From Thermomonospora catenispora (lineage in GTDB: Bacteria > Actinomycetota > Actinomycetes > Streptosporangiales > Streptosporangiaceae), in the NCBI RefSeq assembly GCF_006363815.1, contig NZ_RRYT01000013.1, forward strand, positions 1 to 64,000: DNA of 64,000 nt, read 5' to 3'. Below the pieces are notes generated by a model. That model was given only the letters and a program-made list of their open reading frames with translations, did no database searches and was not told the DNA's origin. The position numbers and the translations under genes are program-made. Position 1 is the stretch's first letter. Each line of letters begins with the position of its first letter. Positions 1 through 64,000 of this stretch are shown piece after piece.

Positions 1-2
1 CC

Positions 3-311
3 GTATGGGCCTGGAGCGGGGAACGCGAGTTCTCGACGATGCAGATCGACCCGCGGGCCCCGCAGTGGCTCAGGGCCCTGCTCATCGCCCAGATGGTCGC
101 GGGAAGGCTGGAGAAGAGGCTGCACAAGTCCCTCTTCGCCCGCTACCGCCCGCCGGCGCCGCTGGACCCCACCAGGGAGCCGTATCCGGGGTTCCGCCAC
201 GTCCACTCCTCCTACATGCGCTACCAGGAGGAGGTCACCCAGTGGTTCCGGGAGGAGATCAAACGGCGGAACTGGCTGGTCGGCCGCACCCAGCCGCTGC
301 CGCCGTCGTGA
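3..311 (+). CDS. C-terminal part of an unrecognised protein (5' end outside window)
   Basis: Frame 3 is open from the first base of the window to the TGA at 309-311. It encodes at least 102 residues that begin mid-protein (VWAWSGEREFSTMQ). The internal ATG at 39 has no ribosome binding site and is probably not the start. The segment is rich in Arg, aromatic residues and Pro and has no obvious membrane span. It ends in a hydrophilic stretch, EEIKRRNWLVGRTQPLPPS. I do not recognise the family. It lies 20 nt upstream of the decayed gene copy at 331-685. Confidence 0.5.
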   Translation, partial: VWAWSGEREFSTMQIDPRAPQWLRALLIAQMVAGRLEKRLHKSLFARYRPPAPLDPTREPYPGFRHVHSSYMRYQEEVTQWFREEIKRRNWLVGRTQPLPPS

Positions 312-330
312 TCCCGGCGGGCTCGCCGCC

Positions 331-685
331 ACCTCGACCACCTTCCGACGCAGCGGTCAGCGCGCGAGCCGTTCGGACACGGCCCGAGGGATCCCGACAT
401 CGTCGTTCTGGGGGGGCCGGGCGACACGGGGCCCTCCGAGGAGACCCGCCGGGCGTTGACGTCGATGCGGCCGTCGAATCTGCGTGAGGTCGATGAGGCG
501 GTGGCGGCGTTCGTGCGGACGGTGGAGGAGGAAGGGCTGTCCTGGGGGCGGAGTCAGGCGAACATGGACGCCCTCGCGGCGTTGAACGCGCTTCGTGAGG
601 AGCACATGCCCTACGGATCCCGAGCGTCGACGAGCGACGGCAGGGGTTCTTCCGGGCGTTGCGCAAGCGGCTCGACGGAATGTGA
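331..685 (+). pseudogene. Decayed partial copy of the gene at 926-1600
   Basis: This stretch aligns with the 3' half of the downstream gene. It keeps the near-identical block SMRPSNLREVDEAVAAFVR and the ending ...REEHMP... up to a TGA at 683-685. Compared with the intact copy it lacks the first ~75 codons and has an in-frame internal deletion of 35 codons (between DALAA and LNVLREE). It also has a one-base deletion just after REEHMP that destroys the last ~20 codons. No SD sequence or start precedes it. It is best read as a remnant of a tandem duplication. Confidence 0.6.
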
Positions 686-925
686 CTCCTCGCTCGCATG
701 GATCTCTCCGGCGGAGTCCGCTCGAGTGCACGGTGGCGGTTCGTCGTGCTCCTCACCGGGTGCGGAGCATGAGGACGGGCGGCGGCACGGCGCATCGTTC
801 GCCGGTGCTGCTCTGCCGATGTCGTCTGATCGCCTTGAGCACCGTCTGAGGGGAACCGAGGGAGCCGTGCTCCGTTCGGGACGCTGCCGATCGAAGCGGT
901 GCGAACGGTCTGAGGAGTGCGCACG

Positions 926-1600
926 TTGAGCAGTCAGGACGAGCCGACCAGCAGCGCCCTGCTCAGGAAGGAGTGGCTGCGGCGGGAGAAGGCGGCATTG
1001 AAGCCGCTGGGATTCAAGCACGCCCGGCGTGATCTCTATGAGATCCGGTTGGGTGAGGATTGGGTCGGAAGGGTGGGCATGCACAAGCGTGCGGCGCCCG
1101 CCGGGGCGCTCACGGTGTTCACGGATTCGGTGTCCGTGGTCCTCAACCATCTTCCGACGCAGCGGTTGGCGCGCGAGCTGTTCGGATACGGTCCGAAGGA
1201 CCCCGACATCGTCGTTCTGGGGGGCGGACTGCACGGCATACCGTCCGACGAGACGAACCGTGTATTGAGGTCGATGCGGCCGTCGAATCTGCGTGAGGTC
1301 GATGAGGCGGTGGCGGCGTTCGTGCGGATGGTGGAGGAGGAAGGGCTCCCCTGGATGCGGAGCCAGGCGAACATGGACGCCCTCGCGGCGACCCTTCGCA
1401 TTCCGTGTGCGTCGGCCGGACAGGAGAGCGGACGACTGGAGAAGCTGGCGATGGTGAGTTATCTGCGCGGTGAGAAGGAGGAGGCCCGTGCGGCGTTGAA
1501 TGTGCTCCGTGAAGAGCACATGCCCTCTGGAGTACAGATCATCGACGAACGGCAACAAAGGTTCTACCGGGAACTGTGCAAGCGGCTCGACGAGATGTGA
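926..1600 (+). CDS. Hypothetical protein, duplicated family (possible immunity-type protein)
   Basis: Encodes about 224 residues from TTG 926, which has GAGGAG 8 nt upstream. An in-frame GTG at 917 is possible but abuts that SD. The N-terminus (KEWLRREKAALKPLGFKHARRDLYEI) resembles DUF4304-like proteins, but I am not sure of the family. The protein is soluble, charged and without a signal peptide. A decayed copy lies directly upstream and a YbaB/EbfC-type gene convergently downstream. Such clusters of diverged paralogues are common in actinobacterial polymorphic-toxin/immunity regions, so an immunity role is an inference only. Confidence 0.6.
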   Translation: MSSQDEPTSSALLRKEWLRREKAALKPLGFKHARRDLYEIRLGEDWVGRVGMHKRAAPAGALTVFTDSVSVVLNHLPTQRLARELFGYGPKDPDIVVLGGGLHGIPSDETNRVLRSMRPSNLREVDEAVAAFVRMVEEEGLPWMRSQANMDALAATLRIPCASAGQESGRLEKLAMVSYLRGEKEEARAALNVLREEHMPSGVQIIDERQQRFYRELCKRLDEM

Positions 1601-1668
1601 TCCCCTGGGTCTATGACCTGGGGTGAGAACGGTGAAGAAGTCGCGCCGGGGGGTGCCATCGCCTCCGG

Positions 1669-1950
1669 TTACGGTCGGCCTCCCTGCACCATCTCCCGCG
1701 GAATCACCTCGACAGAGAAAATGGCGCCATGTTTGGCGAACAGTTTTCTGGCCTCCTTGAGAAGTCCGAGCAGAGCCTCTCCGCTCGGCTCCTCGTGGCA
1801 CACCAGGCGGACTGTCACGCGCTTTCCCGCCATTTCCGGGAACTGCTGGGTCATCTGCCCGGTCTGCAGGAACGCCAGATAGGTGTTGATCTTCTCCATG
1901 ATCTGGTCGTTCTGCGCGGACGATCCGGTGAACGGGTGGTCCTCGACCAT
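1669..1950 (-). CDS. C-terminal module of a split YbaB-like gene, or separate small gene
   Basis: Encodes 93 residues from ATG 1950. There is no SD sequence before this ATG. The frame stays open upstream to about position 2001, exactly where the YbaB-like frame (2344 downward) loses its family resemblance. The sequence (INTYLAFLQTGQMTQQFPEM, then KRVTVRLVCHEEPSGEALLG) looks like a compact alpha/beta domain. The simplest reading is one two-domain protein broken by a +1 frame change near 1998-2010, through mutation, sequencing error or programmed shifting. A translationally coupled second gene is the alternative. Confidence 0.5.
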   Translation of the reverse strand: MVEDHPFTGSSAQNDQIMEKINTYLAFLQTGQMTQQFPEMAGKRVTVRLVCHEEPSGEALLGLLKEARKLFAKHGAIFSVEVIPREMVQGGRP

Positions 1951-1999
1951 CGGCAGGTTGCATGGCGACTCGTCGGTGCTCAGTGTTATGCGGTCGATG

Positions 2000-2344
2000 T
2001 TCGACCTGCTTGCTCAGCGCGGTGACGTCGACGACCTGGTCGGCTGCGGCGCCGGCGGCCTTGGCGCGGAGGTCGTCGAGAGCCGCGTTGACCGCGATCG
2101 CGAGTTCTTCTCCGAGGGCCTCGGACCCCATCCGCATCGCTCGAGGGTCGATGTGGACGCCGGTGATGCGACCACCGGTGATCGCCGTCACCGTGATGCG
2201 CCCATCGGCGGCTTCACCGATGCCTTCGATCTGTTCGGCGGTCTCCCGGTCGGCAGACGTCTTCTTGCCCTGCCGCATCGACTCCAAGGTCTTGTGCGCG
2301 TCGCTCAGCATCCGTTCCAGCTCGTTCACGGGAAGACCCGCCAC
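2000..2344 (-). CDS. YbaB/EbfC family nucleoid-associated-like protein (frameshifted 3' end)
   Basis: The start is GTG 2344, with AAAGGGGC as SD about 5 nt upstream. The first ~115 residues match the YbaB/EbfC DNA-binding family: an amphipathic helix (NELERMLSDAHKTLESMRQG), then alternating strands (GRITVTAITGGRITGVHIDP) and a final helix (ELAIAVNAALDDLRAKAAG). After ALSKQVE this frame runs on as an implausible read-through for nearly 500 further codons. The natural continuation therefore lies in the other frame (see 1669-1950). YbaB proteins usually dimerise and coat DNA. In actinobacteria such paralogues often sit beside secreted-toxin loci. Confidence 0.6.
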
Positions 2345-2810
2345 GAATGCCCCTTTCGCGGACGAAGTCACGCCGAAAAGAGCATAACAGTGCAAAATCC
2401 CGTCGCCTGTTGAGAGGGCCGGCTGCTATCGGGCTGTTGGGGGCGCGGGTCTCTGGCGTAGCCGCGAAGAGCCTCCCCGCGGAGGTGGAACATTCAGAAC
2501 GTGTGCGCAGATGGACTGCTGCGCTCTTCTTTGCTTCTATCCACCGTATTCGATGGTTTCTCAACTTATATGGTGGAGCGTCCGCTGAAATTTCCTCCGC
2601 GGCCGTGGCGCCGCTGGCCCTGCGTCCGAGCCGGCGTCCGGTTCTGCGGCGCGGCGGTGCGGTGACTCAGGCCGCTCGGCCGAGTTCGCGGCCGGCTGGC
2701 CGACTTTGCTGGCGGGTTTAACCAATTCGAACCCGATCCGAGGTGTCGGTCCGCCCCTCGTGTGGTAACTCATCGTGTTGAACGATTCACGTTCAGTGAT
2801 TGGAGTTGTC
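2345..2810. other. Divergent intergenic region, 466 nt
   Basis: No coding sequence is convincing here on either strand. It must hold the promoters of the YbaB-like gene (minus) and the secreted protein (plus). An AT-rich pocket at about 2550-2580 is the only compositional feature. I cannot assign -35/-10 boxes with confidence. Confidence 0.4.
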
Positions 2811-3122
2811 ATGCGACACCGCATCGCCCCACTGCTGGCCGCTCCGGCGCTGCTGGCCGGACTCGTCATGGTCCCCGCGGCCGAGGCCACCACCGCCCCT
2901 GTTCCCGCCCGAGACGGAGGGGTCCGCTGCAGCCTCTACCGGTCCTCCTACGACGTGTCGATCGCCCGCTGCCACGACTCCCGCACCTACCAGCACTGGA
3001 TCCGGTGCCGGGACCGTGACAGGAGGGTCGAGATTGAGGTCACCCGGCGCTTCCACGGGACCAACAGCAGGCTGGCCTGCCCGCGCAACTACGAGCTCAT
3101 CAACCACGCCGTCGGCGTGTGA
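2811..3122 (+). CDS. Small secreted Cys-containing protein
   Basis: Starts at ATG 2811 with TTGGAG 5 nt upstream; the in-frame start at 2775 has no such SD. Encodes 103 residues. Residues 1-28 form a Sec signal peptide (MRHRIAPLLAAPALLAGLVM, cleavage near AEA-TT). The mature part of ~75 residues is basic and has four cysteines (RCSLY, ARCHD, RCRDR, ACPRN), so two disulfides are likely after export. I do not recognise the family. It is followed by a strong hairpin at 3138-3180. Confidence 0.75.
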   Translation: MRHRIAPLLAAPALLAGLVMVPAAEATTAPVPARDGGVRCSLYRSSYDVSIARCHDSRTYQHWIRCRDRDRRVEIEVTRRFHGTNSRLACPRNYELINHAVGV

Positions 3123-3137
3123 GACCCGTCCCAATGC

Positions 3138-3180
3138 CGAGCGGCGGGGGACACCGATCGTCGGTGTCCCCCGCCGCTCG
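3138..3180. terminator. Perfect 20-bp bidirectional terminator
   Basis: A 20-bp perfect inverted repeat (3138-3157 and 3161-3180) with a 3-nt loop sits between the convergent genes ending at 3122 (+) and 3199 (-). It lacks a clear T-run, as is common in actinobacteria. Confidence 0.8.
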
Positions 3181-3198
3181 CGTTCGTGACCGGCGCCT

Positions 3199-4215
3199 TC
3201 AGGAGCCGACGCTCGGCTCGGGGGCGCCGGTCTTCTCCGTCTGCGCCTTCTGCGGCTTCTCCTCGTCCCGGCGCGCCGGCCGGTTGCCGCGCCGGATCTT
3301 GCGGCGCCGCCGCGGCGGCCGCGTGGCCTGGTCGCGCAGCCGGCAGAACGCGCACACCTCCGCGGTCGTCGGCGAGCCGCACCGCGCACAGGTGCCGACC
3401 GCGTCGCGTTCCCGCTCGGCCAGGTCGTCCAGCAGCGGCATGAGCCGGTCGGAGAAACCGTTGAGGAAGGCCGCCTTCGACCCGGGCGCCCGCTCCTCCA
3501 GCGAGTTGAGCAGCTCCTTGTACATCAGGTGGCGGTTGCCGGTGGCCATCGGGCACTCCTCGACGATGTAGTCGATGCGCCGGATGACGCAGTAGGCCGC
3601 CGTCTCGCGCTCGGTCAGCCTGATCAGCGGCTTGACCCGGCGGGCGAACCCCTGGGACTCGGGCAGGGCCGGACGCTGCCGGGCCAGATACGGCAGGTTC
3701 CACTGCATCGTGTTCCCGAACAGCACGGCGGCCTCGTCGTCGAGGTTGTGCCCGGTGACGAGCACGTCGTAGCCGTGGTCGAGCGTGACCTTGTTGAGCA
3801 GGTGCCGTTTGGACAGACCGCAGGCCGAGCACGGGGTGCGGCGGGTCGAGGCGGCCTGGGGGATCGTGAAGCCGGCCTCCTCGGCCAGGTCGACCTCGAT
3901 CAGCCGGGCCCCCCGCCGTTCGGCGAACGCCCGCGCGCACGCGCCGGAGCGGTCGCTGTAGCCACCGATGCCCAGGCCCAGGTACACGCCGTCCGCCTGG
4001 TATCCCAGGTCCAGAAGCAGATCCCACACGGCCAGGGAGTCCTTGCCCCCGGAGACCGCGACGAGCACCCGCTCACCCGAGCGGATCATCCGGTGCTTGC
4101 TGATCGCGTGGCTCACCTGCTCCCGGCAGCGCTGCACGAAGCAGGTGGGACAGTACGCGGCGTTGACGTGCCGCACCTCGACGGCGGCCTGTTCCTCGCA
4201 ACGATGGCACTTCAC
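3199..4215 (-). CDS. ttuA: TtuA-type tRNA (5-methyluridine-54) 2-sulfurtransferase
   Basis: A 338-residue TtcA/TtuA/CTU1-family tRNA-thiolating enzyme. Seen: an N-terminal zinc finger (C3, C6, C22, C25), the PP-loop ATP pyrophosphatase motif SGGKDS (55-60), Cys129/Cys132 in PCSACG and Cys221 in EECP, and a second CxxC pair of knuckles near 274-290. The triad C129/C132/C221 sits one residue off the Fe-S ligands of Thermus TtuA (C130/C133/C222), as known for that family. The C-terminus is a basic tail. The gene lies 7 nt downstream of a TtuB-like sulfur carrier. Together they would convert T54 of tRNA to 2-thio-ribothymidine, which stabilises tRNA at high temperature. Confidence 0.85.
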   Translation of the reverse strand: MKCHRCEEQAAVEVRHVNAAYCPTCFVQRCREQVSHAISKHRMIRSGERVLVAVSGGKDSLAVWDLLLDLGYQADGVYLGLGIGGYSDRSGACARAFAERRGARLIEVDLAEEAGFTIPQAASTRRTPCSACGLSKRHLLNKVTLDHGYDVLVTGHNLDDEAAVLFGNTMQWNLPYLARQRPALPESQGFARRVKPLIRLTERETAAYCVIRRIDYIVEECPMATGNRHLMYKELLNSLEERAPGSKAAFLNGFSDRLMPLLDDLAERERDAVGTCARCGSPTTAEVCAFCRLRDQATRPPRRRRKIRRGNRPARRDEEKPQKAQTEKTGAPEPSVGS

Positions 4216-4222
4216 GTAAGCC

Positions 4223-4417
4223 TTAGCCTCCCGAGATCACCGGCCTGACCTCCACGGTGTCGCCCTCCTCCAGAAGGGCGTCGCCCGTGACCAGCTCGTC
4301 GCCACGGATGAGGAGGACGGACTCACGGTTGAGCCCCAACTGCTTGCACAGATCGTTCGCCCGCAGCGGACCGGCGATCTCGACTTCACGCTTGGGGTTG
4401 TGGAGCTGGATCTTCAT
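4223..4417 (-). CDS. ttuB: TtuB-like ubiquitin-fold sulfur carrier (MoaD/ThiS superfamily)
   Basis: A 64-residue beta-grasp protein ending in VRPVISGG, the exposed di-glycine that is adenylated and converted to a thiocarboxylate in ThiS, MoaD and TtuB. The pattern strand (MKIQLHNPKREVEI), helix (LRANDLCKQLGL), strand (VLLIRGDEL) and strand (GDTVEVRPVI) fits the fold. The gene is transcribed ahead of ttuA with a 7-nt gap, so the product probably delivers sulfur to TtuA. The activating E1-like enzyme is not in the window. MoaD or ThiS proper is unlikely because no molybdopterin or thiamine genes are nearby. Confidence 0.82.
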   Translation of the reverse strand: MKIQLHNPKREVEIAGPLRANDLCKQLGLNRESVLLIRGDELVTGDALLEEGDTVEVRPVISGG

Positions 4418-4838
4418 CTCGTCATCTCAGACGTTCATGCGCGGACGGGGGGATCCTGAACCGACTCCTTCCAGTCTAGGAAGCCCGCCCGACCCGCGAC
4501 GGCCCTCGACGGCTCCCCGCCGCCGGCGCGCATCCGGCGCGCGACCGGCCTGCACGGGCGGGGGACGCCGACGGGCTCGGCGACCGAACGGCCGCAGGGT
4601 ACACGCCTTTCGTCCCCCGGGCGACGGGGACGGCGCCGCGGGCGGCCTCGCAGGGCACCGTGCCGGCCGGGACGCACGCCTCGCCCGCCGGGAAAATCCC
4701 TTCGGCGGAGAAACGAGAGGGGCCTACGATGCCCGCATGACCGGAGCGCGCCCTCGGCGAGCGGAGACGCACCGGTTGATCGGTTGCGTCCGGCGCGGAG
4801 GGCCGCAGGACCCGTCCTCATCGGAAGGCGAGCCCGTC
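4418..4838. other. Intergenic region with candidate leaderless promoter
   Basis: This 421-nt gap shows no conserved coding sequence. A TACGAT hexamer at 4725-4730 lies 6 nt before ATG 4737, which is in frame with the gene annotated from 4839. A leaderless transcript adding 34 residues to that gene is therefore possible. The promoter for ttuB must also lie here. Confidence 0.35.
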
Positions 4839-5294
4839 ATGACCTACCAGGTGCCGTTCGAGACGATCCTGCGGGGCCTGCGCGAGCGCCTGGACGAAGA
4901 GGACCTCGCCGAGGTGTGCGACCTGCTCATCTGGAGGACCCCGGACAACGGGTCGGAGCTGCTCGACGTCTGCGAGAAGTGGCTGCGGCAGGGGACGGCC
5001 GAGGAGGTGTCGGCCGCCCTCGCCGTCAACGGCGGGATCCACTTCCGGACGCTGGAGGAGCGGGAGAGTGAGCTGCGCGCGGCCGCCGAGCGTTTCCCGC
5101 GGTTCCGGGAACGCGTGGAGCGGATCCTCCGCGACTGGATCGACAGGCAGAAGCCGCAGGCGGTGCGCGAGGTCCTCCAGGACGGCGCCCCGCGATCGCT
5201 CGTGGCCTACCGGCACGGCATCACCGAGGAGCGGCTCGACGCCTGGATCGACGAACACCTGCGCGAGAACCCCGCCCCGGACTCCGGGGCGTGA
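4839..5294 (+). CDS. Hypothetical helical protein
   Basis: Encodes 151 residues from ATG 4839, with GGAAGGCG about 9 nt upstream. The sequence is acidic and almost entirely helical by composition (FETILRGLRERLDEEDLAEV, then FPRFRERVERILRDWIDRQK), with no signal peptide or membrane span. The C-terminal part (RSLVAYRHGITEERLDAWID) has the look of a helix-turn-helix-like segment. I do not recognise the family. An in-frame, possibly leaderless ATG at 4737 could add a low-complexity N-terminal extension. Confidence 0.65.
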   Translation: MTYQVPFETILRGLRERLDEEDLAEVCDLLIWRTPDNGSELLDVCEKWLRQGTAEEVSAALAVNGGIHFRTLEERESELRAAAERFPRFRERVERILRDWIDRQKPQAVREVLQDGAPRSLVAYRHGITEERLDAWIDEHLRENPAPDSGA

Positions 5295-5367
5295 ATCGCC
5301 TTCCGGACCGCTCTTGATCAGAGCTTGAAGCGGTCGACCCTATCTTGTCCGGATTTGAGGTGAAACG

Positions 5368-5709
5368 GTGGATCTGAGGGAACTGTGCTTTCATCTGAGA
5401 CATCATCGGAGGATGTTTCTTCCCGATGACAGGTATTTCACGGCGGTCGCCTTCATTGAAGGTTTCGACACTGCTCGCGACGGTGTGACTCTGAAGGGGT
5501 TTCAGGAATGGGTTTCTGAGCGCATTCACGGTGGCCACTCGCCGTTGCACTGGTCGTACATCCTCGCCTCAGCGAAACATCCGCGCATTTCCGAGGAGAA
5601 TTTGTCGATCAACGAGGTGCCCCTCGATCTGCAGATCAGCCTGGTCGACGACCTGCTCGACCTGCTCGAGGAGTTCCTGGAGGGCTCCCGAGGTTCGGAG
5701 CGCTCGTAG
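5368..5709 (+). CDS. Hypothetical protein, 113 aa
   Basis: Starts at GTG 5368 with GAGG 7 nt upstream. The protein has a hydrophobic/aromatic N-terminal half (FHLRHHRRMFLPDDRYFTAV, GFDTARDGVTLKGFQEWV) and a strongly acidic C-terminal helix (DLLDLLEEFLEG). Base composition is lower in GC than the neighbours, with codons such as TTT, ATT and CAT, which suggests recent acquisition. I do not recognise the family. Confidence 0.6.
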   Translation: MDLRELCFHLRHHRRMFLPDDRYFTAVAFIEGFDTARDGVTLKGFQEWVSERIHGGHSPLHWSYILASAKHPRISEENLSINEVPLDLQISLVDDLLDLLEEFLEGSRGSERS

Positions 5710-6722
5710 GCGCCGGCGGGCATCGCGTCGGGCCCTCGTCCGAGGAGCGTGCGAGGGCCACGGCAGCGGAGAACATGATCGTCGACGTCTCCTCCGGTGC
5801 CTGACCGGTGGAGGCGGATCTCCGGATGGGCCGGGGCGCTTCCGGGCGCGTTCCAGGATCATGGAGGCTCCGAGCGACGTTCGTCGGGATTCTCTCGTCG
5901 AGGACCGGACGCCGGCCTCTGCCCGGTGGCTCTGGATGGAGGTCCGCCGCCGTCAGGTCGCGTGGCCAAAACCGCGGTGTTCCCGGAACTCTTCCGGAGA
6001 ACGCGCGCCCGCGTCATGGGCGGCGCGTCTCAGGGCGCGTTCTTGCGGCGGGAACCGGCTGGCGCACCCAGTGGGCCGTCGAGGCGGCGTCGGCGCGTCG
6101 CCGGCAGGGCGGCTCGGCGGCCCCCGCCGCGGTGATCGGCCGCTCCGGCACCGGCCGCCGGCCGAGGACGCGGATCAGCGGATTGATCAACCGATCCGTC
6201 GCATGCCGCTCGAGCAGGAGCGCGGTGCAGATCTCCTCCGCGCACTCGGCCGCCGGCGCGGGCCGCTCGCTCAAGGCCCGCCCCGACCGCAACCGGCTGG
6301 TCTCAAGGAGCGTGTGGCGCCGGAGCTCTCGTCGGCGTCGTCGGGGACCGGGCCTCCCGCTGCGGGCACGCCCTCTCCAGGAGAGGATCGATGCTCTCCT
6401 GGAGCAGCTCACCGTCGGTCTTCCCGATGACCCCCCATCCTCCGAGGCGGTCTCGCCGGCGGGGAGTCCAAGCGTACGGCGAAGACGCCCCTTTTCACGG
6501 GGGCCGATGTCATGGGGTTCGGTGCCGTCGAAGCGGCGTCAGGGGAGCGGGGCCGCAGGGCGGCCGTGCCGTCCGGTCGGGCGCATCGGCCGTGATGTCG
6601 CCGAACGGATCGGTCGCGGCGCCGAGGCCGTGCGTTTTCAACAGAGCGCGCCGACCGCATGCCCGGAGGCGGCCCGAGCGGGGCCGGGTGGGGCCGGTCG
6701 GCACGACGGCGCGATGACGACG
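5710..6722. other. Long region without a convincing gene
   Basis: About 1 kb in which all open frames are Arg/Pro/Gly-rich and lack SD sequences. A minus-strand stretch around 6090-6290 reads like the tail of a helical protein (EICTALLLERHATDRLINPL), with no supporting start or ending. It may be a remnant of a HEAT-repeat-like gene. I see no RNA gene, repeat array or insertion sequence here. Confidence 0.4.
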
Positions 6723-6755
6723 AACGCCCGACCGCTTTCGTGCGGATCGGGCGTT
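6723..6755 (-). terminator. Terminator of the tRNA-Asp/tRNA-Phe unit
   Basis: Stem AACGCCCGA (6723-6731) pairs with TCGGGCGTT (6747-6755) and continues inward as CCGC/GCGG with one bulged base. It lies 23 nt beyond the 3' end of tRNA-Phe in the direction of transcription. Confidence 0.6.
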
Positions 6756-6777
6756 GGATGAAACCAAGGAGTGAAGG

Positions 6778-6851
6778 TGGGCAGGGGCGGGGTCGAACCG
6801 CCGACCTTCCGCTTTTCAGGCGGACGCTCGTACCAACTGAGCTACCTGCCC
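6778..6851 (-). tRNA. tRNA-Phe (GAA)
   Basis: The minus-strand sequence folds into a standard cloverleaf. The acceptor is GGGCAGG/CCTGCCC, the D-arm AGCTCAGTTGGTACGAGC, the anticodon loop CTGAAAA (anticodon GAA) and the T-arm GGCGGTTCGACCCCGCC. The discriminator is A and no full CCA is encoded. It lies 19 nt downstream of tRNA-Asp in the same transcript. Confidence 0.95.
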
Positions 6852-6870
6852 TAGGCGCAAGACGCCTTTG

Positions 6871-6945
6871 CGGTCCTGACGGGATTTGAACCCGCGACCT
6901 CCACCTTGACAGGGTGGCGAGCACTCCTAACTGCTCCACAGGACC
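6871..6945 (-). tRNA. tRNA-Asp (GTC)
   Basis: Minus-strand cloverleaf with acceptor GGTCCTG/CAGGACC, anticodon loop CTGTCAA (anticodon GTC), T-arm CGCGGGTTCAAATCCCGTC and discriminator G. It is first in a two-tRNA unit with tRNA-Phe. Confidence 0.95.
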
Positions 6946-7056
6946 TTGGCTGTCACCGCTTTGACCGGGGCCGTATCGGCAACGCTGGAGAGCATACGCG
7001 ATGCCCGGTACATGCGCCAACTTGATATCCGTGGGATCTGCGGGGGTGTCGCGGGC

Positions 7057-8421
7057 CTAGGAGTCCTGCTCGTCGGACGGCGTGTGGAGGGGGAGGCGGA
7101 GGACCAGGCGGGCGCCCTTGGGGCTGTCCTCCACGACGAGGGAGCCGCCGTGGGCCTCCGCGGTCTGACGGGCGATGGGGAGGCCCAGCCCGGTGCCGCC
7201 GGCGTCGCGGTTGCGGGCGGTGTCCAGGCGGGTGAAGCGCTGGAAGACCAGTTCGCGGTGCTCGGGAGGGATGCCGCTGCCGTCGTCGAGGACCTCCATG
7301 ACGGCGGTGCCGTCCTCGGCGCGGACCGTGACGTGGATCTCCGAGGCGGCGTGGCGTTCGGCGTTGTCGAGGAGGTTACCCAGCAGGCGGGAGAGCCGCA
7401 GCGGCTCGCCGCGCACGGTGACGCCGGAGGCCAGGGAGGTGGCGACGGGGATCCGGCGGGGATGGCGATCGAGTTCGTTGGTGACCAGGGCGGCCAGGTC
7501 GACGGTCTCGACGGGCTGCTTGGCGCCGGCGTCCAGGGCGGCGAGCTCGAGGAGGTCGGTGACGATGGCCTGGAGCCGGTCGAGGCTGTGCAGGATCTCG
7601 ATGGCCGTCACGGGCCAGTCGGTCTCCTCCGGATACAGCAGCGCCTCCTCGACCAGGGCGCGGGCCGCGGCGATGGGGGTGCGCAGGTCGTGGGAGGCGT
7701 CGGAGGTGAAGCGGCGCATCTGGATCATGGCGGCGTCCAGACGGGCCAGGGTGCCGTTGACGGTTTCGGCCAGCAGCCTGATCTCGTCCCGGGTCTTGGG
7801 GACGGGGACGCGGCGGCCGGTGTCGGAGGCGGAGATCTCGGCGAGTTCGGCGCGGATGGCCTCCACCGGGGCGAGGGTCCGGTTGACGGTGCGGATGGTG
7901 CCGAGGGCGGTGAGCAGCAGCAGGGCGAGGGTCGCGGCGATGAGGAACGCGACGAGGACTCCGCTGGTGTACCAGGGGATGGGCTCGTCGGCGGCGTAGA
8001 TCGTCCACTCTCCGCCGGGCTGGCCGTAGGCGCGGAGCGCGAGCACGTCCATGCACCGGTCCATCCCGCGCGGCGGGCACAGGGTGCGGGCCTCTATGGA
8101 GGTGTCCTCCGCGGGACGGAACGCGGCGATCGGCGGTCGGCCGGCCAGCTCCGGGACGGAGGCGACGACCCGGCCGCGGGCGTCGACGACCTGGATCAGG
8201 ACGCCGCCCGTGGACGGCAGCGAGCTCGGAAGGCGGCCGCGTTGGAGCCGGTGGAGCACGCTGTGGGCGGCTTCCTCGGCGTGGTGGCGTTTGTAGGAGA
8301 TCGCCTCGTCGCGGGTGCCCACGAGCACCAGGATGCCGGCGACCAGGCAGGTGATCCCCATGGCGCTGCAGGTCAGCAGCGTCATCCTGGCGCGCAGCGG
8401 CCACGCCTTCCTCTTGAACAA
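7057..8421 (-). CDS. Membrane sensor histidine kinase (orphan)
   Basis: A 454-residue class I histidine kinase. TTG 8421 is the start, with GGAGGTGGGG just upstream. Order: cytoplasmic lead, membrane segment ~14-36, extracytoplasmic sensor ~37-148 (contains the pair C..PPRGMDRC), second membrane segment ~150-172 and a HAMP linker. A HisKA domain follows, with the phospho-acceptor His near residue 245 in SDASHDLRTP. The HATPase domain has the N-box LGNLLDNAERHA, DDGSGI and GGTGLGL. No response regulator is encoded on either side, although such kinases normally follow one, so its partner is elsewhere. Confidence 0.9.
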   Translation of the reverse strand: MFKRKAWPLRARMTLLTCSAMGITCLVAGILVLVGTRDEAISYKRHHAEEAAHSVLHRLQRGRLPSSLPSTGGVLIQVVDARGRVVASVPELAGRPPIAAFRPAEDTSIEARTLCPPRGMDRCMDVLALRAYGQPGGEWTIYAADEPIPWYTSGVLVAFLIAATLALLLLTALGTIRTVNRTLAPVEAIRAELAEISASDTGRRVPVPKTRDEIRLLAETVNGTLARLDAAMIQMRRFTSDASHDLRTPIAAARALVEEALLYPEETDWPVTAIEILHSLDRLQAIVTDLLELAALDAGAKQPVETVDLAALVTNELDRHPRRIPVATSLASGVTVRGEPLRLSRLLGNLLDNAERHAASEIHVTVRAEDGTAVMEVLDDGSGIPPEHRELVFQRFTRLDTARNRDAGGTGLGLPIARQTAEAHGGSLVVEDSPKGARLVLRLPLHTPSDEQDS

Positions 8422-9129
8422 GCCCCACCTCCAGCCGGTGGCCCGGAATTCACCCCTACCGGGGCTGTGACCGGCTGGAACGCACCGGAAATCAATGCGA
8501 TGGCAAAAAACGACCTGGCTCGGCCCTCATGTCCGTCATGCCAGGTCATGTCCGGGTTGGGGGACGCTGTGCGCGGCGAGCGGGCGGGGGGTGGCCGGCG
8601 GGGCCCTCGATGCGCGCCGCTTCCGGGCCGGGCGCCGGTGGCGGGCGGCGTTCCGATCGTCGGGGTCGACGGTCGCTCGGTATCCTGCGGTATGGGATTT
8701 TTTCGCCCCGCCGCTCCGTCGTCGGTGCGGCCGCGACGCCTGCGGCCGTGCGACGCCGAGCGCGTCCGCCGACGGCCGTCGTCCGCATCGGCCGTCGCCC
8801 GGGCGCTCCGCCGGGGCGATGCGGCGGGGTTCGAGCGGCGACCGGGCGTGCGGGCCGCGCGCCGCCGGAGCTTCGTCGCCCCGTCGTGTTTCGGTCGTGT
8901 CCGGCCCTCCGGATCACATGGCGACGATTGCCGCTTACCGGGATTTATCTCGCCCGTAGGAACGTTTCGCCATGGAGATACGTCGTACATATGTCATGAT
9001 GCCGGGCATCTGAATCTTCCGGCGGATGTGTCGGAGGCCAGGTGAGGCGTTCCGGCCCACCGTCACCGGCGCCGGAGAAGATTCCATGGCGATGCCGTGA
9101 AGAATTCATCGACCGTGATAAGGAGTGGT
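8422..9129. other. Intergenic region, 708 nt
   Basis: No coding sequence with an SD and family resemblance was found on either strand. In particular there is no response regulator gene upstream of the kinase. The right end (8990-9125) is less GC-rich and carries the promoter and the AAGGAG SD of the EF-hand gene. Confidence 0.4.
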
Positions 9130-9360
9130 ATGACCGCTGAATCGATCGATGACGGCCTGCACACCGCGTTCCGGCGAATCGACGTGGACGGCGACGGAAA
9201 GCTGGACCTGGTCGGGTTCACGGTGATCCTGGAGGAGATGGGGCTGTCGTGGTCGCGGCATGAGACTCAGGACCGGTTCGAGATCGCCGACAGTGACCGG
9301 GACGGGCTGATCTCCATGCCGGAGCTGCAGGCCTTGCTGGCCAAGTACGACCTGAGCTGA
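9130..9360 (+). CDS. Small EF-hand calcium-binding protein
   Basis: Encodes 76 residues from ATG 9130, with AAGGAG 5 nt upstream; the in-frame ATG at 9097 has no SD. Two canonical 12-residue EF-hand loops are visible. DVDGDGKLDLVG is near residues 15-26 and DSDRDGLISMPE near 52-63, each flanked by helices. Acidic ligands stand at loop positions 1, 3 and 5 of both. There is no signal peptide, so it is a cytosolic calvin-like calcium sensor or buffer. It stands alone, convergent with the hydrolase gene downstream. Confidence 0.85.
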   Translation: MTAESIDDGLHTAFRRIDVDGDGKLDLVGFTVILEEMGLSWSRHETQDRFEIADSDRDGLISMPELQALLAKYDLS

Positions 9361-9494
9361 CCCGACGGCCCGGGGAAGGGCCCCGGGCCCGGAAACGGGT
9401 CCACAGGAGCCTTGTTTCGCCGCGGCCGCCCGCCGTCGTGCGCTCGCGGCCGCCCGAAAATCCCTCACGCGGACATCGAAGGACGTCGAACAGG

Positions 9495-10199
9495 TCAGGC
9501 AGGCAGGTGCCGGGCCAGGAATTCCTCGGTCAGGCGCCACGCCCGGGCCGCGGGTTCGGGCTGGTGGAACATCGCGGACTTCCGGTTGTGGAAGGCGTGC
9601 CCGGCCTCTTCCTGCACGTGGATCTGCGCGTTCGGCATGTCGGCGACCGCCCGCTCCACCGCGGCGACCCGCTCGCGCGGGATGTAGGGGTCGCGGCCGC
9701 CGAAGTGGAACTGGATCGGGCACGTGATCCGCGGCGCCAGCTCCAGCGCGTCCGGCACCTGGGAGCCGTAGAACGACACGCAGGCGGCCAGGTCGTCCCG
9801 CTCGGCCGCCAGCAGGTAGGCCATCGAGCCGCCGAAGCAGAAGCCCACCGCCCCGACGCCCCCGACGACCTCCGGCAGCCCGGCGAGATGCTCCAGCGCC
9901 GCCTGGAGGTCGGCCAGCCCGGCGTGCCCGTCGAAGCGTGAGGCGAGCTCGATCGACTCCCGGGTGCCCTGCTCGGTGTGCTCGCCGACCCATCCCGGGT
10001 GGAGTCGCCAGAACAGATCCGGCGCCCCCACGACGTACCCCAGTGCGGCCAGGTCCTCGGCCACGGCCGTGATGTAGGGGCCGACCCCGTAGATCTCGTG
10101 GATCAGCACGATCCCCGGCCCGCGACCGTCGGCGGGCAGCCAGAGGGGCATGGCGAACGAGCCGTCGGCGACGGCGACCTTCTCGGTCCGGGACGGCAT
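9495..10199 (-). CDS. Dienelactone hydrolase family alpha/beta hydrolase
   Basis: A 234-residue protein. ATG 10199 is chosen because AGGAGG lies 5 nt upstream; longer in-frame starts would cross the promoter region. Family hallmarks are the HEIYG segment (Glu), the nucleophile elbow VGFCFGG with catalytic Cys, the Asp in GGRDPYIP and the His in GHAFHN. This is the Cys-Asp-His triad of carboxymethylenebutenolidase-type enzymes. The natural substrate is unknown; lactone or ester hydrolysis in aromatic degradation is the family role. It is transcribed divergently from the sulfonate operon. Confidence 0.88.
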   Translation of the reverse strand: MPSRTEKVAVADGSFAMPLWLPADGRGPGIVLIHEIYGVGPYITAVAEDLAALGYVVGAPDLFWRLHPGWVGEHTEQGTRESIELASRFDGHAGLADLQAALEHLAGLPEVVGGVGAVGFCFGGSMAYLLAAERDDLAACVSFYGSQVPDALELAPRITCPIQFHFGGRDPYIPRERVAAVERAVADMPNAQIHVQEEAGHAFHNRKSAMFHQPEPAARAWRLTEEFLARHLPA

Positions 10200-10284
10200 G
10201 GCGCCTCCTGGGGATCGGTGATGCGTGCCCCATGATGCACCCCGCCTGGGGGACACGTCACATGCAAGATGGCCACAATAACTA

Positions 10285-10313
10285 TTGATTTGGTAGGAAA
10301 AGTGGGGCATCCT
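10285..10313 (+). promoter_or_regulatory. Promoter of the ssu leader/operon
   Basis: TTGATT (10285-10290), a 17-nt spacer, CATCCT (10308-10313), then 6 nt to GTG 10320. This predicts a transcript that starts at or next to the leader start codon. The same geometry occurs at 18902-18930 on the minus strand. Confidence 0.6.
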
Positions 10314-10319
10314 GCCGGA

Positions 10320-10403
10320 GTGCGCAGTACCGAGCCCCGCCGTCTGGTCGCGCGCCTGCACGTCGATCTGCGACGGCAGGCCAGCGCGCTGTGTCCCCGC
10401 TGA
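10320..10403 (+). CDS. Sulfur-operon leader peptide (HVDLRRQASALCP type)
   Basis: A 27-codon mini-ORF from GTG 10320 to TGA 10401-10403, not preceded by an SD. It contains the core HVDLRRQASALCP with a single late Cys codon (TGT). The same core occurs in a second mini-ORF at 18814-18894, and most differences between the two DNA copies over the core are silent, so the peptide is what is conserved. Short actinobacterial leader peptides of this type precede sulfur and cysteine genes. In mycobacteria, Cys-rich leaderless uORFs act as cysteine-responsive attenuators. Here it ends 47 nt before the permease start. Confidence 0.75.
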   Translation: MRSTEPRRLVARLHVDLRRQASALCPR

Positions 10404-10450
10404 CGCCCTCGCAGTCACTGTCGAACGGCCTCAACGGAAGGACCAACCTG

Positions 10451-11272
10451 TTGTCCGCATCCTCGATCGAACTGGCGCGCCCGGTGGGCCGTCGCGGTCG
10501 GATCGCGCTCCGGCCGCCTCGGGACGCCCTGCTGCGCGTCGCCAGCCCCCTGGCCCTGCTGCTGATCTGGCAGCTCGCCGGGAGCACCGGAGTGCTCCCT
10601 GAACGCCTGCTGGCCGCTCCTTCCACCATCGCCGCCACCGCCTACGACCTCTTCCGGGACGGCGTGCTGACCGAGGCGTTGGGCGTCTCGTTGCGCCGGG
10701 CCGCATTCGGGTTCACGCTCGGCGCCCTCGTCGGGATCGGCTTCGCGCTGGTCGCCGGACTCAGCCGGCTCGGCGAGTACGCGGTGGACCCGCCCATGCA
10801 GATGCTGCGGGCGTTGCCGCTGTTCGGCCTGATCCCGCTGTTCATCCTGTGGTTCGGGATCGGCGAGACGCCCAAGATCGCCCTGGTGGCGTTCGGTGTG
10901 GCGTTCCCGCTCTATCTCAACACCTACGCCGGGATCCGCGGCGTGGACGCCAAGCTGGCCGAGCTGGGCCAGGTGCTGCGGCTGTCACGGCCCGCCCTGA
11001 TCCGGCACATCGTGCTGCCCGGCGCGCTGCCGCAGACCCTGGTCGGGCTGCGGCAGAGCCTCGGCGTCGCCTGGCTGGCGCTCATCGTGGCCGAGCAGAT
11101 CAACGCCGACGCCGGGCTCGGCTTCATGATCAACGACGCCCGGGAGTTCCTGCGCACCGACGTGGTGGTGGTCGGCCTGGTGACGTACGCGCTGCTGGGC
11201 CTGCTCACCGATGCGATCGTCCGGCTGCTGGAGAGGAGGGCGCTGGCATGGCGACGCAACTTCCTGAGCTGA
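10451..11272 (+). CDS. ssuC: Aliphatic sulfonate ABC transporter permease
   Basis: Encodes 273 residues from TTG 10451, with GGAAGGA 8 nt upstream; a longer frame from GTG 10391 would overlap the leader peptide. A BPD_transp_1 permease with about six membrane spans and the EAA loop that docks the ATPase (LRLSRPALIRHIVLPGALPQ). It belongs to the SsuC/TauC/nitrate-type family. It overlaps the ATPase gene by 25 nt, and the rest of the operon identifies the substrate class as sulfonates. It imports alkanesulfonates across the cytoplasmic membrane. Confidence 0.85.
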   Translation: MSASSIELARPVGRRGRIALRPPRDALLRVASPLALLLIWQLAGSTGVLPERLLAAPSTIAATAYDLFRDGVLTEALGVSLRRAAFGFTLGALVGIGFALVAGLSRLGEYAVDPPMQMLRALPLFGLIPLFILWFGIGETPKIALVAFGVAFPLYLNTYAGIRGVDAKLAELGQVLRLSRPALIRHIVLPGALPQTLVGLRQSLGVAWLALIVAEQINADAGLGFMINDAREFLRTDVVVVGLVTYALLGLLTDAIVRLLERRALAWRRNFLS

Positions 11273-11964
11273 CGGCGGCGGCGCGGGTGCGCGGACTGGT
11301 CAAGCGGTTCGGCGACCGGACCGTGCTGGACGGCCTGGATCTGGAGATCGGCGCCGGCGAGTTCGTGGCGCTGCTGGGCCGCAGCGGCTCCGGCAAGTCC
11401 ACGCTGCTGCGCGCGCTGGCCGGGCTGGAGCCGATCTCCGGCGGCGAGCTGGAGGTCCCCGGCACCGTGGCGGTCGCCTTCCAAGAGCCCCGGCTGGTGC
11501 CGTGGAAGCGGGTCGGCGCGAACGTGACGCTCGGCCTGGACGTCCCCGACCCCGAGGCCGCGGCCGCCGCCGCGCTCGAAGAGGTCGGGCTGCTGGGGCA
11601 CCGCGACGCCTGGCCGCTCACCCTCTCCGGCGGAGAGGCCCAGCGGGTCTCGCTGGCCCGCGCCCTGGTCCGTCGGCCGTCCCTGCTGCTGCTCGACGAG
11701 CCGTTCAGCGCCCTGGACGCGCTCACCCGCATCAACGTCCACCGGCTGGTGCTGGACCTGTGGGAACGGCACCGTCCCGGGGTCCTGCTGGTCACCCACG
11801 ACGTGGACGAGGCGCTGCTGCTGGCCGACCGGGTCCTGGTGCTGGAGAGCGGACGGATCGCCCACCAGACCGCCGTCGAGCTGGACCGGCCCCGGCAGCG
11901 CGACCACGCCGAGCTGATCCGGCTGCGCTCGGTGCTGCTGGAGCGGTTGGGGGTGGCCCCATGA
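11248..11964 (+). CDS. ssuB: Sulfonate ABC transporter ATP-binding protein
   Basis: 238 residues from ATG 11248 (SD GAGAGGAGGG). Walker A GRSGSGKST, Q-loop FQEPRLVPW, signature LSGGEAQR, Walker B LLLLDEPFSALDA and switch His in LVTHDVDEA are all intact. The FQEPRL...PW form of the Q-loop is typical of SsuB/TauB-type importers. Its start lies inside ssuC, and its stop overlaps the ssuA start (ATGA), so translation is coupled. Confidence 0.9.
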   Translation: MATQLPELTAAARVRGLVKRFGDRTVLDGLDLEIGAGEFVALLGRSGSGKSTLLRALAGLEPISGGELEVPGTVAVAFQEPRLVPWKRVGANVTLGLDVPDPEAAAAAALEEVGLLGHRDAWPLTLSGGEAQRVSLARALVRRPSLLLLDEPFSALDALTRINVHRLVLDLWERHRPGVLLVTHDVDEALLLADRVLVLESGRIAHQTAVELDRPRQRDHAELIRLRSVLLERLGVAP

Positions 11965-12935
11965 GGCGCCTGGCGGCCGCCCTGCTGGCGGCGATGACGT
12001 TGATGGCGAGCGCGGCGTGCGGGGCCGAGGACTCCGGCCCGGCCGACATCTCCCAGGTGACGCTGCGGATCGGCGACCAGAAGGGGTCGAGCGTGCAGTC
12101 GCTGCTGAAGGCGGCCGGGCAGCTCGACGGCACCCCCTACAAGATCAGCTGGTCGCTGTTCACCTCCGGGCCGCCGATCCTGGAGGCGGTCAACGCCGGG
12201 GCCGTGGACTTCGGCGTGGTGGGCAACACCCCGCCGGTCTTCTCCGCCGCCGCCCGCTCCGAGATCGTGATCGTCGGGGCCAGCGAGTCGCGCCTGGAGG
12301 GCCAGGCCATCGTGGTGCCCAAGGACTCGCCGATCAGCAAGCCCGAGGAGCTGCGCGGCAAGCGGATCGCTGTGGCCAAGGGCAGCTCCGCGCACTATCA
12401 CCTGCTGGCCGTGCTGAAGAAGCACGGAATCGACTACAGCGACATCCAACCCCAGTACCTGCAGCCCGCCGACGCCCTCGCCGCCCTGTCCAGCGGCCGG
12501 GTCGACGCCTGGGCCATCTGGGAGCCCTACACCGCCCAGGCCGAGCAGCAGGCCGGGGCCCGGATCCTGGTCGACGGCAACGGCTATGTGAACGGCTACG
12601 GCTTCCAGATCACCTCCCGGTCGGCGTTGGAGAACCGGGCCAAGGTCGAGGCCCTGCGCGACCTGATCGACCGCTACCGCAAGGCGCTGCTGTGGGCCAA
12701 CTCCCACCACAAGGAGTGGGCCCGGCAGTGGGCCGCCGACACCGGCCTGCCCCTCGGGGTGGCCGAGCAGGCCCACAAGCGCCGCTTCGTCACGATCATC
12801 CGGATCGACGACGAGGTGATCGCCGAGGAGCAGCGGGTGGCCGACGCGTTCGCCGAGATCCGGCTGATCCCGGGCCGGTTCGACTTCGCCGACTACTTCG
12901 ACCGGCGCTTCAACGACACGGTTTCGAACTCCTGA
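11961..12935 (+). CDS. ssuA: Sulfonate-binding lipoprotein
   Basis: 324 residues from ATG 11961, overlapping the ssuB stop by 4 nt. A lipoprotein signal peptide runs to MASAACGAED, with Cys near residue 20 as the lipidated residue. The remainder is an NMT1/SsuA-like periplasmic-binding fold: a first strand TLRIGDQKGSS, AVDFGVVGNTPPVF in the hinge region, RGKRIAVAKGSSAHYHL, and GRVDAWAIWEPYTAQAE. It is anchored outside the membrane and presents sulfonates to the permease. Confidence 0.88.
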   Translation: MRRLAAALLAAMTLMASAACGAEDSGPADISQVTLRIGDQKGSSVQSLLKAAGQLDGTPYKISWSLFTSGPPILEAVNAGAVDFGVVGNTPPVFSAAARSEIVIVGASESRLEGQAIVVPKDSPISKPEELRGKRIAVAKGSSAHYHLLAVLKKHGIDYSDIQPQYLQPADALAALSSGRVDAWAIWEPYTAQAEQQAGARILVDGNGYVNGYGFQITSRSALENRAKVEALRDLIDRYRKALLWANSHHKEWARQWAADTGLPLGVAEQAHKRRFVTIIRIDDEVIAEEQRVADAFAEIRLIPGRFDFADYFDRRFNDTVSNS

Positions 12936-12949
12936 AGGGGCCCTGCGAC

Positions 12950-14101
12950 ATGACGCTGACGTTCCACTGGTTCCTGCCGACCCCCGGGGACGGGCGCTCC
13001 CTGGTCGGCGGCGGACACAACATCCCCCGGGGCCTGGCGGTCCCCTCCGGCCGGGAGGGCACCGCCGACCGGTTCCGGGCCCCCGACATCGACTACCTGG
13101 CGCAGATCGCCCGGTCGGCCGAGCAGCTCGGCTTCGACGCCGTGCTCACCCCGACCGGCACCTGGTGCGAGGACGCCTGGCTGACCACCGCCGCGCTGAT
13201 CCGCGAGACCAAGCGGCTGCGCTTTTTGGTGGCGTTCCGGCCCGGACTGCTCTCGCCCACCCTAGCCGCCCAGATGGCCGCCACCTACCAGCGGATCTCC
13301 GGCGGCCGGCTGCTGCTGAACGTCGTCACCGGAGGGGAGAAGGTCGAGCAGGCCCGCTTCGGCGACCACCTCTCGCACGCCGAGCGCTACGCCCGCACCG
13401 ACGAGTTCCTCACCGTCGTGAAGGGCGCCTGGAGCGGCGAGCCGTTCGACTTCACCGGCAAGTACTACCGGGTCGAGGGCGCCACCGTCGCGGGCGGCAT
13501 CGACCCCGTCCCCGAGCTGTACTTCGGCGGCTCCTCCCAGCCCGCCGGGCCGGTCGCCGCCAAGCACGTCGACGTCTACCTCACCTGGGGCGAGCCGCCC
13601 GCCCAGGTCGCCGAGAAGATCGAGTGGATGCGCAAGCTGGCCGCCGAGCAGGGCCGCACCCTGCGCTTCGGCATCCGGCTGCACACCCTCAGCCGCGACA
13701 CCTCCGAGGAGGCCTGGCGCGAGGCCGACCGGATGCTGGCGGCGTTGGACCCGGCCGTCATCGACCAGGCCCAGAAGAACCTGGCCGCCAGCGACTCGGT
13801 GGGCCAGAAGCGGATGCGCGCCCTCCACGAGAAGTTCCGCAGCACCGGCGACCCGCGCACCCTCGAGGTCTCCCCCAACCTGTGGGCGGGCGTGGGCCTG
13901 GTCCGCGGCGGCGCCGGCACCGCCCTGGTCGGCAGCCACACGGAGGTCGCCGACCGCATCGAGGAGTACGCCGAGCTGGGCATCACCGAGTTCATCATGT
14001 CCGGCTACCCCCATCTGGAGGAGGCCTACTGGTTCGGTGAGGGCGTGCTGTCCGAGCTCCGCCGCCGGGGCTCGCTCAAGGCCCTGAAGGCCACCGCCTG
14101 A
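12950..14101 (+). CDS. ssuD: FMNH2-dependent alkanesulfonate monooxygenase
   Basis: 383 residues, close to E. coli SsuD (381). Alignable landmarks are FHWFLPTPGDGR at the N-terminus, TPTGTWCEDAW with the conserved active-site-region Cys, RFLVAFRPGLLSPT, LYFGGSS, VDVYLTWGEPP, FGIRLH, SPNLWAGVGLVRGGAGTALV and SGYPHLEEAYWFGEG. A luciferase-like (beta/alpha)8 barrel that cleaves alkanesulfonates to aldehyde and sulfite. It needs reduced FMN, and the reductases are encoded in the second sulfur operon at 16804-17813. The start is ATG 12950, 14 nt after ssuA. Confidence 0.92.
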   Translation: MTLTFHWFLPTPGDGRSLVGGGHNIPRGLAVPSGREGTADRFRAPDIDYLAQIARSAEQLGFDAVLTPTGTWCEDAWLTTAALIRETKRLRFLVAFRPGLLSPTLAAQMAATYQRISGGRLLLNVVTGGEKVEQARFGDHLSHAERYARTDEFLTVVKGAWSGEPFDFTGKYYRVEGATVAGGIDPVPELYFGGSSQPAGPVAAKHVDVYLTWGEPPAQVAEKIEWMRKLAAEQGRTLRFGIRLHTLSRDTSEEAWREADRMLAALDPAVIDQAQKNLAASDSVGQKRMRALHEKFRSTGDPRTLEVSPNLWAGVGLVRGGAGTALVGSHTEVADRIEEYAELGITEFIMSGYPHLEEAYWFGEGVLSELRRRGSLKALKATA

Positions 14102-14136
14102 CCGGCCGCCGAGGCGCCCCGCGGACGATGGGACGC

Positions 14137-14182
14137 GGGCCGGGCGGATCCTCCTTGCGGGCTCCTCAGGGCCGCCCGGCCC
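14137..14182 (+). terminator. Terminator hairpin after ssuD
   Basis: GGGCCGGGCGG (14137-14147) pairs with CCGCCCGGCCC (14172-14182): an 11-bp perfect stem with a 24-nt loop, 36 nt past the ssuD stop. The rest of the 304-nt gap to 14405 shows no gene. Confidence 0.55.
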
Positions 14183-14405
14183 GATGACCGAGCGCCGCCC
14201 CCGACGAGCGGGGCGGCGCTCGCCGCCGTTCCGGACCGCCCGCGGCGGCGCGACCGGGCCGGGGAGGGGGACGTCACGGCCTCCACGCCCGTCGCGCGAG
14301 TCCGTGTGAGCGGGGACGGGTGCGGCGGACCGGGGAAGCCGGTCTCTCCTCGGCCGGGGCGGCGATTCCCCACGGCCCGGCAGGGCGACCCTCGGCCCGG
14401 TCTTT

Positions 14406-14600
14406 TCACCGCGAGTCTTTGAGGGCGCGGACGAACGCCGTCCACTGGGAGCGATGCAGGGTGAGCGCGGGGCCGTCGGGGTTCTTGCTGTCGCGGACGG
14501 CCACCACGGCGCCGAGGTCCGCGACCTCGACGCAGTTGTTGCCTCCACCGCTGTAGGTGCTCTTGCGCCAGGTCGCGTACGCAGGGTCCGGCCTGTTCAT
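14406..14600 (-). CDS. DUF397 domain protein
   Basis: 64 residues. ATG 14600 overlaps the stop of the upstream regulator gene by 4 nt, so the two are translationally coupled. Contains the DUF397 signature WRKSTYSGGGNNCVEVAD ... VAVRDSKNPDGPALTL. DUF397 proteins are small actinobacterial partners of XRE/DUF5753 regulators, acting in development and antibiotic control in Streptomyces (for example around WhiJ/BldB). The specific output here is unknown. Confidence 0.92.
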   Translation of the reverse strand: MNRPDPAYATWRKSTYSGGGNNCVEVADLGAVVAVRDSKNPDGPALTLHRSQWTAFVRALKDSR

Positions 14601-15466
14601 CGCCTCAGCTCCTTCAGCTCGGAACGGATCAGGTCCGCGGACTCGTCGGGCGGCAGCGCCATATCCGCAATGTGATCCCAAGCCAGGCTATATCTGGCGA
14701 CCCCTTCGACACTCTCCACGTAGACGTCGCCCATCAGCCCTTCGGTGTACGCGACATCGGGGTCGGACGACTCGGAGAACTGCATGATCACGAAGGAGCC
14801 CTCCATGGCGGCGTGCAATCCCGCATCGAACGGGAGGACCCGAACCGTGACATGTGGGCGTTCGCTTGCGGTGAGCAGGGCCTGGAGCTGTGCGGAAGCG
14901 ATGCCGGGCCCGCAGGCCGCACAGCGACGGAGCACCGCTTCGTTCAGGATGCAAAGGAGCTCCGGCGGGTGCTCGCGGTCGAGTATGGCCTGGCGCGCAA
15001 GGCGTGCCGTCACCCGGCGCTCCACCTCCTGGGCGGTGGCCGTCGGCCGTAGGGCGTGGATGACGGCACGGGCATAGCTCTTCTCTTGGAGCAGGCCGGG
15101 GATCAGCTCGGCCTCATAGGTGCGGATCCTGGCGGCCTCGCTTTCCAGACCGACGTAGCTGCCGGTGAAAACGTCCTGGTACTCGGTCCACCAGCCGCGC
15201 TGACGAGAGTCGCGGGCGAGCTGGATCAGGGCGTCTCTGTCAGGGCTGGGAACACCGTACAGATCGCACAGGTCTCGGATGTCGCGCCAGGATGCGGACG
15301 TTCGGCCGTGCTCTAGGCGGTAGACCTTCGAGACCGACCACTCCATCTGGTCGGCCACTGCTTCGCGTGACAGCCCTGACCGTGCGCGCAGTTCACGGAG
15401 TGCGGCGGCCAGCCTGCGACGCCGCACCGTGGGAGAGGTCCCTTGGCCTCTGAGCTGGTTCGTCAT
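14597..15466 (-). CDS. XRE-family regulator with DUF5753 domain
   Basis: 289 residues from ATG 15466, with GAAGGGCGG upstream. An N-terminal helix-turn-helix (residues ~15-70: LAAALRELRARSGLSREAVA, then MEWSVSKVYRLEHGRTS) is followed by the DUF5753 ligand/partner domain (RQRGWWTEYQDVF ... ARIRTYEAELIPGLLQ ... VTVRVLPFDAGLHAAMEGSF). With the coupled DUF397 gene this is a standard actinobacterial regulator pair. It is divergent from the RsbW-like ATPase gene, and all three may form one signalling module. Confidence 0.93.
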   Translation of the reverse strand: MTNQLRGQGTSPTVRRRRLAAALRELRARSGLSREAVADQMEWSVSKVYRLEHGRTSASWRDIRDLCDLYGVPSPDRDALIQLARDSRQRGWWTEYQDVFTGSYVGLESEAARIRTYEAELIPGLLQEKSYARAVIHALRPTATAQEVERRVTARLARQAILDREHPPELLCILNEAVLRRCAACGPGIASAQLQALLTASERPHVTVRVLPFDAGLHAAMEGSFVIMQFSESSDPDVAYTEGLMGDVYVESVEGVARYSLAWDHIADMALPPDESADLIRSELKELRR

Positions 15467-15626
15467 GATTGCCGCCCTTCTCGGCATGGCTTGGCCGATA
15501 CATATATGCACCAGTTCACCGTGACCTGTTGCACATTGCCGTGAGTCACGACATGATACCGAGCGTCATCGTGACACAGTGCACGCTGCCAAGGTGCATG
15601 TTCGCTGGAGGAGAGACGGAGGGGCT

Positions 15627-16241
15627 ATGGCTGATGTCCCGGATGAGCACCGGGGGCGTCACGGGGACGAGCCTGTGCGTTCAACCGGTGACGGCACGGC
15701 GGCGCCGAGGGACATGATCGGGACCGTCCCGAACGGGTCATGGGCGGTGCAGGTGCTGCTGTGCGCCACCTTCCCGGCGGCGGAGGAACAGGTGCGCCGT
15801 GCACGGCGGACGGTGCGGCAGGTGTTGGCGGCTTGTCCGGAGTTCGACTCGGGGGACGCCGAGCTGCTGGTCAGCGAGCTGGCGGGCAACGCCGTCCGGC
15901 ACAGCGGATCGCGGATGTTCGGGCTGGAGCTGGCGCGGACGTGGAACGGCGCGTTGCGCATCGCCCTCGCCGACGACGGACGGGGCGTCACCACCCCTCA
16001 TCTGCGGGTCGGCGGGCTGTCCGACACGGGCGGACGAGGGCTGCGGCTGGTCGAGGAGCTGGCGAGCCGGTGGGGGATGGTCCGCGCGCGGGGCGGCGGT
16101 CAGGCGGTCTGGTGCGAGCTGGACCGTGCTCCTCGTCCACACGCCGCCGCCGACCTCCCCTTCTCGGGGCTGCGCCCGTATGGTCATGCCGTCCCCGCTC
16201 CCGGCCCGTCCTGGGGCAGGGCCGCAGCGGGCCGGTGGTGA
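15627..16241 (+). CDS. RsbW/SpoIIAB-like ATP-binding protein
   Basis: 204 residues from ATG 15627 with GGAGGGG 6 nt upstream. A HATPase_c_2 domain spans ~45-165: N-box LLVSELAGNAVRHSGS, G1 DDGRGV and G2 GGRGLRLVEELASRWG. The flanks are disordered. This family includes anti-sigma-factor Ser kinases and Streptomyces regulatory ATPases commonly found beside DUF397/XRE pairs, as here. No sigma factor gene is adjacent, so whether it acts as an anti-sigma kinase is open. Confidence 0.85.
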   Translation: MADVPDEHRGRHGDEPVRSTGDGTAAPRDMIGTVPNGSWAVQVLLCATFPAAEEQVRRARRTVRQVLAACPEFDSGDAELLVSELAGNAVRHSGSRMFGLELARTWNGALRIALADDGRGVTTPHLRVGGLSDTGGRGLRLVEELASRWGMVRARGGGQAVWCELDRAPRPHAAADLPFSGLRPYGHAVPAPGPSWGRAAAGRW

Positions 16242-16244
16242 GCG

Positions 16245-16547
16245 GTGGCGGCCGAAGGACCGGGTGAGCCGGAACGCGCAGGAGCAACCCCACATGCGAT
16301 CCGCCTGACCGCCCGGGAGCGCGAGGCGGTCGCCCTGGCCACCGAGGTCCGCGGGCTGCTGTGCACCTGGATGGCGCGCCGCGGCCTGGCGGCGCCCCTG
16401 GGCGTCTCTCCCTATGTGGACCGCGCCGGTCGTCCCTGCGTCCTCATCCGCATGGACGCGCGGCTCGCCCTGGCCGTGTTGCGCACCCTTCCCGACGGGC
16501 GGCCGCCGCCCCGCCGTCCCAACGGCACCTTCCGGCACGGCCCGTGA
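16245..16547 (+). CDS. Hypothetical protein, 100 aa
   Basis: GTG 16245 lies 3 nt after the ATPase stop, so it is probably co-transcribed and coupled. It has a helical core (LTAREREAVALATEVRGLLC) and then APLGVSPYVDRAGRPCVLIR, a small alpha/beta element with two Cys. The C-terminus is Pro/Arg-rich. No SD is obvious. Similar small partners follow RsbW-like genes in actinobacteria, but I cannot name the family. Confidence 0.5.
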   Translation: MAAEGPGEPERAGATPHAIRLTAREREAVALATEVRGLLCTWMARRGLAAPLGVSPYVDRAGRPCVLIRMDARLALAVLRTLPDGRPPPRRPNGTFRHGP

Positions 16548-16725
16548 ACCGTCCGTCCGGCGGAGGAGGCGCCGTGGTCTCGTCCGCTCCACGGACGTTC
16601 CGGCGGGCGGGGGCGTGCCGTCGATCACCGTCCCGAGGTCCGCGGACCGTCTCATCGGCGCCCCGGCGGGCACGACGTCGTCGGCCGTTCGCGGTGTGTT
16701 CGCCGGAGGGGACGCGCCCGCATGC

Positions 16726-16766
16726 GCTTCGGCCCGGTCCCGCGCACCCTGGGACCGGGCCGAAGC
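16726..16766. terminator. Strong 16-bp terminator between convergent units
   Basis: GCTTCGGCCCGGTCCC (16726-16741) pairs perfectly with its complement at 16751-16766 around a 9-nt loop. TTTT follows at 16767-16770 for plus-strand transcripts. It can also serve the minus-strand sulfur operon that ends at 16804. Confidence 0.8.
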
Positions 16767-16803
16767 TTTTCGGCACCGCGGCGTCCACCCCCGCCGCGGT
16801 GGT

Positions 16804-17313
16804 CTAGGGGTACGGGATGAAGCGGCCGAAGCGGCCGTGGTGGTACAGCAGCGGGGCGCCGCCGTGGCCGTTCCGGGTGCCCACCACCAGGCCGACGACC
16901 AGATGGTGGTCGCCGATCGTGGCGGTGGTGTAGGGGACGGCCAGCAGATGGGCGACGACGTCCTCCAGGAGGGGGACCCCGAGGGGTCCGGGTCGCCAGG
17001 CGGTGGGGGCGGCGAACCGGTCGATGCCCTTCTGGGCGAAGCGGGCCGCCACGTCGGGCTGGTGGGCGGCCAGCAGGTTGACCGCGAAGACCTCCGCCTG
17101 GGACAGGTCGGGCCAGGTGGTGGAGGACGCGGCGACGTAGAAGGAGATCAGCGGCGGGTCCAGGCTCACCGAGGAGAACGAGGTGGCGGTGAGGCCGACC
17201 GGGGTGCCCTCGGCGTTGCGGGCGGTGACCACCACGACCCCCGAGGCGTGCAGGGCCAGGGTGCGGCGGAACCGGCGGGCGTCGACCGGCTGATGGGTCA
17301 GGGTCCTGGTCAC
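16804..17313 (-). CDS. Flavin reductase (DIM6/NTAB family)
   Basis: 169 residues from GTG 17313, overlapping the ssuE stop by 4 nt. Shows the flavin-reductase split-barrel pattern: FRRTLALHASGVVVVTARN, PVGLTATSFSSVSLDPPLISF, FAVNLLAAHQ, and a C-terminal HHLVVGLVVGTRNGHGGAPLLYHHGRF. Family members reduce FMN or FAD with NAD(P)H to feed two-component monooxygenases. The context suggests it supplies SsuD or a related desulfurising enzyme. It is the last gene of the minus-strand sulfur operon. Confidence 0.85.
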   Translation of the reverse strand: MTRTLTHQPVDARRFRRTLALHASGVVVVTARNAEGTPVGLTATSFSSVSLDPPLISFYVAASSTTWPDLSQAEVFAVNLLAAHQPDVAARFAQKGIDRFAAPTAWRPGPLGVPLLEDVVAHLLAVPYTTATIGDHHLVVGLVVGTRNGHGGAPLLYHHGRFGRFIPYP

Positions 17314-17813
17314 GGCGACGCCTCCGGCCGGGGGATCGGGGGCCGCCAGCCGTCGAGGACCTCGCGCAGGGCGGGCAACTGCGACTCCACCACGGCCAGG
17401 CCCGGGGTCGGGACGTGGGCCCCCAGCTCCACCAGCAGGGGCCGCAGATGCACCTCCACCGCGAGGGCGTGCTTGGGGTCGCCCATCACCAGGATCGGCA
17501 GCGCCACCGTTCCGCGCAGCGCGCCGCCGGGCAGCAGGTCCAGGAACGACTTGAGCAGCCCGGTGTAGGTCCCCTTGTAGGTGGGGCTCGCCACCACCAG
17601 CACCTCGGCCTCGGCGGTGGTCTTCAACGCGGCGTCCAGCTCGCCGGCGGGTTCGGGGGAGTAGAGCTGCGCGGCCAGTCCGGACAGGTCGATGACCTGG
17701 TCGGGGCCCTCCCGGCCGATCCGCTCGGCCAGCGTGCGGGCGGCCTCGACGGCCACATGGCGGGTGCGGGAGGCGGGGCGGGGGTTGCCCACCACGGTGA
17801 CGACGCCGCTCAT
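17310..17813 (-). CDS. ssuE: NADPH-dependent FMN reductase, SsuE-like
   Basis: 167 residues with a flavodoxin-like fold. The phosphate-binding loop is VVGNPRPASRT, LVVASPTYKGTYTGLLKSFLDLLP is the FMN-site segment typical of SsuE/MsuE, and VALPILVMGDPKHALAVEVH follows. It supplies FMNH2 to SsuD, whose gene is in the operon at 10.3-14.1 kb. It starts at ATG 17813, 85 nt after the rhodanese gene, and overlaps the flavin reductase gene downstream. Confidence 0.85.
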   Translation of the reverse strand: MSGVVTVVGNPRPASRTRHVAVEAARTLAERIGREGPDQVIDLSGLAAQLYSPEPAGELDAALKTTAEAEVLVVASPTYKGTYTGLLKSFLDLLPGGALRGTVALPILVMGDPKHALAVEVHLRPLLVELGAHVPTPGLAVVESQLPALREVLDGWRPPIPRPEASP

Positions 17814-17898
17814 CGGCGCCTCCTCGCCTCGTGCGACGGACGTCCGGGAAGCGGCGTGGGGCAGCGGGTCATGGGGGGTCTCCTTGCAACGGGAACGG

Positions 17899-18327
17899 TC
17901 ACAGGCAGGTGGGGTCGGGCTCGGCGGGCCAGGGCGCGCCGGTGGTGGGCAGGCCGACGGCGCGCCAGGCCCGGTAGCCGCCGATGACGTCGGTGGCGCG
18001 GCTCAGGCCCAGGTCCTGGAGGGAGGCCGCGGCCAGGCTGGAGGTGTAGCCCTCCGCGCAGATCACGATGACCCGCGCTCCGTAGCCGGTGGCCTCGGGG
18101 AGCCGGGACGGGCTGGCCGGGTCGAACCGCCACTCCAGGACGTTCCGTTCGACGATCAGGGAGCCGGGGATCTCGCCCTCGGCGGCCCGCTGCGCCTGTG
18201 GGCGGATGTCCACCAGCACCGCTTCGCCCTCGACGAACTCCCGGTACGCCTCGCCCGGGGTCAGCCGGACGAGGCGGCGGCGGGCCTCGGCCAGCATCCG
18301 GTCGATCGAACGGGGCGCGTTCACCAT
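17899..18327 (-). CDS. Rhodanese-like sulfurtransferase
   Basis: 142 residues, a single rhodanese domain. Seen: the strand AVLVDIRPQAQRAAEGEIPGS, and the active-site loop VIVICAEGYTSSLAAASLQDLG with catalytic Cys in CAEGYT, followed by the typical GGYRAW. ATG 18327 overlaps the end of the cupin gene by 7 nt. Rhodaneses move sulfane sulfur to cyanide or other acceptors. Next to a cysteine-dioxygenase-like gene it likely handles sulfur from thiols, as persulfide-type rhodanese/dioxygenase pairs do. Confidence 0.88.
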   Translation of the reverse strand: MVNAPRSIDRMLAEARRRLVRLTPGEAYREFVEGEAVLVDIRPQAQRAAEGEIPGSLIVERNVLEWRFDPASPSRLPEATGYGARVIVICAEGYTSSLAAASLQDLGLSRATDVIGGYRAWRAVGLPTTGAPWPAEPDPTCL

Positions 18328-18767
18328 TGGTCCGCCCGTTCCGTCGCCAGCCGGATCAGCTCGCCGTCCGGGGTGAGGTCGTAGCGGTTCATCGAGCTCA
18401 GCGGCGGGGAGTAGACGTGCACGCTGACGGCGGGGGCGGCGGTGGTGTTGGTGACCGAGTGGATGTGGTCGGGTCCGAACTCGCGCAGCCCGCCCGCCGT
18501 GAGCACTCGGCGTCCGTGCAGGTCCTGCTCCTCCAGCGCGCCGAGCGCGACGGCGAACGCGCCGCGTGAGCCGCCGTGGTCGTGCAGCCCGGTCGACTGG
18601 CCCGGCATCCAGCTGAGCAGCCAGACCTCGTGCCGGGCGTCGTGGTGCAGCCGCTCGTACCAGCGTTCGGGGACGCTGAGCCGGACCCGGTCGATCCAGC
18701 GCGCCGGGTCGGCGGCGAGCGACCGGGCGATCTCGGCCACGGCCGGGAGGGAAGTGCTGACGGTCAT
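18321..18767 (-). CDS. Cysteine dioxygenase-like cupin
   Basis: 148 residues from ATG 18767 (SD GCGAGGACGAG); an in-frame upstream extension would run through the leader peptide. A CDO type I cupin: the metal-binding His-x-His in TGLHDHGGSRGAF, the third His in GPDHIHSV, and the segment RHEVWLLSWMPGQ before the first metal motif. The family oxidises cysteine, or another small thiol, to the sulfinate using Fe(II) and O2. It is the first full gene after the leader peptide. Confidence 0.85.
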   Translation of the reverse strand: MTVSTSLPAVAEIARSLAADPARWIDRVRLSVPERWYERLHHDARHEVWLLSWMPGQSTGLHDHGGSRGAFAVALGALEEQDLHGRRVLTAGGLREFGPDHIHSVTNTTAAPAVSVHVYSPPLSSMNRYDLTPDGELIRLATERADQW

Positions 18768-18813
18768 GCCTCGTCCTCGCGGTGTCGGTCCGGAAAGAAG
18801 GGTCGCTTTCACC

Positions 18814-18894
18814 TCACGGGACCGGACACAGCGCGCTGGCCTGGCGGCGCAGGTCGACATGCCGGCGCCGCCACTGCAGGACGTCGGGACGCAT
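18814..18894 (-). CDS. Second sulfur-operon leader peptide
   Basis: 26 codons from ATG 18894 to the TGA at 18816-18814. It carries RRHVDLRRQASALCP, matching 13 consecutive residues of the leader at 10320-10403, with one Cys codon near the end. No SD precedes it, and the predicted promoter places the transcript start at the ATG. It ends 46 nt before the cupin start, almost the same distance as the 47 nt between the other leader and ssuC. Confidence 0.75.
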   Translation of the reverse strand: MRPDVLQWRRRHVDLRRQASALCPVP

Positions 18895-18901
18895 GGTCTC
18901 G

Positions 18902-18930
18902 ACGATCCCAGAAATTCACCACTAAGTCAA
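18902..18930 (-). promoter_or_regulatory. Promoter of the second sulfur operon
   Basis: On the minus strand: TTGACT (18930-18925), a 17-nt spacer, GATCGT (18907-18902), then 7 nt to ATG 18894. The flanking bases CTATTGA are shared with the promoter at 10285. Confidence 0.6.
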
Positions 18931-18944
18931 TAGGAAATAGCGGG

Positions 18945-18982
18945 TATATATGCGCTGAGCTGCGCTCATCACCGTGGGTGAT
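18945..18982 (+). promoter_or_regulatory. lpqY operon control region: TATATA box and inverted repeat
   Basis: TATATA at 18945-18950 is a good -10 candidate for the plus-strand sugar operon. ATCACC-GTG-GGTGAT (18968-18982) is a perfect inverted repeat just downstream, in the position of a repressor operator. TGAGC-TGC-GCTCA (18956-18968) is a second one. The whole divergent region is only 104 nt. Confidence 0.45.
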
Positions 18983-18998
18983 CATTTCGAGGGTGGGT

Positions 18999-20300
18999 AT
19001 GAGCTCCCGCATGCGGAGGGCTCGCTCGAGGACACGTCACAGGCCTTCCGGAACTTCCGGACGCACGCGCGCGGGGGCGCTGGCGCTGGCGGCGGCGCTG
19101 GGCGGCACGATCGTCGGCTGCGGGGGCGAGAGCGCGCGCCGGCCCACCGTCAACCTCTACAACGCGCCCCAGGAGAACATCGGCGTCCTCGTCGACCGCT
19201 GCAACCGGCTCGCCCGGGGCCGCTACACCATCGTCCTCAACACCCTCCCGCGCGACGCCGACGGCCAGCGCGAGCAGCTCGTGCGCCGGCTCGCCGCCGC
19301 CGACCCCGGCCTGGACGTGCTCGGCCTCGACGTCACCTGGACCGCCGAGCTGGCCGAGGCCGGCTGGATCCGCCCCTGGACCGGCGAATATGAGCGTCGC
19401 GCCCGCGCCGGCACCCTCGCCAAGCCGCTGGAGACCGCCGTCTGGGAGGGCCGGCTGTACGCCGCGCCCTACAACACCAACGTCCAGCTCCTGTGGTACC
19501 GCTCCGACCTGATCCCCGAGCCGCCGCGGACCTGGGAGGAGCTGATCCGCACCTCGACCCGGCTCGCCGCCCAGGGCAAGCCGCACCGCGGCGGGATCAC
19601 CGGGGCCCGCTACGAGGGCCTGGTGGTGTGGTTCAACAGCCTGATCCAGTCGGCGGGCGGCGCCATCCTCACCCCCGACGGCGAACGCGTTCAGCTGGGC
19701 GCGCCCGCGCTCACCGCGCTGGGCGTCATGCGGGCCTTCGCCCGCTCTCCCGCCGCCGACCCGTCCCTGTCGAGCATGCGGGAGGACGACGTGCGGCTGG
19801 CGATGGAGAGCGGACGCGCCGCCTACCAGATCAACTGGCCGTTCGTGTACGCGTCGATGGCCGCCAACCGGCCCGACATGCTGCGCGTCCTCAAATGGGC
19901 GCCCTACCCCGGGATCACCGGCCCGGGCCGGGCCCCGCTCGGCGGCGCGAACTTCGGGGTCAGCGCCTACAGCAGGCATCCGCGGGAGGCGTTCGAGGCC
20001 GCGCTGTGCCTGCGCGACGCCGAGAGCCAGAAGATCGCCGCCGTCCGCGACGGGCTGCCGCCCACCATCCGCGCCGTCTACGACGAGCCGGAGATGGCCC
20101 GGGCCTACCCGATGCGGCAGGCCATCCTGGACGCCCTGGAGACCGCCGCGCCGCGCCCCAAGACCCCCACCTATCAGAACGTCTCCACCGTCACCTCCGC
20201 CGTCCTCTCGCCCCCCGACGAGATCGTCCCCGTCCGGACCGAGGCGCGGCTGCGGGACCTGATCGGTGACGCGCTGAGCAGCAAGGGGGTTCTGCCATGA
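18999..20300 (+). CDS. lpqY: Trehalose-type ABC transporter substrate-binding lipoprotein, LpqY-like
   Basis: 433 residues from ATG 18999, preceded by GAGGGTGGG. The lipobox [10 protein letters not shown] follows a basic/hydrophobic signal. A family 1 solute-binding protein that tracks mycobacterial Lpq[77 protein letters not shown] and [14 protein letters not shown]. LpqY-SugABC recycles trehalose in mycobacteria. The ligand here is inferred from gene order and similarity. The stop overlaps sugA by 4 nt. Confidence 0.88.
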
Positions 20301-21217
20301 GCACCCGGGCGCCCGCACGGCACGCCCGACGCAGGATCAGCGAGGAGAAGACGGCGCAGCGGAGGCTGGCGCTGTGGCTGTGCGCGCCGGCGGCGCTGAT
20401 CATGCTGCTGGTCACCGGCTGGCCGATCCTGTACGCGGTGCTGCTGTCGCTGCAGCGGTACGACCTGCGCTTCCCCGACGAGCGGGCGTGGGTGGGGCTG
20501 AGCAACTACGCGGCCGTGCTGACCGACCCGTTCTGGTGGAACGCCTTCTGGGTCACCGTCGTGATCACCGTGATCAGCGTGGCGATCGAGCTGGTGCTGG
20601 GGATGCTGCTGGCGCTGGCCATGTACCGCACGCTGATCGGGCGGGGCGTGATCCGCACGCTGGTGCTGATCCCCTACGGCATCGTCACCGTGGTCGCCGC
20701 CTACGGCTGGCGGTACGCCTGGACGCCGGGGACCGGCTGGCTGGCCGGGGCGCTGCCGCCGGGATCGGCCCCGCTCACCGAGAAGATCCCCGGAGTGGCG
20801 ATCATCATCCTGGCCGAGGTGTGGAAGACCACGCCGTTCATGGCGCTGCTGCTGATGGCGGGCCTGGCACTGGTGCCCGACGACCTGCTCAAGGCCGCCT
20901 CGATGGACGGGGCGACGGCCTGGCAGCGGTTCTGGCAGGTGACGCTGCCGCTGATGCGCCCGGCGATCCTGGTGGCGCTGCTGTTCCGCACGCTGGACGC
21001 GTTCCGGATCTTCGACAACATCTACGTGCTGACCGGCGGGGCCGCCGACACCGGCTCGGTGTCGCTGCTCGCCTACCGCAACCTGATCGGCGGGCTGAAC
21101 CTCGGCATCGGCTCCACCATGTCGGTGCTGATCTTCCTGACCGTGGCCGCGATCTCGGTCCTGTTCATCCGGGCGTTCGGCATCAGCGCCCCCGGCACCC
21201 AGGGGGAGCGGCGATGA
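20297..21217 (+). CDS. sugA: Sugar ABC transporter permease, SugA-like
   Basis: 306 residues, ATG 20297 (SD AAGGGGG) overlapping lpqY by 4 nt. Six membrane segments (first at [20 protein letters not shown]) and the EAA loop [20 protein letters not shown] for contact with the ATPase. With SugB it forms the heterodimeric channel of the importer. Confidence 0.9.
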
Positions 21218-22044
21218 GGACCGACCGCGGCGCCCGGGCCCGCTGGCTGGCGGTGGACCTGCTGGTGGCGCTGTACGTGCTGATCCCGGTGCTGTGGATC
21301 GTCTCGCTGTCGTTCAAACACCCCAGCACGTTCGGCGACGGGTCGTTCATCCCGCGCCGATGGACGCTGGAGAACTACGCGGGGATCTTCGACAACCCCG
21401 ACTTCACCCGAGGGCTGATCAACTCCATCGGGATCGGGCTGATCGCCACGCTGATCGCGATCGTGTTCGGCACGATGGCCGCCTACGCCATCGCCCGGCT
21501 GGACTTCCCCGGCAAGAACACGCTGGTGGCGGTCTCGCTGCTGGTGGCGATGTTCCCGCAGATCTCGCTGGTCAGCCCGCTGTTCCAGATCGAGCGGGCG
21601 CTGGGGCTGTTCGACACCTGGCCGGGACTGATCATCCCCTACATCACCTTTGCGCTGCCGCTGACGATCTTCACCCTCTCGTCGTTCCTGCGGGAGATCC
21701 CCTGGGAGCTGGAACAGGCCGCCAAGATGGACGGGGCCACCCCCTTCCAGGCGTTCTGGCAGGTGATCGCGCCGCTGGCGATGCCCGGCATGGTGACCAC
21801 CGCGATCTTGACGTTCATCTTCTGCTGGAACGACTTCCTGTTCGCGATCTCGCTGACCTCCTCGAACCGGGCCCGGACCGCGCCGGCCACCATCTCGTTC
21901 TTCACCGGCAGCACGCAGTTCGAGGACCCGGCGGGATCGATCGCCGCCGCCGCGGTGATCGTGACCATCCCGATCATCATCTTCGTGCTGTTCTTCCAGC
22001 GCCGGATCGTCTCCGGGCTGACCAGCGGAGCCGTCAAGGGGTGA
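21214..22044 (+). CDS. sugB: Sugar ABC transporter permease, SugB-like
   Basis: 276 residues, ATG 21214 overlapping the sugA stop by 4 nt and preceded by AGGGGGAG. Six membrane spans; EAA loop [23 protein letters not shown]1-type carbohydrate permease. Partner of SugA. Confidence 0.9.
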
Positions 22045-22051
22045 GGGGCCC

Positions 22052-23227
22052 GTGGCCGAGATCGTGCTGGACAAGGTGACCAAGCGCTACGGCGACACGG
22101 TGGCCGTCGCCGAGTTCAGCCTGCACATCGCCGACGGGGAGTTCATCATCCTGGTCGGCCCCTCCGGCTCGGGGAAGTCCACCGTGCTCAACATGATCGC
22201 CGGGCTGGAGGACATCACCGAGGGCGAGCTGCGGATCGACGGCGAACGGGTCAACGAACGCGCCCCCCGCGACCGCGACATCGCGATGATCTTCCAGTCG
22301 TACGCGCTGTACCCGCACATGACCGTGGCGCAGAACATCGGGTTCCCGCTCAAGCTGGCCGGCCTGGACAAGGCGGCGATCGCCGAGAAGGTCGAGCACG
22401 CCGCCCGGCTGCTGGGGCTGACCCCCTACCTGGACCGCAAGCCCGCCCAGCTGTCCGGCGGGCAGCGGCAGCGGGTGGCGATGGGCCGGGCGATCGTGCG
22501 CAGCCCCAAGGCGTTCCTGATGGACGAGCCGCTGTCCAACCTGGACGCCAAGCTGCGGGTGCAGATGCGCACCACCATCTCCCGGCTGCAAAAGGACCTG
22601 GGCACCACCACCGTCTACGTCACCCACGACCAGGTGGAGGCGATGACGCTGGGCGACCGGATCGTGATCATGCGGGACGGGGTGATCCAGCAGGTCGGCA
22701 CGCCGCAGGAGCTGTACGACCGGCCGCGCAACCTGTTCGTGGCCGGGTTCATCGGGTCGCCGCCGATGAACTTCCTGCCCGGCGAGCTGACCGTCGACGG
22801 GGTGCGGACGCCGCTGGGGACGATCCCGCTGGGGTCGCAGATGCCGCGCGGCACCGTGGAGCCGCGCCGGGTGATCCTCGGGATCCGGCCGGAGGCGTTC
22901 GAGGACGCCGAGCTGATGCGCGACCGGGAGCCGGGGGTCTTCTACACCGGGACCGTGGACATCGTGGAGTCGCTGGGCGCGGAGAAGATCGCCTTCTTCG
23001 ACCTGGGCGCCGTCGAGGCGGTCCGCTCCGAGCATCTGGAGGCGCTGTCGCGGGACCGGGGCACCCAGGACATGGCGGCGGAGAGCGCGCAGCTCACCGT
23101 GCGGCTCGACGCCAAGTCCAAGGCCGCGGAGGGCCGTCCGCTCAAGGTGTGGTTCTCCCCCGAGTCCGTCTACCTGTTCGACCCCGACAGCGGCGCCACG
23201 CTGACCGAGCACGTCGTCGCCGGATAG
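22052..23227 (+). CDS. sugC: Sugar ABC transporter ATPase, SugC-like (MalK/UgpC type)
   Basis: 391 residues from GTG 22052, 7 nt after sugB. NBD: Walker [11 protein letters not shown]-loop [12 protein letters not shown], signature [14 protein letters not shown], Walker [14 protein letters not shown] and switch [15 protein letters not shown]-terminal TOBE/MalK regulatory domain (from ~240) begins at [14 protein letters not shown], which matches mycobacterial SugC closely. It energises LpqY-SugAB; the C-terminal domain suggests inhibition by intracellular signals. Confidence 0.92.
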
Positions 23228-23238
23228 CCGCGCGCCCG

Positions 23239-23257
23239 GCGGACGTCCCCCGTCCGC
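23239..23257. terminator. Short hairpin between sugC and the MreB-like gene
   Basis: GCGGACG (23239-23245) pairs with CGTCCGC (23251-23257) around TCCCC, between two convergent genes. A weak candidate terminator for both. Confidence 0.4.
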
Positions 23258-23306
23258 GCGGCGGGAGGCCGGGCCGTCGGATCGGTGATGCGGGCGGCGA
23301 GGACGC

Positions 23307-24356
23307 TCACAGGCTGCGCGGGACGGCCAGGAACCCGTCCCGCCGGTCGCGGTGGAGCCGGCGGGTCTGCAGCGCCAGTCCTCCGGACAGGCAGGCGGCG
23401 CAGCCCAGCACCACCGCCGACGCCGGGTCCTCGGCCACCCGGGCGGGCAGGCCGGTGTGCTTCGACAGCAGCTCCGGCAGCCCGGTGAGCTTCGCGCCGC
23501 CGCCGGTCAGCACCATGCCGCCGGTGGTCAGGTCGACGACCGTCTCGGCCGGGCAGTGCTCCAGCAGGGAGCGGAGCTCCTCCACCAGGGTCCGCAGCGG
23601 GGGTTCGACGGCCGCGCCGATCTCGGCGGCGGTCAGCACGACGGGCTTGGGCACCCCGGTGTCCAGGTCGCGGCCGTGCACCAGCACATGGTCGTGCCAG
23701 GGGGCGGCCCCGATCCGCCGTTTGATGGAGGCGGCGGCGTCCAGGCCGATCAGCACGCCTCGCTCGCGACGCACATGGTCCGCGATCGCCCGGTCCAGGT
23801 CCTGCCCGCCCACCCGCACCGTGCGGGCGACGACGATCATGCCCAGCGACAGCACCGCCAGGTCGGTCGTCACCGCGCCCACGTCCACCATCAGCACCGC
23901 GGGCGGCTCGTCCAGCCGAATCCCCGCGCCCAGGGCGGCGGCCAGCGGGGTCGGCACCATGGTCAGCGACCGGGCGCCCGCGCCGCAGGCCACATAGGCC
24001 AGGGCGTGCTGCTGCACGTCGGTGATCTGACTGGGCACCGCCACCGCCATCCGCGGGGTGGTCAGGTAGCGGCGGCGGTGGGCGCGGCGCAGCAGATGCC
24101 GCAGCAGCCGCCGCGCGGTCTCCACCTCGTTGAGCACCCCGCCCTCGAACGGCCAGACGAACCGGATGCCCACCGGCGCCCGCGCGTGCAGCTCCAGCGC
24201 CTCCTCGCCGGCCGCCAGGTATTCGCCGGTGGCGTCGTCCAGCGCCAGCAGGGTCGGCGTGACGGCCACCACCCCTCGCCCCCGGAGGTGCACCCGGGCG
24301 GTGCGGCTGCCCAGATCGACGGCGGTGTCCCGGCACGGGAAATCGCGCAGCCGCAT
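23307..24356 (-). CDS. MreB/Mbl-like actin homologue with altered phosphate motif
   Basis: 349 residues from ATG 24356 (GAAGGGAG 5 nt upstream). Alignable with MreB: DLGSRTARVHLRGRGVV, FEGGVLNEVETA, MAVAVPSQITDVQQHAL, ARSLTMVPTPLAAALGAGI, LAVLSLGMIVVARTVRVGGQDLDRAI and MVLTGGGAKLTGLPELL. The second phosphate motif reads VDVGAVTTDLAVLS instead of the usual DIGGGTT, losing two glycines, so nucleotide handling may differ. It stands alone, without mreC/mreD, and is divergent from the ABC exporter. It may be a sporulation-type or non-canonical paralogue. Confidence 0.8.
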   Translation of the reverse strand: MRLRDFPCRDTAVDLGSRTARVHLRGRGVVAVTPTLLALDDATGEYLAAGEEALELHARAPVGIRFVWPFEGGVLNEVETARRLLRHLLRRAHRRRYLTTPRMAVAVPSQITDVQQHALAYVACGAGARSLTMVPTPLAAALGAGIRLDEPPAVLMVDVGAVTTDLAVLSLGMIVVARTVRVGGQDLDRAIADHVRRERGVLIGLDAAASIKRRIGAAPWHDHVLVHGRDLDTGVPKPVVLTAAEIGAAVEPPLRTLVEELRSLLEHCPAETVVDLTTGGMVLTGGGAKLTGLPELLSKHTGLPARVAEDPASAVVLGCAACLSGGLALQTRRLHRDRRDGFLAVPRSL

Positions 24357-24848
24357 GGCACTCCCTTCGGGGCGCGAGCGTGCGGAATCCGTGGAACATC
24401 CCGCACGCACGAATATGCGGAGGTCGGTGGCGACCGGTGCATCGGTGACCGATATCTACCCGGGCGTAGCGTGCTCATCGCCAAGTCGCGGAAAAGAACG
24501 TCTCTTCGGTCGGCCGGACATGCAGACGGCAAAACGGTCATGCTCTGCGGGGTCGCCCGCCGTCGGCGAGGCCGGGTCTCGCGGCGCCGGGCGACACACA
24601 TCTGTTCCGTTGTGTGACGTTCACCTGGAGAAATGGTGTGCTTTGCCGAGGCGTTGCCGGCCCGCGATGTTCCTCGAAAATCCTTTCCGGTCACTTCGTC
24701 AGGGATTTGGAGCGTGCTGGACAAGCCCCGTGGCGACGGAGAGACTCGCTGATGCCGGCCGCGGACCCGCATCGCTGCAGGCAAGGCCGGCGAGCCGACA
24801 GGCGCAGATTTTTCGGTCGTATTCACAAAGGTCGATCAAAGGAGGTCC
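24357..24848. other. Intergenic region, 492 nt
   Basis: Divergent gap between the MreB-like gene and the exporter unit. No conserved coding sequence is seen. It is moderately AT-enriched at 24395-24520 and 24630-24700. It ends in AAAGGAGGT (24838-24846), the SD of the mini-ORF at 24849. Confidence 0.4.
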
Positions 24849-24950
24849 GTGAGACATCGCGATCCGTCGGGACGCACCGGCCGCGGCGGACTCCGCCGCG
24901 CGACTCCGCCCGCGCGCCGCCGGCCCGCCGCCCGCTTCTTTACGGCATGA
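24849..24950 (+). CDS. Candidate 33-aa leader ORF coupled to the ABC exporter
   Basis: GTG 24849 follows a consensus AAAGGAGGT with tight 3-nt spacing from GGAGG. The frame (basic, Arg/Pro-rich) ends at TGA 24948-24950, which overlaps the exporter's ATG 24947 as ATGA. The exporter ATG has no SD of its own, so its translation would depend on this mini-ORF. No similarity is recognised. The peptide itself may be unimportant. Confidence 0.45.
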   Translation: MRHRDPSGRTGRGGLRRATPPARRRPAARFFTA

Positions 24951-26671
24951 GGCGCGCCGAGGTGCGGGCCGACCTGCTGGACCTGGCCGCCCGGCATCGC
25001 GGCCCGGTGGCGGCCGGGACGATCGTGACGCTGGCGGCGTTCGCGCTCGGCCTGGCGCAGCCGCCGCTGGTGCGCCGGGCGATCGAGGACGCCGAGACGG
25101 GCCGGATCGCCTGGGGCGTGCTCGCCGTGCTGGTCGCGCTGTTCGTGGCGCAGGCGCTGCTGGAGGGGCTGCGCCGGTACACGCTGGCGCGCACCGGGGA
25201 GAGCGTGGTGCTGTCCGTCCGGGAGGCGCTGACCGGGCACCTGCTGCGGCTGCGGATGCCGGTGTACGAGCGGCACCGCGCCGGTGACCTGATCGTGCGG
25301 GCGACCGCCGACGCCGCGGCGCTGCGCCGGACGGTCGCCGCCGGATTCGTCGGCCTGATCACCGGGGTGATCGGGCTGGTCGGGGCGGCGGCGCTGATGA
25401 TCTGGCTGGACCGGGTGCTGTTCGCGGTGGCCGCGGCGCTGATCGCGGCGGCCGTGACGGTGCCGGCCGGGGCGCTGCGCGCGATGCGCGCCTCCTCCCT
25501 GCACGCCCGGCAGGCCACCGGCGAGATGGCCGCCGACCTGGAACGCGCGCTCGGCGCGATCCGCACCGTCCGGGCGGCGCGGGCCGAGGCCCGGGAAGAG
25601 GCCCGGATCGTCCGGCGGGCGCGGGCCGCCCGCGCCGCCGAGGTGCGGACGGCCCGGTTCGACGCCATGGTGGGGCCGGCCGGAGAGGCCGCGATCACCG
25701 GCTCGTTCCTGCTGGTGGTGCTGGTCGGCGGGGCGCGGGCGGCGACCGGGGAGATCGCGGTGGCGGATCTGGCGGCGTTCGTGATGTGCCTGGTGTTCCT
25801 GACCGGGCCGCTGGGGGCGCTGGTCGAGGCGATCGGCGTCATCCAGGAGGGGACGGGGGCGCTGCGCCGGATCGGCCAGGCGATGGCGTGGCCCCGGGAG
25901 TCGGACGGCGACGGGGTGCCGCCCCAGGTGCGCTCTCCTGGGGAGCCGGCGCTGCTGGAGCTGCAGGACGTGTGGTTCGGATACGCGCCGGACCGGCCGG
26001 TGCTGCGCGGGGTGTCGCTGCGGATCCCCCGGCGCGGCCTGGTGGCGCTGGTCGGCCCGCCCGGCGCGGGCAAGTCCACGCTCTTCGCGCTGATCGAGCG
26101 GTTCTATGAGCCCGACCAGGGCCGGATCCTGTTCGAGGGCGCCGACCTGGCGGAGCTGGAGCGTTCGGCGTACCGGTCGGCGATCGGGCTGGTGGAGCAG
26201 GACTGCCCGATCATGCGCGGCACGCTGCGCGACAACCTCGCCTACGCCGTGCCCCGCGCCGGGGACGCGGAGCTGGAGCGGGTGATCGAGCTGGTCGGGC
26301 TGTCCCGGCTGGTGGAGCGGCTGCCGCAGGGGCTGGACACCCCGGTCGCCGACCGCGGCGCGACCCTGTCGGGCGGCGAGCGGCAGCGCATCGCGCTCGC
26401 CCGCGCGCTGCTGGCCCGCCCGGCGCTGCTGCTGCTGGACGAGCCGTCCCCGCGGCTCGACGCCGGCACCGTCGCCCGCCTCGCCGCCGAGCGGGCGGTG
26501 GTGGTCGTCACCCACCGGCCGGACCTGGTGCGGGACGCCGACCGGATCGTCGTCCTCGACGAGGGCCGCGTCACCGCCGCCGGCGCCCATGAGGACCTGC
26601 TGGAGAGCAGCCCCTGCTATCGGGGGCTGGTCGTCGCGGCCGGGGGCGGCCGGGCGGTCCGCCTGTGGTGA
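24947..26671 (+). CDS. Half-size ABC exporter (membrane domain + ATPase)
   Basis: 574 residues. ABC_membrane domain ~15-300 with six spans, then an NBD from ~345: Walker A GPPGAGKST, Q-loop VEQDCPIMRGT, signature LSGGERQR, Walker B LLLLDEPSPRLDA and switch His in VVVVTHRPD. The D-loop reads SPRLDAG rather than TSALD. The helix between the D-loop and H-loop is shortened to about 15 residues, so the site may be degenerate. It would act as a homo- or heterodimer; no second half-transporter is adjacent. Substrate unknown (drug, lipid or peptide). Confidence 0.88.
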   Translation: MRRAEVRADLLDLAARHRGPVAAGTIVTLAAFALGLAQPPLVRRAIEDAETGRIAWGVLAVLVALFVAQALLEGLRRYTLARTGESVVLSVREALTGHLLRLRMPVYERHRAGDLIVRATADAAALRRTVAAGFVGLITGVIGLVGAAALMIWLDRVLFAVAAALIAAAVTVPAGALRAMRASSLHARQATGEMAADLERALGAIRTVRAARAEAREEARIVRRARAARAAEVRTARFDAMVGPAGEAAITGSFLLVVLVGGARAATGEIAVADLAAFVMCLVFLTGPLGALVEAIGVIQEGTGALRRIGQAMAWPRESDGDGVPPQVRSPGEPALLELQDVWFGYAPDRPVLRGVSLRIPRRGLVALVGPPGAGKSTLFALIERFYEPDQGRILFEGADLAELERSAYRSAIGLVEQDCPIMRGTLRDNLAYAVPRAGDAELERVIELVGLSRLVERLPQGLDTPVADRGATLSGGERQRIALARALLARPALLLLDEPSPRLDAGTVARLAAERAVVVVTHRPDLVRDADRIVVLDEGRVTAAGAHEDLLESSPCYRGLVVAAGGGRAVRLW

Positions 26672-26815
26672 CCGTGCACCGGCCCGGGACGCCGCCCGCG
26701 TTCGGGGACGTGCGAGGAGAACGGGGGAGGGCGCCCGCCCGGAGGGGCGGAGCGGGTATGCCGAGGACTCGACGTCCTCCCCGGTATGGAGGCGAGGTCT
26801 TCTCGGAGGTGTCCG

Positions 26816-27169
26816 ATGATCGAGATTCGCCGGGTGTACGACCCGCCGCCGGAGCAGGGCGCGGTGTTCCTGGTGGACCGGGTGTGGCCGCGCGGCGTCC
26901 GCAAGGAGGAGCTGCGCATCGACGGCTGGCTGCGCGATGCGGCCCCCTCGGCGGAGCTGCGCATATGGTTCGGGCATCGCCCCGAGCGGTTCGCCGAGTT
27001 CGCCGAGCGTTATCGCCGTGAGCTCCAGGCCCGGCCCGAAGTGCTGCGCCCGCTGCTGGAGGCCGCTCGCCGCGGCCCGGTCACCCTGCTGTATTCGGCC
27101 AAGGACACCGAGCACAACCAGGCGGTGGTCCTCCGTGAGCATCTGAACGCGCTGCTCGCTGACGGGTGA
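26816..27169 (+). CDS. DUF488 family protein
   Basis: 117 residues from ATG 26816, with TCGGAGGT about 6 nt upstream. The DUF488 hallmark VFLVDRVWPRGVRKEEL and the later VTLLYSAKDTEHNQAVVLREHL are present. The family is small and widespread with no settled biochemical role. It is followed 67 nt later by the channel gene in the same direction. Confidence 0.88.
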   Translation: MIEIRRVYDPPPEQGAVFLVDRVWPRGVRKEELRIDGWLRDAAPSAELRIWFGHRPERFAEFAERYRRELQARPEVLRPLLEAARRGPVTLLYSAKDTEHNQAVVLREHLNALLADG

Positions 27170-27236
27170 TCTTTCAGGGATGTGCCGGATGTCCTGACTT
27201 GTGCTGCTAGCGTGCCGCCCGAACGGGGAGGTACGG

Positions 27237-29108
27237 GTGGCGTCGATCAAATGGCGGGACCGGATCCGGTACTGGTTCGACAACACCATGTCCAAGGGCA
27301 CCCCGGCGCTGGTCGGCTGGCTGGGGCTGGCCTCCGCGGTGCTGATCGTCTCGGTGGCGACGCTGGCGGTGGTGATCGCTCCCGGCGACGCCGCCGACAA
27401 CGGCCACTGGCCCGGGGTGGTGTGGCGGAGCCTGCTGCGCACGCTGGACCCCGGGACGATGGGCGACGACACCGGCAGCGCCCCCTACCTGGGGTTGATG
27501 CTGGCGGCCACCTTCGGCGGGCTGCTGATCGTCAGCGCCTTCATCGGCGTGCTCACCACCGGGCTGGAGGCCAAGCTCACCGAGCTGCGCAAGGGACGCT
27601 CACGGATCGTCGAGAGCGGCCACACGGTGATCCTGGGCTGGTCGGACCAGGTGTTCACGGTGCTGTCGGAGCTGGCCGAGGCCAACCAGGGCCGCCGCCG
27701 CACCACCGTGGCGATCCTGGCCGACTGCGACAAGGTCGAGATGGAGGACGCCATCCGCGCCCGCGTCGGCGACACCGGCCGCATCCGCGTGGTGTGCCGG
27801 CACGGCAACCCGCTCAAGGTCGCCGACCTGGAGCTGGTCAGCCCCTCCACGGCGCGGTCGATCGTGGTGCTGGCCCCGCCGATGCCCGACCCCGACACCT
27901 ATGTGATCAAGGTGCTGCTGTCGCTCAACACCCGGTCCTGGGACGAGCCCCGGCCGCACGTGGTGGCCGCCGTGCAGGACTCGGCCAATCTGCCCGCGGC
28001 GCGGCTGGCGGGCGGCCCGGCCGCCCAGGTGATCGACGCCGACGACATCGCGATCCGGTTGATCGTGCAGTCGCACCGCCAGTCGGGGCTGTCCCAGGTG
28101 TGCACCGACCTGCTGGACTTCAAGGGCCATGAGTTCTACATGCGGCCCGAGCCGAGCCTGGTGGGCGCCACCTACGGCGAGGCGCTGCTGGCCTATGAGC
28201 TGGGCATCCCCGTGGGGCTGCGGCGCGAGGGCGAGTCGATGCTCAACCCGCCGATGGACACCGTGATCGCCCCCGGCGACGAGATGATCGTGCTGGCCGA
28301 GGACGACCTGCTGATCAAACTGGCCGCCGACCGGCCGCCGGTGGTGGAGGAGGCGATCGGGACCGCCCGTCCTCACCCCTCCGCGCCCAGCCGGACGCTG
28401 ATGCTGGGCTGGAACCACCGGGCCCCCAAGATCATCAGGCTGCTGGACGAGTTCGTGGAGGCCGGCTCGGAGCTGACCGTCGCCGGGCTGTGCGCCGACC
28501 CCCGCCCGCAGCTCACCGGCCTGCGCAACCTGCGCATCGGCTTCGTCCACGGCGACGACACCTCCCGGGCCTTCCTGGACTCCCTCGACGTCGGCTCCTA
28601 CCAGCACGTGGTGGTGCTCTCGGACGAGGCGTTCGACCCGCGCCTGGCCGACGCCCGCACCCTGGTCACCTTGCTGCACCTGCGCGACATGGAAGAGGGG
28701 CTGGGCGACCCCTACTCCATCGTCAGCGAGATCAACGACGACGCCGACCGGGAGGTCGCCCAGGTCACCAAGGCCGACGACTTCGTGGTCAGCGACAAGC
28801 TGATCAGTCTGATGCTCACCCAGCTCAGCGAGAACCGGCACCTGCACGAGGTGTTCTTCGACCTGCTGGACCCGGCCGGCTCGGAGATCTACCTCAAGCC
28901 CGCCGAGGACTATCTCGCGCCGGGGGTGGAGGCGAACTTCGCCACGGTGATCGAGGCGGCCCGGCGGCGCGGTCAGACCGCCATCGGCTACCGGCTGTGG
29001 AACGCCTTCCACGAGCCGCCCACCTACGGCATCGTCCTCAACCCCGACAAGGCCGCTCCGCTGACCCTCTCGCCCGACGACCGGGTCATCGTGATCGCCG
29101 AGGACTGA
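27237..29108 (+). CDS. CASTOR/POLLUX-type putative ion channel with RCK domains
   Basis: 623 residues from GTG 27237 (SD GGGGAGG). Two membrane spans (~25-50 and ~90-115) enclose a pore-like loop, followed by tandem NAD-binding RCK-like modules: HTVILGWSDQVFTVLSELAE with DIGITAL-like glycine residues, and SRTLMLGWNHRAPKIIRLLD. Plant CASTOR/POLLUX/DMI1 are nuclear-envelope cation channels; bacterial members are thought to move K+ or other ions. The C-terminus has a TrkA-C-like ending (APLTLSPDDRVIVIAED). Confidence 0.85.
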   Translation: MASIKWRDRIRYWFDNTMSKGTPALVGWLGLASAVLIVSVATLAVVIAPGDAADNGHWPGVVWRSLLRTLDPGTMGDDTGSAPYLGLMLAATFGGLLIVSAFIGVLTTGLEAKLTELRKGRSRIVESGHTVILGWSDQVFTVLSELAEANQGRRRTTVAILADCDKVEMEDAIRARVGDTGRIRVVCRHGNPLKVADLELVSPSTARSIVVLAPPMPDPDTYVIKVLLSLNTRSWDEPRPHVVAAVQDSANLPAARLAGGPAAQVIDADDIAIRLIVQSHRQSGLSQVCTDLLDFKGHEFYMRPEPSLVGATYGEALLAYELGIPVGLRREGESMLNPPMDTVIAPGDEMIVLAEDDLLIKLAADRPPVVEEAIGTARPHPSAPSRTLMLGWNHRAPKIIRLLDEFVEAGSELTVAGLCADPRPQLTGLRNLRIGFVHGDDTSRAFLDSLDVGSYQHVVVLSDEAFDPRLADARTLVTLLHLRDMEEGLGDPYSIVSEINDDADREVAQVTKADDFVVSDKLISLMLTQLSENRHLHEVFFDLLDPAGSEIYLKPAEDYLAPGVEANFATVIEAARRRGQTAIGYRLWNAFHEPPTYGIVLNPDKAAPLTLSPDDRVIVIAED

Positions 29109-29136
29109 CGGGGACGGGCCGGGTTAGGCTGCGGGT

Positions 29137-29148
29137 AAGCGTTCGCTT
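29137..29148. promoter_or_regulatory. Palindrome upstream of the acyl-CoA dehydrogenase gene
   Basis: AAGCG-TT-CGCTT is a perfect palindrome 19 nt before the GTG at 29168 and 6 nt after a TAGGCT -10 candidate (29125-29130), so it sits at the probable transcript start. That position and symmetry suit a TetR-type repressor site. Confidence 0.4.
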
Positions 29149-29167
29149 GCGTCGTGAGGAGCAGCCC

Positions 29168-30412
29168 GTGGATCACACCGCCCCACCCGAGATCGCCCGT
29201 CTGCTGGCCGACATCGACGCCTTCATCGAGGAGCAGATCAAGCCGCTGGAAGCCGCCGACGACAACATCCGGTTCTTCGACCACCGGCGCGAGTGGGCCC
29301 GCACCGACTTCGAGAACGGCGGGCTGCCCCGCCCCGAGTGGGAGGAGCTGCTCGCCGAGGTCCGCCGCCGCGCCGACGCCGCCGGGCTCTACCGCTACGC
29401 CCTGCCCAAGGAGCTCGGCGGGAGCGACGGCACCAACCTCGGCATGGCCTACATCCGCGAGCACCTGGCCCGCAAAGGGCTCGGCCTGCACAACGACCTG
29501 CAGGATGAGACGAGCATCGTCGGCAACTTCCCCGTCGTGCAGCTGATCTGGACGTTCGGGACCCCCGAGCAGAAAGAGGAGTTCTGCGAGCCGCAGATCA
29601 CCGGGGAGCGCGCGGTGGCGTTCGGCCTCACCGAGCCCGGCCACGGCAGCGACGCGACCTGGCTGGAGACCACCGCCGTGCGGGACGGCGGCGACTGGAT
29701 CATCAACGGGACCAAGCGGTTCAACACCGGGATGCACCGCGCCACCCACGACCTGGTGTTCGCCCGCACCTCGGGACGGCCGGGGGAGGCGCGCGGGATC
29801 ACCGCCTTCCTGGTGCCGACCGACGCCCCCGGGGTGGAGATCCCCTTCTACTGGTGGACGTTCAACATGCCCACCGACCACGCCGAGGTGGAGCTCCGCG
29901 ACGTGCGGGTGCCCTCGTCGGCGATCGTCGGGGAAGAGGGCAGGGGCCTGGAGGTGGCGCAGGCGTTCGTCCACGAGAACCGCATCCGCCAGGCCGCCTC
30001 CGGGGTTGGCGTCGCGCAGTACTGCATCGACGAGAGCGTCGCCTACGCCCGCGAGCGCATCGTCTTCGGCAGGCCGCTGGCCGAACGGCAGGCCGTCCAG
30101 TGGCCGCTGGTGGAGCTGCACACCGAGGCGGAGATGCTGCGCACCCTGGTCCGCAAGACCGCCGCCGAGCTGGACGCCCGCCACCACATGGAGGTCAGCG
30201 ACAAGGTCTCCATGTGCAACTACCGGGCCAACCGGCTCGCCTGCCAGGCCGCCGACCAGGCCATGCAGGTCCACGGCGGCCTCGGCTACACCCGGCACAA
30301 GCCGTTCGAGCACATCTACCGGCACCACCGCCGGTACCGCATCACCGAGGGCTCGGAGGAGATCCAGATGCGCCGGGTCGCCGGTCACCTGTTCGGCTAC
30401 CTGGGCCGCTAG
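29168..30412 (+). CDS. Acyl-CoA dehydrogenase (ACAD10/11-like)
   Basis: 414 residues from GTG 29168 (GAGGAG upstream). N-terminal helical domain, FAD/substrate segment AFGLTEPGHGSDATWLETTA, a middle beta-domain (DWIINGTKRFNTGM ... PFYWWTFNMPTDHAEVELRD), and a C-terminal domain with IVFGRPLAERQAVQ, MQVHGGLGYTRHKPFEHIYR and ITEGSEEIQMRRVAG. It oxidises an acyl-CoA to the enoyl-CoA with transfer to ETF. The WWT insertion and GHGSD motif fit the long-branch ACAD10/11-like subgroup. Substrate chain unknown. Confidence 0.9.
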   Translation: MDHTAPPEIARLLADIDAFIEEQIKPLEAADDNIRFFDHRREWARTDFENGGLPRPEWEELLAEVRRRADAAGLYRYALPKELGGSDGTNLGMAYIREHLARKGLGLHNDLQDETSIVGNFPVVQLIWTFGTPEQKEEFCEPQITGERAVAFGLTEPGHGSDATWLETTAVRDGGDWIINGTKRFNTGMHRATHDLVFARTSGRPGEARGITAFLVPTDAPGVEIPFYWWTFNMPTDHAEVELRDVRVPSSAIVGEEGRGLEVAQAFVHENRIRQAASGVGVAQYCIDESVAYARERIVFGRPLAERQAVQWPLVELHTEAEMLRTLVRKTAAELDARHHMEVSDKVSMCNYRANRLACQAADQAMQVHGGLGYTRHKPFEHIYRHHRRYRITEGSEEIQMRRVAGHLFGYLGR

Positions 30413-30458
30413 CCGCCGGACGCGCGGCGGGACGCCGGAAATGTCGGTGGGGCCGGCG

Positions 30459-32834
30459 ATGATCGGCCCCATGCCGTACCTCTCCGACGATGTCGTGCTG
30501 TCGCCCCGGGCGGTGCGGATGGCCGCCGCGCTGGCCGAGGCGCCGGATGTCCGCCCGGACCCCGACGTGTGGGACCCCTCGTGGTTGACCGACGAGGAGC
30601 TGGCGGCGCTGCTGCCCGTCGCCTACGCGTCGGCGGACCGCTCCCTGCGCAGCGACGTCGAGCGCGCGGCGAGCGAGCGGGAGCCGCGGTTCACGCCGGG
30701 AGCGTGCTCGGCGATGTTCGACGCGCTCGTGGACATGCTGCCGCGCCGGGGCCGGGCGGATCTGGACACAGGACTGGGGGCGCTGCTGCGGTGCACCGGA
30801 CCGTGGCCGCCCGGCCTGACCGACCGTGCGGCGACCCTGGTCCGGGCCATGCTCGAGCGGGGCGAGGAGGCGGGGACGTATCGGCTGCTGGCGATGGCCC
30901 GGCTGGCGGGGCCGATGCTGCACGCCGAGGTCGCGGCGGGGTTCGCGGTCGAGGGGGAGATCGCGCGCGCCGAGCTGGAGCTGCTGCTGACCTGGCCGGT
31001 GCGGGAGCTGGTCGCGTTCTGCGAGGTCGAGGGCCGCCAGCGGTTCCGTTCCGTCGCCATGCCGACGCCGCCGTGGGCCTGGGAGCTGGTGGCCGACGCA
31101 GGGTATGCACGGTTCGCCCGATGGGCGCTGGGGCAGGCGCGGGCGCGGGCGGCCGCCGTCCAGGCGGGCGAGGTGCCCTACCGGGCCGACAAGGCGTTCA
31201 CCGCCGACGAGGTCCGGACGCTGGGGCGGGCGGCGCGGCTGGCGCTGCGGCGGGACGAGCCGTGGCTGCCGGAGGCGGTGGACCGGCTGCTGCACGACGT
31301 GGCGGTCGCGCCGAAGGAGGACGCCCGGACGCTGCCCTCGCAGGCGCTGCTGTTCGAGATCACCCGGGCGGTGGAGGACTTCCCCACGCCCGAGACGGCG
31401 GCGTCGCTGCGCGCGGTGCGGCGGACGGTGCGGCACAGAGGCGTGCCCAAGCAGCTCGACCGGATGCTCAAACGCGTGGACGCCGCCCTGGCCGAACGCG
31501 TCGAGGTGGCGCTGCGGATGCCCGACCTGGGCTTCCCCCCGGACGGCGTGCTGCGCACCCCGGTGGGCGAGTGCACCGCGGTCATCACGGTCGAGGAGGA
31601 GAAGGCGACGCTCGGCTGGCTCGGCCCGGACGGCAGGCCGAGGCGGTCGACGCCCGCCCAGGTGAGGCGGGAGCACCGCGAGACCGTCAAGGACCTGCGG
31701 AACCTGGCCAAACGGGTCCGCGCCCACCTGAGCACGCTGGTGCGGGCCCTGGAGGGCGGCCTCCCCGCCGAGGCGACCCGGCCTTATGAGCGGTGGCGGG
31801 AGGACCTGGTCCGCCATCCGCTGGCCGGCACCACGGTCCGGCGGCTGATCTGGGAGGTGGAGGCGGAGCCGGGACGGTGGCGGGCCGTGCTGCCCTCCCC
31901 CGAGGGCCTGCTGGACTCCACCGGCGCCGCCGTCGACGAGCCGGGGCGGGACGCGGCGGTCCGGCTGTGGCATCCGATCCGCTCCGACGCCGAGGAGATC
32001 ACGCGGTGGCGCGACCTGATCGTCGAACGGCGGATCCGGCAGCCGTTCCCGCAGGCGTTCCGGGAGGTCTACCGCCTCACCCCCGCCGAGGAGGAGGCGG
32101 GGACGCACTCCGAGCGGTTCGCCGCGCATCTGGTGCACTACCGGCGGATGTTCGCGCTGTTCCGCGCCCGGGGCTGGCGAAGCGGCCTGCTGGGGCCGTG
32201 GGACGGCGGAGGCGAGGACGAGGCGGAGCGGGTCCTGGCCGGACGGTGGCGGGTCGCCTTCCGGCATCTGCATGCGGACGAGGGCATCGCCTCCACCGAC
32301 CGGGTCCGCTTCGCCCGCCGCGTCGCCGACGGGTGGCGGGAGGTCCCCCTGACCGAGGTGCCGCCGGTGGTGTTCAGCGAGGCCATGCGGGATGTGGACC
32401 TGTTCGTCGGGGTGAGCTCGCTGGCCGCCGACCCGGACTGGGCGCAGCGCCGCGAGGACCCCTACCGGGCCTACCGCCACGAGCACGCCTTCGGCGAGCT
32501 CACCCCGTCCGCCGAGGCCCGCCGGGAGGCGCTGGCCCGGATCCTGCCGCGCACCAAGATCGCCGACCGCTGCGCGCTGACCGACCGCTTCCTGGTGGTC
32601 CGCGGCGACCTGCGCACCTACCGGATCCATCTGGGCTCGGCCAATGTCGTGATGGAGCCCGACGGCGCCTACCTGTGCATCGTCCCCGCCCGCCCCGGCC
32701 CCCGTGTCTACCTCCCCTTCGAGGAGGACCGGCTGTCGCTGATCCTCGGCAAGGCGTTCCTGCTGGCCGCCGACACCGAGATCACCGACGAGTCCATCCG
32801 CGCGCAGATCACCTGCGGACCGCCCGCCGGCTGA
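30459..32834 (+). CDS. DUF4132 domain protein (MolR-like)
   Basis: 791 residues. ATG 30459 has GGTGGGG 6 nt upstream; ATG 30441 and 30471 are in-frame alternatives. The N-terminal ~400 residues are helical repeats. The C-terminal half is DUF4132 (RPYERWREDLVRHPLAGTTV, LVHYRRMFALFRARGW, RSDAEEITRWRDLIVERRI, ending YRIHLGSANVVMEPDGAYLC). E. coli MolR shares this domain with a WGR domain, which is absent here. No function is established. A small Gly-Gly-ending protein follows 119 nt downstream and is probably in the same unit. Confidence 0.8.
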   Translation: MIGPMPYLSDDVVLSPRAVRMAAALAEAPDVRPDPDVWDPSWLTDEELAALLPVAYASADRSLRSDVERAASEREPRFTPGACSAMFDALVDMLPRRGRADLDTGLGALLRCTGPWPPGLTDRAATLVRAMLERGEEAGTYRLLAMARLAGPMLHAEVAAGFAVEGEIARAELELLLTWPVRELVAFCEVEGRQRFRSVAMPTPPWAWELVADAGYARFARWALGQARARAAAVQAGEVPYRADKAFTADEVRTLGRAARLALRRDEPWLPEAVDRLLHDVAVAPKEDARTLPSQALLFEITRAVEDFPTPETAASLRAVRRTVRHRGVPKQLDRMLKRVDAALAERVEVALRMPDLGFPPDGVLRTPVGECTAVITVEEEKATLGWLGPDGRPRRSTPAQVRREHRETVKDLRNLAKRVRAHLSTLVRALEGGLPAEATRPYERWREDLVRHPLAGTTVRRLIWEVEAEPGRWRAVLPSPEGLLDSTGAAVDEPGRDAAVRLWHPIRSDAEEITRWRDLIVERRIRQPFPQAFREVYRLTPAEEEAGTHSERFAAHLVHYRRMFALFRARGWRSGLLGPWDGGGEDEAERVLAGRWRVAFRHLHADEGIASTDRVRFARRVADGWREVPLTEVPPVVFSEAMRDVDLFVGVSSLAADPDWAQRREDPYRAYRHEHAFGELTPSAEARREALARILPRTKIADRCALTDRFLVVRGDLRTYRIHLGSANVVMEPDGAYLCIVPARPGPRVYLPFEEDRLSLILGKAFLLAADTEITDESIRAQITCGPPAG

Positions 32835-32953
32835 AGGCGGCCCCGCCCCCGTCGTGACCGACGCCCCCGCGCCGGACGGCGCCGCCGACGGCCCGGCCGT
32901 GACGGCCCGGGACCGGCGGGCCGGACCACCGGCAGAGCACCGAGAGGACACCG

Positions 32954-33322
32954 ATGCCCGACGTCGTCCTCCGCGATGAGACCGCGGCCGGCCGCCCCGC
33001 CGGCGCCCTCCGGCTGTCCGACCTCCCCGAGCGCATGACGTTGCGGGAGCTGATCCGGCTGCGCGTCCGGGAGGAGGTCGCCCGGTGCGACGCCGACCCC
33101 TCGCGCGACCCCGCCGGGCCGGCCGGAGCCCGGCGCACCGGCCGGGCCGGCCCGGCCGTCGACTGGGTCGAACGGGCCGACCGCGCCGAGCGGGCCTTCG
33201 CGGCCAACGGGTTCTTCGTCTTCTCCGCCGACCGGCGGCTGGAGGACCTCGACGAGGAGCCGGACCTCACCGCCGGGCTGGAGCTCACCTTCGTCAAGGT
33301 CGTCCCGCCGGCCGGGGGCTGA
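32954..33322 (+). CDS. Candidate ubiquitin-like (beta-grasp) protein ending in Gly-Gly
   Basis: 122 residues from ATG 32954 (GAGAGGAC upstream). The C-terminus reads FFVFSADRRLEDLDEE, then LTAGLELTFVKVVPPAGG and stop. This resembles the last strands of ubiquitin-like domains (acidic turn, LxxGxxLxF strand, Pro, then GG). The N-terminal VVLRDETAAGRP and LPERMTLRELIRLRVREEV would be strand 1 and helix 1. A low-complexity insertion (~50-72) interrupts them. No E1/E2-like gene is near. I infer the fold from pattern only. A partnership with DUF4132 is suggested by adjacency. Confidence 0.55.
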   Translation: MPDVVLRDETAAGRPAGALRLSDLPERMTLRELIRLRVREEVARCDADPSRDPAGPAGARRTGRAGPAVDWVERADRAERAFAANGFFVFSADRRLEDLDEEPDLTAGLELTFVKVVPPAGG

Positions 33323-33381
33323 GGCCGCCGCGGCGGTTAGGCTCGCCGCAGGGCACCGTCGCGTCCGGTTGGGGTGATCTT

Positions 33382-34206
33382 GTGGCCGAGCTGCTGGCGA
33401 CCAGCGATCTGCACGTCGGGCATCCGGAGAACCGGGCTCTGGTGGAACGGATCGAGCCGCGCTCGCCCGGCGACTGGCTGATCGTCGCGGGGGACGTGGG
33501 CGAGCGCCTCCCCGACATCGAGTGGGCGCTGCGCACGCTGGCCGGCAGGTTCGCCAAGGTGTTCTGGGCGCCCGGCAATCACGAGCTGTGGACGCCGCCC
33601 GGCGAGGAGGACGGGCCGCGGGGGGTGGAGCGGTACCGGCACCTGGTCGACATGTGCCGGAGCCTCGGGGTCCGCACCCCCGAGGACCCTTATGAGGTGT
33701 GGGAGGGCCCGGGCGGGCCGGTGACGATCGTCCCGATGTTCCTGCTGTACGACTACACCTTCCGGCCCGACGGGGCGACCACCAAGGAAGAGGGTCTGGC
33801 GATCGCCCACCGATCCGGGATCGTCTGCACCGACGAGAGGTTCCTGCACCCCGACCCCTATCCCAGCCGCGAGGCCTGGTGCGAGGCCCGGCTCGCCGAG
33901 ACGCGCAGGCGGCTGGAGGAGCGCCCCGCCGGCGTCCGGACCGTGCTGGTCAACCACTGGCCGCTGATCCGCGAGCCCACCCGGGTGCTGTGGTACCCGG
34001 AGTTCGCCCAGTGGTGCGGCACCGTCCACACCGACGACTGGCACGTCCGCTACGACGCCAAGGCGGTCGTCTACGGGCATCTGCACATCCCCCGGACGAT
34101 CGAACGCGACGGCGTCCCCTTCGTCGAGGTCTCCCTGGGCTACCCCCGGGAGTGGCGGCGCCGCGGCACGCCGCCGGTGCTGCGGCCGGTCTTCCCCGAG
34201 CCCTGA
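33382..34206 (+). CDS. Metallophosphoesterase
   Basis: 274 residues from GTG 33382 (GGGGTGA upstream). Calcineurin-like motifs in order: TSDLHVGH (D-x-H), VAGDVGER, APGNHELW, VNHWPLI and VYGHLHIP. This is the full set of metal ligands for a binuclear phosphoesterase. No signal peptide, so cytosolic. Substrate unknown. In many actinobacteria this gene precedes a phosphopantetheinyl transferase, which is absent here. Confidence 0.88.
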   Translation: MAELLATSDLHVGHPENRALVERIEPRSPGDWLIVAGDVGERLPDIEWALRTLAGRFAKVFWAPGNHELWTPPGEEDGPRGVERYRHLVDMCRSLGVRTPEDPYEVWEGPGGPVTIVPMFLLYDYTFRPDGATTKEEGLAIAHRSGIVCTDERFLHPDPYPSREAWCEARLAETRRRLEERPAGVRTVLVNHWPLIREPTRVLWYPEFAQWCGTVHTDDWHVRYDAKAVVYGHLHIPRTIERDGVPFVEVSLGYPREWRRRGTPPVLRPVFPEP

Positions 34207-34288
34207 GGAGCCGCATCGGGGCGTCCGCCGGGCGGCGCCGTCCGGCGGTGCGCGGCGCACCGAGGGGCGACGGTGCGCCGCCGCGGGG

Positions 34289-35662
34289 TCACCGCGCCCC
34301 GTGCGGGCTGGGCGAGCGCAGCTCGGCGAACGCCTCGGGGACGGCGGAGGCCAGCACCTCCAGGTCGGGGACGGTGTCGAAGTCGCCGGTGACGCCGAAG
34401 AAGAGACGGCCCACATAGGAGAAGACCGCCACCGTGATGCCGGCCCCCGCGGCGACGGGGACGTAGGGGTAGAGGGCCAGGACCTCGCGGCCCGCCACGT
34501 ACAGGGGGTCCTGCGGCCCGGGGATGTTGGTGACCGTCGTCTGGAACACGCTGCGCGCCACCGCCATCACCGCCCGGGCGGCCGGGGCCAGCAGGGTGGG
34601 CGCGGTCCCGGCGAGCCGCACCAGCGCGTCGGCCCCGGCGGCCTGGTGGGTGTGCTTGAGCTCGTGCATCTGGGTGCGCAGGTCGGCCAGTCGCAGGCGG
34701 GGGTTGGGCTCCCCGCAGGGGAGCTCCGCGATCACGGCGGAGACCCGGTTGCCCAGCGGGGCGTCGTCGGCGCGGACCGAGACCGGCACCAGGCAGCGGA
34801 CCCGGGTGCGGTCCTCCAGCTCGCCGCGCGCCGCGAGGAGCTCCCGGAAGCCGTGGGCGACGGCGGCCAGGATGACGTCGTTGACGGTGCCGCCCAGCTC
34901 GCGGCGGATCGCCTTGGCCTCCTCCAGGCTCGCCTCCGCGGTGAGCCACCGGCGGTCCGGGCCGGCGGGGCCGCGCAGGGACGGCATGGCCTGCCGGGTG
35001 ATGTGCTCGACGGTGTGCGGCAGGCCCTCGGCGAACTCGCGGGCCTTGCGCAGCTGCGCCGCACGCGGCGGCCGGGTCAGCCGCCGGGCCAGCGCACCCG
35101 CCGGGCGGCCCACGGCCCGGCCCAGCCCGCTCAGGGCCAGCGCCCATCGGGAGGGGCCGGGTGCGGCGGGCGGGGGCGCCGGCTCCGGCGAGAGATCGGG
35201 GCCGGAGTCGAACAGCGCGGTCAGCAGGTCGCTGCCGCCGACGCCGTCCACGATGCAGTGGTGCACCTTGATGATCAGCGCCCACCGGTCGTCGGCGAGC
35301 CCCTCGGCCACCCACATCTCCCACAGCGGCCGGTCCGGATCCAGCCGGCGGCTCATGATCCTGCCGACCAGGTTCTGCAGCTCCCGCATGCCGCCCGGGG
35401 CGGGCACGGCGGTGCGGCGCAGATGGCGGTCGAGCGAGAAACCGGGATCGTCCACCCAGATCGGGGTGTCCAGGTGCAGGGGGACGGTCCGCACCCGCTG
35501 GCGGGCGCGCGGCACCCGCGGCAGGGCGGCGGTGATGATCTCGGCGGTCTCCTCGGGGCCGGGCGGCGGGCCGTGCAGGATCGCGATCGAGGCGATGTGC
35601 AACGGGGCCCGGTCGCTTTCGGCATACCAAAAGCCCGCATCCAGCGCGTTCATCCGCTCCAT
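34289..35662 (-). CDS. Wax ester synthase / diacylglycerol acyltransferase (WS/DGAT)
   Basis: 457 residues from ATG 35662 (AAGGAGGGG upstream). Catalytic motif HHCIVDG at 134-140 within IIKVHHCIVDGVGGSDLLTA; the conserved PLWEMWVAEGL precedes it; the C-terminal half has GGTVNDVILAAVAHGFREL and TTVTNIPGPQDPLYVAG. The enzyme transfers acyl groups from acyl-CoA to alcohols or diacylglycerol to make storage lipid at the membrane. The presence of WS/DGAT, Mce import and acyl-CoA dehydrogenases fits lipid-based carbon metabolism. Confidence 0.92.
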   Translation of the reverse strand: MERMNALDAGFWYAESDRAPLHIASIAILHGPPPGPEETAEIITAALPRVPRARQRVRTVPLHLDTPIWVDDPGFSLDRHLRRTAVPAPGGMRELQNLVGRIMSRRLDPDRPLWEMWVAEGLADDRWALIIKVHHCIVDGVGGSDLLTALFDSGPDLSPEPAPPPAAPGPSRWALALSGLGRAVGRPAGALARRLTRPPRAAQLRKAREFAEGLPHTVEHITRQAMPSLRGPAGPDRRWLTAEASLEEAKAIRRELGGTVNDVILAAVAHGFRELLAARGELEDRTRVRCLVPVSVRADDAPLGNRVSAVIAELPCGEPNPRLRLADLRTQMHELKHTHQAAGADALVRLAGTAPTLLAPAARAVMAVARSVFQTTVTNIPGPQDPLYVAGREVLALYPYVPVAAGAGITVAVFSYVGRLFFGVTGDFDTVPDLEVLASAVPEAFAELRSPSPHGAR

Positions 35663-35840
35663 GGGCGATCCCCCTCCTTGAGGGCTTATTGCCGCCCCCG
35701 GCCGCTTTACGCGGCGGCGGCGCGTGCGGTGGCCCACAGCGCCGGAACGCCTCAGGTGCGCTGACCTGCACAAAAACGGGTAGAACCTGGCAAACAGGCC
35801 AAATGCCTGGTCTGTGATCCGTTGAGCCGAGGTGAGGCGC

Positions 35841-36818
35841 ATGTCCATCACACTGGCGCTGGCCGGCGACACCATGCTGGGGCGCGACGTGGCGAAGCGC
35901 CTGGCCGCGGTCTCCTGGCACGACCTGTTCGCCACCGCGGTGCGGGACCGGTTCGCCGCCGCCGACCTGGCCGTCCTCAACCTGGAGTGCTGCATCTCCG
36001 CACGCGGCCGGCCGTGGTCCTCGCCGGGCAAGATGTTCCACTTCCGCGCCCCGCCGAAGGCCGCGGACCTGCTGGCCCTGCTGGGGGTCGACTGCGTCAC
36101 CCTGGCCAACAACCACGCCCTGGACTACGGGCACGAGGCGTTCCTCGACACCCTCGAGCACCTGGAGAACGCCGGGATCGCGGTGGTCGGGGCGGGCCCG
36201 GACGAGCCGAGCGCACGGGCCGGCACGATCCTGGAGGCCCACGGCGTGAAGGTCGGGGTGCTCGGGCTGACCGACCATCCGGCCGAGTTCGCCGCCGGAC
36301 CCGACCGCCCCGGCGTGGCGTACGCCGACCTGTCCTCCGGGGTGCCCGGCTGGGTGAAGGAGCGCATCGCGGCCCTGCGGGCCCGGGCCGACGTCGTGCT
36401 GGTCACCCCGCACTGGGGGCCCAACATGGTCGCCGAGCCCCTGCCGTACGTCCGGCGCGCCGCCGTCGAGCTGCTGGAGGCCGGCGCCACCATGATCGCC
36501 GGTCACTCCGCGCACGTCTTCCAGGGCGTGTCCGGCCCGATCCTCTACGACCTGGGGGACTTCATCGACGACTACGCCGTGGACGCCGACCTGCGCAACG
36601 ACCTGGGCCTGCTGTGGCTGGTCGAGCTGGACGAGCGCGGCCCCCGCCAGGTCACCGCCGTCCCGCTGGCCCTGGACTACTGCCGCACCCGGATCGCCTC
36701 GGAGAACGAACGGGCCCTGATCTACGACCGGCTGGCCGCCGCCTCCGCCGAGTTCGGCACCCCGGTCGAGGAGCACGACGGGGTCTTCACCATGCACATG
36801 GCCGTCCCCGCCCACTGA
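35841..36818 (+). CDS. CapA-family phosphoesterase-like protein
   Basis: 325 residues from ATG 35841 (GAGGTGAGG upstream). The PGA_cap/CapA domain covers nearly the whole chain: LAGDTMLGRDV, DLAVLNLECCISARG, VTLANNHALDYGHEAFLDTL, LVTPHWGPNM and AGHSAHVFQGVSG. CapA/PgsA proteins are linked to poly-gamma-glutamate capsule export in Bacillus, but many actinobacterial members lack the other cap genes, as here. No signal peptide is visible, so it may act in the cytoplasm. Confidence 0.88.
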   Translation: MSITLALAGDTMLGRDVAKRLAAVSWHDLFATAVRDRFAAADLAVLNLECCISARGRPWSSPGKMFHFRAPPKAADLLALLGVDCVTLANNHALDYGHEAFLDTLEHLENAGIAVVGAGPDEPSARAGTILEAHGVKVGVLGLTDHPAEFAAGPDRPGVAYADLSSGVPGWVKERIAALRARADVVLVTPHWGPNMVAEPLPYVRRAAVELLEAGATMIAGHSAHVFQGVSGPILYDLGDFIDDYAVDADLRNDLGLLWLVELDERGPRQVTAVPLALDYCRTRIASENERALIYDRLAAASAEFGTPVEEHDGVFTMHMAVPAH

Positions 36819-36956
36819 CGTCCCGGCCGGGGACGGCGGGACGGGCGACCGCAACCCCGGGAGTACGGCCGGGCGGCCGGGACGCAACCGGAAGGGTAGG
36901 GCGGTGTCAGCCACGGGCCGATCCGGCCCGGTGGGCCGGCGGCCTACGTTCGCCGC

Positions 36957-37364
36957 ATGAACACCGATCCCTTCCTCTCCGTGCGGCGGCGGGTCGACTG
37001 GCCCATGGCCTGCCTGCTGACGGCCATCGCGCTGGTGAGGCCGCTGTTCTCCATCGCCGGATGGAGCGAGGCGCTGGGCAAGCCCGCCACGCCGCTGCTG
37101 CTGACCGCCGCGATCACGCTGCTGTGGATCCTCATCGGGGCCTTCGGGCGGATCCGCGAACCCCTCCCGACCCTGATCTGCGCCGGGGCGGCCTACGCCG
37201 TCGTCGCCATCGTGGCGAGCGGGATCCTCTCGCCCATCCTCACCGGTGAGCTCCAAGGGCCGCTCGCCACCCCGATCGCCGTCTTTCCGGTGATCGCGGT
37301 GAACGTCCTGTGGGGGGCGTTTTGCGGCGTCTGCGCTCAGGCGCTGCGGCGTCTGCGCCGCTGA
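36957..37364 (+). CDS. Small membrane protein, four predicted spans
   Basis: 135 residues from ATG 36957. Hydrophobic segments at about 16-36 (WPMACLLTAIALVRPLF), 45-63 (TPLLLTAAITLLWILIGAF), 70-90 and 102-125, with a basic C-terminus (RRLRR). No SD is evident; a promoter-like GGCCTACGTTC precedes the ATG by 6 nt, so the transcript may be leaderless. Family not recognised. Confidence 0.7.
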   Translation: MNTDPFLSVRRRVDWPMACLLTAIALVRPLFSIAGWSEALGKPATPLLLTAAITLLWILIGAFGRIREPLPTLICAGAAYAVVAIVASGILSPILTGELQGPLATPIAVFPVIAVNVLWGAFCGVCAQALRRLRR

Positions 37365-37708
37365 CCCGAGCGCGGCGATCGGGGAGCGGAACGACCGGAA
37401 GAATGCGTTTTCCGCCGCCTGCCGATTTCTTTCTCCGCACATGCGCCGGCGATGGGCCATGGCCGGCGGCGACCGGTCGGAATTTCCGGCGGACAGGGTG
37501 TTGCGGGTCTTGCCTCCATTCCGTGCGGAATGGACAAGCCCCAGGTCACGGCACTGATCGCGGGATCAGTAAAAGGAATTTTGTCATTGCGAGTGCGATT
37601 GCTTGCCGTGATTGAGGTGTCACGCCTGATAAACCTGGGACGCCCGTGCGACATCAGTCGCATCGAGTGACCGCCCCCTCTGCCGGGGTGTCCCGGTTTG
37701 GAGTTCTC
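37365..37708. other. Intergenic region, 344 nt, with an AT-rich core
   Basis: 37545-37640 is clearly less GC-rich than its surroundings and probably holds the promoter of the L,D-transpeptidase gene. A 46-codon frame from ATG 37530 to TGA 37670 exists but uses rare AT-rich codons and has no SD, so I do not call it. Confidence 0.4.
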
Positions 37709-38512
37709 GTGACCGAACGTTCCCCAGGGATATGCCACGCCATGAGGCGTGTCCGCCGGTGGCGTCGCGCTCTGGCGAGCGCGGCCTGCGCGGCGGTGAT
37801 GGCGGGCTGCGGCGGGGGCGACGGCCCGACCGAGAGCCGGTCCACCGGGCCGGACCTGACCAGGCTGCCGCAGGCGACGACGTTCACCACGCTGCGCGGC
37901 CTGCCCCAGGACCCCGCACCGCAGGCGGAGACCGACGGCACGGTGGTGCACCCCACGAGCACCGTGGAGGTGGCGGCCCGGCCCGGCGGACCGGCCGTGG
38001 CCGCACTGCCGGAACAGCAGCTCGACAGCCCCACCTGGGTGCCCGTCGTGGGCGCCCGGGACGGCTGGCTGCAGGTGCTGCTGCCCAGCAGGCCGAACGG
38101 GGTGACCGGCTGGATCCGAGACGACGGGCGGATCACCGTCGCCCGCACCTCGCACCTGGTCAAGGTGGACCTCGCCCAGCGGCGGCTCACCCTGTGGGAG
38201 TCCGGCCGCAAGACGGGGACCTGGACGGTCGCGGTCGGGGCGGCCGAGACGCCCACCCCCAAGGGGCGGACGTTCCTGCTCGCCCTGCTCAAGCCGGCCA
38301 AGCCCACGTTCAGTCCGCTGATCGTGCCGGTGGGGGCCCACTCGGAGACGCTGGAGACCTTCGGCGGCGGCCCGGGCACCGTCGCCTTCCACGGCTGGCG
38401 CGATGCGTCGGTCTTCGGCAAGGCCGTCACCCACGGCTGCATCAGGGTGCCGGACGAGGCGCTGACCAGGCTCAGCCGGATCCCGCTCGGCACCCTCGTC
38501 CTGGTGACCTGA
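37709..38512 (+). CDS. L,D-transpeptidase lipoprotein (YkuD domain)
   Basis: 267 residues from GTG 37709 with GGAG 5 nt upstream; ATG 37742 is an alternative start. Lipobox VMAGCGGG follows a basic signal (RRVRRWRRALASAACAAVMA). Residues ~85-150 form an SH3-like region (VPVVGARDGWLQVLLP...GWIRDD). The YkuD catalytic domain ends in FHGWRDASVFGKAVTHGCIRV, with the catalytic Cys in HGCIR. It makes 3-3 or attaches 4-3 stem-peptide crosslinks in peptidoglycan on the outer face of the membrane. Confidence 0.92.
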   Translation: MTERSPGICHAMRRVRRWRRALASAACAAVMAGCGGGDGPTESRSTGPDLTRLPQATTFTTLRGLPQDPAPQAETDGTVVHPTSTVEVAARPGGPAVAALPEQQLDSPTWVPVVGARDGWLQVLLPSRPNGVTGWIRDDGRITVARTSHLVKVDLAQRRLTLWESGRKTGTWTVAVGAAETPTPKGRTFLLALLKPAKPTFSPLIVPVGAHSETLETFGGGPGTVAFHGWRDASVFGKAVTHGCIRVPDEALTRLSRIPLGTLVLVT

Positions 38513-38601
38513 CCGACCCGACGCCGGCCGGGCGGCCGAACGTCCCGGCCGGCCGACAGACCCTTCCGCGAACCCGATCGTCGATCTGTCAAGGAGGAAG
38601 C

Positions 38602-39348
38602 GTGCGTTTGTCATCCACGGCCCGGACGGCCGCCGTCACCGGGGCCCTGGTGGCCCCCCTGATCATCGCCGGTGCGCCCGCCGCGTTCGCCGACAAGGCC
38701 GGCGCCAAGGACAACAGCTCGGCCTACGGCCTGACCGCCGACGGGCTGGTGACCCTGCCGGCGACGCCTCTGGTGGCGGCCCAGGGCAAGACGCCGCAGC
38801 GCAAGTCCGTCGCCGAGCTGCCGCCGAACTCGCTGGTGAACGCCTCCGCGCTGGACGCCCTGGCGCAGCGCGGCGTGGGCCGGGCCAGCGTGTCCGACCT
38901 GAACGTGGCCCAGCGGCTGCTGCACGCCGAGACGGTCAGCGCCACCTGCGAGGGCCGCAAGGGCCAGGCCACCTTGACCAACGCCTACCTCAACGGCCAG
39001 CGCCTGGCCGCCAACCCCAAGCCCAACAGCGCGCTGCGGGTGCCGATCCAGGGGCTCGGCGAGGCCTCGGTGGTGCTCAACTCCCAGCGGCGCAACCCGC
39101 AGGGCGACCTGACCGTCACCGCCATCGAGCTGAACCTGCCGTCGACCAACGGCAAGCCGCAGCGTCTCGGCATCGCCTCGGCCACCTGCGGCGCCGCCAA
39201 GCGGATCAAGAGCAACCCCGAGAAGCCCCACAGCCGGCCCGGTCAGGGCCACCACGCGGGCGGCAAGGGCCACCCCGGGCACACCAGGCCCGCGGCCATG
39301 GCCCCGGCGCCCACCCCGGTGACCAAGGACCTTCCGGTCACCGGCTGA
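38602..39348 (+). CDS. Secreted choice-of-anchor-P-like protein ending in LPVTG
   Basis: 248 residues from GTG 38602 (AAGGAGG 4 nt upstream). Sec signal peptide (RTAAVTGALVAPLIIAGAPA, cleavage at AFA-DK). The mature protein has an all-beta core with two Cys in matching contexts (VSATCEGRKGQATLTNAY and IASATCGAAKRI), a His/Gly/Lys/Pro-rich tail, and ends exactly at KDLPVTG. A sortase motif normally has a hydrophobic span and basic tail after it; here the stop codon follows immediately. Likely wall- or matrix-associated. Confidence 0.75.
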   Translation: MRLSSTARTAAVTGALVAPLIIAGAPAAFADKAGAKDNSSAYGLTADGLVTLPATPLVAAQGKTPQRKSVAELPPNSLVNASALDALAQRGVGRASVSDLNVAQRLLHAETVSATCEGRKGQATLTNAYLNGQRLAANPKPNSALRVPIQGLGEASVVLNSQRRNPQGDLTVTAIELNLPSTNGKPQRLGIASATCGAAKRIKSNPEKPHSRPGQGHHAGGKGHPGHTRPAAMAPAPTPVTKDLPVTG

Positions 39349-39362
39349 CACCCCGCCGCAGC

Positions 39363-39400
39363 GCGCCCTCCTTCGCCCGCACCCGGGCGGGGGAGGGCGC
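39363..39400. terminator. Terminator hairpin
   Basis: GCGCCCTCC (39363-39371) pairs with GGAGGGCGC (39392-39400), with an inner CGCCCG/CGGGCG pairing. It lies between the convergent secreted-protein and TetR genes. Confidence 0.6.
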
Positions 39401-39451
39401 CGCGGCGTCGGCGGCGCTCTCACGGCGACCGCCCGCGGGCCCGGCCACCGG

Positions 39452-40153
39452 TCAGACCGCCGGGGAGGGGGCCTCCAGCCCGTCGTCGGGCGCCGGTGCG
39501 CCCGGCGGGTCGCCCGCCGCGTCGCCCACCAGACGGGGCACGACCTGTTCGGCGAGGTGGAGGACCGTCTGCTCCAGCAGCAGATGCACCTGCGCCCGAG
39601 TCATCCGCCCGAACTTCAGCCACTCCCGGGTGACGGCCACGGCCATCCCGGAGAACCCGCGCAGCGCCGCGCGCACCTCATCGTGCTCGGCCGCCAGCGG
39701 CGCCAGCCCCAGCACCTCGCAGACCCGGTCCACGGCGCGGTCCCGGGCCTGGTCCAGGATCCGGCTCAGCTCCGGGTCGCCGCCGGACTCCACCATGTCC
39801 AGCGCGGTGATCCACGTGCCCCGGTTGCGCTCCAGCAGCTCCAGCCAGCCGTCCAGGGCCTTGGTGACGCGGCTGCGGACGCCGGCCCCCTCGACATAGG
39901 CCGGCACCGGCATCGGCGGCATCTCCAGCATCCGCCGCACCGCCGCCAGATACAGCTCCCGCTTGGTCCCGAAATAGTGGTTGAGTAGGCCGCGGCTGAC
40001 GCCCGCCGCGTCCGCGATCTGAGTGCTGGACACCGATTGATAAGGGTGCCTGCTGAACAGTCTCTGGGCGACCCGCAGGATCTGATCACGCCGTTCGTCG
40101 GGCTCTTTGCGCACCCGGCGCGTCGTCGCGCCGCCGACCGTGGCCTTGCCCAT
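39452..40153 (-). CDS. TetR-family transcriptional regulator
   Basis: 233 residues from ATG 40153. N-terminal TetR helix-turn-helix at ~20-65 (RDQILRVAQRLFSRHPYQSV, then IADAAGVSRGLLNHYFGTKR). A C-terminal helical ligand domain follows, with a disordered acidic/Pro tail. It lies 79 nt downstream of the Mce-associated gene on the same strand. It is therefore a good candidate to control the mce operon through the inverted repeat at 49377-49395; that link is inference. Confidence 0.9.
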   Translation of the reverse strand: MGKATVGGATTRRVRKEPDERRDQILRVAQRLFSRHPYQSVSSTQIADAAGVSRGLLNHYFGTKRELYLAAVRRMLEMPPMPVPAYVEGAGVRSRVTKALDGWLELLERNRGTWITALDMVESGGDPELSRILDQARDRAVDRVCEVLGLAPLAAEHDEVRAALRGFSGMAVAVTREWLKFGRMTRAQVHLLLEQTVLHLAEQVVPRLVGDAAGDPPGAPAPDDGLEAPSPAV

Positions 40154-40232
40154 CTACTCCCTCGCCGTCGGGCCGCGCCCGGCCGCATCATCGCTGAAAG
40201 CGGTGTTCATCGTCGTCTCGACGATACTCCGG

Positions 40233-41177
40233 TCATCGGCGGGGCGAGGACGACGGGGTGGGGGAGGGGCTCCGGTCGTCGGAGCCGGACATGCTCTCGT
40301 TGATCGACCCGATGGACGACACCTCGGTGACCTTCCACTGCCCGTTCTGGCGCACCAGGTTCATCTCCAGGTACGAACCCAGCACCCGGCGGGTCCCGGC
40401 GGTGCTCTTGACCTCGGAGTCCAGCACCACGATGGCCTTGGCCGCGGTGTCGTTCACCTCGCTCACGTACACGTTGCGGACGGTGGCGGTGGCGTCGGCC
40501 TTGAGCCGCCCGATCACGCCCTCCAGGCCCCCGGTGAACGCCACGTCGTAGGTCTTGGCGAAGTCGTCGGAGGCCATGGACATGACCCTCTCCCGCGCCG
40601 CCTTCAGATCGTTGTGGTCGTAGCTCAGCAGCGCCACCCCGAACTCGGCGGCCCGGGTGCGCACGGCGGTGCGCACCGCCTCCTCCTCGGCCATCCCGTT
40701 CGCCCGGTGCCACTGCAGCCCGGCCACCGCGATCGCGGCCGCCAGCGCCGCCAGCACCGCCGCCTTGGCCGCCCCTTCCGCGGAGGGCCTGAACCGCCGG
40801 CGGCCGGTGCGGCCCCCGGCGCCCTCGCGGGACGCTCCGTCCCCGCGCTTCCCGTTCGCGGCCTTCGCGGTGGGGGCGTCGTCGCGATCGCCCTCCGCCG
40901 CGGCTTTCCCGGCCCGCCGCTCGGCCCCCTCCTTCTCGGGCCCCTCCGCGGCGCGCTCGTCCTCGACCTCCTCCACGCGAGCCGCGTCCGCGGGCTCCTC
41001 CGCATCCGGAGCGCCCTCCTCGGCTCGCGCGGCGTCCTCGGCGGCGTCGCGGTCCTCACGCCGGGCGGCGTTCTCGGCCTCGGGAGTCCGCAGGGCGTCC
41101 TCGGAGTCCGTCGGTGCGGGGGCCGAGGGCCCGGGGGCGGTGTCGTCACCCAGCCAGGTCATGGTCGTGCGGGTCAT
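40233..41177 (-). CDS. Mce-associated membrane protein (Mam/Mas type)
   Basis: 314 residues. Residues 1-130 are a highly charged Glu/Ala/Arg-rich cytoplasmic extension. One membrane span (AAVLAALAAAIAVAGLQW, ~135-155) is followed by a SnoaL/Tim44-like extracytoplasmic domain (RTRAAEFGVALLSYDHNDLK ... YLEMNLVRQNGQWKVTEVSS). Such proteins (Rv0177/Mas-like) stabilise Mce complexes in mycobacteria. The gene follows mceF by 10 nt and ends the operon. The N-terminal charged extension is unusually long. Confidence 0.85.
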   Translation of the reverse strand: MTRTTMTWLGDDTAPGPSAPAPTDSEDALRTPEAENAARREDRDAAEDAARAEEGAPDAEEPADAARVEEVEDERAAEGPEKEGAERRAGKAAAEGDRDDAPTAKAANGKRGDGASREGAGGRTGRRRFRPSAEGAAKAAVLAALAAAIAVAGLQWHRANGMAEEEAVRTAVRTRAAEFGVALLSYDHNDLKAARERVMSMASDDFAKTYDVAFTGGLEGVIGRLKADATATVRNVYVSEVNDTAAKAIVVLDSEVKSTAGTRRVLGSYLEMNLVRQNGQWKVTEVSSIGSINESMSGSDDRSPSPTPSSSPRR

Positions 41178-41187
41178 CGGGGCCTCC

Positions 41188-42468
41188 TCAACGGCCGAAG
41201 CGGCGACGGATCAGGGTGCGGAGGGTCTGGGCGCCGACGGCGATGACGATGAGGGCTCCCAGCAGCGGCGGCAGGAGCGGCAGGACGCCGGAGACCGGCG
41301 AGGCGTTCTCGCTGTCGGCGGACTTGCGGAGCACGGTGGTCCCCCGCCCCGGCCTGCCGCCGCCGTCGGGTTCGGCGGTGAACGCGCCGGCCTGGGCGGG
41401 GTCGGCGCCCTCGGTGGCGGGGCAGACGCTCAACGGCCGGGGAACGGGCTTGGGACGGGGCTCGGCGAACTCGGCGCCCTGCGGGGAACCGGAGCCGGGG
41501 ACGGTGATGACCGGCTTGATCCGGGCGTAGCGGCGGCCGCCCTCCTTGACGGTGATGTCGGAGACCAGCGCCTTCAGGGTGGGCACCATCTCGATCACAT
41601 GGTCGATGCGCGCCTCGTTCTGCGGGCTGAAGATCGGTGAGCCGGGCGTGGACACCGCCGTCAGCAGGCAGTCCAGGCTCGGCCTGGCCTCCTGCAGGAG
41701 CTTGTCGACCTGCTCCAGGAAATCGGGCCCCTCCTCCAGGACCGCCTCGAGTCGCTGCCGGGACCGGCGGACCGACTCGGTGACGGTCGCCAGGTCGCGC
41801 ACCCCGGCGGCGAGCTGCAGCCGGTGGTCGGCGAGGGTCCCGGTGAGCCGGGTGAGCTGCACCGACAGGGCGTCCAGGGTGGCGGACTCGGCGGCCAGGG
41901 TGCCGGTGAGCCTGTGGGTGTCGGCGATCAGGTCGCGCAGCGAGTCGTCCCGGCCCTCCAGCGCGGCGGCCGCCTCGTGCACCAGGGTGCGGGCGTCGTC
42001 GGGGTCGACGGCGTCGAGGACGTCGCTCAGCGAGCGGAACAGGTGCCGGTAGTCGGTGCTGCCGACGGTGCGGTCGAGCGGGATGTGGTCCCCGGCGCGC
42101 AGCGGACGGGGCTCGGACGTGGTCGCGGGCGGCGGGGTCAGCTCGATGTACGGCTCGCCGACGGCGGACTTGCGCATCACCCGGGCGCCCACCGTGGACG
42201 GCACCCGGGCGTGGCGGTCCAGGTCGATGCGGACCTCGGCGCGTCCGGGCTTCAGCTCGATGGCGCCGACCTTGCCGACGCGGACGCCCAGATGGGTGAC
42301 CTCCAGTCCGGACCTCAGGCCGGGGGAGGAGGCGAACTCGGCGATGACGGGGGTCGGGCGGCGCAGCGCGTCGATATCGATCAGGCTGCTCACCGCCCAG
42401 ATCGCCAGCACCACGCCGAGGACGGCGAAGAACACCAGGTTGACGACGATGCGGCGGTTGTGGTTCAC
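41188..42468 (-). CDS. mceF: Mce family protein MceF
   Basis: 426 residues from GTG 42468, overlapping the mceE stop by 4 nt (GTGA). One N-terminal membrane span (VVNLVFFAVLGVVLAIWAVS), MlaD/Mce domain ~40-120 (VIAEFASSPGLRSGLEVTHL ... VGEPYIELTPPPA), and long helical coiled segments (~145-270). The Pro-rich tail carries a second hydrophobic segment near the end (GVLPLLPPLLGALIVIAVGA). It is the last of six Mce subunits that form the lipid-conducting tube across the envelope. Confidence 0.9.
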   Translation of the reverse strand: MNHNRRIVVNLVFFAVLGVVLAIWAVSSLIDIDALRRPTPVIAEFASSPGLRSGLEVTHLGVRVGKVGAIELKPGRAEVRIDLDRHARVPSTVGARVMRKSAVGEPYIELTPPPATTSEPRPLRAGDHIPLDRTVGSTDYRHLFRSLSDVLDAVDPDDARTLVHEAAAALEGRDDSLRDLIADTHRLTGTLAAESATLDALSVQLTRLTGTLADHRLQLAAGVRDLATVTESVRRSRQRLEAVLEEGPDFLEQVDKLLQEARPSLDCLLTAVSTPGSPIFSPQNEARIDHVIEMVPTLKALVSDITVKEGGRRYARIKPVITVPGSGSPQGAEFAEPRPKPVPRPLSVCPATEGADPAQAGAFTAEPDGGGRPGRGTTVLRKSADSENASPVSGVLPLLPPLLGALIVIAVGAQTLRTLIRRRFGR

Positions 42469-43475
42469 GATCGCGGCTCCAGCAGATCGCGCAGCGGGCC
42501 GGGGGCCTGCGCCGTGGACGCGGGGACGTCGTCGGCGGGCAGGAAGCCGCGCAGCCAGATGAACATCAGCCCCTGTCCCCCGTAGGACACCGAGGGGCCC
42601 TCCAGCATCGTGAGCACCGACAGGGTGATCGCCTTGAGGTCCTCCCGGCCTCGGACGGCCGCCTCGATCAGCTCGTCGGCCTGGCGCAGCAGGTTCTCCA
42701 GCCGCTCGCCGTGCCGGAGCTGGACGTTGGCGTTCACCGACTCGGCCAGCCGCAGCAGCTGCTGCACCGCCCGCTTGAGCCGGGCGCGGTCGGCGGCCAG
42801 CCGCCGGGTGGCGAGCCGGATGTTGCCGGGCAGCTTGTCCAGCTCATCGTGCCCGGAGCGCAGCGTGCCGCCCAGGCGGGCCATGGCGTCCAGCGCCCGG
42901 GCCAGGTCGGCGTTGGCGGCGGCGTAGCTGTCGGTGACCTCGGCGGCCTTCTTGATGAGCGTGTTGAGCTGCCTGCCCTTGCCGCCGATCGCGGTGGCGC
43001 CCTCGGTGGTGATGGTCTCCACGTTCCGCCCGCTGACGGCGGCCAGCAGCGGCCCGACCCGTTCGGTGATCTGCTCCAGGTCGGGCTGCACCGAGGTCTG
43101 CTCCAGCCTCGCCCCGTCGGCCAGGAACGGCCCGGTGCCCAGGTCGCGGCCGGGCGGCGGGGTGAGCCGCACATAGTTCTCGCCCAGCAGCGAGGTGCGG
43201 GAGATCATCGCGGTGGTGCCGACCGGGATCCGCTGTCCCTTCCGCAGCGACATGGTGACGGTCGCCCGGTAGCCGGACAGCTCGATGTCGGTGACGGTGC
43301 CGACCTTGACGTCGGCGATCTGCACGCTGTGCCCCACGGTGAGGCTCTGCACGTCGTCGAACGTCGCGGTCAGCTCCATGCCGCCGCGCGGCGCGCCGAG
43401 CGTCTGCACCGAGCAGCCCGCCGTCATCGTCAGGGCCAGCGCCCCCGCGGCGATCGTGCGTCGCGCCCTCATCAT
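42465..43475 (-). CDS. mceE: Mce family lipoprotein MceE
   Basis: 336 residues from ATG 43475 (tandem ATGATG; the first overlaps the mceD stop). Lipobox ALTMTAGCSVQ; Mce domain at ~30-110 (ELTATFDDVQSLTVGHSVQI ... LLGENYVRLTPPPG); helical region beyond. In mycobacteria MceE (LprK-type) is the lipid-anchored subunit of the complex. Overlaps mceF by 4 nt. Confidence 0.9.
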   Translation of the reverse strand: MMRARRTIAAGALALTMTAGCSVQTLGAPRGGMELTATFDDVQSLTVGHSVQIADVKVGTVTDIELSGYRATVTMSLRKGQRIPVGTTAMISRTSLLGENYVRLTPPPGRDLGTGPFLADGARLEQTSVQPDLEQITERVGPLLAAVSGRNVETITTEGATAIGGKGRQLNTLIKKAAEVTDSYAAANADLARALDAMARLGGTLRSGHDELDKLPGNIRLATRRLAADRARLKRAVQQLLRLAESVNANVQLRHGERLENLLRQADELIEAAVRGREDLKAITLSVLTMLEGPSVSYGGQGLMFIWLRGFLPADDVPASTAQAPGPLRDLLEPRS

Positions 43476-44497
43476 CCCCCCTCGGTGCACCGGCCCAGCT
43501 CCGGCTCGTCCTCGATGCACGGGACGGTGCCCCAGCCCATCGCGGTGAACAGCGGCTGCAGCCAGGCGCGGATGGTGCCGTGCACGATGACCCGGACGGT
43601 GGCGGTGTGGTTCTCGCGGTCCCACGCCTCGACGGCCACGTCGGCGAACCGCCCGATCGCGGCGATCGCCTGGTTGAGGGAGTCGGCGTTGGCCTTGAGG
43701 GTCATGACGATGTTGGACATGTCGGCCACGGTGCTCGGCAGCGTCTCCCGGTAGGCGACGATCAGCACCTCGCTGCGCTGGATCACCGCCGCCAGGTCGT
43801 CGATGAACGCCTGGAGCCGCCGCCGCTCCTCGACCAGGGTGCGGCTGGTGGCGGAGAACGAGTCGATCAGCCCGGTGAGCTGCTTGTCGCGTTCGTTCAG
43901 GCTGGTGGCCAGCGACCGGAGCCGCTCGGCGAGCCGGACCAGCCGTCGGTCCTGGGCGGCCAGGTCGTTGCTCAGCGCGGCGGCGGCCTGCAGTCCCCGG
44001 TTGATGTCGTCGCCCTTGCCGCGCAGCCCGCGTGCGCCGCCGTGGAGGGCGTCGCCGACGGTCTGCGCGTCCAGGGAGTCGCCGAGCTTGCCGAACGCGT
44101 CGAGCGCCTCGTCCACCTCCACCGGCAGGTCGGTGCGCTCGATCGGGATGACGGTGCCCGGCGGGGCCTTGGGCAGGCCCCGCCGCCAGGCCGGGTGCAG
44201 CTGGACGAACCGTTCGCCGAGCGTGTTGGCCGACACGATCGCGGCGCGGACGTCCGCCGGCAGCGGCACCTCCTCGTCCACCTCCAGGTCGACCCGGACC
44301 CGGCCGCGTTCGGGCGTGATGTCGGTGACGACCCCGGCGTCGATGCCCATGACCTTCACCCGGGACCGCTCATACAGCGAGGTGGCGGAGGGGAAATAGA
44401 CGGTCACCCGGTAGGTGTCCGAGCCGCCGAGCACCGTGCAGCCGCCGGTCGCGGCGATCAACGCCAGTCCGGTCGCCCATGCGATCAGCCGTCTCAT
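43472..44497 (-). CDS. mceD: Mce family protein MceD, also with a lipobox
   Basis: 341 residues from ATG 44497, overlapping the mceC stop. The N-terminus MRRLIAWATGLALIAATGGC is a lipoprotein signal (ATGGC), so two subunits of this operon appear lipid-anchored. Mce domain YRVTVYFPSATSLYERSRVK ... LGERFVQLHPAW, then a coiled-coil region rich in ERLRSLATSLNERDKQLTG. The Cys near the C-terminus (VPCIEDEPELGRC) may pair. Confidence 0.88.
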   Translation of the reverse strand: MRRLIAWATGLALIAATGGCTVLGGSDTYRVTVYFPSATSLYERSRVKVMGIDAGVVTDITPERGRVRVDLEVDEEVPLPADVRAAIVSANTLGERFVQLHPAWRRGLPKAPPGTVIPIERTDLPVEVDEALDAFGKLGDSLDAQTVGDALHGGARGLRGKGDDINRGLQAAAALSNDLAAQDRRLVRLAERLRSLATSLNERDKQLTGLIDSFSATSRTLVEERRRLQAFIDDLAAVIQRSEVLIVAYRETLPSTVADMSNIVMTLKANADSLNQAIAAIGRFADVAVEAWDRENHTATVRVIVHGTIRAWLQPLFTAMGWGTVPCIEDEPELGRCTEGG

Positions 44498-45531
44498 CGG
44501 GCGGCTCCCTGCCGCCGGGCCAGGCGGGCCAGCGCGGCCAGGTCCTCGGGCGACAGCGGGCCGAGCCCGGTCGCCACCACCTCCAGCCAGGGGCCCCGGC
44601 CGCCGACCGAGGACAGGCCGCTGAGCGTGGGGCCGGCCCACGCCAGCAGCGCGTTGAGGTCGTCGTTGGCGGGGCGCAGGGCGGCCAGCGTGGTCTGCAG
44701 GTCCTTGACGATCGACGCGAGCTTGGCCTGCTGCCGGTCGATCAGACGGGTCATGGACTTGACGGTGGCGTCGCCGCCGCCCAGGAACGCCGACAGCTCG
44801 TCGCGGCGCAGCTCCAGCTCCTTCAGCATGGCCTGCACGTTGTCCATCAGCGTGAGCAGCTGCCGCTCCTTGCTGTCGGCCAGGGCGACCAGCCGTTCGC
44901 CGTTGTCGAGCAGCGTGCGGATCTGCGGGTCGCTCTCGTCGACGGTCTCGGCCACCTCGGTGAGATCGGTCAGCGCCCGGCTGAGCCTGCCCCGGTCCCG
45001 CTCGCTCAGCCCGCCGAGCTCGTCGACGATGGTCTGGATGGAGCGGGTGTCGAGCCTGCGCACCGCCTCGGTGGAGCTCTTCAGCACGTCGTTGAACGTG
45101 GTGGGCACCGCCGTCCGCTCCAGGGGGATCCGCCGCCGTCGCTCGGGCAGGTCGTCCATGTAGGGGGCGGCGACCGGGCCGGACAGCCGCAGGTGCCGGC
45201 CGCCCAGCACGTTGGAGACCCGCACCTCGGCGCGGGTGGCGGTCCCCAGCTTCACCTCGGAGTCGACCTCCCAGGCGACCAGCACCCGGCCGTTGGCCCA
45301 GTCCGGCTTGACCTCGGTGACCTCGCCGACCTCGACGCCGGCGACCCGCACCTCGTCGCCGGGGCGCAGCCCGCCGCTGTCGGCGAACACCCCCGACATG
45401 GTGTAGCGGTCGCGCAGCAGCCCCTCGGTGCCGATCAGGTACACCGACACCACCAGCAGGACCAGGATCCCGGAGGACACCACACCGACGGTGATCCGGT
45501 TGCGGTCGCGGAACGACTTGAGCGCCATCAT
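44494..45531 (-). CDS. mceC: Mce family protein MceC
   Basis: 345 residues. Of the tandem ATGATG, the first (45531) overlaps the mceB stop. Membrane anchor ITVGVVSSGILVLLVVSVYL; Mce domain YTMSGVFADSGGLRPGDEVR ... VLGGRHLRLSGPV; extended helical part (~140-300). Confidence 0.9.
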   Translation of the reverse strand: MMALKSFRDRNRITVGVVSSGILVLLVVSVYLIGTEGLLRDRYTMSGVFADSGGLRPGDEVRVAGVEVGEVTEVKPDWANGRVLVAWEVDSEVKLGTATRAEVRVSNVLGGRHLRLSGPVAAPYMDDLPERRRRIPLERTAVPTTFNDVLKSSTEAVRRLDTRSIQTIVDELGGLSERDRGRLSRALTDLTEVAETVDESDPQIRTLLDNGERLVALADSKERQLLTLMDNVQAMLKELELRRDELSAFLGGGDATVKSMTRLIDRQQAKLASIVKDLQTTLAALRPANDDLNALLAWAGPTLSGLSSVGGRGPWLEVVATGLGPLSPEDLAALARLARRQGAAR

Positions 45532-46574
45532 CCGCCTCCGACGATCAGTCGCTGCAGCTCGGGAACGGTGTCGATGCGGCCGGTGCCCTCCCGGTCGGCG
45601 GGCAGCCGGGTGGGGTAGGGGCAGGGCGGGGCCACCAGCGTCAGGCAGGGGGCGGCGACCTCCATGTACTCGCCGTTGTCGACGGCGGCGAAGATGTGCT
45701 CCAGCTTGGGCCGGGCCTTCTCCAGCACCGCGCGCACGGCCTCGTGGTTGCGCCGCACCCCGGAGGTGAACACGCTCAGCCGGGCGATGATCTCCTCCAG
45801 TTGCCCGGCGTTGCGGGCCAGCACCGCCTCGGAGGTCCGCGCGGTCTTCGACAGCTCGACCAGCGTCCGGTCGATCAGCCGGCGGTTGTCGACGAACGCC
45901 TGGCTGAGCGTCGCCATGTCGTCCACCGCGGCGGCGATCTGCTTGTCGCGGCGGGCGATGATCTCGCTGACCGTGGCGTAGTCGGCGATCATCTGCCGGA
46001 GCGCCTGGCGGCGCCGGGCGAGGGTGGCCGAGAGCGTCTCGATGTCGCCGATCAGCCGGTCGATGTCGGCGGCGTTGCCGTCCATCGCCTGCGCCAGCGA
46101 GGCCAGCAGCTCGTTGACCTGGGCCCCGTCCAGGCTCTCGGTCAGCGGGCCGAGCTGGTTGATCAGCTCTCCGCCGTCGACCACGGACTTGGTGCGGGTG
46201 ATGTGGGCGCCCGGGCGCAGCATGGTGCGGCTGGTGCCGGGGATCAGGTAGACCACCCGCTGCCCGACGGCGTCGCGCCAGCGGATCGCGGCCTGGGTGT
46301 CGGCGGGGACCCGCACCGACTCGCGGATGCTCATCGTCACCCTGGCCCGGCCCTTGACCACCTTGATCTCGTCCACCCGGCCGACCGGGACGCCGGCGAT
46401 CTTGACCTGGTCGCCCTCGGCCAGGCCGCTGGCGTCCTCGAAGGAGGCGCTCAGCCTCCAGCCGCCGGAGAGGTCCACCCGGGCGATCTGGGCGCCGATG
46501 AACGCGGTGAGCAGGCCGGTCACCGCCACGTACAGCCCCAGCTTCAGCAGCAGCCCGCGACGTCCGGAGATCAC
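45528..46574 (-). CDS. mceB: Mce family protein MceB
   Basis: 348 residues from GTG 46574 (GTGA overlap with mceA). Anchor LLLKLGLYVAVTGLLTAFIG; Mce domain WRLSASFEDASGLAEGDQVK ... DAVGQRVVYLIPGTS; helices with RRRQALRQMIADYATVSEII. Cys pair near the C-terminus (APCLTLVAPPC). Confidence 0.9.
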   Translation of the reverse strand: MISGRRGLLLKLGLYVAVTGLLTAFIGAQIARVDLSGGWRLSASFEDASGLAEGDQVKIAGVPVGRVDEIKVVKGRARVTMSIRESVRVPADTQAAIRWRDAVGQRVVYLIPGTSRTMLRPGAHITRTKSVVDGGELINQLGPLTESLDGAQVNELLASLAQAMDGNAADIDRLIGDIETLSATLARRRQALRQMIADYATVSEIIARRDKQIAAAVDDMATLSQAFVDNRRLIDRTLVELSKTARTSEAVLARNAGQLEEIIARLSVFTSGVRRNHEAVRAVLEKARPKLEHIFAAVDNGEYMEVAAPCLTLVAPPCPYPTRLPADREGTGRIDTVPELQRLIVGGG

Positions 46575-47593
46575 GGCCGCTCACCCCCCGGACCGCACAG
46601 TCCGACGACCAGCGCGCACGGGTGGTTGGGCAGCCAGCCGTGCACGCCCAGGTAGTTCTTGCCGCCCACGCCCGGGAAGTCGGTCAGCTCCTGGTACATC
46701 GGCAGGATCTGGTTCCCGGTGCGGACGGCGTCGCCGAGATCGGGAAGCTGCCGGTAGATGATGCCGACCGCGCGTTCCCCGGAGCGGAAGCCGGCGCCGA
46801 GCTGCCGGCCGCGCCGGTCGAACCCGTGCGCCACCAGCGCCGAGACCTCCGCCAGCCGGTCGGCGAAGGAGCCCAGCCGGCCCCGGCCGCCCGCCGCGAA
46901 GCCGCCGATCACCGTGTTGGCGTCGTCGGCGATGGCGATCATCTCGTCGGAGACTTGGGCCACCGTGGTCAGCAGGTCGGCCCCGTCGGACAGGAAGGCG
47001 CGGGCCTCCTCGCGGCGGCGGTGCGCCACGTTCAGCAGCGTCCCGCCGAAGTCGATGGTCTGGCGGAGCCGCCGTCCCTGCCCGTCGAGGCCCTGGGCGA
47101 GGGTGTTCACGATGACGGCGACCTCGTCGGGGTCGATCGCCGCCAGCGCCGTGTGCGCCTCCCCGAGCAGGTCCGACAGGTCGCGCGGGTCGGCGGTGCG
47201 GGTGATGCGCGCCCCGTCGGCCAGGAACGGCCCCCGCTCCTCGTGCGCGCCGGGCAGCAGGTTGATGTACTTGGGCCCGAACACCGACGAGGGTTCGACG
47301 GCGGCGGTGACGGTGTCGGGGACCCGCACCCCCGGGTCGATCGCCATGGTGACCCGGGCCCGGCCGGAGGCGGTCAGCTCCACGGAGGTCACCCGGCCGA
47401 CGTCCACGCCGCGGATCTTGACCGGCGCGTTGTCGGACAGTCCCTGCCCGGCCCGGCCGAACTCGGCGGTCAGCCGGGTCCCCTCCGGGGCGAAGGGCTC
47501 GGTGATCAGCGTCCAGATCAGCGCGGCCGCGACGGCCAGGGTGATCGCGGTGATCACCAGCCGGCGGCCGAGCGGCAGCTCCACGGCGTTCAT
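46571..47593 (-). CDS. mceA: Mce family protein MceA
   Basis: 340 residues from ATG 47593, overlapping the yrbEB stop by 4 nt. Anchor LVITAITLAVAAALIWTLIT; Mce domain TRLTAEFGRAGQGLSDNAPV ... VFGPKYINLLPG, the segment that forms the hexameric ring in MlaD/Mce structures; helical needle region; C-terminal Cys pair (PCALVVGLC). First Mce subunit after the two permeases, as in mycobacterial mce loci. Confidence 0.9.
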   Translation of the reverse strand: MNAVELPLGRRLVITAITLAVAAALIWTLITEPFAPEGTRLTAEFGRAGQGLSDNAPVKIRGVDVGRVTSVELTASGRARVTMAIDPGVRVPDTVTAAVEPSSVFGPKYINLLPGAHEERGPFLADGARITRTADPRDLSDLLGEAHTALAAIDPDEVAVIVNTLAQGLDGQGRRLRQTIDFGGTLLNVAHRRREEARAFLSDGADLLTTVAQVSDEMIAIADDANTVIGGFAAGGRGRLGSFADRLAEVSALVAHGFDRRGRQLGAGFRSGERAVGIIYRQLPDLGDAVRTGNQILPMYQELTDFPGVGGKNYLGVHGWLPNHPCALVVGLCGPGGERP

Positions 47594-48459
47594 CCGGTCA
47601 GCCTCACCGTCTCGCCGTTGCCCCAGAAGACGTACGACAACAGCAGGTTCAGGGTGACGATCGCGATGATCGACAGCCGGATGGCCCGCCCGGTCGCCCG
47701 GCCCACCCCGGCCGGGCCGCCGGTGGCGTAGTAGCCGTAGTAGCAGTGGATGGCGATCACCGCGAAGGCGAACACCGCCACCTTGATGCAGCTGTAGATC
47801 AGGTCGATCGTCGGCAGGTAGAGCTGGAAGTAGTAGTCGTAGACGCCCGGGGCCAGCCCGAAGAACCGCGTGGTGATCAGGCGGGTGGCGAAGAAGCTGG
47901 CGAACAGCGCGATCAGGTACAGCGGCACCAGCGCGATCAGCGCCGCCAGCACCCGGGTGCACACCAGGTAGGTGAACGACCCGATGCCCATGACCTCCAG
48001 CGCGTCGATCTCCTCGGAGATCCGCATCGCGCCGAGCTCGGCGGTGAACGCCGACCCGCACTGCGCCGCCAGCGCCACCGCCGCGATCACCGGGGTGATC
48101 TCCCGGACGTTGGCGAACGAGCCGACCAGCCCCATGAACGACTCGGCGCCGATGGCCCGCAGCCCGGTGTAGCCCTGGAGGCCGACCTCGGTGCCGACGA
48201 AGAACGCCATCGTGAAGATCACGAAGATCATGCCGCCGCCGACCACGGTGGCCCCGGCGCCGACCACCACGTCGCTGACCTGGCGGGCGACCACCGTGCC
48301 GTACTTGCGGCGCCAGATCAGGTCCCGGACGATCCCCAGCATCACCCGGCCGATGAACAGCGGCCAGTCGGCCAGGTCGCCGACGCGGCGCACCGCGTCG
48401 GCCGTGACTCGGACGCCGCCGCGCGCTCCCGCGCGGCCGACGGACAACAGGCCGTTCAT
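47590..48459 (-). CDS. yrbEB: YrbE-type ABC permease B (MlaE family)
   Basis: 289 residues from ATG 48459, overlapping the yrbEA stop. MlaE/permease domain: IFTMAFFVGTEVGLQGYTGL, FVGSFANVREITPVIAAVALA-type core (GSFANVREITPVIAAVALAA), CGSAFTAELGAMRISEEIDA and LEVMGIGSFTYLVCTRVLAA. The ELGAMRxxEEIDALEVMG motif is the family signature that contacts the ATPase. The ATPase (Mkl/MceG) is not in the window, which is normal for actinobacteria. Confidence 0.92.
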   Translation of the reverse strand: MNGLLSVGRAGARGGVRVTADAVRRVGDLADWPLFIGRVMLGIVRDLIWRRKYGTVVARQVSDVVVGAGATVVGGGMIFVIFTMAFFVGTEVGLQGYTGLRAIGAESFMGLVGSFANVREITPVIAAVALAAQCGSAFTAELGAMRISEEIDALEVMGIGSFTYLVCTRVLAALIALVPLYLIALFASFFATRLITTRFFGLAPGVYDYYFQLYLPTIDLIYSCIKVAVFAFAVIAIHCYYGYYATGGPAGVGRATGRAIRLSIIAIVTLNLLLSYVFWGNGETVRLTG

Positions 48460-49253
48460 CCGATCTTGGGCGGGAACGCGACGAAGTAGACCGTTGAGAT
48501 CACGTAGTTGAGGGCGAACACCAGCATGAACGCGACCACGATGGATCGGTTGACCGCGCGGCCCACCCCGACCGGGGTGGAGGCGCAGTTCATGCCCATG
48601 TGGCAGGCGACGATCCCGGCGATCATGCCGAACAGCCAGGCCTTGAGCAGGGTGACCACCAGGTCGGAGGTCTGCAGCAGGGAGACCGCGCCGTCGAAGT
48701 AGGCGCCCGGGGTGACCCCCTGCAGCAGCACGTTGAACACGAACCCGCCGGTCGCGCCCGACAGCACCACCAGCGACACCAGGAGGGTGGAGACCAGGCT
48801 GGAGGCCCACAGCCGGGGGGTGACCAGCCGGTGGATGGGGTTGACCGCCATGACCTCCATGGCCGCCAGCTCGTCGCGGATCCGCCGGGTGCCCATGTCC
48901 GCGGCCATCGCCGAGCCGCCGGCCCCGGCGATGATCAGCGCGGCGGCGATCGGGGCGACCTCGCGGACCAGTCCGACGATCACCGCGCCGCCGGTGGCCG
49001 ACTGCGCGCCGAGCTGGGCGGCGACCTGGCCGACCTGCAGCGCCACGGTGGCTCCCAGCGGCAGCGCCACCAGGATCACCGGGATGCTGGTGACCCGGGC
49101 CAGGAACCAGGCCTGATCGACGAACTCCCAGAACCAGCTGCGGACGTCCCAGGTCCGCCGGAGACCTTCCAACGCCACCACGAACAGCTCGCCGACCTCG
49201 CTGAGCAGTCCGTGGATCCGCATCGGCACCTGTGTGGCGGCCAGTGCGCTCAC
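48456..49253 (-). CDS. yrbEA: YrbE-type ABC permease A (MlaE family)
   Basis: 265 residues from GTG 49253; AGGAG abuts this GTG, so ATG 49223 (MRIHGLLSEVG) is a real alternative. MlaE domain with GLVREVAPIAAALIIAGAGG, SAMAADMGTRRIRDELAAME and VMAVNPIHRLVTPRLWAS. First gene of the mce operon; pairs with YrbEB as the inner-membrane channel for lipid or sterol uptake. Confidence 0.9.
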   Translation of the reverse strand: MSALAATQVPMRIHGLLSEVGELFVVALEGLRRTWDVRSWFWEFVDQAWFLARVTSIPVILVALPLGATVALQVGQVAAQLGAQSATGGAVIVGLVREVAPIAAALIIAGAGGSAMAADMGTRRIRDELAAMEVMAVNPIHRLVTPRLWASSLVSTLLVSLVVLSGATGGFVFNVLLQGVTPGAYFDGAVSLLQTSDLVVTLLKAWLFGMIAGIVACHMGMNCASTPVGVGRAVNRSIVVAFMLVFALNYVISTVYFVAFPPKIG

Positions 49254-49364
49254 CTCCTAGACGCCGCGAGGGCGTGGCGACTCCGGGCGGCCCCGGAGCG
49301 GTGGTCGAGGCATGGGACAAGCCGGGAAGGTGTTGCGTACGTCACCTTCTGGCGCTCTTGGGGC

Positions 49365-49393
49365 AGCCTAAAGAGTTATTGGCGATCTGCCAA
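49365..49393 (-). promoter_or_regulatory. mce operon promoter
   Basis: On the minus strand TTGGCA (49393-49388), a 17-nt spacer and TAGGCT (49370-49365) make a good sigma-70-type promoter about 110 nt upstream of yrbEA. Confidence 0.6.
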
Positions 49394-49395
49394 TA
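49377..49395. promoter_or_regulatory. Inverted repeat over the mce -35 box
   Basis: TATTGGC-GATCT-GCCAATA, a 7-bp perfect inverted repeat (49377-49383 / 49389-49395) that covers the -35 box. This is a typical position for repression, and a TetR gene sits at the operon's end. Confidence 0.55.
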
Positions 49396-49742
49396 GTCTG
49401 TGGACAAGATGTCGGACGAGACCCGCCGACCTGCGCGGGACGCCGCGCCACAGGGCCGCGAGAGGCCGCGAGGGGCCGCCGGGGACGGCGCGACGGGCGG
49501 TCCGAGGAGCGGCGGACGGAGCCGGTCGGAGGCCGGTCGGGGGGCCGAGGGGAGGGGCCCGGAGAGAGGCGATGCGGCGGGCGGCGCGGCCCGGCCGGTC
49601 GGCCGGGCGCGTAGACTGGTCGAAAGCGCCGGGAATTTTTCCGGCGCCCCGCACGCTGTACGGTGTGGTTGCAGTCGAAGTTTGCGAACGTGGAAAGCGC
49701 CGCAGGGTTTGACAGCGGGCGCTTCATCGTTCGAGGGACCGA

Positions 49743-49839
49743 CTCCTTTGAAGGGTGGCGGCCGTAGGCCGGGACCGTGCGATCCGGCGCGGGCCCAACG
49801 ACGACCCTCCCGCACCCGCGGAGAGGACCTTCAAAGGAG
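49743..49839 (+). promoter_or_regulatory. csp 5' UTR with SD-sequestering inverted repeat
   Basis: CTCCTTTGAAGG (49743-49754) is perfectly complementary to CCTTCAAAGGAG (49828-49839), which contains the AAAGGAG SD of the csp gene 5 nt before its ATG. The loop is 73 nt. Formation of the 12-bp helix would hide the SD. Confidence 0.6.
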
Positions 49840-49844
49840 ACACC

Positions 49845-50048
49845 ATGGCTCAGGGAACCGTGAAGTGGTTCAACCCCGACAAGGGCTTCGGGTTCATCGC
49901 CCCTGACGACGGCACCGCCGACATCTTCGTCCACCACTCGGCGATCGAGATGAGCGGCTTCCGCACCCTCAGCGAGGATCAGCGCGTGGAGTACACCGCC
50001 GTCCAGGGCCCCAAGGGGCTGCAGGCCGACCAGGTCCGCGCCCTCTGA
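49845..50048 (+). CDS. Cold-shock protein (CspA family)
   Basis: 67 residues, the standard length. RNP1 GFGFIAP (within [17 protein letters not shown]) and RNP2 DIFVHHSAI are intact. ATG 49845 has AAAGGAGA 5 nt upstream. OB-fold RNA chaperone that melts mRNA secondary structure. Its own leader contains a long-range inverted repeat covering the SD, and it is followed by a hairpin and a DEAD-box helicase gene, a frequent cold-response partner. Confidence 0.95.
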
Positions 50049-50070
50049 GCGGCCGCGCAGCCCGCTGCGC

Positions 50071-50107
50071 CACGAGGCAGGCCCCGCATCGCCGGGCCTG
50101 CCTCGTG
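50071..50107 (+). terminator. 14-bp hairpin between csp and the helicase
   Basis: CACGAGGCAGGCCC (50071-50084) pairs perfectly with GGGCCTGCCTCGTG (50094-50107), loop 9 nt, no T-run. It may end the csp transcript or act as a partial terminator/processing site within a csp-helicase unit. Confidence 0.6.
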
Positions 50108-50158
50108 CCGTTCGCGACGGGCACGGTACGAAAGACGGGCAGGACCGAGGAGCCGACC

Positions 50159-51841
50159 ATGACGATCACCGCCCCCCGCGAGGCCGCCGGCTTCGCCGAC
50201 CTCCAGCTGCGGCCCGAACTGCTCGCCGCGCTGTCCGGACTGGGGTACGAGGAGCCGACCCCCATCCAACGCGAGGCCATCCCGCACCTGCTGGACGGCC
50301 GTGACCTGCTCGGCCAGGCCGCCACCGGCACCGGCAAGACCGCCGCGTTCGCCCTGCCCGTCCTCGAGCGGCTGGAGAGGGCCGGCGAGGAGGGCGCCCG
50401 ACCGCGCGCGCTGGTGCTCGTCCCGACCCGCGAGCTGGCGATCCAGGTCTCGGAGGCGTTCCACCGCTACGGCCGCCGGATGGGCGCCCGGGTGCTGCCG
50501 GTGTACGGGGGCGCCCCGATCGGCCGTCAGCTCGCGGCGCTCAGGCGGGGCGTCGACGTGGTGGTCGCCACCCCCGGCCGGGCCCTGGACCTGATCGGCC
50601 GGGACGCGCTGCGGCTGGAGGAGCTGCGCACCGTCGTGCTCGACGAGGCCGACGAGATGCTCGACATGGGCTTCGCCGAGGACATCGAGGCGATCTTGGC
50701 CGAGACCCCCGCGGAGCGGCAGACCGTGCTGTTCTCGGCGACCGTCCCGCCGCGCATCGAGCAGATCGCCGGGCGGCATCTGCGGCATCCGGTCCGCATC
50801 GAGATCGAGCGGCCCGAACGCGAGGCCGGCGAGCCCCCGCTGGTCCGCCAGCGCGCCTATGTGGTCGACCGCGCCCACAAGCCCGCCGCCCTCGGCCGGC
50901 TGCTGGACGTGGAGGCCCCCGCCGCCGCGATCGTGTTCTGCCGCACCCGCGAGCAGGTCGACGAGCTGACCGAGATGCTCAACGGCCGCGGCCACCGGGC
51001 CGAGGCGCTGCACGGCGGGATGACCCAGGACCAGCGGGACCGGGTGATGGGCCGGCTGCGCGCCGGCACCGCCCAACTGCTGATCGCCACCGACGTGGCC
51101 GCCCGCGGCATCGACGTCGAACACCTCACCCACGTGATCAACTACCACGTGCCGTCCGACCCCGACTCGTTCGTGCACCGCATCGGCCGGGTCGGCCGCG
51201 CCGGGCGGCAGGGCGTGGCGCTCACCCTCGCCGAGCCCCGCGAGCACCGGATGCTCAGGACGATCGAGCGCGCCACCGGCCTGAGGATCACCGTGGAGAA
51301 GATCCCCACCGTCGCCGACCTGCGCGCCCGCCGGCTGGAGCTGCTCCGCGCCGCGCTGCGCGAGAGCCTGCTGAACGACGACCTGGACCCCTACCGGGCG
51401 GTGGTGGAGTCGCTGGCCGAGGAGTTCGACGTGATGGAGGTCGCGCTGGCCGCCGTCAAGCTCGCCCAGGAGGCCGACGGCGTCGCCGCGGACGAGGAGG
51501 AGATCCCCGAGGTCGTTCCGCGCCGGCCGCGCGAGGACCGCCCCGGCCGCCGCATCGCGCGGCGCGGCGGCCCGGACGCCGGTGTGACCCGGCTGTTCGT
51601 GGGACTGGGCCGGCGCCACGGCATCCGCCCCCAGGACCTGGTCGGCGCCATCGCCGGCGAGGCCGGGCTGCACGGCCGCGACATCGGTGCGATCGAGATC
51701 GCCGACCGGTTCTCCCTGGTGGAGGTGCCGGAGGCGACGGCGGCCAGGGTCATCGACGCGCTGCGGCGCACCACCCTCAAGGGACAGAAGGCCGTGGTCC
51801 GCCGGGAACGCTTCGACCGCGCCGACCGCAGGCCCCGCTGA
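50159..51841 (+). CDS. deaD: DEAD-box RNA helicase (DeaD/CsdA-like)
   Basis: 560 residues from ATG 50159 (GAGGAG upstream). Motifs: Q-motif LSGLGYEEPTPIQ, I AATGTGKT, Ia PTRELA, II DEAD (VLDEADEMLDMGF), III SAT, then HGGMTQDQRDRVM, ATDVAARGID and HRIGRVGRAG. The C-terminal region has a helical linker, a basic/acidic segment, and a DbpA-type RNA-binding domain (TRLFVGLGRRHGIRPQDLVG ... FSLVEVPEATAARVIDALR). It unwinds RNA in ribosome assembly and cold adaptation. It lies 110 nt after csp. Confidence 0.93.
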   Translation: MTITAPREAAGFADLQLRPELLAALSGLGYEEPTPIQREAIPHLLDGRDLLGQAATGTGKTAAFALPVLERLERAGEEGARPRALVLVPTRELAIQVSEAFHRYGRRMGARVLPVYGGAPIGRQLAALRRGVDVVVATPGRALDLIGRDALRLEELRTVVLDEADEMLDMGFAEDIEAILAETPAERQTVLFSATVPPRIEQIAGRHLRHPVRIEIERPEREAGEPPLVRQRAYVVDRAHKPAALGRLLDVEAPAAAIVFCRTREQVDELTEMLNGRGHRAEALHGGMTQDQRDRVMGRLRAGTAQLLIATDVAARGIDVEHLTHVINYHVPSDPDSFVHRIGRVGRAGRQGVALTLAEPREHRMLRTIERATGLRITVEKIPTVADLRARRLELLRAALRESLLNDDLDPYRAVVESLAEEFDVMEVALAAVKLAQEADGVAADEEEIPEVVPRRPREDRPGRRIARRGGPDAGVTRLFVGLGRRHGIRPQDLVGAIAGEAGLHGRDIGAIEIADRFSLVEVPEATAARVIDALRRTTLKGQKAVVRRERFDRADRRPR

Positions 51842-52030
51842 CCGGCGCCCCGCCGCCCCCGGTCCTCCCGGGAGCGGCCGGGCGGGTCGTCCGCCGGGAT
51901 GGGCGTGATGGGCGGGACGAGGAGATGTGCGCCGGGCGCCCCGCCGATGCGGGCGGGCGTCGCGTCGACGAGAGCGCGTCCGTCGGGGCGCGCCGGGCGC
52001 CCCGACGGCACGGACGGCGTCTTCCGCCCG

Positions 52031-53185
52031 TCAGCCCCGGTAGGCGGAGATCCCGGTGATCGCCTGACCCAGCACCAGGGTGTGGATCTCCTGAGTGCCC
52101 TCGTAGGTCAGCACCGACTCCAGGTTGTTCATGTGCCGGATCACCGGGTACTCCAGCGTGATCCCGTTGGCGCCCAGCACGGTGCGGGCCTGCCGCGCCA
52201 CGTCCAGCGCCGCCCGCACGTTCGCCAGCTTGCCGAAGGAGATCTGCTGCGGGGTGACCTTCCCGGCGTCCTTGAGCCGGCCGATGTGCAGGGCGGTCAG
52301 CCCGGCCTGCCCCAGCGCCACCTCCATCCACGCCAGCTTCTCCTGGGTGAGCTGGAACGCCCCGATGGGACGGCCGAACTGCTCGCGCGTCGTGGCATAG
52401 TCCACGGCCGCCTCATAGCAGGCCCGGCCCGCTCCGACCGCGCCCCACAGGATCCCGTACCGCGCCTCCGACAGACAGCTCAGCGGACCCCGCAGCCCGG
52501 TCACGCCGGGAAGCACCGCGTCCGCCGGCAGCCGCACGTCCTCCAGCACCAGCTCGGCGGTCACCGACGCGCGCAGCGACAGCTTGCGGTGGATCTCGGA
52601 GGCGGAGAACCCGGGCGTCCCGGCGGGCACCAGGAAGCCCCGGATGCCCTCCTCGGTCTGCGCCCACACCACCGCGACGTCGGCGACGGAACCGTTGGTG
52701 ATCCACATCTTGGTCCCGTTCAGCACCCAGTCCGAGCCGTCGCGGCGGGCGTGGGTGCGCATGGAGCCGGGGTCGGAGCCGTGGTCCGGCTCGGTCAGCC
52801 CGAAGCAGCCCAGCGCCTCGCCGGCCGCCATCCGCGGCAGCCACTGCCGCTTCTGCTCCTCGGAGCCGAACTTGTGGATCGCCGCCATCGCCAACGAGCC
52901 CTGCACGGACACGAAGCTGCGCAGACCCGAGTCGCCCGCCTCCAGCTCCCGGCACGCCACCCCGTAGGCCACCGCGCTCATCCCCGCGCAGCCGTACCCC
53001 TGCAGATGCATGCCCAGCAGCCCCAGCTTGCCCAGCTCGGGGGCCAGTTCGCGGGCCGGGAACGTGCCCTGCTCGAACCACTCGCCGACATGCGGGAGGA
53101 CCTTCTCGGCGACGACGGCGCGAACCGTGTCGCGGATCATCCGCTCTTCCTCGGTGAGCTGGTCGTCGATGCGCAGCACGTCCAT
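52031..53185 (-). CDS. gcdH: Glutaryl-CoA dehydrogenase-like acyl-CoA dehydrogenase
   Basis: 384 residues from ATG 53185. GCDH-type features: R89-S-F-V-S-V-Q-G-S-L, with the Arg that binds the glutaryl carboxylate, CFGLTEPDHGSDPGSMRTHA, and the catalytic Glu in TYEGTQEIHTLVLG near the C-terminus. The enzyme oxidatively decarboxylates glutaryl-CoA to crotonyl-CoA in lysine and tryptophan catabolism. The neighbours do not add to the pathway, so other dicarboxyl-CoA substrates remain possible. Confidence 0.85.
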   Translation of the reverse strand: MDVLRIDDQLTEEERMIRDTVRAVVAEKVLPHVGEWFEQGTFPARELAPELGKLGLLGMHLQGYGCAGMSAVAYGVACRELEAGDSGLRSFVSVQGSLAMAAIHKFGSEEQKRQWLPRMAAGEALGCFGLTEPDHGSDPGSMRTHARRDGSDWVLNGTKMWITNGSVADVAVVWAQTEEGIRGFLVPAGTPGFSASEIHRKLSLRASVTAELVLEDVRLPADAVLPGVTGLRGPLSCLSEARYGILWGAVGAGRACYEAAVDYATTREQFGRPIGAFQLTQEKLAWMEVALGQAGLTALHIGRLKDAGKVTPQQISFGKLANVRAALDVARQARTVLGANGITLEYPVIRHMNNLESVLTYEGTQEIHTLVLGQAITGISAYRG

Positions 53186-53337
53186 GCGAAGCCCCGTTTC
53201 GTCCCGGATGACGGATGTGCCCGCCAGGGTACTCCTCGCCGTTCGCCCGACACCGGGTGACCTGGGGGCGGATATCAGGGACGGATCGGGGACGGTCCCT
53301 GATGTGCGAGGCGGCCCGGACGGGGCACGATCGAGAC

Positions 53338-53676
53338 ATGGAACACGACCTGAACAAGCCGCAGTCCACGACCTCGACCTCCCGTAAGCTGCGCCGATCC
53401 ACGCAGGGCCGGCTCATCGCCGGCGTGTGCTCGGGCGTCGGCGAGTACGCCGGCGTGGACCCCACCGTCATCCGGCTGCTGCTGGGGGTGTTCACCCTCT
53501 TCGGAGGCTCCGGCGTGATCCTGTACGTGCTGGGCTGGCTGCTGATCCCCGAGGCCGGCAGCGACGTGTCCCTCGCGCAGGAGCTGATCGACAAGAACAA
53601 GGACAACCCCAAGGTCCAGGAGATGGTGAACAAGACCAAGGAGGCGTTCACCAAGTCCGGCACCGGGCGCTCCTAG
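53338..53676 (+). CDS. PspC-domain membrane protein
   Basis: 112 residues from ATG 53338. The PspC domain spans ~18-75: KLRRSTQGRLIAGVCSGVGE, YAGVDPTVIRLLLGVFTLFG and VILYVLGWLLIPEAG. It has a membrane hairpin and a Lys/Glu-rich cytoplasmic tail (IDKNKDNPKVQEMVNKTKEA). PspC proteins sense envelope stress; here no psp partners are adjacent. Confidence 0.88.
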   Translation: MEHDLNKPQSTTSTSRKLRRSTQGRLIAGVCSGVGEYAGVDPTVIRLLLGVFTLFGGSGVILYVLGWLLIPEAGSDVSLAQELIDKNKDNPKVQEMVNKTKEAFTKSGTGRS

Positions 53677-53724
53677 CCGGGCCTGCTCCGGCCGGTCTCC
53701 GGTCGGCCTCCCGGCGGGACGCTC

Positions 53725-55152
53725 CTAGTCGTCCTCGGAGGCGGCGACCACGTCGTCGTTCAGGCGCCCCGGGCGCCGGCGCGGCTTCTCGGTGCAGCGG
53801 GCGCCCTCGGTGAGGGCCTTGGACGCCGTGCCCTTGTCGCCGCGGCCGGCCGGGCGTTCGGGACGGCGGTCCCGTTCGGTCTCCGCCGTCTCGTCGACCA
53901 CGGCGGTGATCATCTCGCCGCGCACCGGCGCCCACATCAGGGTCAGCAGGGTCGCCGCCGACAGCCCCGCCACCCCGGCCAGCGCCACCACGGTCTGCGG
54001 CCCGAGCGCCTCGGCGGCGAGGCCGGCGATTAAGATCCCCAGGCCCTGGCCCGCCAGGATCCCCGACTGCGCCAGCCCGAACGCCTGCCCGCGACCCGAG
54101 GGCGGCACGGCGGCGACGAACGCGGCGTTGGCGGCGAGCTGGTAGGCGCTGCCCGCCCCCGACAGCCCCCACAGCAGCAGCACCACCCACAGCGGGGGCT
54201 GCATGCCCGACCCGATCAGCGGGGCGCACGCCAGCATCGACATCCAGCCCATCGCCCGGATCCGATCCGAGGGGCGGACGAACCGGCTGAACACGAACAT
54301 CCCGATGACCATCCCGGTGGGCATGGCCGACATCAGCAGCCCCACCGTGACCGCCGTGCTGCCCGGATAGGTCGCCGCATACGGGGCCGCCAGCCCTTCG
54401 GGGATCACATAGAACGCGCACAGCCAGGCGAACAGCACCAGGGACCGCAGCGTCGGGTCCCCGAACACCAGCCGGGCCCCGTCCCGGGTGTTGCGCCACA
54501 GCGCCAGCGGCTCCTGCTCCCCGTGGCGCGGGGCCGGGCGCGGCTTCAGCCCCACCATCAGGATGATCGCCGACACCGCGAACGTCAGCGCGTCCAGGGC
54601 CAGCGCCTCGTGCGTCCCCACCGCCGCCACCAGCGCCCCGCCGCTCAGGAACCCCAGCATCTGGGTGCCCTGGTGGGTGATGTTGTTGATCGCCATCCCG
54701 GCCACGTAGCGGTCGCCGGCCAGCACGTCGGGCAGCAGCGCCGCCCGCGCCGCGGTGAACGGCGCCCCCAGCAGCACGGTCGCGAACACCAGCGCGCACA
54801 GCACGGGGAACGGCAGCCCCTGCAGCGTCATCAGGGCGACCAGGCACGCCCGCAGCACGTCGCAGACCACCATCACGCTGCGCCGGGGGAACATGTCGGC
54901 CAGCCCGGACAGGATCGGGCCGCCCACGATCGGCGGCAGATAGGTCAGCGCATAGGTGACGGCGGTGAGCAGGGGGGAGCCGGTGCGGTGGAACACCAGG
55001 ACGGCCAGCGCCACTTGGGCGAGCTGGTCGCCGACGTACGACAGGGCTTGGGCCAGCCACAGCGCACGGAACTCGCCGATGGCGAAGACCTCACGATAGG
55101 TCGCCTGGCGTTCGCGCGGGCGTCGGTGCCTGCCGCTCTGCCTTTCCGCCAA
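53725..55152 (-). CDS. MFS transporter
   Basis: 475 residues from TTG 55152, with GGAG 5 nt upstream. Twelve membrane spans. After span 2, a motif-A-like loop (GGPILSGLADMFPRRSVMVV). Starts with a basic lead (GRHRRPRERQATYREVFA) and ends in a charged ~70-residue tail. It resembles the MFS_3 / enterobactin-exporter-like group (ATLLTLMWAPVRGEM). Substrate unknown; export of a small molecule is most likely. Confidence 0.88.
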   Translation of the reverse strand: MAERQSGRHRRPRERQATYREVFAIGEFRALWLAQALSYVGDQLAQVALAVLVFHRTGSPLLTAVTYALTYLPPIVGGPILSGLADMFPRRSVMVVCDVLRACLVALMTLQGLPFPVLCALVFATVLLGAPFTAARAALLPDVLAGDRYVAGMAINNITHQGTQMLGFLSGGALVAAVGTHEALALDALTFAVSAIILMVGLKPRPAPRHGEQEPLALWRNTRDGARLVFGDPTLRSLVLFAWLCAFYVIPEGLAAPYAATYPGSTAVTVGLLMSAMPTGMVIGMFVFSRFVRPSDRIRAMGWMSMLACAPLIGSGMQPPLWVVLLLWGLSGAGSAYQLAANAAFVAAVPPSGRGQAFGLAQSGILAGQGLGILIAGLAAEALGPQTVVALAGVAGLSAATLLTLMWAPVRGEMITAVVDETAETERDRRPERPAGRGDKGTASKALTEGARCTEKPRRRPGRLNDDVVAASEDD

Positions 55153-55288
55153 GACATCTCCAGTCCGTGTGCGCCCGGGTGCCGAGCGTGATCCCCCCTA
55201 TTAACTCACGCTCCGTCGCATGGATGTGACCTTCTGTGCTCAATTGGTGGAACGGGTTGCGGCGGGGCGGGAGAAGGGGGTGCTGCGG

Positions 55289-55630
55289 TCAGTAGCCGTG
55301 CCGGTGCAGCCACTCGTCGGAGATGCCGAAGTGGTGGGCTATCTCGTGGACGACAGTGATACGTACCTCTTCGATGACATCGTCGATGGAGTCACAGATG
55401 GCCAGAATCTCCTTACGGTAGATCGAGATGTGGTCGGGCAGGACGCCTGCGTACCAATCGCCGCGCTCGGTGAGCGGTACACCGTGGTAGAGGCCGAGCA
55501 GGCCGGGCTCGGGGGCGTCGTCCTCCACCAGGATGACGACGTTGTCCATCAGCTCGGTCAGCTCGGGCGGAACGGTGTCGAGGGCCTCAGAGACGAGCTC
55601 CTCGAACTCCTCGCGCGACAGCTCGATCAC
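55289..55630 (-). CDS. Zincin-like metallopeptidase family protein
   Basis: 113 residues from GTG 55630. The C-terminus carries HExxH in VRITVVHEIAHHFGISDEWL, followed by the third-ligand region near GISD. The N-terminus (IELSREEFEELVSEALDTVP) is typical of the small zinicin family (possibly DUF1025-like). No signal peptide. The start is 34 nt from that of the divergent membrane phosphoesterase. Function unknown; minimal cytoplasmic protease. Confidence 0.85.
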   Translation of the reverse strand: MIELSREEFEELVSEALDTVPPELTELMDNVVILVEDDAPEPGLLGLYHGVPLTERGDWYAGVLPDHISIYRKEILAICDSIDDVIEEVRITVVHEIAHHFGISDEWLHRHGY

Positions 55631-55664
55631 GGCACCATTGTCGAGGACGAGGAGAGGAGGCGAC

Positions 55665-57365
55665 GTGGTGCTCGGGCGCTTCCGTCGACGCCGATCCTCC
55701 CCACCCCCCGCCGATCCGGCGGCAGGGCCCTCGCCCGCTTCCCCCGGGTCTTCCTCCGCTGTGCTCTCCGCCTGGGGCGAGCGGCTCCGGACGCTGCACG
55801 CCCGCACCGCACGGCTGCGGCGGCGCCGCGCCGTCCGCGTCGGGACGATCGTCGTGGTGGGACTCGCCGGCGGCATGATCGGCATGCTGCTCGGCGGCCG
55901 GGTGGAGACCCCCGTCGGGCCCGCCGACGTGTCGCTGTCCATCCGCCCGTCCTGGAACGGCGGCACCACCGTCCAGATCCCGCCGCTGGGCTCGCTCCAG
56001 TTCGACAGCCACTGGGGCCCGGTCCGGCTCAACGCCCAGATCGCCGAACTGCACGCCGAACCCGCCCGCAGGCTCATCGAGCAGGACGACGCGCTGGACC
56101 GGCTCGCCGACACCGTCGACGATCAGGTCCGCCACGGCGTCATCGTGCTGATCGTCCGCGCCGCCCTGTTCGCGACGGTCTTCGCCTTCCTGGCCGGGCT
56201 GCTGGTGTTCCGCTCCTGGCGCGGCGCACTGCTGTCCATGGGCGCCGGCGCGGGCGGGCTGGTCGCCACCTGCCTGCTGGCGTATGCGACGTTCAACCCC
56301 CAGTCCGTGGGCGAGCCCCGCTACACCGGCCTGCTCGCCAACGCCCCTCAGGTCGTCGGCGACGTGGAGAACATCGTCGAGCGCTTCTCCCACTACCGGG
56401 CCCAGCTCGCCCGCCTGGTCGGCAACGTCACCCGCCTGTACGCCGCCACCTCCACGCTGCCCGTCTACGAGCCCGACCCCTCCACGCTGCGCGTCGTCCA
56501 CGTCTCCGACATCCATCTGAACCCGGCCGCCTGGGACGTCATCCGCTCCGTCAGCACCCAGTTCCAGGCCGACCTGATCATCGACAGCGGGGACCTGACC
56601 GACCACGGCAGCGGCCCCGAGGACCGGTTCGTCAAGAGCATCGGGGACCTGAAGATCCCGTACGTGTTCGTCCGCGGCAACCACGACTCCAAGGCCACCC
56701 AGCAGGCCGTCGCCGAACAGAAGAACGCCGTCGTCCTGGACGGGCGGACCGCGGAGGTCGCGGGTCTGCGCATCCACGGGGTGGGCGACCCCCGCTTCAC
56801 CCCCGACAAGACCACCCGCGACGACGAGGTCACCGCCGCCCAGCTGAGGAACCTGGGGGCCCGGCAGGGCGCCGACCTGCACAACGCGGGCCCCGCCCCC
56901 GACGTGGTGGTCGTGCACGATCCCGACCAGGCCGAGGGGTTCAGCGGCAGGACCCCCCTCATCCTGTCCGGCCACACCCACCGGCGCGGCACCGAGCTCC
57001 TGCCCACCGGCACCCGCCTGTTCGTGCAGGGCTCCACCGGCGGCGCCGGCCTGCGCGGGCTGGAGAACGAGGAGCCCACCCCCATCGAGCTCTCGGTCCT
57101 GTACTTCAACCGCACCACCAGGCGCCTCCAGGGCTGGGACGACCTCCGCCTCGGCGGTCTCGGCCTCACCTCCGCCCTCATCGAGCGTCACCTGGAGCCC
57201 GAGCCCGACCGGACGATCACCGGGCCGGCCCCCACCGTCGTCCCGACCCCCACGCCCTCCCAGTGGCCGTCCCTGGACCCCACCCGGTGGCCCACGCGCC
57301 CGCCCACGCTCGCCCCGAGCCGCGACACCCCGTCGGCGACCGCGAGCCCGACCGGCCGTCCCTGA
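55665..57365 (+). CDS. Membrane-anchored metallophosphoesterase
   Basis: 566 residues from GTG 55665 (AGGAGG 4 nt upstream; the next GTG at 55668 is equally possible). One N-terminal span (GTIVVVGLAGGMIGMLLGG), a ~100-residue external region, then two more spans (IVLIVRAALFATVFAFLAGL and AGAGGLVATCLLAYA). The calcineurin-like domain follows: VVHVSDIHLNP, IIDSGDLTDHG, VRGNHDSK, VVHDPDQ and LSGHTHRRG. The Pro/Thr-rich tail looks wall-spanning. Substrate unknown. Confidence 0.88.
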   Translation: MVLGRFRRRRSSPPPADPAAGPSPASPGSSSAVLSAWGERLRTLHARTARLRRRRAVRVGTIVVVGLAGGMIGMLLGGRVETPVGPADVSLSIRPSWNGGTTVQIPPLGSLQFDSHWGPVRLNAQIAELHAEPARRLIEQDDALDRLADTVDDQVRHGVIVLIVRAALFATVFAFLAGLLVFRSWRGALLSMGAGAGGLVATCLLAYATFNPQSVGEPRYTGLLANAPQVVGDVENIVERFSHYRAQLARLVGNVTRLYAATSTLPVYEPDPSTLRVVHVSDIHLNPAAWDVIRSVSTQFQADLIIDSGDLTDHGSGPEDRFVKSIGDLKIPYVFVRGNHDSKATQQAVAEQKNAVVLDGRTAEVAGLRIHGVGDPRFTPDKTTRDDEVTAAQLRNLGARQGADLHNAGPAPDVVVVHDPDQAEGFSGRTPLILSGHTHRRGTELLPTGTRLFVQGSTGGAGLRGLENEEPTPIELSVLYFNRTTRRLQGWDDLRLGGLGLTSALIERHLEPEPDRTITGPAPTVVPTPTPSQWPSLDPTRWPTRPPTLAPSRDTPSATASPTGRP

Positions 57366-57371
57366 CGGGAC

Positions 57372-57396
57372 CGGGACGCCCCGAATAGGCGTCCCG
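57372..57396 (+). terminator. Terminator hairpin
   Basis: CGGGACGCC (57372-57380) pairs with GGCGTCCCG (57388-57396), loop 7 nt, directly after the phosphoesterase stop and 40 nt before tRNA-Glu. Confidence 0.6.
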
Positions 57397-57435
57397 CTCT
57401 CATTTCCCCTATGCTGACGGCAGGCAACGCCGGCG

Positions 57436-57508
57436 GCCCCCATCGTCTAGCGGCCTAGGACGCCGCCCTTTCAAGGCGGTAGCACGGGTTCGAATCCCGT
57501 TGGGGGCA
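57436..57508 (+). tRNA. tRNA-Glu (TTC)
   Basis: Cloverleaf with acceptor GCCCCCA/TGGGGGC, anticodon stem CCGCC/GGCGG, loop CTTTCAA (anticodon TTC), T-arm ACGGGTTCGAATCCCGT, discriminator A; CCA not encoded. Confidence 0.95.
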
Positions 57509-57877
57509 CACGTTCCTCCACCTGCGCGATCACACCCCTCCCGCCTCGGAGCACGCATGCGCTCCGCACGGCTCGATGCGGGGCCGGGCCCCGCGGCGCC
57601 GGTGGGCCGAGGGACCGGCGCGGCGTCGGCCATGGGCGGGGAGCGGGCCGCACCGGATGCGCCCGCCTCGAATCCACCGGATCCTTCTTGCCCGATAATC
57701 GGGAGCCCGATATGCTTGGCCGTTTTCAGAATGCCTTCTTCGTTGCATTCGTCCGGCCGGATCCGCCGCGTCCCGGATCGGGGGCGCCGCAGTGTCCCGC
57801 ACTGCCCGGGAGATCTGTCTTTGCGGATGGATATGTATCGCGTTGATCTTTGCCCGGATCCGCTATAGGTTGCTTTC
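57509..57877. other. Intergenic region, 369 nt
   Basis: No gene is seen. CCCGAT-A-ATCGGG (57691-57703) is a perfect short palindrome. TATAGG (57864-57869) lies 8 nt before GTG 57878 and is a good -10 for a leaderless transcript of the NYN gene. Confidence 0.45.
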
Positions 57878-59275
57878 GTGGAGTATGCTCGATCTGCGCT
57901 TTATCTGGACTTCGATAATGTATTCACCGGGCTTTTCGGATTGAACCCCGAGGTGGCGATCCAGTTCGCGAGCAGCCCTGAGACTTGGCTGCGCCGCCTG
58001 TCGACGACGCTGACGGTGGACGCCCCACGGCGCTGGCTGATCCTGCGCTGCTATCTCAACCCGGCCGGCTGGGTGAATCATTACAACCCCGCCGGTGAGC
58101 CGTCCCGTCTGCAGTTCTTCCGATTCCGGTCGGCGTTCATCCGGGCCGGTTTCGAGGTGGTCGACTGCCCTCCCTACAATTCCACGAAGAACGGCGCCGA
58201 CATCAGGATCGTCGTCGACGCCATCGACGCGCTGTCGGCGGACACCAGATACGACGAGTTCGTCATCGCCTCCGGCGATTCCGATATGACGCCGCTGCTG
58301 CAGCGGCTGCGCCGGGCCGACCGGCGGACCATGATCGTGTCGGCGGTGGATTCGGCCGAGGCGTTCACCTCGATCGCCGATCGCGTGCTCGGCAGCCGGC
58401 GGCTGCTGGCGCTGGTGCAGGGCGGGCCGGTCGATTGCGCCGAGGACTTCGCCGAGGGCTCCGATGGGAACTTCGCCGGGAACCTCGCCGGCGAGGGGGA
58501 CGGCGTCGCGGCGGCCGAGTCCGGCGGGGCCGACGGGGAGATCGACGGCAAGGTCGATGGGAAGGCCGACGGGGAGATCGACGGCAAGGCCGGCGGCGAG
58601 GTCGTGCCCGCCGCCGTCGTGCCGGCCGATCAGACCGTGGCGTACGAGGCCTTCCGGTCGGCGGTCGTCGCCAGGTACAACGACGCGTCCGCTCCGCTGA
58701 ACATGGCCGCCCTCGCCGACCAGCTGCGCAGTGAGCTGGGCGAGGTGGTCGGCGAGACCAACTGGTTCGGCTTCGGCGGCTTCGCCCGGGCGGTGAGGAG
58801 CCTGAAACTGCCCAACCTGCGGATGTCACAGCATGAGATATGGGATGAGAGCCGCCACTCTCCCCCCGAGGGCTCGGCCGCCGTGGCGCCGCGGGTCTCC
58901 CTGCCGGAGCCCGTCGAGCGTCTGGTCGAGCTGATCAATCTGCCTCGGCTGCCCCAGGAGTGGTGGCCGCCGATCTATCAGGCGCTGTCCGTGTACGCCC
59001 ACACTCACCATTTCAATCTGGCCCAGTGCACGAACTGGTCGCGGGACTGGCTCCGGGAGAAGGGGTTCGCCGTCGACCGCGCCACCGTCATGTTCGTCGT
59101 GCGCGGCATTTCGCGCGGCTGCCCGCTGAACCGCGAGCCGCCGCCGACCGCGGCGGAGATCGGTGCGGCGTTCGTGGACAACGTGCTCGGCCGCGCCTAC
59201 GGAGACGCCTACGGGGAGACGTTCACCGAGGACGAGGTCGCGACGATCCGCACCTGGCTGGGGGTGTACTCCTAG
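57878..59275 (+). CDS. NYN-domain RNase-like protein with OST-HTH/LOTUS-type domain
   Basis: 465 residues from GTG 57878; no SD, and a TATAGG box 8 nt upstream suggests a leaderless mRNA. N-terminal NYN/PIN-like domain (~1-170) with acidic residues for metal: LYLDFDNVF, NGADIRIVVDAIDAL and IASGDSDMTPLLQRLR. A linker (~185-245) is Asp/Gly/Lys repeats. An OST-HTH/LOTUS-like domain (~250-315: YEAFRSAVVARYNDASAPLN ... NWFGFGGFARAVRSLKLPNL) follows, then a second helical domain. NYN proteins are ribonucleases; LOTUS domains bind RNA or partner proteins. Target unknown. Confidence 0.85.
   Translation: MEYARSALYLDFDNVFTGLFGLNPEVAIQFASSPETWLRRLSTTLTVDAPRRWLILRCYLNPAGWVNHYNPAGEPSRLQFFRFRSAFIRAGFEVVDCPPYNSTKNGADIRIVVDAIDALSADTRYDEFVIASGDSDMTPLLQRLRRADRRTMIVSAVDSAEAFTSIADRVLGSRRLLALVQGGPVDCAEDFAEGSDGNFAGNLAGEGDGVAAAESGGADGEIDGKVDGKADGEIDGKAGGEVVPAAVVPADQTVAYEAFRSAVVARYNDASAPLNMAALADQLRSELGEVVGETNWFGFGGFARAVRSLKLPNLRMSQHEIWDESRHSPPEGSAAVAPRVSLPEPVERLVELINLPRLPQEWWPPIYQALSVYAHTHHFNLAQCTNWSRDWLREKGFAVDRATVMFVVRGISRGCPLNREPPPTAAEIGAAFVDNVLGRAYGDAYGETFTEDEVATIRTWLGVYS
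58529..58589 (+). repeat. In-frame direct repeat in the NYN protein linker
   Basis: A 25-bp block at 58529-58553 recurs identically at 58565-58589 (period 36 bp), encoding ADGEIDGK in both copies with a related DGK between. It is a candidate for length variation between strains. Confidence 0.8.
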
Positions 59276-59688
59276 CGGGCCCGGCGGACGCGTCGTGCGC
59301 GGCGGAGCGCCGGCGCCGGGGAGGACGATGCGGCCGTGGACCCCTCGCCGCTCCGGGGAAATCCCCTGCGATCGACTGACCGGAACCGGTCAGAGCCGGT
59401 TCCGGAACGTCCCCGACAGACGGACCGATGGGGACGAAACCCATGGTGGGCGTGCTCCCCGGAGCGGAGACGGTGATCGTCTCCGGACCTCCCGGCCGGT
59501 TGCGCGCAGGGTGCAATTCGCCGTTTCGACATGTCCGTGCGAGCGTGGAACCGTCACCGGCGCAATGCCCGTGATAGGTTCCGGGCCCGGCGTGGAAGCG
59601 ACCGGCACCTGCCGGGCGACGCCATGGTGACGGTGATCGCTCGGCGGGATGCCCCGGGCCGAGCGTGACCGACGACAAAGGAGTGATC
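59276..59688. other. Intergenic region, 413 nt
   Basis: No gene is recognised. It contains a hairpin at 59380-59405, listed separately, and ends in AAAGGAG, the SD of the next gene. Confidence 0.4.
59380..59405 (+). terminator. Hairpin terminator after the NYN gene
   Basis: CCGGAACCGG (59380-59389) pairs with CCGGTTCCGG (59396-59405), loop 6 nt, about 105 nt past the stop codon. Confidence 0.5.
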
Positions 59689-60144
59689 ATGGCCGGCGCC
59701 GAGGACAGCGCGTACGAGGGCTTCACCGCCGAAGAGCGGGCCGCGATGAAAGAGCACGCCCAGGAGCAGAAGAAGGCGGCGCGGCGCCGCGGTTCGCGTG
59801 CGGAGAAGGCGGCGGAGGCGGAGCGGGACGTCCTCGCCAAGATCGCCGACATGCAGGAATCCGATCGGGTCATGGCCGAGCGCATCCACGCCCTCATCAA
59901 GGCCAACGCCCCCGCCCTCGCGCCCAGGCTCTGGTATGGCATGCCCGCCTATGCGCTGAACGGCAAGGTGCTGTGCTTCTTCCAGAGCGCCGAGAAGTTC
60001 AAGTCGCGGTACGCGACGTTCGGGTTCAACGACGTGGCCAAGCTGGACGACGGTCCGATGTGGCCGACCGCGTTCGCGTTGACCGAGGTGACGCCCGAGG
60101 TGGAGGAGCGGATCGTCGAGCTGGTGAAGCGCGCGGTGGGCTGA
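59689..60144 (+). CDS. DUF1801/YdhG-like protein
   Basis: 151 residues from ATG 59689 with AAAGGAG 5 nt upstream. A helical charged N-terminus ([20 protein letters not shown]) precedes a DUF1801-type domain ([40 protein letters not shown]). Relatives include the putative iron chaperone fold YdhG/frataxin-like, but function is not established. Confidence 0.8.
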
Positions 60145-60162
60145 GGAGCCCTCCGGCTGCCT

Positions 60163-60975
60163 TCAGGGCTTGCGGGCCACCCCGCAGTAGGCGGTCACCT
60201 CCTCCGGGAGACCCCAGGGGGTGGGTTCGGGGCGCCACCGGGACACCGACACCACCCCCGGCTCGACGAGCTCCAGGCCGTCGAAGAACGCCGCGATCTG
60301 CTCGGGGGTGCGCAGCTTGTAGGGGTCGCCCGCCTCGGCGCGGGTCTGCTCCGCCTTGGCGGCGGCCTCGGGGTCCACCGCGTCGGTGCCGTCCTCCAGG
60401 ACCAGATAGCTGCCCGAGGGCAGCGCCGCCACCAGATGGTCGCGGATCGCGGTGGCCTCGGCGTCGTCCCAGACGTTGCCCAGGATCCCCAGCATCATCA
60501 GCCCGATCGGCCGGGAGAAGTCCAGGGTGCGGGCCGCCTGCTGCAGCACGTATTCGGGGTCGCGGACGTCGGCGTCGACGTACTGGCACTCCCCCTCGGG
60601 GGTGCTGGTCAGCAGGGCGCGGGCGTGCACGAGCACCAGCGGGTCGTTGTCGACGTACACGATCTTGCAGGCCGGGTTGACGCGCTGGGCGACCTCGTGG
60701 GTGTTGTCGACCGTGGGCAGGCCGGTGCCCAGGTCCAGGAACTGGTCGATCCCCACCTCGCCGGCCAGGTAGCGGACCGCCCGGCCCAAGAAGGCCCGGG
60801 AGTGCCGGGCCACGTCGACGATCCCCGGGTACACCTTGCGGACCTGCTCGCCGACCTCCCGGTCGATCGGGTAGTTGTCCTTGCCGCCCAACCAGTAGTT
60901 CCACACCCGCGCCGAATGCGGCTTGCTGGTGTCGATCACCGGCTGCGGGTCGCGCTCCCAGTCCTGGTCGGTCAT
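60163..60975 (-). CDS. SAM-dependent methyltransferase (Methyltransf_19 / DUF574)
   Basis: 270 residues from ATG 60975. The family opening SKPHSARVWNYWLGGKDNYP, then REVGEQVRKVYPG, the SAM-binding FLDLGTGLPTVDNTHEVAQR and VYVDNDPLVLVHARALL, and GLMMLGILGNVWDD. This actinobacterial family is abundant (many copies per genome); targets are mostly unknown. Convergent with the DUF1801 gene (18-nt gap). Confidence 0.92.
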   Translation of the reverse strand: MTDQDWERDPQPVIDTSKPHSARVWNYWLGGKDNYPIDREVGEQVRKVYPGIVDVARHSRAFLGRAVRYLAGEVGIDQFLDLGTGLPTVDNTHEVAQRVNPACKIVYVDNDPLVLVHARALLTSTPEGECQYVDADVRDPEYVLQQAARTLDFSRPIGLMMLGILGNVWDDAEATAIRDHLVAALPSGSYLVLEDGTDAVDPEAAAKAEQTRAEAGDPYKLRTPEQIAAFFDGLELVEPGVVSVSRWRPEPTPWGLPEEVTAYCGVARKP

Positions 60976-61434
60976 CGCAGACGCCTTCCTCGTCGCCGAC
61001 ACCGGGCGGCGTTCACTTTAGTGCCACGGGTCGGTTTCAGTGGATCATCACCGGATTCGTCCTGCATCGGACAGGGCGATCCCGGCCGCTTCGCGATGCG
61101 CCGCCGACGCCCGCCGTCCGGCGACGGGGGCTCGCGGCGGCCCGTTCGGCGGCGTGCCTGCGCCGCCGAACGCCGCCGATTCGATCGGCGTCGCGCCCAA
61201 GGGGCTGCGGAACCGGCGGGTGAACGGGTAAGGTCGGCCGATCACAAATTGCCGGGAAACGGGCGAGATCGGCCCGGAGGTGATAAAGGTCTCCTGGCGG
61301 CGCTCGCGGGAGCGGGTGCCGCTTCACCTGTCATCGGGACCTTGCCGGCTGGTGGGCGTTCGGTCGGGTCACCCGGGTGGCCGCCCCGCCGGGCAGGGAC
61401 GCCGCCGATATCGCGTCACGTTGCGGAGTTGAAG
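60976..61434. other. Intergenic region, 459 nt
   Basis: Divergent gap between the methyltransferase and glycosyltransferase genes. CACT-TT-AGTG (61014-61023) is a small palindrome upstream of the methyltransferase. The AT-richer patch 61230-61290 could be the glycosyltransferase promoter. No small gene or known riboswitch was recognised. Confidence 0.35.
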
Positions 61435-62682
61435 ATGACCAGTACCGGAGCAGGCGTCCCCGTGCGGGTGGCGCACTTCAGCGACACGTTCCTGCCGCAC
61501 CGGAACGGCGTGGTGACCTCGCTGCAGACCCTGATCCCCGAACTGCACGCCGCCGGACACCCGGGCCTGCTGGTCGCGCCCCGCCACCGGTCCCAGAGCC
61601 CCGGCGAGGTGGGGCTCCCCCTGCGGTCGATCCCGGCCGGGGTCGCCGAGATGCGGCTGTGCCACCCCCGGCTGCGCCACGTGGCGAAGGTCGCCGACTG
61701 GTCCCCGTCGCTGATCCACGTGCACACCCCCGGCACCGTCGGGCTCCTGGGCGCCCTGGCGGCCCGGCGGCTCGGCCTGCCCATGGTCGCCACCTACCAC
61801 ACGGACCTGCACGCCTACGCCGACGCCTACCGCATCCCCACCTGCGCGCTGCGCCTGATGCTGCGCGCCTATGCGCGGCGCCTGGGCGTGCAGTGCCCGC
61901 CCGCCGAACGACGCGAGGAGATCATCGACGCCGCCAACGCCCTGCTGTACGGCGACGCCGACGCGCTCGTGGTGCCCACCGAGGCGATCTTGAACCGGAA
62001 CGCGTGGCTGGCCCGGCACCCCCGGGTGGTCGTGGCGCCCAACGGCGTGTCCCCCGTCCGGGTGCCCCCCGGCGCCGACCAGGAGTTCCGTGCCCGCTGG
62101 GGGGTCCCCGCCCGTGCGCCCATGGTGCTGTTCGTCGGCCGGGTCACCCCCGAGAAGGGGGTCGACCTGCTCGCCCAGGCGTTCCGCACCGTGCTGCAGA
62201 CCGTCCCGGACGCCTGGCTGGTCCTGGTCGGCGCCCTGTACAAGCGGCGCTGGCTGCGCCGGGCGCTGAAGGACGCCGGCGTCGCCCACCGCACGGTCAC
62301 CACCGGGCAGCAGCCGCCCTCGGTGGTCGGCGCCGCCTACGCGGCCGCCCAGGTGTTCGGCTTCCCCTCCCAGACCGACACCCAGGCCCTGGTCCTGCAC
62401 GAGGCCTCCCTCGCCGGGGTGCCGTCGGTGGTGGTCGACGAGGCCCTGCACAAGGCGAGCCCGCTGCGGGACGAGATGATCCTCACCGCGCCCACCGCCG
62501 CCGAGATGGGGGCGGCGATCGCGGAGCTGCTGCTCGACCCCGAGCTGGCCCGCGGCCGTGGGGCCGCCGCCCGCCGCCGCGCCATGGATCTGCATCCGCG
62601 CCGGCAGAGCGACCTCATGCTCTCCCTCTACCGCGACGTCCGCTCCCGGGCCTCCCGCCCCGACGCCCGGACGGAACGGTGA
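61435..62682 (+). CDS. Glycosyltransferase family 4 (GT-B)
   Basis: 415 residues from ATG 61435 (GGAG about 9 nt upstream). Two Rossmann halves: N-terminal acceptor domain (VAHFSDTFLPHRNGVVTSLQ, HVHTPGTVGLLGALAARRLG, VATYHTDLHAYADAYRIP) and C-terminal nucleotide-sugar domain (VLFVGRVTPEKGVDLLAQAF, ATGQQ-like VTTGQQPPSVV, TDTQALVLHEASLAGVPSVV with the E-x7-E region). Similar to mannosyltransferases of the MgtA/PimB type that build cell-envelope glycolipids. Donor and acceptor are not fixed by sequence. Confidence 0.88.
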   Translation: MTSTGAGVPVRVAHFSDTFLPHRNGVVTSLQTLIPELHAAGHPGLLVAPRHRSQSPGEVGLPLRSIPAGVAEMRLCHPRLRHVAKVADWSPSLIHVHTPGTVGLLGALAARRLGLPMVATYHTDLHAYADAYRIPTCALRLMLRAYARRLGVQCPPAERREEIIDAANALLYGDADALVVPTEAILNRNAWLARHPRVVVAPNGVSPVRVPPGADQEFRARWGVPARAPMVLFVGRVTPEKGVDLLAQAFRTVLQTVPDAWLVLVGALYKRRWLRRALKDAGVAHRTVTTGQQPPSVVGAAYAAAQVFGFPSQTDTQALVLHEASLAGVPSVVVDEALHKASPLRDEMILTAPTAAEMGAAIAELLLDPELARGRGAAARRRAMDLHPRRQSDLMLSLYRDVRSRASRPDARTER

Positions 62683-62746
62683 CCGCGGCGGCGGGGCCGC
62701 GACCGGACGCCTCGACGCCGGTCACGGCCCGCCGGCCCCCGGGAGG

Positions 62747-63550
62747 TCACCGCCGAGGGGTCAGGGAGCTGCGGGAGACGGGGAAGTCGAAGTAGGTGTC
62801 GGGGAACGACTCCGGCTTGTGGGTGAAGTGCCACCACTCCTCGGGGAGGTTGACGAAGCCCTCCGCCTCGAGGGCGCTCTTCAGCAGGAGGCGGTTGGCC
62901 CGCTGCTCGCCGGTGATGCGCGGATCGAGGGTGTGGGAGAGGGTGTCGAAGCAGTCGTACCCCGTTCCCATGTCGATGGAGTTGTCCGGGAACCGCAGGT
63001 GCTGCGGGTAGTAGCAGGGGACCAGCCGCTCGCCCGGCCGGTAGGGCCGGGTGGGCCGCGCGGGGAGCTTGACGAGGGTCACGTCCACGGTGCTGCCCCG
63101 GCTGTGCCCGGACTTCTCGGCGATGTACCCGTCGGCGAACAGGTCGGCCTTGTCCACCCGCGGGTAGAACTCGGCCTTCATCCGCTGGTCGTCCAGGTCC
63201 TGGGCCCAGGCGACGAAGTGGTCCACCGCCCGCTGCGGCCGGTAGCAGTCATAGACCTTCAGCGAATAGCCCCGGCGCAGCAGCGTGCGCTGGGCCCGAT
63301 GCAGGGCCTCGGCGGCGGGCCTGGTCAAGATGCACATCGGCTGGCGGTAGCCGTCGATCGGGTCCCCGACGAAGTTGTGCGCCGTGGTGTAGCGGATCTC
63401 CTCCAGGATCGTGCGGTCCACATCGCGCAGCGCCACGAACTCCTTGGGCGCGGTGGGCTCCGGACGCGCCTGCGCCGGGGCGGACGCCACGGGGATCGCC
63501 AGCAGGGCCGCGGCGAGGACCGCGAGGGCACGGAAGAACGATCTGTCCAT
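62747..63550 (-). CDS. Secreted D-Ala-D-Ala dipeptidase (VanX/DdpX-like, M15D)
   Basis: 267 residues from ATG 63550. Signal peptide FFRALAVLAAALLAIPVASA with cleavage near AQA-RP. Zn ligands and catalytic residues: GHSRGSTVDVTLV (His, Asp) and LPEEWWHFT (Glu, His); Arg in VYDCYRPQ. Unlike cytoplasmic VanX of vancomycin resistance it is exported, and no vanHA genes are present, so a role in peptidoglycan turnover is more likely than resistance. Confidence 0.9.
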   Translation of the reverse strand: MDRSFFRALAVLAAALLAIPVASAPAQARPEPTAPKEFVALRDVDRTILEEIRYTTAHNFVGDPIDGYRQPMCILTRPAAEALHRAQRTLLRRGYSLKVYDCYRPQRAVDHFVAWAQDLDDQRMKAEFYPRVDKADLFADGYIAEKSGHSRGSTVDVTLVKLPARPTRPYRPGERLVPCYYPQHLRFPDNSIDMGTGYDCFDTLSHTLDPRITGEQRANRLLLKSALEAEGFVNLPEEWWHFTHKPESFPDTYFDFPVSRSSLTPRR

Positions 63551-63704
63551 GACCCCGCCCTATCAGGCCGTCCCCGCCCGCCGGATCCCCGCCTGCGAAA
63601 CCGAGACCTCCAGGTGATCTCCGGCCCCGCACGGCTCCGAACGCGTGCCCGGCGACCCCGCACGGCGGCGGACCGCCCCGGTCGTCGGCTCGGGCGCGAG
63701 ACGT

Positions 63705-64000
63705 TCAGGACGGCCTGATGTTGTGCGTGAAGCGGAAGAGGTTGTCGGGGTCGTAGCGGCGTTTCACCGCCGCCAGACGGTCCAGGTTGGCGCCGAACGT
63801 GTCCCGCACGGTCCGGTCGGCGTCCTCGTACAGCCCGGGGAAGTTCAGATACTCCGCCCCGGTCGAGAACGGCGCCGCCGCCGCGTGGACGCGGCGGGCC
63901 CAGGCGATGCACGCCTCGTCGTCGGCCGGATCCTCCCAGTTGGCCTCGATGCCGAGCAGGAACGGCGCCGAACGGTCGCCGAACGCCGTGTCCTGAGCGC
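63705..64000 (-). CDS. FAD-linked oxidase, C-terminal BBE domain (5' end outside window)
   Basis: Minus-strand frame open from the window edge to the TGA at 63707-63705, about 98 residues. The ending GTFGAN-like RDTFGANLDRLAAVKRRYDP, then DNLFRFTHNIRPS, is the berberine-bridge-enzyme C-terminal motif that closes over FAD. The preceding AEYLNFPGLYED is also typical. The FAD-binding domain and its attachment residues lie beyond position 64000. Confidence 0.85.
   Translation of the reverse strand, partial: AQDTAFGDRSAPFLLGIEANWEDPADDEACIAWARRVHAAAAPFSTGAEYLNFPGLYEDADRTVRDTFGANLDRLAAVKRRYDPDNLFRFTHNIRPS

Follow-up and report, generated by a model that had tools for sequence, protein, structure and literature searches.

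Two mini-ORFs in the window, a 64,000-nucleotide stretch of the Thermomonospora catenispora genome, are on balance probably leaderless, nascent-chain-assisted cysteine attenuators, each resting on a single UGU codon and each serving the operon behind it. Leader peptide 1, VRSTEPRRLVARLHVDLRRQASALCPR, has a GTG start and occupies positions 10320-10403 of the forward strand, while leader peptide 2, MRPDVLQWRRRHVDLRRQASALCPVP, has an ATG start and runs from 18894 to 18814 on the reverse strand. An earlier note on this DNA had placed both ORFs correctly, together with their distances to the next gene: 47 nt from the stop of copy 1 to the TTG start of ssuC (10451) and 46 nt from the stop of copy 2 to the ATG start of a cupin gene (18767). 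The near-equality of these distances is real but has little meaning, because the leader-to-gene distance is 48, 47 and 52 nt in the ssu orthologues and 39, -4 and 7 nt in the cupin orthologues.

The two peptides share an identical core of 13 residues, HVDLRRQASALCP. As a count, the note's description of the core DNAs as diverging chiefly by silent changes is correct (there are five, which fall at His, at Asp, at two Arg and at the last Pro, and no replacement), but it hides the fact that the 3′ half, coding for QASALC, is letter-for-letter identical in the two copies.

The downstream genes are as the note had described them, with uptake and an SsuD-like protein on one side and an SsuE-like protein, flavin reductase, cupin dioxygenase and rhodanese on the other. 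Behind leader 1, on the forward strand, lie an SsuC-like ABC permease with a TTG start (10451-11272; PF00528), an SsuB-like ABC ATPase starting at ATG 11248 (11248-11964; PF00005, best NCBIfam match an aliphatic sulfonate ATPase; scanned as the longer frame 10849-11964), a substrate-binding protein of the SsuA family starting at ATG 11961 (11961-12935; TIGR01728, above cut-off; scanned as the longer frame 11502-12935) and an SsuD-like, alkanesulfonate monooxygenase-like LLM protein starting at ATG 12950 (12950-14101; PF00296, with NF001939 and TIGR03565 as best matches; scanned as the longer frame 12017-14101). Behind leader 2, on the reverse strand, are a cupin of the cysteine-dioxygenase type I (CDO_I) family (18321-18767; PF05995), a rhodanese-domain protein (17899-18327; PF00581), an SsuE-like NADPH-dependent FMN reductase (17310-17813; PF03358, best NCBIfam match TIGR03567) and a flavin reductase-like protein (16804-17313; PF01613). 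The names SsuB, SsuC, SsuD and SsuE denote best NCBIfam matches, all of them below cut-off.

Family membership and distribution

This kind of leader is already catalogued as NCBIfam NF042934, 'putative leader peptide' (cis_reg_atten), with a curated cut-off of 27 bits. Copies 1 and 2 score 30.5 and 34.5 bits against it, and 28.9 and 33 bits in a genome-wide profile search that found six places over the cut-off in the whole genome; since the twins are two of these six, they are not a chance resemblance. Both have the same core ending in Cys and, in our own wording of the type, each is a short ORF just upstream of a sulfur/cysteine gene. The comparison with NF042934 is one of name and scores, which are silent on mechanism, on the TGT rule set out below and on a leaderless start. 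This supports the idea that the twins belong to an actinobacterial kind of leader peptide already known from sulfur operons, but they are nothing special as a pair: the genome holds six such leaders and the family heads varied genes, among them the sulfur-type ones for nitrite/sulfite reductase, DUF4395 with rhodanese, TauD, a PALP enzyme and an NMT1-type binding protein. Some leaders even precede genes with no obvious link to cysteine, such as 2-oxoacid:ferredoxin oxidoreductase and an SDF symporter. The convergent pair itself is kept in four of the five genus genomes searched (G001, G002, G004 and the window's own); in G003 there was none among the matches listed.

Codon 17 and the peptide core

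For the class comparison 234 leaders were fetched (one, L164, is probably not a member), of which 83 have one Cys codon between core start and stop and 94 have two. The proposed sensor codon, identified from the sequence and from this comparison, is TGT at core position 17, the last Cys codon of the core (10392-10394 on the forward strand in leader 1, 18826-18828 on the reverse strand in leader 2). Among the 231 leaders with Cys at this position, which span 119 genome labels and 28 family labels and include 110 from the window's own family, TGT is used 229 times and TGC twice (L237 and L163); outside these 231, the codon at position 17 is TAT in L112 and TGA in L144. The remaining Cys codons between the core start and the stop are TGT in 31 cases and TGC in 204 (n = 235), core Cys10 is TGT in 9 and TGC in 103 (Fisher p 5e-74), and the longest open frames downstream, some of which may be wrong, contain 60 TGT and 435 TGC. 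Other two-fold core codons ending in C or T have the T ending in 103 of 476 cases, and T endings are therefore not general. Thus conservation of the peptide and not of the DNA, as claimed earlier, does not hold at codon 17, where the aligned leaders indicate that the nucleotide is conserved beyond what the peptide alone asks. The sole Cys of the leader is TGT at position 17 in 81 of the 83 single-Cys leaders, and evolution suggests that one Cys codon may suffice. A tRNA scan of the organism's own genome gave 60 places, all of which were scanned, and two tRNA-Cys genes, both GCA; with only tRNA-Cys(GCA) found, UGU would be read by wobble.

Equal synonymous and non-synonymous divergence, which the note had named as a refutation of its reading, was not observed: core pN/pS was 0.057 and 0.062 in the orthologue sets of the twins (four sequences each), against 1.01 and 0.70 for the five codons just upstream, so that the core is, by this measure, under purifying selection; a value of about 0.06 is also what selection on an arrest peptide would lead one to expect. 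In 60 random leaders from all classes core pN/pS was only 0.51, with 1.06 upstream.

Proposed mechanism

Both mini-ORFs look leaderless, with a -10-like hexamer ending 6-7 nt before the start codon. Reading from the sequence, leader 1 has a -35-like TTGATT (10285-10290, forward strand), a hexamer that recurs in L052, L051 and L042, and after a 17-nt spacer a -10-like CATCCT (10308-10313) 6 nt before the GTG; leader 2 has a -35-like TTGACT (18925-18930, reverse strand) and, 17 nt past it, a -10-like GATCGT (18902-18907) 7 nt before the ATG. A generic sigma-70 scan gave no site for the leader 1 promoter, nor did a generic promoter scan for leader 2. The 234 fetched leaders appear to follow the same leaderless trend: TANNNT ends 5-8 nt upstream of 131 of 558 in-frame ATG/GTG codons versus 65 of 6558 other in-frame codons, and of 208 chosen leader starts 91% have C or T at base -1.

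We hypothesize that RNA polymerase starts at or beside the start codon, as these statistics suggest, and that the ribosome begins the leader at once. It would make the conserved chain L..R[RL]HVDLxRxxSAL and then reach the one UGU codon, which usually lies 1-4 codons ahead of the stop. UGU should be a slow codon, the first to stall as Cys-tRNA falls, because the tRNA genes found read it only via G-U wobble with tRNA-Cys(GCA); the choice of codon is observed, its slowness we infer. The invariant Arg, Asp and Arg would by then be in the exit tunnel, where, to judge from the selection on the peptide, they probably lengthen the pause. A ribosome parked at UGU would change what becomes of the RNA downstream, thereby switching the operon on; by analogy with mycobacterial poly-cysteine leaders this would happen when cysteine is short, and sulfonate sulfur would then be taken up. 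The last step is the weakest, and could be either the unmasking of a Shine-Dalgarno sequence, as predicted for copy 1, or the shielding of a C-rich, G-poor spacer from Rho-type termination, which we weigh about equal.

Spacer RNA and alternative explanations

The 47-nt spacer of copy 1 (10404-10450, forward strand) contains the Shine-Dalgarno sequence GGAAGGA at 10436-10442, predicted to pair with the leader segment UGUCCCC, while in the 46-nt spacer of copy 2 (18768-18813, reverse strand) the Shine-Dalgarno sequence GAGGACGAGG is predicted to be paired, hardly with the TGT segment. No intrinsic terminator was found between leader and gene at either copy, and T-runs follow 14 of 234 leaders, against 7 of 234 for a control stretch. 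Spacer composition was C 0.43 and G 0.28 (97 leaders), versus 0.37 and 0.32 in the regions preceding 34 other genes (p 4e-7). The C-rich, G-poor untranslated stretch of a Rho attenuator is present in this set of 97 leaders, composition alone being no proof of Rho action.

Plain translational attenuation, the mechanism reported for mycobacterial poly-cysteine leaders, would have the stalled ribosome open an RNA structure hiding the ribosome-binding site, with the rest of the peptide passive; we consider it possible, if doubtful. The leaderless layout would fit it, the twins match NF042936 (Ms4527A type) weakly (19.3 and 17.3 bits, under the cut-off of 45), and the family includes leaders with poly-Cys tracts (L013, L131 and L133). 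The predicted folds offer it support in copy 1, where the expected number of Shine-Dalgarno bases paired to the TGT segment is 4.8 of 7 (pairing probability of the third U of UGU 0.93), and in orthologue L052 (3.8 bases; third U 0.64), but besides copy 1 a single one of its three ssu orthologues shows predicted masking, which is absent from the other two of the four ssu leaders and from all four cupin leaders. The class-wide signal for masking in these models is weak. The duplex of leader segment -24..+12 with its own Shine-Dalgarno sequence, the best of eight segments tested, had -11.84 versus -11.23 kcal/mol in 2000 permutations over 101 of the 234 leaders (p 0.0045), which nudged our estimate of plain attenuation upward, yet the segment at TGT itself (-6..+12) gave no signal (p 0.70). 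Shine-Dalgarno-to-leader pairing was not consistently higher in native than in swapped folds (84 folded, p 0.88), and folds of the whole leader did not exceed shuffles in strength (z -0.75 and -0.58). Pairing of the TGT segment with downstream RNA was at the level of shuffled sequences (120 of 234 leaders, p 0.90), and complements of UGU and its neighbours were not enriched before the gene starts of 101 leaders. Nor would a passive peptide be expected to show the low pN/pS of the twin cores.

An arrest peptide could alternatively use its nascent chain to detect a small molecule, be it cysteine, some sulfonate product or a different sulfur metabolite, the Cys codon being no sensor of charged tRNA. 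R4, D8 and R11 are invariant in 234 of 234 leaders in spite of many synonymous spellings, an invariance that is partly built in, as members were found by peptide score, and the confinement of purifying selection to the core and not the upstream codons also agrees with such sensing. It leaves the third-base T of codon 17 unexplained, TGC coding for the same amino acid, and we judge it unlikely.

We give still less credence to the T of TGT being part of an RNA signal, whether a pairing partner or a protein site, unrelated to decoding. The third T is retained where the codon is TAT (L112), it has a predicted Shine-Dalgarno partner in copy 1, and 86% of 123 leaders have C as the base following TGT, irrespective of the amino acid. 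However, the predicted partner of the T varies (summed over 120 leaders, about 50 expected pairs are with A and about 22 with G, with about 60% paired), and its Shine-Dalgarno pairing was 0.034 versus 0.033 in swapped folds (84 leaders), which lowered our estimate slightly. The 60 nt after TGT in 123 leaders have no strongly conserved base outside the leader, and Rfam gave no match, the spacer of copy 1 included.

A candidate operator overlaps the -35 of both promoters. At leader 1 it is CTATTGATTTGGTAGGAA (10282-10299, forward strand), half-palindrome-like in the manner of TTTCCTA...TAGGAAA, and at leader 2 it is the near-consensus TTTCCTATTGACTTAGTGGTGAA (18915-18937, reverse strand). A 15-base form has zero mismatches at both twins; no genome position other than that of TTTCCTATTGACTTAGTGGTGAA comes within three mismatches of the typed 23-base consensus, and the copy 1 element exceeds that limit. 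Elements like it were also seen by eye in several sulfonate-type leaders. That a repressor on this element does the regulating, the leader having no sensory role (feeding ribosomes or being tolerated), is very improbable: the shared element and the coupling-like spacing in two cupin orthologues (leader stop to next start 7 and -4 nt) speak for it, but the strict element occurs in 6 of 239 loci and the 23-base form at that one genome place, whereas conservation of the peptide and of TGT extends to all classes.

Wider reading and comparison with known systems

A bolder extension of the single-UGU attenuator, which we offer as a long shot, would be an actinomycete class-wide sulfur sensor resting on the spelling of one codon, with a wobble-read UGU, at a fixed place in an arrest-type peptide that also reports tRNA thiolation, as the active part. 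Since tRNA-Cys reads a UNN codon, it should bear at A37 the modification ms2i6A, which contains sulfur and which MiaA and MiaB make; the genome has genes of both families. The thiol group of ms2i6A might be needed for UGU to be read by wobble, in which case the leader would report Cys-tRNA charging and tRNA thiolation together, and thus the general sulfur state, which would explain leaders heading non-cysteine iron-sulfur enzymes. The published leader mechanism rests on a poly-cysteine tract; with a near-invariant TGT, a codon sensor and a peptide sensor can be told apart by a single silent base change. If the reading is true, a silent UGU to UGC change would break the sensor, sulfur uptake, sulfite reduction and sulfur transfer of many actinomycetes would be controlled via one synonymous codon, and synonymous choice would here be a regulatory signal.

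TnaC-type arrest peptides acting with Rho have a conserved nascent chain, a stall near the stop and no intrinsic terminator. The window leaders are similar in their conserved chain, in their proposed stall near the stop and in lacking an intrinsic terminator, but they have no known ligand and their stall would be at a sense codon. Poly-cysteine leaderless short ORFs of mycobacteria were reportedly described by Canestrari et al. 2020; in leaders of this type an RNA structure is reported to mask the downstream ribosome-binding site, whereas in the window such masking is predicted for copy 1 and not for copy 2. These mycobacterial leaders have a Cys tract and each window copy has one Cys codon; a likeness exists in L013, L131 and L133, where a Cys tract is attached to the core LTKRRAVDLCR[VI]AG.

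Shell et al. 2015 (PMC4633059) likewise treat mycobacterial leaderless short ORFs upstream of sulfur/cysteine genes, with Cys codons near their end. For uORFC-8-2, upstream of cysS in Rhodobacterales, the relevant passages of PMC8632094 describe Cys codons thought to sense Cys-tRNA, with UGC dominant and an intrinsic terminator; here, in contrast, UGU is near-invariant and no terminator was found. The actinobacterial candidate Cys leader ORFs of Seliverstov et al. 2005 (PMC1262725), as presented in its sections on these leaders, lack terminators, with Rho-dependent termination proposed, and have runs of cysteine codons where each window copy has one Cys. Few of the leaders fetched here carry a poly-cysteine tract.

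Two members of a known leader family

The mini-ORFs at 10320-10403 (+) and 18894-18814 (-), copies 1 and 2, were reproduced with their coordinates, translations, common core and distances of 47 and 46 nt to the next gene, and the gene content that an earlier note had claimed behind both was borne out by domain and family matches. Copy 1 is followed by an ABC permease, an ATPase, an SsuA-family binding protein and an alkanesulfonate-monooxygenase-like protein, and copy 2 by a CDO_I cupin, a rhodanese, an FMN reductase and a flavin reductase. A Pfam search of both peptides gave no match. Both exceed the cut-off of NCBIfam NF042934 (30.5 bits for copy 1, 34.5 bits for copy 2; cut-off 27), titled 'cis_reg_atten, putative leader peptide'. 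Thus, as the earlier note had supposed of their general type, the kind already has a name, and the twins are members of a known leader family.

The near-equality of the two spacers is real, but it does not reflect a shared design, since orthologous leaders lie 48, 47 and 52 nt from the next gene in the ssu operons and 39, -4 and 7 nt in the cupin operons. Two cupin-type orthologues, L051 and L045 (minus strand), have a longer leader whose stop overlaps or adjoins the start of the following gene (-4 and 7 nt), suggesting translational coupling in place of a spacer. An HTH/DUF5753 regulator gene lies between the two operons (14597-15511, -).

A profile search of the window's genome found six places over the NF042934 cut-off, the twins included. 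The other four precede a 2-oxoacid:ferredoxin oxidoreductase alpha-type frame (L001), DUF4395 followed by a rhodanese protein (L003), an acyl-CoA-dehydrogenase-like protein (L005) and a nitrite/sulfite reductase (L006); the alpha-type genes behind L001 and another family leader, L033, are not cysteine genes. At the E-values used, and with the own genome counted, 58 of 60 genomes had profile matches; the class sample gave 110 of 148, and the phylum sample 15 of 198, namely 14 of the class (own genome counted) and one outsider below the cut-off. None of the 14 named control genomes matched in the 60-, 148- or 198-genome searches; at a loose E-value of 10, 10 of the 14 also matched, none over the cut-off. 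Among named genomes, the core occurs in 9 stretches, which belong to species of Thermomonospora, Actinomadura, Amycolatopsis and Actinosynnema. The convergent leader pair is retained in three relatives of the same genus, G001, G002 and G004 (9.6, 7.3 and 7.7 kb apart); for a fourth, G003, the matches listed do not include it.

A nearly fixed TGT codon at core position 17

Core position 17, the last Cys codon, is Cys in 231 of 234 leaders, 229 times as TGT and twice as TGC, across 119 genome and 28 family labels that were assigned by hand, may count the same genome twice and include one family label of our own. The window's own family contributes 110 of the 231, all 110 with TGT. TGC accounts for 204 of the 235 other Cys codons in the same leaders, for 103 of 112 at core position 10 and for 435 of 495 in the longest open frames downstream. 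The fetched regions were drawn from the matches listed, mostly best scores first, and further matches exist. Choosing by peptide score cannot make a codon bias. From this set we removed three matches scoring below 14 (L007, which was also left out of an earlier comparison of leaders, the second L131 match and L032) as well as exact duplicates, for example L053, whose leader DNA is identical to that of L042 and L045. The 234 still include L164, a leader from beyond the class that is probably not a family member.

The view that the peptide rather than the DNA is conserved is consequently wrong at this one codon. Among six Cys-rich leaders examined, L013, L131, L133, L162 and L172 have TGT at position 17, and L163 has TGC there and TGT at position 15. 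The three rows without Cys at position 17 are a TAT, a TGA and the doubtful L164; as natural exceptions, L112 (TAT, the third T kept) and the second L144 leader (TGA, a stop for Cys) are useful test cases. The rule renders testable the earlier question of whether a single Cys codon is enough.

Ser14 is encoded by AGC in 84% of cases against a background of 22%. We dropped this as an RNA signal because shared descent accounts for it: no single silent step leads from AGC to TCN, and ACC, GGC and GCC are each one step off. Descent cannot excuse TGT, since TGT to TGC is a single silent transition. Programmed frameshifting was rejected, since the codon preceding TGT varies, as was an alternative GTG start overlapping CTGTGT in frame with ssuC, which is absent in leaders with CTCTGT or ATCTGT.

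Each of the 60 tRNA places identified in the genome was scanned, and both tRNA-Cys genes have the anticodon GCA, so that UGU is read by wobble. They lie in two Gly-Cys-Val clusters about 13 kb apart on contig 22 of the window's genome (L243, 1501-1746; L244, 1501-1755) and measure 76 and 72 nt, with GCA common to both. The window itself has tRNA-Phe and tRNA-Asp genes at 6778-6851 and 6871-6945 (-).

Selection on the peptide

Synonymous and non-synonymous divergence, which the earlier note had proposed to compare, are indeed unequal. Pairwise comparison of the ssu leaders from four genomes yields 3 replacement and 23 silent differences in the core (pN/pS 0.057), against 29.5 and 12.5 in the five codons upstream (1.01); the cupin leaders have 3 and 18 in the core (0.062) against 20 and 14 upstream (0.70). 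Sixty random leaders of all classes gave 0.51 for the core versus 1.06 for the upstream codons; the codon table behind this work has 233 rows, two same-strand L144 leaders sharing one key. R4, D8 and R11 are invariant in 234 of 234 leaders while their synonymous codons vary widely, an invariance partly built in because members were picked by peptide score.

The single-UGU, peptide-constrained form is a variant, and its codon rule is new as far as the literature was searched: no report of a fixed UGU in these leaders was found, including in passages of PMC4633059, PMC9094748, PMC13236596, PMC8079986 and PMC11133741. The nearest contrast is uORFC-8-2, for which the consulted part of PMC8632094 describes UGC as dominant, unlike the UGU of the present leaders.

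RNA structure and the output step

The last Cys codon is separated from the stop by 1-4 sense codons in 192 of 234 leaders. No terminator was found in the leader set or at either twin, Rfam gave no match, and whole-leader folds of the twins were no better than those of shuffled sequence. A 110-nt sub-fold of copy 1 had a z of -1.66, with 12 of 200 shuffles folding equally well. UGUCCCC of copy 1 is predicted to pair with the Shine-Dalgarno GGAAGGA (third U of UGU, probability 0.93), and among eight orthologous leaders folded such masking was predicted in two, copy 1 and partially L052, and in neither the other two ssu leaders nor any of the four cupin leaders, copy 2 included.

Class-wide, there was no signal in the pairing of the TGT segment (120 of 234 leaders, four shuffles each), in a first duplex permutation (101 of 234 leaders with a usable start; few permutations), or in the complement search and swapped folds. 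A fuller duplex permutation over eight segments gave p values of 0.0045 for one long segment, 0.03 for -18..0, 0.01 for +6..+24 and 0.07 to 0.87 for the remaining five. We take the RNA-structure signal for a weak one that is not conserved. Compared with regions upstream of 34 other genes, the spacer is rich in C and poor in G, a composition that would suit Rho, though other causes are possible; in the part consulted, Seliverstov et al. 2005 (PMC1262725) already proposed Rho for terminator-less cysteine leaders. Given the mixed masking results and the Rho-compatible spacer, the output step is left between Shine-Dalgarno unmasking and Rho, with neither favoured.

Promoter region and predicted leaderless layout

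Upstream of the twins we found TTGATT/TTGACT, a 17-nt spacer and CATCCT/GATCGT, then 6/7 nt to the start codon, and, as judged by eye, sulfonate-type relatives have a similar layout. A generic sigma-70 scan called no promoter at copy 1 or copy 2. Over the 234 leaders (own genome counted), TANNNT ends 5-8 nt upstream of 131 of 558 in-frame ATG/GTG codons, whereas the remaining in-frame codons give 65 of 6558. A start with this spacing occurs in 133 of 234 leaders, and relaxing the motif to NANNNT raises the number to 206 of 234. Of 208 starts picked for a good -10, 91% are preceded by C or T, a figure without a control; the -10 in their logo is circular by selection, but the preceding base is not, and C/T is expected there where transcription begins on the purine. 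The arrangement of these motifs predicts a leaderless layout for the twins. The S. lividans reannotation, in the part consulted, lists eight named leader peptides, of which several are leaderless and none is assigned to cysteine. A TTTCCTA...TAGGAAA-like element over the -35 of both twins (10282-10299, +; 18937-18915, -), also found ahead of sulfonate-type leaders in relatives, is a candidate operator of some sulfur regulator.
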